From Arcobacter sp. (lineage in GTDB: Bacteria > Campylobacterota > Campylobacteria > Campylobacterales > Sulfurimonadaceae), in contig NVXJ01000001.1 in the NCBI GenBank assembly GCA_002733885.1, positions 171,303 through 206,794 on the forward strand: DNA of 35,492 bases, given 5' to 3'. Shown one piece after another: positions 1 to 35,492 of the stretch. The position numbers and the translations under genes were made by a program. A model generated the notes under the pieces. It made no database searches. It saw only the letters and a program-made list of their open reading frames with translations, and was not told the DNA's origin. The first letter of the stretch is position 1. Every line of letters begins with the position of its first letter.

Positions 1-340
1 AACCCTTTAATACAACTCTAGCTACATCACCCATATCAGAAGTAACAGAGGTACTTGAGGTACGAACACGAATTACTACCTCATCAGGTGAGCCAAATTC
101 AGAAATACTTGCCCCATTAAAAAGTTCATTTTCTGAAATAAGTTTACGCATCTTATCAATAGGTGCGGCCTTATCATACTTAACTTGAATCACAGTTCCA
201 CCCGCAAAGTCAATCCCGTAGTTTAAACCCTTTGTTGCAAGAATTGCATAAGAAGCCATAACAAGGCTAAGTGAGATAAATAATGTAATCATTTTCTTAG
301 ACATAAAGTCATATGTTTTTGTGTATCTAAAAAATTCCAT
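1..340 (-). CDS. secF: Protein translocase subunit SecF (partial, C-terminus outside window)
   Basis: Minus-strand reading frame from the CAT at 338-340 gives MEFFRYTKTYDFMSKKMITLF...YGIDFAGGTVIQVKYD..., a SecF N-terminus; lies directly downstream of secD. Confidence 0.93.
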   Translation of the reverse strand, partial: MEFFRYTKTYDFMSKKMITLFISLSLVMASYAILATKGLNYGIDFAGGTVIQVKYDKAAPIDKMRKLISENELFNGASISEFGSPDEVVIRVRTSSTSVTSDMGDVARVVLKG

Positions 341-341
341 C

Positions 342-1910
342 TTATGCCTTTATTCCAAACCAAAGTTTTACATTTTTGGTTTTTTCTATACGCTCAATTA
401 ACATAGAATAAATTCCATGTGTTCCAAGAATTGCCGTTAGCATTGAAGCTAAGATACCAATACTCATCGTGATTGCAAAACCTTTAATCGCCCCCGTTCC
501 ATATATATATAAAACGATAGCGGCAATAAGAGTGGTAATGTTTGCATCTAAGATAGCGCTTGTTGCATTTTCATAACCCTGTTCAATGGCCTTTTTAAGC
601 GAAACACCTTGATACAAGAGTTCACGTATACGCTCCGTAATAATAACATTTGCGTCCACGGCCATACCAACGGTCAAGACGATACCTGCCATACCCGGAA
701 GAGTAAGCGTTGCACCAAACAAACTCATCACTGCTAAAAGGATAAATAAGTTTGCTATAAGCGCGATATTAGCAATAATACCTGCCATCTTGTAATACAC
801 CAACATAAAGATGACAACTAAGATAAATCCACCCATAAGTGCCGTAGAAGCAGACTTAATACTATCTGCTCCTAATGATGGTCCAACTGAGCGTTTTTCC
901 ATAAGATAGATAGGGGCTAAAAGAGCACCTGAACGAAGAGCAATTGCTAAATCTTGTGCACCCTGAGGCGTGTAATTTCCAGAAATTTGTCCATGTCCGC
1001 CACCAATACGTTCATTAATAACAGGAGCAGAAAAAACCTTTCCATCTAGAACAACGGCTAAATGATTACCCACATTCTTTTCTGTAAAATCACCAAAGAT
1101 AGCCGCGCCCTCAGAATTAAGAGCAAAGCTAATCACCGGTTGGTTTGTATCGGGGTCAAATTGAACACTTGCATTAGTAAGCATTGAACCATCAAGGATT
1201 TGAATCTCTTTTATAAGATATTTAACACCCTCTTGCTCAGCGTCAGGAAGAATAATATCTCCGTATTTCGCTGCTTCAGCCTCGCTCATTTGATACACAC
1301 GCATCTTTCTGTCTTCATCAATTGCCATAAGTTGAAGGTAAGCCGCTCTTGAGATTAACTCACGTGCTCTTTGTTCTTCTTCTTGAGACTTAATACCAGG
1401 AAGTTCAACAAGGATTTTTTCATCTCCTTGTCTAGCTACCGTTGGTTCAGAAAGACCAAACATATCTAAACGGTTACGAATTGTTTCAACAGCTTGTTCA
1501 ACAGACTGCTTCTTGATTTTTTCAACTTCTGTGTCTGGAAAGCTAAGATTAAAAGATAAATCATTTTCATCTACACTCAGACCTTCTGTTTGAGAAAGCA
1601 TCTCCATTAAGGCAGGAAGGTCATCCTCATCTAAGATAGAAAATTCAACACCCTCATCAGTAATTCCAAGACTATCAAGTAAGATGTCATTTTTACCTGT
1701 AAAATATTTTACAGAGGCAGCAATAGACTTATAACGTGCTTTTACAGCTTCTTCAGTTTTAACCCCAAGAAGCATATGAAGGCCCCCTTGAAGATCAAGT
1801 CCAAGAGTAATCTTTGCGCCCTTATCCGAGTTTGTTAAGGTAGGGAGGGAAAATACAATACCAAAAAGAAAAGCAGCAAGAAAAATAACTACGCGATAAT
1901 TAAGCTTCAT
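342..1910 (-). CDS. secD: Protein translocase subunit SecD
   Basis: GLDLQGGLHMLLGV, TIRNRLDMFGLSEP, GMAVDANVIITERIRE motifs; likely start is internal MKLNYRVV (the ORF track extends to 1934). Confidence 0.96.
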   Translation of the reverse strand: MKLNYRVVIFLAAFLFGIVFSLPTLTNSDKGAKITLGLDLQGGLHMLLGVKTEEAVKARYKSIAASVKYFTGKNDILLDSLGITDEGVEFSILDEDDLPALMEMLSQTEGLSVDENDLSFNLSFPDTEVEKIKKQSVEQAVETIRNRLDMFGLSEPTVARQGDEKILVELPGIKSQEEEQRARELISRAAYLQLMAIDEDRKMRVYQMSEAEAAKYGDIILPDAEQEGVKYLIKEIQILDGSMLTNASVQFDPDTNQPVISFALNSEGAAIFGDFTEKNVGNHLAVVLDGKVFSAPVINERIGGGHGQISGNYTPQGAQDLAIALRSGALLAPIYLMEKRSVGPSLGADSIKSASTALMGGFILVVIFMLVYYKMAGIIANIALIANLFILLAVMSLFGATLTLPGMAGIVLTVGMAVDANVIITERIRELLYQGVSLKKAIEQGYENATSAILDANITTLIAAIVLYIYGTGAIKGFAITMSIGILASMLTAILGTHGIYSMLIERIEKTKNVKLWFGIKA

Positions 1911-2190
1911 CCTCGAACTTTCTAGCAACGGCATTTTTGTCTAGCTTAACCTGCGTATCTTTATCAAGTTTAACCGTATAAAAAGCGTCTTCAACCTTAA
2001 CGATATCGACAATAAGTCCACCATTAGTTACAATTTTGTCACCCTTAGCAAGTTCTGCTAACATTGTTTTGTGCTTCTTTGCTTCTTGTTGCTGTGGGCG
2101 AATAATAATAAAATACATAATCGCAAACAGTCCAACCATCATAATCATTGATTCCATGGATAAATCCTTACTTAAATTAAATTGCGGCAA
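1900..2190 (-). CDS. yajC: Preprotein translocase subunit YajC
   Basis: MYFIIIRPQQQEAKKHKTMLAELAKGDKIVTNGG is typical YajC; upstream of secD. Confidence 0.95.
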   Translation of the reverse strand: MPQFNLSKDLSMESMIMMVGLFAIMYFIIIRPQQQEAKKHKTMLAELAKGDKIVTNGGLIVDIVKVEDAFYTVKLDKDTQVKLDKNAVARKFEDEA

Positions 2191-2320
2191 TTATATCTAA
2201 GCTGTGCCTCTAGAAAGCTTATAGACTACCATTTAGCCTTATGCTCTAAAGTATTTTTACTAATGGACACCTCTAAAGGCAGTCTTTAATTATGGCTATA
2301 CTATGAAAAAAGTTTAAACT

Positions 2321-2800
2321 ATGAACTCTATTTATAACTTCAAACTAAAAACCATAGAAGGCAATACTCTTAGCCTGCAAGACTATAAAGACAAGACCTT
2401 ATTAATTGTAAATGTAGCCAGTAAGTGTGGCTTCACCTCTCAATATGAGGAGCTAGAAACCCTCTATAAAAAGTATAAGGATGAGGGCTTGCTTATCTTA
2501 GGTTTGCCTTGTAATCAGTTTGGCTTTCAAGAAGCCGGAAGCAATAATGAAATTTCAGAGTTTTGTCAGTTGAACTATGGGGTAAGCTTTCCTATGTTTT
2601 CTAAGATAAAGGTCAATGGAAAAGATGAAGACCCTCTGTATACCTTTCTTAAAAAACAAAAAACAGGTTTATTAGGAACAAAAGATATCAAATGGAACTT
2701 CACTAAATTTTTAGTCAATAAAGGCGGTGAAGTGATTGAACGTTTTGCCCCTTCTACTTCACCTCTGTCTTTTGAAAAAAAGATTCAAGATATTTTGTAG
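2321..2800 (+). CDS. Glutathione peroxidase family (Cys-type thiol peroxidase)
   Basis: [42 protein letters not shown]. Confidence 0.93.
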
Positions 2801-2818
2801 ACTTCTTTATTAGTAATT

Positions 2819-3787
2819 TCACCTAGTCATTTTCTTTACGAACACGACTACAAATAGAGCTAAGGTAAAAGAACCTATAAAGGCCTCTGTCGCTGCAATA
2901 AGCCTTGAAAAGCCTATAGGGGAGATATCACCATATCCTAAGGTAGTAAAGGTCACTACTGAAAAGTATAATGAATTAAAAAAATGCATAGTATTGACTA
3001 AAAAAGTATTATCTAAACTAAAGGCAGTAAATTCTCCTGCATTTTGAATCCCCACAAAGAAAAAAAGAACCGCTGAAGTTAAGATGATAAACAAAGAGAA
3101 GAAGATAACATTTATAGGCTTTTCTCCATACCCACAAAACAAGTCAACCAGCCTTGATATCATCCTCTCAAAAGAGAAGGTCTTCATTTGATAGCGTCGC
3201 ATTACCATCTCTTTATGAAAAAAATAGCCTGCATGTTCAAAATGTCCTCTTGACTCAGAAAGCTTTCTAAGGTTTCGATACACCTCTTCGCCCTGCTCAA
3301 AAAAGTCCATACTTTCTTCCATATGTCTTTTTTTATACTCTTTTAAGGCTTCTCTTTCTTGAATAACATCTTTTCCCCAATGCACATGTTCAATCTTAGT
3401 ATGCGAGAAAATTGTCCCTAGCATATTACAATCTTTTAAATTCCCTAGGTTTAGATTTGCCTCACTCATATCAGCCTTCATGAGAGAGCTATGAGAAAGG
3501 TTGATATGAAAGAGGTGGGCATTTGATAAATCCGCATGATATAAGTCAGCGTAAGAAAGATTAACACCTTCTTTTTTGCCTTTAACCATAAGCTTTATAC
3601 CATGCAAGTCGGCATTAGCAAGTTGAAAACCCTCAAGATTTGTACTGGTTTCGAGGTATTTTTCAAGTTCTTCTTTGATAAAGGCATTCCCCTTATCTGC
3701 TTTAGGATTATGCCAATAACACAAACCATCTTCTTCTACTTCATTCTTGCAATAACTGTAATCTTTGTATTTGTATTTACAGCTCAT
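2819..3787 (-). CDS. Pentapeptide-repeat protein fused to a 2TM potassium channel pore
   Basis: N-terminal Cys/His cluster (CKYKYKDYSYC...CYWHNP), ADLxx/ANLxx pentapeptides (~55-130), then two hydrophobic helices around TFTTLGYGD selectivity filter. Confidence 0.88.
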   Translation of the reverse strand: MSCKYKYKDYSYCKNEVEEDGLCYWHNPKADKGNAFIKEELEKYLETSTNLEGFQLANADLHGIKLMVKGKKEGVNLSYADLYHADLSNAHLFHINLSHSSLMKADMSEANLNLGNLKDCNMLGTIFSHTKIEHVHWGKDVIQEREALKEYKKRHMEESMDFFEQGEEVYRNLRKLSESRGHFEHAGYFFHKEMVMRRYQMKTFSFERMISRLVDLFCGYGEKPINVIFFSLFIILTSAVLFFFVGIQNAGEFTAFSLDNTFLVNTMHFFNSLYFSVVTFTTLGYGDISPIGFSRLIAATEAFIGSFTLALFVVVFVKKMTR

Positions 3788-5115
3788 AAACGTAAAGCAA
3801 ACTTATAGGTAAACTGCAAACTTATGATGTCTCCCATAGTCTCTAAGACCTGCTGTGCTTTCGCATTTCCAGGAGCCTCACCTTCTCTAAACAGATAATT
3901 TAAATCAAGCCTTATGGGACCATCAAAATGGTAAGCTAGTCCCACTGTTGTTGTCTTAAAGATACGCTCATTAGCCGTAGAATTTGTAAGGTTATTTAAC
4001 TCATCATATCTCAGCATTGCTTCTATCTTGGGATAAAATTCATAAGCAGATGAAAGATAATACCCATAAGCCTTATTCTCTTGTCCCGCTTCAAGAGCAA
4101 AATGCCAGTTTTCATCACCTGCTACAGGATTTGTATCTCTAGAACCTGCGATAAGCATACCTTCTGCTCCTGTATACTCAGCCTCGAGGCGCAAGCCATT
4201 TTTATAATAACGCGTTCCTATTCCATATCGTATACGGTCATAAAGTTGTGTTTCATTATTGGCTTCTAGCGCGCGTTTACCTTCTTGATACCATACATAG
4301 GTTTTAAAATCTTGGGTGTAATATCCCTTACCCTTGTGAAACTCTTTTTCAAGGGCCAGATATCCATATCCTGTATATTTTCCATCATTTTCATTTTTCC
4401 ATTCAAGTCCTGAACCATTTCCAATCATCAGAGCATAAGACAAGGCCCAGTCTTGACTCAAAGAAAACCTCTCAAAAACTTCAATACCGGTGTCCCTATA
4501 CGCACCAACAGATCGATCAGGTTCACCTACGAAGCTTCCATTTGTATTTACATCATTCTTATGTGTTTTTGGTGTTTTTTCTAATAATAAAAAATTACTC
4601 ATCTGCGTAAAAAGTATAAAAGGAGAGGCAAAACGTGCCTGCATTCCCTCTTCACTTCCGGGATATTTAAATAAACCAAATCTAAGGTTAGCATGAGGAA
4701 TATATCTAAGCGTAACAGATGCGTCTGTTATGTAGGTGTTTTGAGAATGATTTAAAGGGTCTGAAATACCATTTTGTCCAAAGTCTGTTAGTGTAAAATA
4801 ATTGACCTTATTATCCTTATCTAAGACCCCTCTTAAACCTAGCCTAGCCCTGAACATTTGGATTTGATTTTGCCTTTGTAGGTTTGGCGCAACATACGAA
4901 AAGCCAGACTTATTTATCCCCCCAACTTCAAAGGTGTCCGAATAATTCTTTTCTCCTTTTAGTTGAGCAAATCCCCAAAAAGAAGGTGTTTTAATAGTAT
5001 TTAAAACTTTTGCACCATCTTTTTTGATCATTTTAGGCTCTGTACCTTGAATCATTAGCCAGTCACTTGATAAAAGGGGGAATACACTTAGAATCAAGCT
5101 TATCAATAACTTCAT
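3784..5115 (-). CDS. Outer-membrane porin, phosphate-selective porin O/P-like
   Basis: Signal peptide, alternating beta-strand composition, LRFGLFKYPGSEEG, C-terminal LQFTYKFALRL; ATGA overlaps with both neighbours. Confidence 0.7.
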   Translation of the reverse strand: MKLLISLILSVFPLLSSDWLMIQGTEPKMIKKDGAKVLNTIKTPSFWGFAQLKGEKNYSDTFEVGGINKSGFSYVAPNLQRQNQIQMFRARLGLRGVLDKDNKVNYFTLTDFGQNGISDPLNHSQNTYITDASVTLRYIPHANLRFGLFKYPGSEEGMQARFASPFILFTQMSNFLLLEKTPKTHKNDVNTNGSFVGEPDRSVGAYRDTGIEVFERFSLSQDWALSYALMIGNGSGLEWKNENDGKYTGYGYLALEKEFHKGKGYYTQDFKTYVWYQEGKRALEANNETQLYDRIRYGIGTRYYKNGLRLEAEYTGAEGMLIAGSRDTNPVAGDENWHFALEAGQENKAYGYYLSSAYEFYPKIEAMLRYDELNNLTNSTANERIFKTTTVGLAYHFDGPIRLDLNYLFREGEAPGNAKAQQVLETMGDIISLQFTYKFALRL

Positions 5116-5918
5116 TTATCATCCTTCCTTTTCATAAACTCTCTGACCCTATCATAATCCTTATCCTTAGCCTCAATGAAATCAAGCAATTTCCCTTTTT
5201 TTAATAAGGAACGTCCTTTTTTATATTTAGTCCACCTTAATATTCTTCTTTGTACCTTATCTCTGATATCTTTAGGAACTCTAGGATGTGCAACAAACAA
5301 AGCATGAGGTAAGGTTTTCGTTTCATATATGATTTTAAAATTGGTGGTATTTTTTTCTTGATTAAAAAATTCCATTGCTCTTCTAGCTGTAATACAAGCA
5401 GCCACCTTTGCATCAACCAGTTTTTGTAAGCATACAAAATGATTTTTACTGTAAGAAATCGTAAAATCATCTAAGGCATGAAAACCATCTTTTTCCAAAG
5501 ACACTAACATCATTTGACTCACAGCTGCTTGAGCGGGAGCAGAAGCGATTACCTTATCTTGCACATCACTTACCTTCTCATATGAAGAAGCCTTTAAAAC
5601 AACAAGTATTGCCTTTAGATCTTTATTTCTTCTGGCTAAGGGGATATATCCTTGCAACCTATGCGCCTCAACATAGTCTAGAGGTTGAATAAAAGCAAAA
5701 TCATATAGGCCCCTATTAAGTTCCGTTTTGTATTGCTTATAATAGGGTCTTGTCATTAATGTAATAGACTTGTTTAAATCTCTTTCTAAATCATTCGTCA
5801 CTGTACCAAATACCTTATGAAGTTTAGCTAAGGGCATATGGGGAAAAACACCAAACTTATATGAAGTTTCTGCAATCAGTGGTATTATAAAAAAAAGAAA
5901 TATGATGAAAATTTTCAT
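5112..5918 (-). CDS. PhnD-like periplasmic phosphate/phosphonate-type substrate-binding protein
   Basis: YKFGVFPHMPLAKLHKVFGTVTNDLERDLNKSI, FAFIQPLDYVEAH, KVIASAPAQAAVSQMML; probable start is MKIFIIFLF (ORF track starts at 5954). Confidence 0.78.
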   Translation of the reverse strand: MKIFIIFLFFIIPLIAETSYKFGVFPHMPLAKLHKVFGTVTNDLERDLNKSITLMTRPYYKQYKTELNRGLYDFAFIQPLDYVEAHRLQGYIPLARRNKDLKAILVVLKASSYEKVSDVQDKVIASAPAQAAVSQMMLVSLEKDGFHALDDFTISYSKNHFVCLQKLVDAKVAACITARRAMEFFNQEKNTTNFKIIYETKTLPHALFVAHPRVPKDIRDKVQRRILRWTKYKKGRSLLKKGKLLDFIEAKDKDYDRVREFMKRKDDK

Positions 5919-6037
5919 TTCATTGCCTTCTGCGTAGATTCTTAATAGTAACACTTTTTATCTAGTATATATAAGAAAAAATTCTCTTTAATTTAATTTT
6001 TTAAGACTAATGCTATAATTTCTAAAAAATTGGCAGC

Positions 6038-7261
6038 ATGAATAAACTAAAAACTTTTTTTTCCTTAAGCGAACTAAAAATAGCGTTTTGTATCTCTTTT
6101 TCTTTTTCACTTTTCATCTACCTCTTTCATTTTGAATTTGAATTTTATTTACTTAACACTATCTTAGGTTTATATGCCTTCTACCTGCTCATCCTCTCAA
6201 ATAGAAAAACACTTCTCTTTGCTGGTTTTTTTATCGGTATTTTTTGGTTTTATTGGATAGGTTTTTCTTTCATATATTATGACCTTGCCTGGGTAGTGCC
6301 TCTTAATGCCTTAGGTTTTGCCCTTATATATGCCCTTATATTTTGGATAGTATCTTGGCCAAGGCATCCTATTTTACGTGGGGGCATGCTTTTTTTATTA
6401 AGCTTCTTTGAACCCTTTGATTATAACTGGCTTCAACCTGAACTACTTTTTGTTCATTCTTATATAGGTATCGAAAAATGGCAATACTTGCTTGTTTTAA
6501 TCTCTCTTTCACTCTTTGTTTTTATAAAAGACAAAAAAAGATTCTTTGCCCTAGCTCTCTTACTTCCAGCCTTGAGCTTTAATGCTCACGAAAAGCAAGA
6601 GCTTCCCTTTAACATAAAACTTGTTCAAACAGACCTGAAACAAGACTTAAAATGGAACAGGTTTTACACACCTCAAATAATAAAAGATAATTTTAAGGCC
6701 ATTCATACTGCCATGGAAAATAATGCTACACTTGTAATCTTGCCTGAGTCTGCTTTCCCTCTTTTTCTTAATAAACAAGAAGGATTGATTCAAGAGCTAA
6801 AACACCAAAGTCATCGTATTTCCATTGTCACAGGAAGTCTTTTATCTGAAAATGGGCATAACTTTAATGCTACCTACTTTTTTCAAGATGGACAAATGAA
6901 CATCGCTAAAAAAATGATTTTAGTGCCCTTTGGAGAATATATCCCCCTTCCTTCTTTTCTAGCTAAACCAATAAACAAGGCAATCTTTGGAGGCGCGGTG
7001 GATTATCTAAGTGCTTCTAAACCAACATATTTTGAGATTAAAGGCACTCAGTTTAAAAATGCCATCTGCTATGAGGCAACCTGCCATGAACTTTTTGAAG
7101 ACAAGCCTGCTCTTATGATAGCCACGAGTAATAATGCTTGGTTTATGCCTTCAATCGAGCCAAGTATACAAAGACTGCTTATGCAGTTTTATGCCACTAA
7201 GAACAACACTATTATCTTACATTCAGCCAATGCAGCCGGTGGTGGGATAATATATCCCTAA
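6038..7261 (+). CDS. lnt: Apolipoprotein N-acyltransferase
   Basis: Hydrophobic N-terminal half plus nitrilase-type domain: LPESAFPLF (E), KKMILVPFGEYIPLP (K), NAICYEATCHELF (C). Confidence 0.9.
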   Translation: MNKLKTFFSLSELKIAFCISFSFSLFIYLFHFEFEFYLLNTILGLYAFYLLILSNRKTLLFAGFFIGIFWFYWIGFSFIYYDLAWVVPLNALGFALIYALIFWIVSWPRHPILRGGMLFLLSFFEPFDYNWLQPELLFVHSYIGIEKWQYLLVLISLSLFVFIKDKKRFFALALLLPALSFNAHEKQELPFNIKLVQTDLKQDLKWNRFYTPQIIKDNFKAIHTAMENNATLVILPESAFPLFLNKQEGLIQELKHQSHRISIVTGSLLSENGHNFNATYFFQDGQMNIAKKMILVPFGEYIPLPSFLAKPINKAIFGGAVDYLSASKPTYFEIKGTQFKNAICYEATCHELFEDKPALMIATSNNAWFMPSIEPSIQRLLMQFYATKNNTIILHSANAAGGGIIYP

Positions 7262-7347
7262 GGACATTCTCAAGTAAAGCACTCAAGTTTAACTACTTTT
7301 TATCTTCTTCAAGCTATGATACTTCTAATTAAGCATTAGGATTATTT

Positions 7348-8274
7348 ATGAAAATTGCAAAAAACGTTACGGAACTAATTGGAAACACTCCCCTAGTTCA
7401 GCTAAACAAGGCTTCTAAAGAAACAGGATGTACAATTTTAGGTAAGTGTGAATTTATGAACCCAACCTCTTCAGTCAAGGATAGAATTGGTCTTAACATG
7501 ATTAATACCGCACTTGAAGATGGGACTATAAATAAAGACACGACAATCATTGAACCTACCAGTGGAAACACAGGGATTGCCCTGGCTTCTGTTTGTGCTG
7601 CCTTTGATTTAAAACTTATCCTTACTATGCCAGAATCAATGAGTATGGAAAGACGTAATCTTCTTAAGGCCTTAGGTGCACAGCTTGTTCTTACTCCAGC
7701 TCCTATGGGTATGAAAGGCGCTATCGAAAAGGCTGCTGAACTTCAAGAAAGTATAAAAAACTCTCATGTTCTTCAACAGTTTAATAATCCTGCTAATCCT
7801 GATATTCACAGACGTACAACGGCCATTGAAATCTTAAATGACACCGATAAAAATGTAGATATTTTTGTCGCGGCTGTTGGTACAGGTGGTTCTATTACAG
7901 GTATAGCAGAAGTCTTAAAAAAAGAAATTCCAGGTATTCAAGTCTTTGCGGTTGAACCTACAGACTCACCTATTCTTTCAGGAGGGAAACCAGGTCCTCA
8001 TAAGATTCAAGGTATTGGAGCGGGATTTATACCTGAGAACCTAAATACAGAGATTTATGGTGAGGTTTTAACGGTTAGTAATGAAGATGCAATGTCTACA
8101 GCTAAGGCACTTGCAAGAGAAGAAGGCTTACTTGTTGGTATCTCTTCTGGAGCAAATGTATATGCCGCAAAACAAGTAGCTGCAAGACCTGAGAATAAGG
8201 GTAAGACTATTGTTACCATTCTTTGTGATACAGGTGAGCGTTACCTTTCAACCGCACTATTTTCTGAAGAATAA
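7348..8274 (+). CDS. cysK: Cysteine synthase A
   Basis: IGNTPLVQLNK, NPTSSVKDRIG, EPTSGNTGIALA, AVGTGGSITG, GISSGAN. Confidence 0.97.
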   Translation: MKIAKNVTELIGNTPLVQLNKASKETGCTILGKCEFMNPTSSVKDRIGLNMINTALEDGTINKDTTIIEPTSGNTGIALASVCAAFDLKLILTMPESMSMERRNLLKALGAQLVLTPAPMGMKGAIEKAAELQESIKNSHVLQQFNNPANPDIHRRTTAIEILNDTDKNVDIFVAAVGTGGSITGIAEVLKKEIPGIQVFAVEPTDSPILSGGKPGPHKIQGIGAGFIPENLNTEIYGEVLTVSNEDAMSTAKALAREEGLLVGISSGANVYAAKQVAARPENKGKTIVTILCDTGERYLSTALFSEE

Positions 8275-8299
8275 TAGCCATGATTTATAAGAAGAATTA

Positions 8300-8866
8300 G
8301 TGCTCACTCTTCTTGAGACTATCAAGTGTCTTGATGGGAAATGCTTTCATTTACCTTATCATCTTGCACGACTCAATGCCTCACGAAAAAAGCTTGGCTT
8401 TAATAAGCCCTTAAAACTTGTTTTAAAACCACCTAAAAAAGGTTTATATAGATGCAGGTTTATATATGCAGAAGATATTATAAAGATTGAGTATCTACCT
8501 TATGAGATGAGGCTTCCACACTCTTTTAAACTTATTCATAGTGATATTGATTATGAACTAAAGCATGAAAATAGAAAAGATCTTAATAAGCTCTTTATTC
8601 AAAAAGAAGAAGCAGATGAAATTATTATTATAAAAAATGGGCTTATCACAGATACAAGTATTGCTAACCTATGTTTTTATGATGGTAAGAAGTGGTTAAC
8701 ACCAACCAGGCCTCTTTTATACGGAACAACAAGGCAAAGACTCCTTGATGAAAAAAAGATACACACCGCAGATATCTCTTATACAGATATCCATAAATTT
8801 TCTAAAATTGCGCTTATAAATGCAATGATAGATTTTCAAATTATAGAAAATGCTATACTTACATAA
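8300..8866 (+). CDS. Aminotransferase class IV / 4-amino-4-deoxychorismate lyase-like
   Basis: LLETIKCLDGKCFHLPYHLARLNASRKKLG, IIKNGLITDTSIANLCFYDGKKWLTPTRPLLYGTTRQRLL; GTG start. Confidence 0.82.
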   Translation: MLTLLETIKCLDGKCFHLPYHLARLNASRKKLGFNKPLKLVLKPPKKGLYRCRFIYAEDIIKIEYLPYEMRLPHSFKLIHSDIDYELKHENRKDLNKLFIQKEEADEIIIIKNGLITDTSIANLCFYDGKKWLTPTRPLLYGTTRQRLLDEKKIHTADISYTDIHKFSKIALINAMIDFQIIENAILT

Positions 8867-8892
8867 TTATTTTTTAACTGGGGCCTTTAACA

Positions 8893-9357
8893 ATGTTATA
8901 TGATGTACTAAAAGACCGAACTTACGCAAGTTTAATGCAAAAACATATTATTGAGATCTTGTCTCATCTTTTTGATCAAAACCAAAATTTTGGTATCTTA
9001 TGTAAGATAGAAACACTTAGTTTTAATCCTGCCTTACCTGATGATATCACCACTGAGTTTCGTCCAATGACCCTGTTTTTCCTTGCAGGGTACACCTTTG
9101 AAAGTGCAACCATTGGACAAGACACCATTACATTTGAAGCAGGTTTTGGAGCAGACAACCTTGGTTCCGTAGTCACCGTACCACTTCTAGGCATCATGCA
9201 AATTATCATAGATGAAACACCTATCTTTGTAAACCTAGCCTCACCAACTGAGACAAAAGAAACAGAAGCCAAAAATAATCCATCAGAAAACAGTGGACAA
9301 AAATCATCAATGGAAGCCCTACTAGCTAATCCTGAAAATAAGAAGTTTTTGAAATGA
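8893..9357 (+). CDS. Conserved hypothetical protein
   Basis: Intact 154-aa ORF following a plausible ribosome-binding region; no recognised family. Confidence 0.75.
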   Translation: MLYDVLKDRTYASLMQKHIIEILSHLFDQNQNFGILCKIETLSFNPALPDDITTEFRPMTLFFLAGYTFESATIGQDTITFEAGFGADNLGSVVTVPLLGIMQIIIDETPIFVNLASPTETKETEAKNNPSENSGQKSSMEALLANPENKKFLK

Positions 9358-9399
9358 GCCGCGTAAAGAAAACGAGAACTGCTTCTCGTTTGTAGCGGC
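9358..9399. repeat. Inverted-repeat cruciform: GCCGC ... AAACGAGAA-CTGC-TTCTCGTTT ... GCGGC
   Basis: Perfect 9-bp inner stem (9370-9378/9383-9391) and perfect 5-bp outer arm (9358-9362/9395-9399), immediately after a stop codon. Confidence 0.85.
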
Positions 9400-9405
9400 G
9401 GAACC

Positions 9406-9584
9406 GAAGATGATGTTTTCAAAGAAAACCATCGCAGGCCTTAGCACTTACAACAAAAATGCCAATCCCTTAGCTAAACCTACTTCCCCGTCCAAGAGGC
9501 TCAAACAAAGATAATATTTTCAAAAAAACATCGCGCCTTAGCCAAAACAACAAAAGTGTCAATTATTTAGCAGACAACTACTTC
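9406..9584. repeat. Diverged tandem duplication, ~80-bp units about 100 bp apart (9406-9487 and 9507-9584)
   Basis: GATGATGTTTTCAAAGAAAACCATCGCAGGCCTTAGC...ACAACAAAAATG.CAAT..TTAGC...CTACTTC aligns to GATAATATTTTCAAAAAAACATCGCGCCTTAGC...ACAACAAAAGTGTCAAT..TTAGC...CTACTTC. Confidence 0.8.
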
Positions 9585-9625
9585 AAAAAATGCACATCTA
9601 AAATAATAATAAAAAAAACTGAAAT

Positions 9626-9656
9626 AAAAAAAGAGGACTTAGACCCTAAGGTCTAA
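9626..9656 (-). terminator. Intrinsic terminator of the LysR-family gene
   Basis: TTAGACC-CTAA-GGTCTAA hairpin (9639-9656) with A-run on + (T-run on transcript side) at 9626-9632. Confidence 0.8.
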
Positions 9657-9659
9657 AAA

Positions 9660-10574
9660 TTATACTGAACGAATGTTTAGTAAGAAAGAAACAACATTGT
9701 CGATGAAAGCATCATGCTTACGATCTTTTGTATAAGCAATGTAAAATTTACGAGAAATTTTATATCCTTTAATACGTGCTTCATAAATTTTTCCAGCCGC
9801 TACATCATCAGCAATTACATGACGTGACATAACTGAAACAACAGGACGTGGTGCTGTTTTATCTGCGTGAGTAATAGACTCTTTAATTGCTGTTGGGCTT
9901 GAAAGCACACCAATAACATTAAAGCTTGAACACTCAACACCAATCTCTTCAAATACTTCTGAAGTAAGCTTACGTGTATGAGAGTTTTCATCTCTACAAA
10001 TCCAGTCAAACTTATAAAGGTCTTCCTTCTTTAGTTGCTTAGGAATAGGTTGATTTGAGAAGATTACTAATTCATCTTCTAACCATTCTCTGTAAATGAT
10101 ACCTTCTCTAAAGATCGCAGATTCTATTAAAGCAATATCAATCTTCTTGTCTTCTAGTTGGTCAATGATATCATCAGAATGAGCCACACGAAGGTATACT
10201 TCATTATTAATTTTATCTTTAATCTTTTGAATTTGTGGAGGAATAACATAATTTCCAATAGCAAATGAAGCACCAAGAACAAAGGTAAATTCTTTATTAA
10301 TAATCTTTAAAAGATCTTTTTCAGATGAGCTAATAGCCTTTTCTAAACGAACGGCAATTCTATAAAGATCTTCACCTTCTTTAGTAAGTTTTATACCATT
10401 TTTCTTACGTTCAACAATTTTAGTATCTAAATATTCTTCAATAAATTTAATTTGTTGGGTAACTGCTGGTTGTGAAATCCCCAATTTAGCCGAAGCCTTA
10501 GAAAAACTTTTTTCTTTTATTACTGTAAGAAAGGTGTGTAATTTTGCAAAATCTTTTAACATAATGATTCCCAT
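9660..10574 (-). CDS. LysR-family transcriptional regulator
   Basis: N-terminal HTH: FLTVIKEKSFSKASAKLGISQPAVTQQIKFIEEYLDTKIVERKKNGIKLTKEGE; effector-binding domain follows. Confidence 0.94.
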   Translation of the reverse strand: MGIIMLKDFAKLHTFLTVIKEKSFSKASAKLGISQPAVTQQIKFIEEYLDTKIVERKKNGIKLTKEGEDLYRIAVRLEKAISSSEKDLLKIINKEFTFVLGASFAIGNYVIPPQIQKIKDKINNEVYLRVAHSDDIIDQLEDKKIDIALIESAIFREGIIYREWLEDELVIFSNQPIPKQLKKEDLYKFDWICRDENSHTRKLTSEVFEEIGVECSSFNVIGVLSSPTAIKESITHADKTAPRPVVSVMSRHVIADDVAAGKIYEARIKGYKISRKFYIAYTKDRKHDAFIDNVVSFLLNIRSV

Positions 10575-10746
10575 AAGATATATTTATATATGAAAGTATA
10601 ACCATAAATTATAAACATTGCAATACTTTTGTAAAAATTCATTAGAATTTAGTTATAATCAATATAACTATAACAATAATACTCACTTAAGTAATTTGAA
10701 CTATTGTAATTATAAGATATTTTAAATTGTTAAGAAAGAAGAAGAG

Positions 10747-12795
10747 ATGGAAGCAATTTTTACAGACTTAAATGAAGCGCAAGCGGAAGCTGTTAGAAAG
10801 ATAGATGGACCTATGCTAATTTTAGCAGGCGCGGGTAGTGGTAAGACTAAAACCATTATCTCTCGATTGGCTTATCTTATAGATGAAATCGGTATACCAC
10901 CTGCAAACACACTCACCCTTACCTTTACCAACAAGGCCGCCAAAGAGATGCGTGAACGTGCTCTTAATATGATTCAGCCCACTTCTTATCCTCCTCTTCT
11001 TTGTACCTTTCATAAGTTCGGACTTTTATTTCTAAAATTTCATATTTCAAGACTAGGGCGTAAAAATAATTTTGTTGTGATTGACACCAAGGACAAAACA
11101 GCCTTAATTAAAAAGTTTAACTCTGAAGTTCCTGTTCCACTTATTGCCAGTGAAATTTCACGCTATAAAAACTCTCTTCTAACGCCTGATGAAGCTTACG
11201 CCCAAGCAGAATTAAAAAACTATAAGGCGATTGCTAAAGTTTATGAGCAATATGAGGCTCATTTAGTAAAAAACAATCTCGTAGACTTTGATGACTTACT
11301 GGCCCTTACATATAAGCTTTTAAATGAGAATGAAGACCTTGCCAAAGAAACAAGTGAAAAATATCAGTACATAATGATTGATGAGTACCAAGATACAAAT
11401 GAACTTCAATTTAGATTGCTTCAAAAACTTTGCCATACTCATGACAATTTATGTGTTGTTGGGGATGATGACCAAAGTATTTATGGATGGCGTGGCGCAA
11501 ACATCCGAAATATCATTGACTTTGATAAAGATTTTAAAAACACCCATGTGGTCAAACTTGAAAAGAACTATCGTTCTACTGAACCCATTTTAGATGCGGC
11601 TAATGCCCTTATTGAGCATAATAGAAATCGTTTAGGAAAAAAGCTTATTGCAACAAGAGGAACAGGAAAAGAAATAACCACTATCTCTTCGCATGATGAA
11701 GGAGAAGAAGCAAATAAGGTAGCAAATGCTATTTCAAAACTTCTGAACTCTGGGGTTAGAGCAGATGACATTGCTGTACTTTACCGCATCAATGCCCTCT
11801 CCCGTTCACTTGAAGAAGGACTTGCGCGTCATAGAGTTCCTTATAAGCTTGTCGGAGGCTTACGCTTTTATGATAGAGCTGAGATTAAAGACCTTATCTC
11901 GTATCTAAGAGTTGTTACTAATGTACATGATAGTTTCTCTCTTAAACGCATTATTAATAAGCCAAAACGTGGTTTAGGTAAGGCAACAATAGACAAGCTA
12001 GAACTTGCTGCTATGGATTCAGCTAAGTCCATCTTTGAATATATTGACACTTCGAGTAATGAAGAACTTGAAGCCCTAATTAAGAAGAAAAACACACTCA
12101 CCGTCAAAAAACTTGTAAAAGTTATTAAGGCAGTTGCTAAAACAGCGCAAGATGGAACCTATGACTTCATAGATGTTCTAGAAGATAGTTTTAATATTAA
12201 ATCCATATATGAGAATGTGCAAGATGCAAGTGAGAGAATTGCAAATATTGATGAATTTTACGGTCTCTTTCGTGACTTTATCAAACAAAATCCAAGCACC
12301 AGTTTAGATGAATTTTTAAATGAACTAACCCTTCAAAGTGATCAAGACCAGGTTGAGGGTGAAAGCATTTATATCATGAGTATTCACGCGGCTAAGGGTT
12401 TAGAATTTAAACATGTTTTTATTATCGGTTTAGAAGAAGGTTTTTTACCTCTTATAGGCGATGGCTCAGACACAGAAGAAGAAAGACGTTTGGCTTATGT
12501 AGCCATCACAAGAGCCGAAGAAGAACTTACAATGTCTCATGTTGCAAGTAGATTTTATAAGGGAAGAAGGACGGAACTAACTAAGAGTCGATTCTTTAAA
12601 GAAACAGGCTTATGCGAAGGGTCCTTTATCTTAGAAAAAAACACCAGCTTTAAAAAAGGCGATCTTATACGTCATAAAATCTTTGGTGCAGGAAGAATTC
12701 TTGGTGTATCTAAGGCAGGAAAAGACTTCAAACTAAAAATCAACTTTGGGGGGAGTCACAGAGATATACTATCCTCCTTCGTTGAGAGGCTATAA
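10747..12795 (+). CDS. pcrA: UvrD/PcrA-family ATP-dependent DNA helicase
   Basis: LILAGAGSGKTKTIISRLAYLI, DEYQDTNELQ, VGDDDQSIYGWRGA, IMSIHAAKGLEFKHVFIIGLEEGFLP. Confidence 0.96.
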   Translation: MEAIFTDLNEAQAEAVRKIDGPMLILAGAGSGKTKTIISRLAYLIDEIGIPPANTLTLTFTNKAAKEMRERALNMIQPTSYPPLLCTFHKFGLLFLKFHISRLGRKNNFVVIDTKDKTALIKKFNSEVPVPLIASEISRYKNSLLTPDEAYAQAELKNYKAIAKVYEQYEAHLVKNNLVDFDDLLALTYKLLNENEDLAKETSEKYQYIMIDEYQDTNELQFRLLQKLCHTHDNLCVVGDDDQSIYGWRGANIRNIIDFDKDFKNTHVVKLEKNYRSTEPILDAANALIEHNRNRLGKKLIATRGTGKEITTISSHDEGEEANKVANAISKLLNSGVRADDIAVLYRINALSRSLEEGLARHRVPYKLVGGLRFYDRAEIKDLISYLRVVTNVHDSFSLKRIINKPKRGLGKATIDKLELAAMDSAKSIFEYIDTSSNEELEALIKKKNTLTVKKLVKVIKAVAKTAQDGTYDFIDVLEDSFNIKSIYENVQDASERIANIDEFYGLFRDFIKQNPSTSLDEFLNELTLQSDQDQVEGESIYIMSIHAAKGLEFKHVFIIGLEEGFLPLIGDGSDTEEERRLAYVAITRAEEELTMSHVASRFYKGRRTELTKSRFFKETGLCEGSFILEKNTSFKKGDLIRHKIFGAGRILGVSKAGKDFKLKINFGGSHRDILSSFVERL

Positions 12796-12796
12796 A

Positions 12797-12904
12797 ATGA
12801 CACTTGAAATAAATTCGCAAGAAACTTCTGCTTTGCAGATCGCCACGGCTAGTTTTGGCGGAAACCATAGAGATATCCTTTCTTCATTTGTTGAGAGATT
12901 ATAA
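12797..12904 (+). CDS. Putative 35-aa ORF ending in a second copy of the PcrA C-terminal tail
   Basis: ATG 1 nt after pcrA TAA; reads MTLEINSQETSALQIATASFGGNHRDILSSFVERL*, versus PcrA end ...NFGGSHRDILSSFVERL*. Confidence 0.45.
   Translation: MTLEINSQETSALQIATASFGGNHRDILSSFVERL
12822..12856 (+). repeat. Three-way-junction mini-repeat, copy A
   Basis: AAACT-TCTGC-TTT-GCAGA-TC-GCC-AC-GGC-T-AGTTT-T. Confidence 0.8.
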
Positions 12905-12984
12905 TGCCTGACTCTTTCCCTTACCTATTTTCCTTTAGCGAAGCGTTCTCTTCCCCTCTTTTAAAAGGAAGTGCGGCTTCTCCT

Positions 12985-13018
12985 AAAACATCGCTTTGCG
13001 ACCGCCAAGGCTTGTTTT
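12985..13018 (+). repeat. Three-way-junction mini-repeat, copy B
   Basis: AAAACA-TCGC-TTT-GCGA-CC-GCC-AA-GGC-T-TGTTTT. Confidence 0.82.
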
Positions 13019-13021
13019 ATG

Positions 13022-13057
13022 GAAACATCTGCTTTGCAGACCGCCAAGGCTTGTTTT
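13022..13057 (+). repeat. Three-way-junction mini-repeat, copy C, abutting the truB start
   Basis: GAAACA-TCTGC-TTT-GCAGA-CC-GCC-AA-GGC-T-TGTTTT. Confidence 0.82.
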
Positions 13058-13877
13058 GAATAGACTATTTGTAGCCTACAAGCCAACAGGACTTAGTTCT
13101 AATCAGTTTCTAAGTCGTTTAAAACGTAAATATAATGTTAAAAAAGCAGGTTATTCAGGTACCTTAGACCCCTTTGCCAAAGGCTGTTTGATTGTTGCCT
13201 TTGGAAGCTTTACACGCTTCTTTCAATTTCTTGATAAAACACCAAAGGTTTATAGAGCTACCTTATGGCTTGGAGCGGCCTCAGATACCTTGGACATTGA
13301 ACAAGTCACTGACCCATCCATAATTAAGCCCTTCAAAGAAGAAGAAGTTCGTAAAATCATAGAAGGACTTAAGGGTGAACTAGAGTATGACCCTCCTATC
13401 TTTTCTGCAAAAAGAATTAATGGTGTGCGTGCCTATGACTTAGCAAGAGCAGGTAAAGAAGTCGTTTTAAATAAGATCAATTCTACTATTTACGATATTT
13501 CTCTTATACATTACTGTCATCCCTTTGTCACCTTTGAAGCCACCGTTAGTGAAGGTACTTATATCCGTTCTTTAGGACGTCTTATTGCAAATCAATTAGG
13601 TGTTGATGGTTCACTAAGTGCTTTAGAGAGATTAAGAGAAGGAAGCTTTAGCTATAATAATGAAGATTCTATCTCTCCCCTTGATGCACTTCCTATGGAG
13701 CGTATAAAGTTCAGGGGAAATATTGAAGACGTGTGGCTTGGTAAGAAAATTGCTTTAGAAAGTTTAAGTGTTCAAAAAGAAGGTATATATCTTCTTCATG
13801 ATGATAAACTTGCCGCGGTTTTACAGATTAAAGATCAAAGCGTATCATATTTACTAAATAAGGTTCCATTATGTTAA
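13056..13877 (+). CDS. truB: tRNA pseudouridine(55) synthase TruB
   Basis: NRLFVAYKPTGLSSNQFLSRLKRKYNVKKAGYSGTLDPFAKGCL, EGTYIRSLGR; likely TTG start at 13056 because the track ORF's N-terminal extension is translated repeat. Confidence 0.93.
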   Translation: MNRLFVAYKPTGLSSNQFLSRLKRKYNVKKAGYSGTLDPFAKGCLIVAFGSFTRFFQFLDKTPKVYRATLWLGAASDTLDIEQVTDPSIIKPFKEEEVRKIIEGLKGELEYDPPIFSAKRINGVRAYDLARAGKEVVLNKINSTIYDISLIHYCHPFVTFEATVSEGTYIRSLGRLIANQLGVDGSLSALERLREGSFSYNNEDSISPLDALPMERIKFRGNIEDVWLGKKIALESLSVQKEGIYLLHDDKLAAVLQIKDQSVSYLLNKVPLC

Positions 13878-14143
13878 TTCTTTCACGTAAACTTGAAGAA
13901 GCCATTTGGCTTGGTGACAACATTAAAATCAAGATTATGGGCATAGAAAAAGGTGCTGTGAAACTTGGTATTGAAGCACCCTCTGATGTTACTATCTTAA
14001 GGCAAGAGCTAAAAGACGCCGTTGCCGATGTAAACAAGAAGTCTTCAAGTACAAGTGAACAACTTGGTGACTTGCAAGACTTTATGAAAACAAGCCATGG
14101 CGGTCACAAAGTGATGTTTCAGGCGAAGTCGCACAAAAAATAA
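13871..14143 (+). CDS. csrA: Carbon storage regulator CsrA
   Basis: MLILSRKLEEAIWLGDNIKIKIMGIEKGAVKLGIEAPSDVTILRQEL; extended C-terminal tail. Confidence 0.93.
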   Translation: MLILSRKLEEAIWLGDNIKIKIMGIEKGAVKLGIEAPSDVTILRQELKDAVADVNKKSSSTSEQLGDLQDFMKTSHGGHKVMFQAKSHKK

Positions 14144-14153
14144 GCTATAAAGT

Positions 14154-14927
14154 ATGAAAAAATATAAAGCCTTTGCTAAAGTAAATATTTTTTTAAAAAT
14201 TACAGGTAAACGCGGAAACTATCATGAACTTTTCTCGCGCTTTACTAAACTACCTCATTTGTATGATGAATTAAGTTTTGAAGCCAAAAAAGAACCTGAA
14301 TTTATCTTAAGGGGTAATTTTTCGTGTGAAACAAAACAAAACACAATTTATAAGGCTTACGAAGCTCTTTTAGAAGCAACTAATTCAGATGCCCTTGCCA
14401 AGCTAATTAAAACCTACGCGATTAGAGTTGAAAAGAACATCCCTTCTTTCGCAGGACTAGGTGGTGGTTCTTCAGACGCAGCTTGTTTTTTAAAGATGTG
14501 TAATAACACCCTTGACTTGGGCTTAAGTCTTAATGAGCTTGCAAAGATAGGCTCTAAGATTGGTGCTGATGTCCCCTTCTTCATTTATGACTATACCTCA
14601 GCTAATGTCTCAGGTATAGGTGAAATTGTAGAAAGATTTGATGAAGAACCTTTAGAACTTGAAACAATTACACCAAAGGTTTTAGGCTCAACACCAAAGG
14701 TTTATCAAGCCTTTAGAGAACATTTTTATAAAGAATTATCAGATGATGAATATGCAAGACTAAGTGTACAATCCTCAAAAGATATTTTGCAAGACTACAG
14801 TATCTCAGATGCAAATGACTTGTTTGAACCGGCCTTACATCTGTACCCTGAGCTAAAAGATACTTACCAAAAAGGTTGGTTCTTCTCAGGAAGCGGAAGC
14901 AGTTTTTTCAGACTAAAAACAAAATAA
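14154..14927 (+). CDS. ispE: 4-diphosphocytidyl-2-C-methyl-D-erythritol kinase
   Basis: AKVNIFLKITGKRGNYHELFSRF, IPSFAGLGGGSSDAACFLK, GADVPFFI, FFSGSGSSFF. Confidence 0.95.
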   Translation: MKKYKAFAKVNIFLKITGKRGNYHELFSRFTKLPHLYDELSFEAKKEPEFILRGNFSCETKQNTIYKAYEALLEATNSDALAKLIKTYAIRVEKNIPSFAGLGGGSSDAACFLKMCNNTLDLGLSLNELAKIGSKIGADVPFFIYDYTSANVSGIGEIVERFDEEPLELETITPKVLGSTPKVYQAFREHFYKELSDDEYARLSVQSSKDILQDYSISDANDLFEPALHLYPELKDTYQKGWFFSGSGSSFFRLKTK

Positions 14928-14954
14928 TAATCAAGATATAGAAAAGAGAATATC

Positions 14955-15407
14955 ATGGGTGAAACCATTGCTAAAAACAAAAAAGCCTACCATAACTTCA
15001 CTATAGAAGACAAACTAGAAGTGGGTATAGAACTTCAAGGTTCTGAAGTAAAGGCATTAAGAGCCGGACGCGCTCAAATTAAAGAATCTTATGTACGTTT
15101 TATTAAGGGTGAACTCTTTTTAATGAACTCACATATCGGAATTTTAGAAACAACCCATGCTTATTATAAACATGATGAAAGACGTGTAAGAAAACTCCTT
15201 CTTCATAAAAAGCAGTTAGCAAAGTTTGCAAGAGCAGTAGACAGAGATGGAATGACTATGGTTTGTTTAAGCCTATACTTCAACCATAAAAACCTAGTAA
15301 AAGCTCAAATAGCTACGGCTAAGGGTAAGCAACTTCATGATAAAAGAGCTGACTTAAAGGCTAAGGACATGAAGCGTGATATTGCAAGGTCTTTGAAAGA
15401 CCACTAG
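14955..15407 (+). CDS. smpB: SsrA-binding protein SmpB
   Basis: [57 protein letters not shown]. Confidence 0.97.
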
Positions 15408-15469
15408 CCATCCAGTGGATTAGGAAGATTCAATCAGATAAATCCATTTAATCTGTGGACAAAGCTCTT

Positions 15470-15907
15470 TTATAAAACTTTAAACCAATGTATCACTTCT
15501 CTAATAAGGGTTGATTCCTTACGTCTTTTAAAATGGTCTGAGATATCAAACTCAGGTTTTGAATGCCCCTCTTTATATTCCTTAATAAAACCTGCATATT
15601 CATCTTCTTTCATAGCAGATATCTCATATCTAACCTTATGAAAACCATCTTGTTCTTCACGACTAGTTTCATTTAGATTAATACTTCCATATCTATCTTC
15701 TTTTTGAAGCGTCATATTCATCTCTATATAAGCGCGCATCATTGCGAGGGTATGTTCAACTTGCGTAACCTGATCAGAGCCTTGTATAGCAGTAGCGAGT
15801 TCTTTTGTATAACCCCATTCACCCTTTACCTTTATGTCCGTGTCAAAGGCTGCTTTTATCACCTCTTTTATATCATCACCGGGTTGTATTTCTATAAATT
15901 GACTCAT
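15470..15907 (-). CDS. Hypothetical protein
   Basis: Intact 145-aa ORF, no recognised motif. Confidence 0.65.
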   Translation of the reverse strand: MSQFIEIQPGDDIKEVIKAAFDTDIKVKGEWGYTKELATAIQGSDQVTQVEHTLAMMRAYIEMNMTLQKEDRYGSINLNETSREEQDGFHKVRYEISAMKEDEYAGFIKEYKEGHSKPEFDISDHFKRRKESTLIREVIHWFKVL

Positions 15908-15939
15908 ATTATTTCTTTTTTACGTATTGTACATTAGAT

Positions 15940-16371
15940 TTAACCTTTATCGTACTTCTTGCCTTTACCCTTGTTTTTCTTATCTTTTTTATTCTTTTTG
16001 GACTTATGTTTCTTGTACTTATTCTTATGATCTCTATTTTTAGTATAAGGGCGAGAACTTTCCATCTCAATTTCTACATAAGAGCTATGAAGATACGTTC
16101 TATAACGACTAGGAAGATTTAGAGAAACCATCCATCTACCTGAGTCTATATAAAAATACCTACGGGCCTGATAATCATAATAAAAATCTGCCTCTGGATA
16201 ATAATGGTACCTATGCTGAGCTCGTCTTCCATGAGCGGGTGCATGTGCAGGTGGTTGATGAGAATCAGCATGCTGCTTCTTATTAGGCGAAATTAAAAGA
16301 CTGGTATCAAAATGATTACAAGCTGTAAAAAACAAAAGAGTAAAGATACTGATGGATATAACTTTAAACAT
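15940..16371 (-). CDS. Putative lipoprotein, His/Tyr-rich core with Lys-rich C-terminal tail
   Basis: Signal peptide plus lipobox-like LFFTAC; RYHYYPEADFYYDYQARRYFYIDSGRWMVSLNLP; KNKYKKHKSKKNKKDKKNKGKGKKYDKG tail. Confidence 0.75.
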   Translation of the reverse strand: MFKVISISIFTLLFFTACNHFDTSLLISPNKKQHADSHQPPAHAPAHGRRAQHRYHYYPEADFYYDYQARRYFYIDSGRWMVSLNLPSRYRTYLHSSYVEIEMESSRPYTKNRDHKNKYKKHKSKKNKKDKKNKGKGKKYDKG

Positions 16372-16484
16372 ATAAGGGTCCTTATGAATTATTCTTTCTA
16401 TTATATATTAAAAAAGTTTTTTTATGGAAAACATCTTGTATCTTTTACCTCATCTTAATCACATAAACACTATCATCGCGTATT

Positions 16485-17216
16485 ATGAAACTCACCAATA
16501 AACAAATTGCCGAATTTAATACAAACGGATTTTTATTACTTAAAAACTTTGCAGACCATAAGCTTTGTGATGCTATTTTATTAAAGGCGCAGGAACATCT
16601 TGATAAGCAGATTCAACCTATTGAGAGTGAGGAAGAATACCTTCGTTCTGGCATATCTAATGTAACTATTCGCCGACTTCGTCAGGTATATGATAGAGAA
16701 GATATTTTTAAAGAATGGATGAGAAACAAAGAGATAGCCCCTATAATAGAACAACTTCTTGGAAAAGAACCTAAGCTCTTACTTGCCCACCATAATTCAA
16801 TTATGACCAAGCTTCCTCATAAGAGTTCCATCACTACCTGGCATCAAGATATCCGTTATTGGCATTACGAGAATGACGAACTTCTTTCTGTTTGGTTAAG
16901 CCTTGGAGATGAATTTCTAGAAAATGGACTCTTAGAATTTATCCCCGGCTCACATAAGCTGGATTTCACGCCTGAGCAGTTTGATGAAAGGTCCTCTTTT
17001 AGAGATGACTTGAAAGGAAATCAAGCAATTATTGCTAAGCGGGTGCATTATAATCTTAGCCAAGGCGATATCGTTTTATTTCATGCAAAGACCCTACATT
17101 ATGCCCATCAAAATGAGACAGACAAGGCAAAAATATCTTTTGTATATTCCCTTCGCTCAGCCTCAAACCATCCCCTAAAGAACACCCGCAGTGATTTTAA
17201 AGAAATCTCTCTTTAA
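16485..17216 (+). CDS. Phytanoyl-CoA dioxygenase (PhyH) family protein
   Basis: FNTNGFLLLKNFADHKLCD, TTWHQDIRYW (HxD), LLEFIPGSHKLD, DIVLFHAKTLHYAHQN. Confidence 0.88.
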   Translation: MKLTNKQIAEFNTNGFLLLKNFADHKLCDAILLKAQEHLDKQIQPIESEEEYLRSGISNVTIRRLRQVYDREDIFKEWMRNKEIAPIIEQLLGKEPKLLLAHHNSIMTKLPHKSSITTWHQDIRYWHYENDELLSVWLSLGDEFLENGLLEFIPGSHKLDFTPEQFDERSSFRDDLKGNQAIIAKRVHYNLSQGDIVLFHAKTLHYAHQNETDKAKISFVYSLRSASNHPLKNTRSDFKEISL

Positions 17217-17577
17217 GGAGATACTGCTTTATATAAAGCAGTTTAGTATTATTTTGTTTTTCTTTCTTTTAGGAGAAGCAATAGCTTATCTTTTACCCTT
17301 TTCTTTTCCTGGGGCTATACTTGGTATGATTTTACTTTTTATTGCACTTAGTCTTAAACTTGTTAAAACCTCAGACATTAAAATTGTCTCAGACTTCTTT
17401 TTAAAATACATGGCCTTGTTTTTTATTCCTGCGGGTGTTTCTATTATGAGTTCTTATGAGCTTATTGAGCAATACTTGCTTAGTATTAGTGTCTTACTTG
17501 TTTTATCTACTATATTTATGCTCGGCTTTATCTCTTTAATCGTTGATTACCTTATTAAAAGAGTAGGAGATGTCTGA
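17191..17577 (+). CDS. CidA/LrgA family membrane protein
   Basis: FLLGEAIAYLLPFSFPGAILGMILLFIAL, FFIPAGVSIMSSYELI. Confidence 0.88.
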   Translation: MILKKSLFKEILLYIKQFSIILFFFLLGEAIAYLLPFSFPGAILGMILLFIALSLKLVKTSDIKIVSDFFLKYMALFFIPAGVSIMSSYELIEQYLLSISVLLVLSTIFMLGFISLIVDYLIKRVGDV

Positions 17578-18262
17578 GCTATTCTTTAACCCTTTATTTG
17601 GCCTGATACTAACCTTGGTATGCGGAAGTGGATTTTGGTGGCTTAAGGGCTTTAAAAAGCTCTCTTACATTAATCCTCTGCTCTTTTCTATCATCCTTAT
17701 AATACTTTTACTACAGGGTCTTAATATTCCTTATGAGGCTTATAAAAAAGGAGGGGATATCATTCATCTTTGTTTAGGGCCAATTACGGTTATCTTAGCC
17801 CTTCCCCTTTATGAACATAGAGAAGAACTTCTACGCCATAAAGTAGCTATCTTTTCAGGCACAATTTTGGGTTCACTTTCTTCACTTATCTCTGTTTTTC
17901 TCTTAGGAAAAGTTCTTGGTCTAAATGAGCTTTTCATCCACTCTCTCTTACCTAAGTCTATGACGACCCCTATTGGTATTTCTGCCTCACATATGCTAGA
18001 AGCTATAGTAGGTTTATCTGTAATGAGCATAGTTATTACCGGTATCTTCGGTTCTATCATTGCACCTTTCATTTTTAAACTCTTAGATATTAAATCTTCT
18101 ATTGCGAAAGGAGTAGCCTTGGGCACAACTTCACATGCAGTAGGAACAGCTAAGGCCTATGAGTTAGATAAACTTTGCGGGGCTATGAGCGGACTTAGTA
18201 TAGGGCTTTCTGGTCTTATAAGTATTATATGGATATCACTTTTCATCATTTTTTTAAATTAG
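17570..18262 (+). CDS. CidB/LrgB family membrane protein
   Basis: LCLGPITVILALPLYEH, LLPKSMTTPIGISAS, GVALGTTSHAVGTAKAYE. Confidence 0.93.
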   Translation: MSELFFNPLFGLILTLVCGSGFWWLKGFKKLSYINPLLFSIILIILLLQGLNIPYEAYKKGGDIIHLCLGPITVILALPLYEHREELLRHKVAIFSGTILGSLSSLISVFLLGKVLGLNELFIHSLLPKSMTTPIGISASHMLEAIVGLSVMSIVITGIFGSIIAPFIFKLLDIKSSIAKGVALGTTSHAVGTAKAYELDKLCGAMSGLSIGLSGLISIIWISLFIIFLN

Positions 18263-18335
18263 CCTCAAAAGAACAAAAAAAGTTTCATAAATATCATGAG
18301 CCTTATGTAAATAATTTAAAATATATGATGAATAA

Positions 18336-19688
18336 CTAAAAAAAACAAACCTTATTTTTTCCAGAATCTTTGGCCTGATATAAGGCCTTGTCTGCACGTA
18401 AAAACCAGGTCATTTGATTGTCATTTTTACGGGTTACACTAACACCAAAACTTGAAGTGATTTCCTCATTTAGGGCAAAATCATTTTTATAAATGGTATC
18501 GCATATTTTTTGTGCTGTAACAACAGCCTTATCAAGGTTTGTATTGGGAAGCAAGATAGCAAACTCCTCGCCTCCCCACCTCGCGAGTGTGTCACTTTCA
18601 CGTATTACAGCTGAGACAATTGCACTTATCTCTTGTAAGACCTTATCACCTTGGAGATGTCCATATTTATCATTAATAGCTTTAAAATCATCTATATCAC
18701 ATAAGATTAAAGAACTAACATCTTCATATCTATCAAATGCACTGAGTCTATGCTTGGATATCTTATCAAAATACATTCTATTATATAAGCCTGTTAGAGT
18801 ATCTGTTAAAGAAGCTTTTTCTAAGGCCATACTTTGTGAGACATCTTGCATAAATATAAGATGGCCAAGCTTTTGTAAATTTTCATCATATTCAAATTCA
18901 CTATATTCCTGAACATAAAAAAAACTTCCATCTTTTTTCTTGCACTTCAAGATATCTTCTTCTACTTCTGCATCTAATGCTGTATTATCATAAACACATA
19001 CACTATCAAAATTCATGCCAATAAGCTCATCCCTTGCATATTGGCTAAAGTCTAAAAAGTTTGTATTTACATCATAAATTTTTCCAGCCATGTCCCTATG
19101 TATAACCATAAGATATTTATTTACAAGTACATCTGTATTTATTAGTTTGCAATTATATTTTTCAAGAGCATTTTTATATTCTATTGTTATAGAAAAAAAG
19201 TAAATAAAAATAAAGGTTTCTAGTAAAAGTGCAAGACCTAAGGCATACAGTATTCTAAAATCATAACTTAATGGATATAGATTCAAGGTGTCTAAACCTA
19301 TGAAGACTAAGATACTTCCACAAAGAACATAAATCCATACTAAGCCTTGTTTTTTACCAAATAAAAATATGGATATTAATGGAAAAATAAAAAATAAATA
19401 AAAAGACACATTCAAGAAAGAGCCAAATAGAAGGATACTCATATATAAAAGTAAAAGAGAAGATAAGATAAGAGACTTTGATAAGACCCTTTGACCTGGA
19501 AATTTAAATAAATAAAAAGAGAGGCTTATTATCAAAACAACTAAGATATCTATATAGACTTGTAAGCTTGAACCATGTATATAATTAAAAAAGATAAAAA
19601 AAACAAAAAGAGGAAGACAAAAAATATAAAAAGAATAGACTGAATTTTCTTCATACTTTGATTTTAAAACCGCAAGTTTTTTACTCAT
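18336..19688 (-). CDS. Membrane-bound PAS-GGDEF diguanylate cyclase
   Basis: Hydrophobic N-terminus, PAS-like region, SLTDTLTGLYNRMYFDK, RESDTLARWGGEEFAILLPNT (GGEEF with RxxD I-site five residues upstream). Confidence 0.92.
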   Translation of the reverse strand: MSKKLAVLKSKYEENSVYSFYIFCLPLFVFFIFFNYIHGSSLQVYIDILVVLIISLSFYLFKFPGQRVLSKSLILSSLLLLYMSILLFGSFLNVSFYLFFIFPLISIFLFGKKQGLVWIYVLCGSILVFIGLDTLNLYPLSYDFRILYALGLALLLETFIFIYFFSITIEYKNALEKYNCKLINTDVLVNKYLMVIHRDMAGKIYDVNTNFLDFSQYARDELIGMNFDSVCVYDNTALDAEVEEDILKCKKKDGSFFYVQEYSEFEYDENLQKLGHLIFMQDVSQSMALEKASLTDTLTGLYNRMYFDKISKHRLSAFDRYEDVSSLILCDIDDFKAINDKYGHLQGDKVLQEISAIVSAVIRESDTLARWGGEEFAILLPNTNLDKAVVTAQKICDTIYKNDFALNEEITSSFGVSVTRKNDNQMTWFLRADKALYQAKDSGKNKVCFF

Positions 19689-20511
19689 TAGCTTGGTACA
19701 CTTCTATATTATTTTCTTGTACATAAGCCTGAAGCTTTGAAGGAGGAACATCAATAAATTTTCTTAGGGCCTTATTCATGTGAGATTGATCAAAAAAATC
19801 ATACTCTAATTGCATATAATCATAACCATTCATAATAACGTCCTTACAAATCATACCAAACCGCATAATTTGGATCAGCTCCTTAGGGGTATATCCAATA
19901 ATTCGTCGAAAGTCTCTTTCTAAAGAACTACGGCTATAATTAAACTCTTCTAATATATCTGTAACATTTATTCTACGTATGGTTTCGCATATATATTCTA
20001 TAATTCCTTCTATATTTTCGCAGGCATCATCCATTGGAGAGGCTAATTCTTTGAGTTTAAAAAAGCCTGTTTCAATATATCTGATCTGCTCATCAACGCT
20101 CTTGTATTTATAAAGATCATCAAAGCTAACATCTTTTTCTTTAAGACATTGACTAAAAGGCTGATATACACAATTCAGATCAACTGTACTTTCAGAAAAA
20201 AGACGATTACATGCTGTCGGTAAAAGTTCAACTGCTAAAATAGGAAATGTTATATTATGCCCTTTTTGAACACCTAAACGGATGATATTATTGGACTTAA
20301 TTGATACGGCAATATCCTTAGGCAAAGAAAAGCTTGTTTGATCAATCTCATAATCATGTAAAAAAGCGTCAAGGCCTAGATTAAAGAATATGAAATTTCC
20401 GGCAGTAGGGAGTATCCAAAAAGTTTCAAATGATTCTAAAGACTCAATTACTAAAAAATTTTTTATAATACTTTTCAGTTCATGAGCAGGTTGAATGATA
20501 GATATATTCAT
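19681..20511 (-). CDS. AraC-family transcriptional regulator
   Basis: C-terminal HTH region: EFNYSRSSLERDFRRIIGYTPKELIQIMRF, FDQSHMNKALRKFIDVPPSKLQAY. Confidence 0.87.
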   Translation of the reverse strand: MNISIIQPAHELKSIIKNFLVIESLESFETFWILPTAGNFIFFNLGLDAFLHDYEIDQTSFSLPKDIAVSIKSNNIIRLGVQKGHNITFPILAVELLPTACNRLFSESTVDLNCVYQPFSQCLKEKDVSFDDLYKYKSVDEQIRYIETGFFKLKELASPMDDACENIEGIIEYICETIRRINVTDILEEFNYSRSSLERDFRRIIGYTPKELIQIMRFGMICKDVIMNGYDYMQLEYDFFDQSHMNKALRKFIDVPPSKLQAYVQENNIEVYQANE

Positions 20512-20710
20512 TTATGTACTCACTTCGCTTCGGATTTTAATTCTATAAAAATAGTCTAAATTAATTATTATGATGCAGTATAATTCATTTAGTTCAAACT
20601 TACTAGTAAAAATCCACCAAGAAATAAAATTAAACGATATATTAGTTTTTTTAATACTTTTATCATATATTTATGATGTAAGTTTGATTAAAAATTGAGA
20701 TAAGGGATAG

Positions 20711-20753
20711 TTACACAAAAAAGTGTAAAAGAAGATGATGCCCTAAGGCATCA
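20711..20753 (-). terminator. Putative intrinsic terminator of petABC (two adjacent hairpins)
   Basis: TGATGCC-CTAA-GGCATCA (20736-20753) and TTACAC-AAAAAA-GTGTAA (20711-20728), just downstream of petC on the minus strand. Confidence 0.7.
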
Positions 20754-20761
20754 GATGAGTT

Positions 20762-21820
20762 TTAGTGTAAATCTCTCCAGACTTGTCTTTTCCATAAATA
20801 AGCTGCAATAACAAAGAAAATCATGTAAATCATTACATACATTCCAATTGTATTACGTTCTTGCGCCTTAGGATCACCCGCTTCTTCTAAGTAAGCAATA
20901 ACTTTATCAGCAGTCTGCGCATTTACACCAACACGAGGCATTGATGTTCCTAGGAGAAGTTGTTGTGGATCTTCAACAAAGGCCTTAATATAATGCTCAC
21001 CGCGAGAACGGATATACATAGAAAGGTCAGGAGGAAGTTTCCCCATGTATCCTTTAATACCTTCTTGAGCATCTAAATGCTTAATATCAAAGGCCATCTC
21101 ATCACGCTTATCTTTAAAGGTAGGCTTCGTTCCTGTAATCGTCCAGTTCATGTAGCGAACATCATGACAACGACCACAAGCATCTTCAAAGGCTACCTTA
21201 GGGGTAATCTCATCCATTGAAGGTGCTATTTTTTCCATATAAGCAATAACATCAACAATATCTTGATCTGTTGACACCATATACTTAACCGAATCCATTT
21301 GGTGGTTATTTACAATTGAAAACTTATGGTCTACATTTGAAGCCATTGCTGGATCTTTAATCAAACCAATCAGATAATGTCTTTCATATATTGCGCCAGA
21401 TGTTCTTAAGCTTGGGGGAATAACGCCCCCCATAGGTGCCGCACCATCCATGTGACAGCTTGTACAGTTAGCATAAACTGATTCACCATGTACCGCGTCA
21501 CCCTTCAGTGCTGCAATACGTTCAACATCAGTCCAAAAAACTTTTTTAGCCTCACGTCTAGCTTCTGCTGCTTGCATATCAGCATCTAACATTTTTAAAA
21601 CCTTGTCTTCGGGCTTTTCTTTAGCTTTTTCAGCTTCTATGTCTGTTCTAATTTTTGAAATCTTATGATCAACCTCAGCAATGTCAGAGGCACCACTGTA
21701 TTTAAAACCATCAATCTCAACATGTGGATGCATTACACTATGAGCAAATGGCTCAACCAGATAATACGTTAGAAGTGAAAAGGCAACAACAACGCTTAAA
21801 ATAAATAATTCTTTTTTCAT
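20762..21820 (-). CDS. petC: Cytochrome bc1 complex, diheme cytochrome c subunit
   Basis: Two CxxCH motifs (YANCTSCHMDG, CGRCHDVRYM), C-terminal membrane anchor. Confidence 0.93.
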   Translation of the reverse strand: MKKELFILSVVVAFSLLTYYLVEPFAHSVMHPHVEIDGFKYSGASDIAEVDHKISKIRTDIEAEKAKEKPEDKVLKMLDADMQAAEARREAKKVFWTDVERIAALKGDAVHGESVYANCTSCHMDGAAPMGGVIPPSLRTSGAIYERHYLIGLIKDPAMASNVDHKFSIVNNHQMDSVKYMVSTDQDIVDVIAYMEKIAPSMDEITPKVAFEDACGRCHDVRYMNWTITGTKPTFKDKRDEMAFDIKHLDAQEGIKGYMGKLPPDLSMYIRSRGEHYIKAFVEDPQQLLLGTSMPRVGVNAQTADKVIAYLEEAGDPKAQERNTIGMYVMIYMIFFVIAAYLWKRQVWRDLH

Positions 21821-21830
21821 CTATTGTTCC

Positions 21831-23045
21831 TTACAGTTTTTTTTCATAGGTAGTAATAATAGGAAGTGCAATCCATAAAGCGAAAAACACATAAGCCGAA
21901 ACCTCACCAATGATGCTAAAGATACCTTCTGGAGGAAGTTTACCCATAGCTGTTAAGACAATTAAATCAACCACCATTAACCAGAACCAAATGGCAAAAT
22001 ACCCACGACGGTTTGCTGGAGCTACATTAGGGCTTCTATCTAAAAATGGAAGCGTAAAGAAAATAACCTGAGCAACTGCAAAGGCAATTAAACCTACATC
22101 TTTACCAAAAGGACGTAAGATCTCATACGACCATAAAAAGTACCACTCAGGATAAATATGCGCTGGTGTTACAAGTCCATCTGCTGTATCAAAGTTTACA
22201 GGGTCCATAGCAAAACCATATTGCCAAAACACAAGGTAAAAGAAGAATGTTAAGAAGATAGCTACAACAAACATATCCTTAGCCATAAAATCATTTCCAA
22301 AACGAATAACTTTAGAGTTTTTTGCATCTCCATCAAGATATTTTTTAGACTCTACTTCAAAATCAATCTCTTCACCCTCTTGGTTGTTAACATGAGGAAT
22401 ACGAAGCGCTGCAAAGTGAATCCCAATTAGACCAATGATTGCTAAAGGTAAAAGCAATACATGAAGCATAAAGAAACGATTTAAAAAAGCTTGACCTGGA
22501 ACATAATCTCCACGAATCCACTCAACCACACCATTAAGCTCTAAAGAACCCGCTGAAAACAAGTTAGTAATAACCATACCTGCCCAGTAAGACATTTGAC
22601 CCCATGGAAGCATATATCCTGAAAATGCCTCAGCAGAAAAAGTCACGAAAAGAAGCATTCCTGAAATCCAAATCATCTCACGTCCCTGCTTATAAGAACC
22701 ATAATAGATTCCTGTAAGCATGTGGATGTAAATAATCAAGAAAATTACTGAAGCCGCTACGGCGTGAACATGTCTCCATAACCAACCAAAACCTACCTCT
22801 TGCATGATGGTGTAGTTAACACTATCAAAGGCCAAGTCAACATTTGGTTGATAATACATTAAAAGAAAAATACCTGAAACTAACAGTAGACCAAAGGTAA
22901 TGGCTAAAACCATCCCCATCGCCCAAAGAAAGTTAATATTTTTAGGAATCCAATACTCAGACGCCATAACCTTTTCAACTTTATCAAGTGCTAGACGTTG
23001 GTTTAACCAGTCGCCAATACTTGTTGCTTTTGTAAATTTTGCCAT
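21831..23045 (-). CDS. petB: Cytochrome bc1 complex, cytochrome b subunit
   Basis: GWLWRHVHAVAASVIFLIIYIHM, GYMLPWGQMSYWAGMVITN, PEWYFLWSYEILRP. Confidence 0.97.
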   Translation of the reverse strand: MAKFTKATSIGDWLNQRLALDKVEKVMASEYWIPKNINFLWAMGMVLAITFGLLLVSGIFLLMYYQPNVDLAFDSVNYTIMQEVGFGWLWRHVHAVAASVIFLIIYIHMLTGIYYGSYKQGREMIWISGMLLFVTFSAEAFSGYMLPWGQMSYWAGMVITNLFSAGSLELNGVVEWIRGDYVPGQAFLNRFFMLHVLLLPLAIIGLIGIHFAALRIPHVNNQEGEEIDFEVESKKYLDGDAKNSKVIRFGNDFMAKDMFVVAIFLTFFFYLVFWQYGFAMDPVNFDTADGLVTPAHIYPEWYFLWSYEILRPFGKDVGLIAFAVAQVIFFTLPFLDRSPNVAPANRRGYFAIWFWLMVVDLIVLTAMGKLPPEGIFSIIGEVSAYVFFALWIALPIITTYEKKL

Positions 23046-23057
23046 AAACTCCCCTTA

Positions 23058-23582
23058 TTAAGCGACGACGCCGTCAGCTTTCATTTTCTTATACTCTGGA
23101 CCTTCTTCACCAAGAACAACTGTATTTCCATCAATCTTAAAAGGAGGAATTACAAGTGGAGAAGGAGGAGGAGATTTTGTTTCCATACCAGATGCATTAA
23201 ACTCACCACCATGACAAGCACATAAAAAGTCTTTTTTTGCATCTCTATAAGCAGGAATACAACCAAGGTGCGTACATAAGCCAATAGTAATCATATAATG
23301 ACTTCCATCTACAATAATGTCACGAGCTAATTCAGCCTCGCCTTGTTCTGTTACCATTTCTGCTGTTTTTTTCAAAACAAATATAGGCTTCCCACGCCAT
23401 TTTTCAACAAGAAGCTTGTTCTCTTCACATACTGAGAGATCAATCTCCGTAAAACCTGCCGCTGCTACACTTGGAAGTGGATCCCAAGACTGCTTCATAG
23501 CTACTAAAGAGCCTAGAGCACCAACACCAGCAACAGCACCAAAGGCCTTGCCCATAAATCCGCGTCTGCTTGATTTTTCCAT
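23058..23582 (-). CDS. petA: Ubiquinol-cytochrome c reductase Rieske iron-sulfur subunit
   Basis: SSRRGFMGKAFGAVAG Tat-like signal; CTHLGCIP and CACHGGEFNASG Rieske boxes. Confidence 0.97.
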   Translation of the reverse strand: MEKSSRRGFMGKAFGAVAGVGALGSLVAMKQSWDPLPSVAAAGFTEIDLSVCEENKLLVEKWRGKPIFVLKKTAEMVTEQGEAELARDIIVDGSHYMITIGLCTHLGCIPAYRDAKKDFLCACHGGEFNASGMETKSPPPSPLVIPPFKIDGNTVVLGEEGPEYKKMKADGVVA

Positions 23583-23660
23583 ATTTAACTCACTTTCTTG
23601 TATTAGAAAACCTTATAAAGTCTTCTATCTTTATCTTCATATTAAACTAATCTTATTCAA

Positions 23661-23687
23661 ATAAACTAGCCAATAGTACTAGTTTAT
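23661..23687. promoter_or_regulatory. Perfect 9-bp inverted repeat ATAAACTAG-N9-CTAGTTTAT upstream of petABC
   Basis: Arms 23661-23669 and 23679-23687; ~80-105 bp upstream of the petA start on the minus strand. Confidence 0.5.
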
Positions 23688-23989
23688 GATTTAAATACCA
23701 ATTAATTTAAGGCCTTTTTCATAAATTACGTTATTTTTATAGTATATCTCTCCAGAACTCCATATTCATATTGTGAACATTCTGTGATTATCTTATCTAA
23801 ATTTGTGTATTCTGCAAAGTTAAAGTAGCTAATATTAATTTTTTTGAGTAGTTTGTGATAATACTAAAATTTATTTAGGGATAAAATAATTTTCCATTTA
23901 ATTGTTTCATAAGATAAATTTTCATCCTCAGTTTCAATTTAAAGATAATAATGCTTGTCCTTCAAGTAATAATTGTAAAGACAGCTCTT

Positions 23990-26143
23990 CTATTTACTAT
24001 CTTTTCCTTTATCCGACAAACTATCTCTTACATCTAAAAACTTATCTACATGGTCAAAAAAGATATCTACTAGTTTAGGTTCAAAGTGTTTTCCTCTTTC
24101 TTCTTTAAAAAGCACAAATATATCCTCATCACACCAAGCTTTTTTATATACTCTATCTGAGCTTAGTGCATCAAACACATCTGCTATAGCTGTAATACGA
24201 CCATAGATGTGTATCTGTGTAGCCTTAAAGCCTTGAGGATAACCAGAACCATCCCACTTCTCATGATGTTGATGTGCTACTATCGCTGCCGTATTTAAAA
24301 GTGGTCTTTTTGAACCATTTAACATATCAAAACCTTGTTGAGCATGTGTTTGCATAATAGACATCTCATTATCAGTAAATTTAGAGGGTTTATTCAAAAT
24401 ATCATCAGAGATGCCTACTTTACCTATATCATGCATAGGAGAGGCTTGTTTTAGCAATTCAGCATCTCCTTCACTAAGACCATAATATAATGCAAACATT
24501 TTGGAATACTCAGCAACTCTTCTAACATGGTTCCCCGTCTCTTTGGAACGCTGTTCACCAATCGTACCCATTTTAAAGACAAGTTCTTTTTGTGTTTCTT
24601 TTATCTCTGATTGTAAGGCTTCAATCTCTTTTTCATCTGTAATATCATCTCTAATTGAGGTGTATCCAATATGCTTTCCTTTATTATCATACTCTGGAGC
24701 GAAGAAAGTTTTTACCCAAAAGGAGCCACCATCTTTTTTTAAGTTTTTGAGTTCTGCTTCAACTGACTTTTCTTGAACGAGGGCTTCCCATATTTTTTCA
24801 AACTCTTTTACATCTACATCTGGATGCCTTACAATATTATGATTTTTTCCAATAAGCTCTTTCCTTGTATAACCACTCACTCTACAAAACGCGGTACTTA
24901 CATCTGTAATAATTCCATCTAAATCTGTACTTGAATACATAACATTCTTATCATAAGAAGACACTAATGCTTCTAACTCATCGTTTTTATTATTAAGCGC
25001 CATCGTTTTTTCACGTACTTTGTCTTCAAGGTTTATATACTGTTTCTCAAGTTCTAATCCCATATTTATGACATTGTTTTGAAGTGCAATTAACGACTTG
25101 CTTGTAAGTACCTTGTTATTCAACTGTTCCCTCAAAAGAGTGAAATCTCTTTTTTTAATATCTTTAGTTGTATTTTCAATATAGCTTATCTGTTTTAATA
25201 AGTTTATGATTCTATATCTTGTTACTAAAAAAACCAATAAAGCACTCAAAAATAAAAGAATAAAATTTTTAACAATATTTTTAATAAAAATCTCTTTAAA
25301 ACCTTCTAATTTCGTCACTGTACAAACATATCCCATGATATTTTTATTGAAATCAATAATTGGATATATATTTAAATAGTACCTACTATTAGCGATTAAA
25401 ATACTTTGTATCTTTTTAGTAAAATCAATATGCCTTATTTCATCTTTAGATATATCGATTGTCTTATCAGCAAGAATATAATTACCCACTAGCTCTTTAT
25501 CCTTCATAAAATTTTCATAATATTTTTTTTCTAAAGAGTTGGTTGATTCTTTTTCATATACTAAAAAAGATTTATGTTTTGTTCTACTCGTGATAGCCTC
25601 AGGAATCCAGTCTATTTTTTTCCCTAAAGAAAGACCACCTAATATAGATCCATTGTCATCTAAAATAGGATTTGTAGCTCTGAATCCGGCATATGACTTA
25701 CACATCAAAGCATGGGTACTGGCTTTAAAAGATGTCATTATCCACTCTATATCTGTTCTGACACTGGACACATCCTTACCAATTGACTTAAAGTTTGAAA
25801 AGTTTACAAAAGAAATAGCAGGAGGTTTAAAGAAGTGTATCTCATATGTCAGTTGTTCATCTTTGACTTTTTTCCAGATTGGGGTTACATATTCTTTTAT
25901 AATTTCTGGATTATTTTGAAGGTAGGCTTCTTTAACTCTTTTATCAGAAGAAAGAATCCCCGCTAAAATTTGAATATTTTTAGCTTGTGCTTCAATCAAA
26001 TTATTTAGAATAAGATGATCTTTTCTATATGCTTTATTTTTTGCTGCCTCTTGACCAAAGTAGTAGGTAAATGATTCAGTAATTATAAAAAATATCAAAG
26101 CAAATGAAGAAATTATTATTAATGGCTTGTTCAATAAGTTCAT
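23990..26143 (-). CDS. Cache-type sensor with PAS and HD-GYP domains (putative c-di-GMP phosphodiesterase)
   Basis: Two TM segments flank a periplasmic region; PAS VSGYTRKELIGKNHNIVRHPDV; HDIGKVGI and HHEKWDGSGYPQG. Confidence 0.93.
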   Translation of the reverse strand: MNLLNKPLIIISSFALIFFIITESFTYYFGQEAAKNKAYRKDHLILNNLIEAQAKNIQILAGILSSDKRVKEAYLQNNPEIIKEYVTPIWKKVKDEQLTYEIHFFKPPAISFVNFSNFKSIGKDVSSVRTDIEWIMTSFKASTHALMCKSYAGFRATNPILDDNGSILGGLSLGKKIDWIPEAITSRTKHKSFLVYEKESTNSLEKKYYENFMKDKELVGNYILADKTIDISKDEIRHIDFTKKIQSILIANSRYYLNIYPIIDFNKNIMGYVCTVTKLEGFKEIFIKNIVKNFILLFLSALLVFLVTRYRIINLLKQISYIENTTKDIKKRDFTLLREQLNNKVLTSKSLIALQNNVINMGLELEKQYINLEDKVREKTMALNNKNDELEALVSSYDKNVMYSSTDLDGIITDVSTAFCRVSGYTRKELIGKNHNIVRHPDVDVKEFEKIWEALVQEKSVEAELKNLKKDGGSFWVKTFFAPEYDNKGKHIGYTSIRDDITDEKEIEALQSEIKETQKELVFKMGTIGEQRSKETGNHVRRVAEYSKMFALYYGLSEGDAELLKQASPMHDIGKVGISDDILNKPSKFTDNEMSIMQTHAQQGFDMLNGSKRPLLNTAAIVAHQHHEKWDGSGYPQGFKATQIHIYGRITAIADVFDALSSDRVYKKAWCDEDIFVLFKEERGKHFEPKLVDIFFDHVDKFLDVRDSLSDKGKDSK

Positions 26144-26263
26144 TCCATTAACACCTTGTCTGCATGATTAGTCTATGATTAAATAGTATATTGAAATATT
26201 AACTTCTCTACACTTTCAAGTAAATAAGAATGGACATTTTACAAAGAAATTAGAATGATTTAA

Positions 26264-26285
26264 TTTTTTTGTGATTTTTTTGTGA
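26264..26285. repeat. Perfect 11-nt tandem repeat TTTTTTTGTGA x2
   Basis: Direct reading of the + strand. Confidence 0.85.
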
Positions 26286-26303
26286 TAAAAGCTTAGAGAA
26301 ATA

Positions 26304-26486
26304 GTGAACTTTGATTTAAAGCAGTTAGATAATATCATTTTTAATCCGACGAAAGTAAAAAACGAGCTGTCATCAACAATGGAAAATGGGTATCAGGGGC
26401 CTTGTATTAATTTAATTTTAAAAGGAGTAAGACACCATTCTTCCCTAATTTATCTTTTTTTAGCTTCCATTTTAATGTATATTTGA
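26304..26486 (+). CDS. Possible 60-aa small ORF, convergent with and overlapping the mnmG 3' end
   Basis: GTG-started [35 protein letters not shown]...; downstream of phased T-tracts; no homology recognised. Confidence 0.25.
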
Positions 26487-28324
26487 AGTATCTCAATGGC
26501 TGCAGGGGTTACTCCTGAGATTTGAGAGGCAGCTTGAAGGGTTGGTGGATTGAACTTTTCAAACTTTTCAATCATTTCATTACTTAGACCCTTAACAATT
26601 CTAAAATCAAAGCCTTCAGGAACCTTCATTCTTAACTGTCTTTTCATTTTGTTAATATCTTGCTGTTGTTTTTCTATGTACCTTGCGTACTTCGCTTCGA
26701 TTAAAATCTGATTTTGAACATAGGCATCAAACTTTGCTATACGTGGCTCTAGTTTTAAAAGTTTTTCAATGGTAAAAGATTTTCGTGAAGCAATGTTTAT
26801 AGCAAGGGTTTTGTCCGTGATATGAAGTTCATCCATCTCGGCCAAAAAGGCCAAGAACTCTTTATTAGGTTTACATTCTTGCTCATTTAAGTAAGCAACA
26901 CCTTCTTTCATTTGGGCTTCTTTCAAGTCCACCTCAGCTTGAAACTCATCTGAGACTAAACCAAAGTCATGCCCATACTTAGACAAACGAAGATCTGCTG
27001 TTTCTTCTCTTAAAAGTAGTCTATATTCGGCTCTTGAGGTAAACATTCGGTAGGGTTCTTTTGTTCCCTTTGTTACAAGGTCATCTATCATTACCCCTAT
27101 ATAAGCTTCATCTCTACCTAAAATAAAAGGCTCTTTTCCTTGGTTAGATAAAGAAGCATTAATACCTGCCATTAAACCTTGAGCAGCTGCTTCTTCATAT
27201 CCTGTAGTTCCATTAATCTGACCCGCAAGATACAAGCCTTTTATCTTTTTAGTTTCCATTGAGTGCGTTAAAGAAGTTGGGTTAATATAGTCATACTCAA
27301 TCGCGTATCCATAACGTACAATTCTTGCATTTTCCATACCTGCCACAGAACGAATCATATCTCTTTGAACATCAGGGGGTAAAGACGTAGACATACCATT
27401 TACATAGACTTCTGTGTTTTCCCAGGTTTGTGGTTCTATAAAAAGATGGTGTCTGTCCTTATCTCTAAAGCGGTTAACCTTATCCTCAATACTTGGGCAG
27501 TAACGTGGACCCACACCTTCTATCTGACCCGAAAAAAGAGGCGCTCTGTGAAAGTTATCTTCTATAATCTTATGGGTTGTTTCGTTTGTATAAGTGATAA
27601 AACAAGGTAGTTGTTTCTTATTTTTCTTAAAATATTCTCTGTCTGTTCTAAATGAAAAAGGCATAGGCAACAGGTCTCCAGGTTGTTCTTCCATTACTGA
27701 GTAATCAATGCTAGAACTATCAACCCTAGGACAGGTTCCTGTTTTTAAACGCCCCACATCTAAGCCAAGTGCTCTCAGTTGAAGCCCTAGCTTTTTTGCA
27801 GAAAACTCTCCAAATCGCCCTGCTTCATGTGTTGTCTCACCAATATGAATAATACCTTGTAAAAAAGTACCTGTTGTTAAGATGACCTTAGAAGACATAT
27901 ACTCATTTAAAAACTCTGTCTTAACACCAATAACAGCATCATCTTTGATAATAAGTTCATCTACGGTTTCTTGTAATAATTGTAAGTTAGGTGTATTTAG
28001 AGTGATATTTCTTGCAATTACCCTATACTTATCCATATCTATCTGAGCACGTGTTCCACGAACAGCGGGACCCTTTGTAGCGTTTAAGATACGAAACTGG
28101 ATACCAGCCTCATCTGTTATAAGACCCATTTCACCACCAAGGGCGTCCAGTTCTTTAACCAAGTGACCCTTAGCAAGTCCACCAACTGCTGGGTTACAAG
28201 AGGTTGCCCCAACATTTTCCGCAAGCATGGAAACCAAAAGTGTTTTTTGTCCCATTCTTGCAGATGACAAGGCCGCTTCTATACCTGCGTGCCCAGCTCC
28301 AACAACTATTACATCATAATTCAT
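26450..28324 (-). CDS. mnmG: tRNA uridine-5-carboxymethylaminomethyl(34) synthesis enzyme MnmG
   Basis: [78 protein letters not shown]. Confidence 0.98.
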
Positions 28325-28355
28325 AGATAACCTATCCTAAACCTATTTACTAAAG

Positions 28356-28389
28356 AAACATCGCTGTGCGACCACCATCGGTTTGTTTT
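28356..28389 (+). repeat. Three-way-junction mini-repeat, copy D
   Basis: AAACA-TCGC-TGT-GCGA-CC-ACC-ATC-GGT-T-TGTTTT, between mnmG and the downstream REC-kinase gene. Confidence 0.72.
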
Positions 28390-28611
28390 CAAAGGTTGAG
28401 AAAATTTAATTTTATGGCGCAATTATACCCTTAATAGACAGGTTTAAAAAGCTATTTAAAATTCAATTCATAATTTAAGAAAATATTTAATATAAGGACA
28501 TCACTTAGCTTCTATTTATTCTGATACTTTATAACTAACTTAAACACTATGCCTCATCTTTTATATTGCAAGGTGTACAATAGTTTGATATAGCTCTTAG
28601 GTAGGTTTATA

Positions 28612-29847
28612 ATGTCAGATATGATGGTTTATGCAGAAGAAGACGCACCTACTACTGTCCTAAAAGAAGACACATGGAAGCTCTTAATCGTAGATGATGA
28701 TAAGGATATTCATGAAATAACTAAGCTTGCTCTAAAAGATTTAAAGTTCAAAGATAAATATCTTAGTTTTGAATCCGCCTATAGTGCGGAAGAAGCTATC
28801 TCTAAGCTAAACCAGAACCCTCAATTTGCCATCGTTTTACTTGATATTGGAATGGAAACTTCTGACGCAGGACTAGGGGTTGCTAATTTTATTCGTCAAC
28901 AATTACACGACAATCTAACACGTATTATTATCCGTACGGGTCAGCCTGGAGATGTCCCTGAAAAAGAGATTATAGACAATTATGATATTAATGATTATAA
29001 GTCTAAAACAGAGCTTACCATTGAAAAACTTTTCACGGCCATACGTACGGCCATCGCTCAATATCATCAGATTAATGAGCTTGCTCATCTAAATGTAGAA
29101 CTTGAAGAGCGTATAAAAGAAGCCCTTCTTATTCAAAAGAAACAACAAGAAGCCTTATTTTTACAAGACAGAACCGTGCAAATGGGAGAGCTTTTAAATA
29201 TGCTTGCTCACCAGTGGAGACAACCCCTTGCTCGTATCTCTGCTGTTACAACACAGTTGAAGTTTTCCCTTGCCTTAGGTGAAATTAATACGGAAGAATT
29301 TAATAAACAAATTGATGGTATCGAGAAATACACACATGAACTCTCAGAAACTATTGAAGAATTTCGAACAGTATACGAGCCCACAAAACTTTCTGAAAAC
29401 ACACCTGTTTGTGCCCTTTTAGAAAAATCAGTTTCTATTATAAATTCAAGCTTTAAAGAAAAAAATATTATCATTGATATCATTTGTGATGAGGATGAAA
29501 AAGGTTTTTTCACCTCTACTGCCTTATACCAAGTCCTTCTTAGTCTACTTAGAAATTCTCAAGAGGCTTTTTTAGAAGTTGATATTGAAGAACCTCGTAT
29601 TAGTATTAGTACACAAAGAGAAGAAGGGCTTCTTCAAATTTGTATTCAAGATAATGCAGGTGGTATAAAAGAAGAATACCTTTCTAAGGTTTTTGATCCT
29701 TATTTCTCAACTAAAAGCAATAAAAATGGTCATGGTCTAGGTCTGTATATGAGTAAAAGTATTATTGAACAAAACTGTAATGGAAAAATAGAAGTAGAAA
29801 ATAAAAATGATGGTTGTCTTTTTACCATTAGCCTTCCAAATAAATAA
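28612..29847 (+). CDS. Response-regulator receiver / sensor histidine kinase (REC-HisKA-HATPase order)
   Basis: LLIVDDDKDIHE, IVLLDIGM, YKSKTEL; MLAHQWRQPLARIS; DNAGGI, GHGLGLYMSKSI. Confidence 0.93.
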   Translation: MSDMMVYAEEDAPTTVLKEDTWKLLIVDDDKDIHEITKLALKDLKFKDKYLSFESAYSAEEAISKLNQNPQFAIVLLDIGMETSDAGLGVANFIRQQLHDNLTRIIIRTGQPGDVPEKEIIDNYDINDYKSKTELTIEKLFTAIRTAIAQYHQINELAHLNVELEERIKEALLIQKKQQEALFLQDRTVQMGELLNMLAHQWRQPLARISAVTTQLKFSLALGEINTEEFNKQIDGIEKYTHELSETIEEFRTVYEPTKLSENTPVCALLEKSVSIINSSFKEKNIIIDIICDEDEKGFFTSTALYQVLLSLLRNSQEAFLEVDIEEPRISISTQREEGLLQICIQDNAGGIKEEYLSKVFDPYFSTKSNKNGHGLGLYMSKSIIEQNCNGKIEVENKNDGCLFTISLPNK

Positions 29848-29942
29848 AGCCTTTCTTTCCTCACGGTACTTTAAAACCTAATAATGTTTTTACCTTCACC
29901 TGAGTATACTTCGCGTAAATAACTTTTAAAGAAGAATAAACT

Positions 29943-30626
29943 ATGATCCAACAAGCACATGACGCCTACAACAAAGCAGATTATAACACGGCCTTTGAGC
30001 TTTATTCAAAACTTGCTGAAGATGGCAACTCAGCCGCTCAAGCAAGTCTTGGCTTTATGTATCAAAATGCCCAAGGAACAAGTGAAGATATAGATAAGGC
30101 TGCCCTTTGGTATACCAAGGCCGCCGAACAAGAGCACCCTCTTGCTATGTATAATATTGCTGTTTTAATGATGCATGGAAAAGGTCTTAGTCATGATATG
30201 TTTGCCGCCCATGACTACTTTATGAGAGCCTCTGTCAAAGAAGTACCTCAGGCTATGTATGAAACTGCCATGATGCTAGAAAAAGGTTTAGGCTGTAGCC
30301 AGAGTTTTCCAGAAGCCGCTTTTTGGTACGAAGAAGCCGCAAAACGTGGAAATATGGATGCCTTTAATAACTTAGGTGTACTTTTTAAAGAAGGACATGG
30401 TGTGGATATGGACTACAAAAAAGCCTTTTACCTTTTTACTAAGGCTGCTGAAAGCAATGTACCAACGGCTCAATATAACCTAGGTCAAATGTATGACCAA
30501 GGACATGGTTGTGAAATGGATAATGACAGAGCCTTAGAATGGTGTAGAAAAGCAGCTTACGCGGGGCATGAAAAAGCAAAAGCAATTATTGCTAAACTCC
30601 AATCTGATGGGAAGATTGTTTATTAA
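29943..30626 (+). CDS. Sel1-like repeat protein
   Basis: Repeated AxxxLGxMYxxGxGxxxDxxKAxxWYxKAAExG units. Confidence 0.92.
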   Translation: MIQQAHDAYNKADYNTAFELYSKLAEDGNSAAQASLGFMYQNAQGTSEDIDKAALWYTKAAEQEHPLAMYNIAVLMMHGKGLSHDMFAAHDYFMRASVKEVPQAMYETAMMLEKGLGCSQSFPEAAFWYEEAAKRGNMDAFNNLGVLFKEGHGVDMDYKKAFYLFTKAAESNVPTAQYNLGQMYDQGHGCEMDNDRALEWCRKAAYAGHEKAKAIIAKLQSDGKIVY

Positions 30627-31549
30627 TGCGTTTTCATGACTTTTTAAAAGCAGTAGGTACCGGTCCAAAAGGAAATCGTCATCTTAGTAGAGAAGAAATG
30701 AAAGAGGCTATGAGTATGATGCTTGACGGTACGGCCATACCTGAACAAACAGCTGCTTTTTTATTAGGATGGCGTGTTCAAATAGAAGATAAAGATGAAC
30801 TTCTTGGTGCTATTGACGCCATGGACACTTTCGTTAAGCAAACTCCAATTAAAAAAAGTTTAGAAATAGGCTATCCCTTAGATGGAAAAATAAAGTCCTT
30901 ACCTATCATGCTTCTTGCCGCTGGGCTTATTCCAAAGGTGCCCATTGTTGTGCATGGAGACAGGGCCCAACCTTCTAAATTAGGCTTTAATCCTAAAGAC
31001 TTTTTTGAAAATACAAAATTTTCTTCGAATCTTCATTACTTTGATAGAGCAAATTTCTTTCCTGAACTTTCTAAACTTACAGACTTAAGACGTGCTCTTG
31101 GCCTTCGTACAGCCTTTAACACCATTGAAAAACTCCATAATGTTGGTTCAAGTGATTTTGCCTTAATAGGGATGCACCATCTTCCTTATTTTGACTTATA
31201 TAAAGAACTGTATGGACAAAGATACAAGCGTTTGGTCATAGTAAGGGGAAGTGAAGGCACTCCTGAGATACTTAAAAAAACCAATATGCTTGTTGTTGAA
31301 GGGGGACATTCCCATTCTCTTCCTATAGACCCTGCTTATTATGGGCTCAAGCCCTTTGAAGCTAAAAAAGAGATGAGCTTAGAAGAGATGATTAAACAAC
31401 TTGAAAATCCTAATGAACAAATCTTAGGATATGCAAGATTAAATGCGGCTCTTTTACTTTATACAGCCAATCAATCGCCAAGTATTGAAGAAGCTTATGC
31501 AACTTTAAAAAGCAATTACGATAAACTTTGTAAAAAGTATTTAGGCTAA
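30626..31549 (+). CDS. Glycosyl transferase family 3 / anthranilate phosphoribosyltransferase-like protein (YbiB/TrpD2-type)
   Basis: LSREEMKEAMSMMLDGTAIPEQTAAFLLGWRVQ, LRRALGLRTAFNTIEKL, VRGSEGTPEI; TAATG junction with the Sel1 gene. Confidence 0.85.
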   Translation: MRFHDFLKAVGTGPKGNRHLSREEMKEAMSMMLDGTAIPEQTAAFLLGWRVQIEDKDELLGAIDAMDTFVKQTPIKKSLEIGYPLDGKIKSLPIMLLAAGLIPKVPIVVHGDRAQPSKLGFNPKDFFENTKFSSNLHYFDRANFFPELSKLTDLRRALGLRTAFNTIEKLHNVGSSDFALIGMHHLPYFDLYKELYGQRYKRLVIVRGSEGTPEILKKTNMLVVEGGHSHSLPIDPAYYGLKPFEAKKEMSLEEMIKQLENPNEQILGYARLNAALLLYTANQSPSIEEAYATLKSNYDKLCKKYLG

Positions 31550-31558
31550 AGAGGTTTT

Positions 31559-32173
31559 ATGTTCACAGGTTTAATCAGGGAAATGGCCACGGTCAAGTCC
31601 TACAGAAATAACGAACTCACAGTTGAGGCCAAGTATAAGCCTTGCATAGGTGATTCTATTGCTATTAATGGGGCTTGTTTAACCGTAGTAAAACTAGAAC
31701 CCGGTGCTTTTACTGTTGAACTTTCCCCTGAAACACAGACCCATATAGAAACACAGAATCTTAAGGGTAAGGTGCATATGGAGGCGGCTATGTCTATGGG
31801 GGATCGCTTTGAAGGACATATTGTTCAAGGGCATATTGACTGTTTAGGTGAAATAACTCAGATTAAAAACAATGGTAATTCAAGCGATTTTTTTATCTCA
31901 ATCCCTGAAGAGTTTCAAGGTTTTTTAGTTCCAAAGGGTTCCATTACTGTGGATGGTGTAAGTCTTACTATTAATGAAGTCACAGAAGATGGATTTAGAC
32001 TAACCATTATCCCTCATACTATTAAAGAGTCTTTATTTGGTATTTATACCAAGGGGTACAAGGTAAATATAGAAACAGATATGTTTGCCCGATACATCTT
32101 TCATCTTTTTAAGCCTAAGGGTAAAAAATCTGTTTCTTGGGATAATATAAATAAGATAACAGCTCTTTACTAG
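31559..32173 (+). CDS. ribE: Riboflavin synthase subunit alpha
   Basis: MFTGLIREMATV, IGDSIAINGACLTVV, GHIVQGHIDCLGEI, KGSITVDGVSLTINEV. Confidence 0.96.
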   Translation: MFTGLIREMATVKSYRNNELTVEAKYKPCIGDSIAINGACLTVVKLEPGAFTVELSPETQTHIETQNLKGKVHMEAAMSMGDRFEGHIVQGHIDCLGEITQIKNNGNSSDFFISIPEEFQGFLVPKGSITVDGVSLTINEVTEDGFRLTIIPHTIKESLFGIYTKGYKVNIETDMFARYIFHLFKPKGKKSVSWDNINKITALY

Positions 32174-32910
32174 TCTTTTAAAGAACTTATCTGAGGGTTA
32201 CAAGACATCTTATGCTGTACATCTACCCTCTCATACTCAAGTTCAGACTTCGAAGCAAGTGTTGCAGATCTAAAGCCTTCCCCCTTATGAAGATACACTT
32301 TCAAGCCATTTTCTTCTAAGGCTATACGGGTGGCTAAAGAAATTGAGTATGTTGTTAAAATGGCCTCTTCTTTCATCAATCTAACAATATCCTTGAAATA
32401 TTCACTTGTCCAAAGCATAGGATTAGAAGAAGGTGAAAAAGCGTCTTGATATACAATATCAAACCTTATATCTGTTTCTCTTACAAAAGTCCTTGCATCT
32501 CCCAAGAAGATGGTAATATTTAGATTTTCAGACTCATATTTTTGCCTCGTCGCTAAAGAAATAATAATATCTTTATAGTCTATAAATTCATCCGGATAAG
32601 TAAAATCAACTAAAGAACGAACAAGGTCTTCATCAAATTCAGGTGAATAAATATGAACTTTTTGGGGGGTATCTTTTAATGCGTAAATTGTTGCGAGGGT
32701 ATTAAAACCTAGTCCAAAGCAGATATCTAAGATATGGATCTCATCTTTATCTTGGCAGTGTTTTAAAGCGGGAAGGACATGCTTGCAAAGAGACTCATGC
32801 AAGGCACCATCTTTTGTTGAATGATAATGTTCCTTAAACTCAGTGCTATAGGCTGTAAAAGAGCCATCGTCGCTCTTAATAGCTTGATGCTTTACTGAGT
32901 CAAAGGCCAT
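32170..32910 (-). CDS. MnmC2/MnmD-like tRNA 5-methylaminomethyl-2-thiouridine methyltransferase (stand-alone methyltransferase domain)
   Basis: HILDICFGLGFNTLATIYAL, DIVYQDAFSPSSNPMLWTSEYF, LTTYSIS; no oxidoreductase domain. Confidence 0.85.
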   Translation of the reverse strand: MAFDSVKHQAIKSDDGSFTAYSTEFKEHYHSTKDGALHESLCKHVLPALKHCQDKDEIHILDICFGLGFNTLATIYALKDTPQKVHIYSPEFDEDLVRSLVDFTYPDEFIDYKDIIISLATRQKYESENLNITIFLGDARTFVRETDIRFDIVYQDAFSPSSNPMLWTSEYFKDIVRLMKEEAILTTYSISLATRIALEENGLKVYLHKGEGFRSATLASKSELEYERVDVQHKMSCNPQISSLKD

Positions 32911-32931
32911 TTTTATCCATTAGAACGAATA

Positions 32932-33438
32932 TTATTGATCAACTTTCTTTAAATCAAGTGTAATCTCATCATTATTCATCACACCAATAGGCTGAGCAAG
33001 CATATCATCAGCAATCTTTTTTGCATCTTCAAGTGAGTGCATTTTATAAGTACCACATTGGTAAATATTTAGTTCAGGAATATCAGATTGCTTAGTAACC
33101 TTCTTAACATCTTCCATAGACTCTTTCCAAGCCTTAGCAACCTCTTCTTCTGAAGGTGTACCAATAGTACTCATGTAAAAACCTGTTCTACATCCCATAG
33201 GAGAAACATCAATAATTTCAGTCGTTTTAGAATTTAAATGTTCACGAATAAAACCTGCGAAAAGGTGCTCAAGAGTATGGATACCTGTTTCATTCATAAG
33301 ACCAACATTTGGCTCATAAAAACGTAGGTCATAAACTGTGATATCATCACCTGATGGTGTTTTCATCTTTTTAGCAAGACGAACTGCTGGGGCTTTCATA
33401 ATAGTATGGTCAACACAAAAACTGTCTAATAATGGCAT
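32932..33438 (-). CDS. luxS: S-ribosylhomocysteine lyase LuxS
   Basis: [59 protein letters not shown]. Confidence 0.98.
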
Positions 33439-33506
33439 TTGTAATCCTCTTTAAGTTATTTGTGTATGGTAGCTAATTAAGATTAATTCTTAGCTATTGT
33501 AAAAAT

Positions 33507-34151
33507 TTAATATTTTGAGATATATATTACTGCTTCTAAAACATTATCTTCAATAATATTTGTTAGGCTGTTTAACTCTTCTCTTGTATCATATCCTGTA
33601 AGCACAGCAACACTCTTTACCCCTGCATTTTGCGCAGAACCTATATCTAGGCATGTATCACCTATCATCCATGTCTTAGACTTATCGGCTTTCATTGCAG
33701 CTATGGCCTTATTTATAGGTTCAGCGTTAGGTTTTGGCTTGTCCACATGTTCCCTTCCTATAAGCACTTCAAAGGCATCCATCACTCCAAAGTGCTCTAA
33801 AAGATCCCGTGAAAAGCTTCCTGTTTTAGTTGTTACCACTCCTAAACGCGCTATCTCTTGCGCCATACGAATAGACTCAACTGCATGTTCCAATAAAACG
33901 GTCTTATCCTTGTAGATAGTCGCGTAATGTTCTTTATAGGTTTTAACCATATCCCAGACTAAACTTTCTCCCACTCTTAAGTCTGTATACATCACATCAA
34001 GGGGATGGCCTATTAAGGCCTTTATATCATCATCTGATGGTTGAGGCAGCTTATGCACATCAAAGGAGTTATGGAAGCTCTCAAGTATGGCTTCTGTCGA
34101 GTCTATTACCGTTCCGTCTAGGTCAAAGAGGATTGTTAAGTCTTTTATCAT
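33507..34151 (-). CDS. HAD-superfamily hydrolase, phosphoglycolate phosphatase-like
   Basis: ILFDLDGTVIDSTEAILESF, GVVTTKTGSFS, KPKPNAEPI, WMIGDTCLDIGSAQNAGVKSVAV. Confidence 0.9.
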   Translation of the reverse strand: MIKDLTILFDLDGTVIDSTEAILESFHNSFDVHKLPQPSDDDIKALIGHPLDVMYTDLRVGESLVWDMVKTYKEHYATIYKDKTVLLEHAVESIRMAQEIARLGVVTTKTGSFSRDLLEHFGVMDAFEVLIGREHVDKPKPNAEPINKAIAAMKADKSKTWMIGDTCLDIGSAQNAGVKSVAVLTGYDTREELNSLTNIIEDNVLEAVIYISKY

Positions 34152-34207
34152 TTTAGTTTTTAGTCCTTGGTTTTTTGTTTCTAGTTATACGAGAATATTT
34201 CTAAAAA

Positions 34208-35492
34208 CTATTGTGAAATTTTCCACTCTATTTGATTATGCCAATATCCATTAATGGTAGGATCTATTGGATTAATATTTTTATTTACAACACTGATGCT
34301 GTTAGGGATGTATAAGAACAAGTAAGCATTATCTTCTACCACTGTTTTAAATATTTCTTTTTGCACGACAGATAGCTTTTCTCTATCTACTAAGCCTTCT
34401 GCTTCTTTAATGAGTTTATCCACCTTCTCATTTTTATAGCCTATGAAATTAAAAGCACCGGGCTTATCATTATCAGAATGCCAGACTAAGTAAGGGTCAG
34501 GACTAAGTGAAAGAGACCAGCCTAGAAGCACGGTATCAAACTCTCTTGGAAAAACAACCATATTTAAAAACGCCTGCCATTCCATGACTCGTAATTCTAC
34601 CTTTACCCCAATTTTTGCAAGCTGATGTTGAATTATCTGCGCCGCGTAAGGACGAACTTCTGAAGAGTTTGAAGTCGCTATCTCAAACTCAAAAGGATGA
34701 TTCTCATCATATCCTGCTTCTTTTAAGAGTTTAATAGCCCTTATTAAATTTACCTTAGGTGTCTTTACTTCTTTGTTAAAAGAAGGGCCACCTGGTAAAA
34801 AGGGGCCTGTACATATCTGCCCATGTCCTAAAAACAAGATATCAACAAGTTCTTCTCTATTGATACCTAAGGACAAGGCTTCTCGCACTCGAGGGTCTTG
34901 AAACTTCTTATGCCTAAGGTTAAAGCCTAAGTAAGTATAGGAGTGGGATATTTGTTCAATTTTACGGTAATACTCGAAAAACTCTTTTCCTACCTGACGC
35001 TCTAGCTGCATAGGTTCTAAGCCCCCTATGTCTATTTGCTTAGAGCGTAACATTAAAAAGCGGGTACTTGGGTCAGAAATAACATGAAAAGAAATCTTTT
35101 CTATATAGGGTTTATGCTCGAAATAATCTTCATTCGCGCTCAATTCTATATTTTTAGAAAACTCTAATTTTGTAAGTTTATACGGTCCTGTGCCTATAGG
35201 TTTTTTATTAAAAGATGAACCCATAACATTATCTTCATTTTCTAATATATGCTTGGGAACAATTTGCATCATCCATGTTTCAAGGGCTTTAAAATAAGGT
35301 TTTTTATATTTAACTTCTACAGTAAAGTTATCAAGAGCCTTAACACTTTGAACCATTCTAAAAGTAGAAGTATAAGGTGTAACTACCTTAGGTGAATGGA
35401 TTAGATCAAAGGTAAAGACGACATCTTGCGCAGAAAAATCGACTCCATCATGCCATTTAACATTTTTTCTTAAATGAAAAACAAGGGTTACA
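34208..35492 (-). CDS. ABC transporter extracellular solute-binding protein family 5 (peptide/Ni-type), N-terminus outside window
   Basis: Frame remains open past the track ORF to the window end (VTLVFHLRKNVKWHDGVDFSAQDVVFTFD...); GTGPYKL, INREELVDILFLGHG. Confidence 0.92.
   Translation of the reverse strand, partial: VTLVFHLRKNVKWHDGVDFSAQDVVFTFDLIHSPKVVTPYTSTFRMVQSVKALDNFTVEVKYKKPYFKALETWMMQIVPKHILENEDNVMGSSFNKKPIGTGPYKLTKLEFSKNIELSANEDYFEHKPYIEKISFHVISDPSTRFLMLRSKQIDIGGLEPMQLERQVGKEFFEYYRKIEQISHSYTYLGFNLRHKKFQDPRVREALSLGINREELVDILFLGHGQICTGPFLPGGPSFNKEVKTPKVNLIRAIKLLKEAGYDENHPFEFEIATSNSSEVRPYAAQIIQHQLAKIGVKVELRVMEWQAFLNMVVFPREFDTVLLGWSLSLSPDPYLVWHSDNDKPGAFNFIGYKNEKVDKLIKEAEGLVDREKLSVVQKEIFKTVVEDNAYLFLYIPNSISVVNKNINPIDPTINGYWHNQIEWKISQ

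Follow-up and report, generated by a model that had tools for sequence, protein, structure and literature searches.

A 42-nt repeat with a three-way-junction fold in Campylobacterota: a probable non-autonomous mobile DNA element with in-frame copies in genes

Introduction

The window analysed here (a whole stretch of 35,492 nt of Arcobacter sp. DNA) contains several short sequences built of complementary arms, and from copy to copy these arms change in matched pairs. What such a repeat is, and what carries it from site to site, is the question raised by this locus. The first-pass annotation, made from the letters of the window, had described four copies, drawn them as a three-way junction and read the matched changes as selection for a fold in RNA or single-stranded DNA. 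The analysis presented below leads us to regard the repeat, whose unit is about 42 nt long, as a selfish miniature DNA element of Campylobacterota, mobile but non-autonomous, which is probably mobilised by an enzyme as a folded single strand (we put the probability of this reading at about 0.62).

Results

Copies in the window

On re-reading, the sequences and coordinates given for the four copies (12822-13057 and 28356-28389) were all correct; a fifth copy, on the minus strand, had been missed. The features of the window are as follows.

12797..12904, plus strand: 36-codon frame MTLEINSQ-ETSALQIATASF-GGNHRDILSSFVERL-stop, a duplicated uvrD tail with copy A (from translation)
12819..12858, plus strand: element copy A (first-pass pattern 12822-12855); R2 62.6 bits, E = 5.6e-13
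12971..12982, plus strand: prefix module GTGCGGCTTCTC, left of copy B (from flank comparison)
12983..13018, plus strand: element copy B, hairpin 1 of 4 bp (first-pass 12986-13018); R2 45.2 bits, E = 1e-8
13020..13059, plus strand: element copy C, in tandem with B (first-pass 13023-13057); R2 59.8 bits, E = 2.7e-12
14085..14122, minus strand: element copy E; R2 49.1 bits, E = 1.1e-9
14123..14134, minus strand: prefix module GTGCGACTTCGC, left of copy E (from flank comparison)
28353..28391, plus strand: element copy D, in the gap separating mnmG (minus strand) from a histidine kinase gene (first-pass 28356-28389); R2 43.7 bits, E = 2.4e-8

The scores refer to a covariance model, R2, of 40 positions and 13 pairs, built from 18 copies of the genome containing the window (G000; contig C40, 3.15 Mb). 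Those 18 sequences match the model by construction, and since the five window copies are among them, their E-values of 5.6e-13 to 2.4e-8 are to be read in the same way, which does not apply to the additional copies of the genome; after these five, the best window score is E = 0.04. With up to 3 mismatches allowed, the window contains two matches to the pattern TTTGCRGACCGCCAAGGC, where 0.01 would be expected.

Copy A reads AAACT-TCTGC/GCAGA-GCC/GGC-AGTTT. In copies B and C the outer arm is AAACA/TGTTT, with hairpin 1 being TCGC/GCGA in B and TCTGC/GCAGA in C, while copy D combines a hairpin 1 of TCGC/GCGA with a hairpin 2 of ACC/GGT that has a 3-nt loop. Copies E and B form a 48-nt inverted pair, 88% complementary.

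The prefix is a small hairpin module (genome consensus GCGGCTTCGCCTG) that is joined directly to the left side of about 12 copies (e.g. L080, L083, L091, L092), and the composition of the joined prefix and element is modular and BOX-like. A second family of small hairpins, starting with CTAAAGTCCG or TCCGCTTCGC, also adjoins element copies (L035 1541-1580 and the flanks of L065, L099 and L074).

As for the genes of the window, the intact uvrD tail, INFGGSHRDILSSFVERL, stops at 12795, just before a diverged second tail, and within this remnant of a second uvrD 3' end copy A reads in frame as ETSALQIATASF; the second tail resembles a relic left when the gene end was replaced or duplicated. Three other genomes of the genus (G005, G004 and G003) lack the stretch between uvrD and truB. 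The right end of copy C runs into the start of truB (TTG AAT AGA), where the truB genes of relatives start with GTG or ATG, and copy E is fused into the 3' end of csrA, the resulting tail being MKTSHGGHKVMFQAKSHKK. The tail of csrA and the start codon of truB both derive from, or abut, element copies.

Copy number and distribution

The covariance-model search proposed in the first-pass annotation was run, and the element proved not to be confined to the four sites. In G000, R2 gives at least 90 matches at E<=1 and at least 85 at E<0.01 among the loci retrieved, both figures being lower bounds, with 150 of the 1234 first-look candidates scored. The description as a dispersed miniature repeat of REP/MITE-like size is thus borne out by about 85 genome copies. 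All six genomes of the genus (G000 and the other five, G001-G005) carry the element, with 8-50 copies each under stricter filters. In other Campylobacterota it occurs in few genomes, in one to three copies each, and a sample of 399 genomes of the order contains, apart from G000, 11 that carry one or two copies (E<=1e-5). Such low-copy occurrence across the order implies an old element, spread widely in small numbers, whose expansion took place in one genus.

When named genomes were scanned for the exact pattern, the only hits were metagenome-assembled genomes of Campylobacterota (labelled Sulfurimonas, Campylobacterales, Arcobacter/Arcobacteraceae or Epsilonproteobacteria), with no Rickettsia contigs among the matches. 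The plasmid collection searched gave no match to the element, and a limited literature search found no description of this repeat. Viral contigs gave six loci, on five contigs; two of these loci, L293 and L295, resemble GC-rich chance matches. One putative viral contig, IMGVR_UViG_3300032212_000577 (L294/L297), carries two element copies and might be a vehicle between species.

A further structured sequence occurs in G000, namely a noncoding block of 717 nt (L158:9734-10450, contig C4) that folds as a giant nested hairpin (-131 kcal/mol as single-stranded DNA, z -12.9) and holds two element copies. Roughly ten diverged copies of it occur in this genome, and G002 and G001 lack it at the orthologous site; it may be a larger structured mobile element.

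Unit architecture and fold

The unit of about 42 nt can be written as NCTA-RAG-AAACW-[hairpin 1, 4-7 bp, 3-nt loop]-CC-[hairpin 2, 3 bp, 2-nt loop]-T-WGTTTT, with the length of hairpin 1 varying in matched pairs from 3-4 up to 7 bp. In an alignment of 84 distinct copies, fitted to the R2 model, which itself favours the structure, 95.6% of cells are paired against 84.9 +/- 0.6 after shuffling (0 of 500 shuffles as high), and changes on both sides affect 106 cells and 11 of the 13 pairs, compared with 29.7 cells and 5.7 pairs in shuffled alignments. When the structure is slid by one base on one side, pairing is at most 59.9%. Matched changes are also visible by eye: TCGC/GCGA is replaced by TTTTTTCC/GGGAAAAA in hairpin 1, hairpin 2 occurs as ACC/GGT, GAC/GTC and ACT/AGT, and the outer arm as AAATA/TATTT, AAGCA/TGCTT and AAAAA/TTTTT. 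At the orthologous csrA-ispE site, the GCC-AT-GGC hairpin 2 of G000 corresponds to ACC-AT-GGT in G002. The three-way junction with matched arms, drawn initially from four copies, is therefore supported by about 85 copies and by this matched change between two genomes, with strong genome-wide covariation. Taken singly, copies have folding energies only modestly below those of shuffled sequences (z about -0.9 to -1.9 as single-stranded DNA), so that it is covariation rather than energy that carries the case for the fold.

Hairpin 2 had been called the weakest part of the fold. It is real, since each of its three pairs shows two-sided changes, though 10% of its cells are indeed unpaired; a 3-bp stem with a 2-nt loop fits 126 of 152 distinct copies. 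The alternative register CCG-CCA-CGG, chosen by the folding program for the commonest sequence, was rejected, as ACC/GGT, GAC/GTC and GGC-TT-ACC fit only the register with the 2-nt loop. While the paired letters vary, the unpaired T after hairpin 2 is present in 152 of 152 copies and the G before AAAC in 147 of 152, a constancy partly conditioned by the selection of copies with the model.

Presence and absence at orthologous sites

Comparison of orthologous sites shows units that are present in some genomes and lacking in others. In ribD of G000 there are exactly 14 extra codons (42 nt), TKETSASQTATACF, lacking in G005 and G001, and the junctions (marked by slashes) read GACTTT/ACTAAAGAAAC...GTTTT/GATAAAGAG in G000 versus AGCTTC/GATAAAGAG in G005. 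The insert in cobB is present in G000 and G001, with none in G002 or G005. Three tandem in-frame units occupy the sufE-sufT site of G000, where sufE and sufT make up a single frame, and at least one unit is found there in G005, with none in G002 and G001. The uvrD-truB gap contains copies in G000 and G002 and none in G005, G001, G003 and G004, while at csrA-ispE orthologous copies occur in G002 and G001 (degenerate in the latter) and none in G005, G004 and G003. Such a mixed pattern implies that units have been gained, lost or exchanged repeatedly. Between ribD and cobB the copies are identical in 44 of 44 bases, which points to recent movement.

Intergenic copies occur in either orientation, and at some sites units of 41-42 nt form tandem arrays. 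The flank profile has T-runs at both element ends, which suggests insertion at or beside T-runs; in the case of ribD (TTT/...GTTTT/GAT, with 5-bp arms) the end T-runs leave a target-site duplication ambiguous.

In-frame copies in genes

The in-frame insertions in genes, which go beyond the first-pass annotation, were found within RibD, CobB, the SufE-SufT fusion, Mfd, PepN and dUTPase. In G000 the respective ORFs match the Pfam families RibD_C, SIR2, SufE plus FeS_assembly_P, and 4HBT; in relatives they match UvrB_inter plus CarD_TRCF_RID (TRCF/Mfd-like), Peptidase_M1, dUTPase_2, DnaX-like, GspD_N0/Secretin_N, Pribosyltran and DUF58. The insert adds a KETSASQTATACF-type peptide (P0001-P0004 and relatives), and the peptides inserted in RibD, CobB and SufE-SufT are of the ETSASQTATACF type. 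Unit length is divisible by 3 in all 20 listed genic copies and in 20 of 55 intergenic ones (Fisher 1.8e-7), an association partly built in by the choice of the genic list by Pfam support and reading frame, and none of the units on that list shifts the frame. The consensus has several open frames (KETSASQTATACF on the sense strand), which may be why genes tolerate units that are a multiple of three.

Discussion

The reading that we favour could work in the following way. One DNA strand, when single, would fold into the three-way junction, and an enzyme acting in trans would recognise this folded strand during mobility and act on DNA. Insertion would then take place at T-runs or next to them; intergenic copies would lie in either direction, some of them as tandem arrays, and insertions into genes would be tolerated provided that the unit is a multiple of three. 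More tentatively, and with clearly lower confidence than in the mobile nature of the element, we suppose that it may represent an undescribed class of mobile DNA of Campylobacterota, in which a folded single-strand three-way junction is moved in trans into T-runs, including in-frame sites in essential genes. The mover in such a class could possibly be the integron integrase of the genus or another single-strand recombinase. Among the PF01797, TIGR02249 and RVT_1 proteins of the six genus genomes none was linked to the element as its mobilising enzyme; reverse transcriptase (RVT_1) was rejected as the mover, being present in only two of the six.

Action of the fold in transcripts, as a processing site, a part of a terminator or a regulatory hairpin, seems quite improbable to us, even though RNA of the top strand can adopt this three-way junction too and some copies sit between inverted arms resembling terminator stems (e.g. 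L057, L081, L094, L067). Such terminator-like arms make up 6 clusters at a score of at least 10, with 1.65 expected and a maximum of 6 in 200 swaps, which is only suggestive of insertion into terminator hairpin loops. A functional RNA family is expected to show many more G-U pairs, whereas the 1943 pairs of 152 distinct copies comprise 1837 Watson-Crick, 29 G-T (1.5%), 38 A-C and 39 other combinations. A loop of 2 nt, as hairpin 2 mostly has, is allowed in DNA and strained in RNA, where an ordinary hairpin would need the inner pair to open. Minus-strand RNA lacks the junction, Rfam gave no match to the element, many copies lie within coding sequence in both directions, and no preference of orientation relative to the flanking genes is seen (15 copies the same way, 14 opposite, 19 between convergent genes, 10 between divergent genes and 14 inside ORFs). 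Taken together, the few G-T wobbles, the 2-nt loop of hairpin 2 and the lack of orientation bias favour a fold in DNA over one in RNA, and a role at the DNA level is accordingly favoured. As to the choice of the folding strand from G-T versus A-C mismatches, it was abandoned, since the A-C excess in G000 (24-25 vs 11) is gone over all copies (38 vs 29, p = 0.33). Of the selection for an RNA or single-stranded DNA fold claimed initially, the DNA part is thus favoured over the RNA part, and selection is not the sole reading, because template-switch correction of quasi-palindromes also produces matched changes of the arms. The same process underlies an explanation without any enzyme, unlikely in our view and yet less so than a role in RNA, by which hairpins arise, are copied and are corrected as DNA is replicated, through template switching and slipped mispriming at T-runs, and the covariation is then mutational, with neither selection for a fold nor a transposase. 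It accords with the nearly exclusive Watson-Crick character of the matched changes, with few G-T or A-C intermediates, with the tandem arrays at 41-42 nt, with the 717-nt nested hairpin block and its two copies (L158, z -12.9) and with the lack of a linked enzyme. It accounts poorly for the junction T, the G before AAAC and the CC linker staying constant while paired letters vary, for nearly the same unit at unlinked sites (ribD and cobB), for the precise gain of 42 nt in ribD and for the architecture being kept in other families at low copy number.

Two known single-strand systems were weighed as possible movers, and both appear highly improbable. The element is short, palindromic, mostly intergenic and multicopy, as would suit REP sequences mobilised by a REP-associated tyrosine transposase (RAYT, PF01797), and PF01797 proteins of 226-260 aa are encoded in G000 (two), G004 and G005. 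The link to such a transposase, raised in the first-pass annotation, fails all the same: these Y1 proteins are found in only three of the six genus genomes and are lacking in G002, G003 and G001, the last a complete genome with 30 element copies, there are 0 copies within 1.5 kb of PF01797 genes, and the RAYT-like Y1 gene of L153 is flanked by a different repeat, AAATAAAGGGGACAGGGTACTTT (L153 1340-1440 and 2130-2200). Integron attC sites are folded single-strand substrates with AAC...GTT ends, and attC sites or repeats derived from them, moved by an integron integrase, would agree with TIGR02249 scoring above the cut-off in four of the six genomes of this uncultured genus and in 0 of 14 controls (in G000 at C51:162715-163656 and C11:56355-57296; also in G004, G005 and G001). 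The flanks of the element are nevertheless AAGAAAC...GTTTTCT and not the RYYYAAC...GTTRRRY of attC core sites, the 8-18 kb around the integrases examined, where a cassette array would lie next to intI, contain neither copies nor convincing attC arrays, no gene cassettes separate the tandem copies, and G002 and G003 have copies and no integrase above the cut-off.

Thus, an enzyme-mobilised miniature DNA element remains our preferred reading, and its closest parallel in behaviour is found in the palindromic elements of Rickettsia (RPE), a likeness that the first-pass annotation had likewise not noted. RPEs are 105-146 bp long and occur both between genes and in frame within genes (PMC2229807; PMC10969869). 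They were described by Ogata et al. (2000), and the passages on them in these two reviews also cite protein-coding palindromes of Wolbachia (PMC2229807; PMC10969869). Our element shares with them multicopy palindromic DNA lying in intergenic regions and in frame in conserved genes, with element-free orthologues (ribD, cobB, sufE-sufT), a conserved peptide and no known transposase. In contrast to the single long stem-loop of RPEs with its terminal inverted repeats of about 12 bp, it has about 42 nt (about a third), a 5-bp closing stem with two short hairpins, frequent tandem arrangement, hosts among Campylobacterota and a sequence not known to be related to theirs. It therefore behaves like an RPE and is not filed as one, because size and fold differ.

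Mobile GC clusters and double-hairpin elements of fungal mitochondria are units of about 40 nt with two hairpins, which occur in AT-rich DNA, nested and in tandem and occasionally in coding sequence. By description they are alike, differing in their location in organelle DNA, while the closing outer stem and the fixed junction letters are found only in our element. With integron attC sites the element shares the nature of imperfect palindromes, which in attC are recognised as folded single strands, and the presence of the integrase in the genus. REP/BIME sequences are similar in size, palindromic character, high copy number, intergenic location and guide-like letters beside the hairpin foot; they differ from the two hairpins on a closed stem seen here, and their transposase is unlinked to our element and absent from half of the genomes. 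REPs rarely overlap coding sequence (PMC12306157), whereas our element has copies in core genes. Bacterial MITEs (Correia/NEMIS, ERIC, RUP, BOX) are also non-autonomous, structured and repeated, and some are fused in frame to genes (PMC2229807), but our element is three to five times smaller and its terminal inverted repeats are only 5 bp long. PARCELs are dyad-symmetric repeats coding for a peptide, in which a 25-residue repeat motif builds whole domains (PMC2996958), unlike the 14-residue units inserted here into unrelated genes.

The repeat also alters gene annotation, as seen in the csrA tail, the truB start and the sufE-sufT fusion at element sites. The best-known palindromic elements inserted in frame are those of Rickettsia and Wolbachia, and they represent an unsolved case of selfish DNA altering proteins. 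A much smaller, apparently unrelated example, with about 85 copies, clear empty orthologous sites and strong covariation, would make the mover of such elements testable, its hosts being free-living and possibly cultivable relatives of Sulfurimonas.
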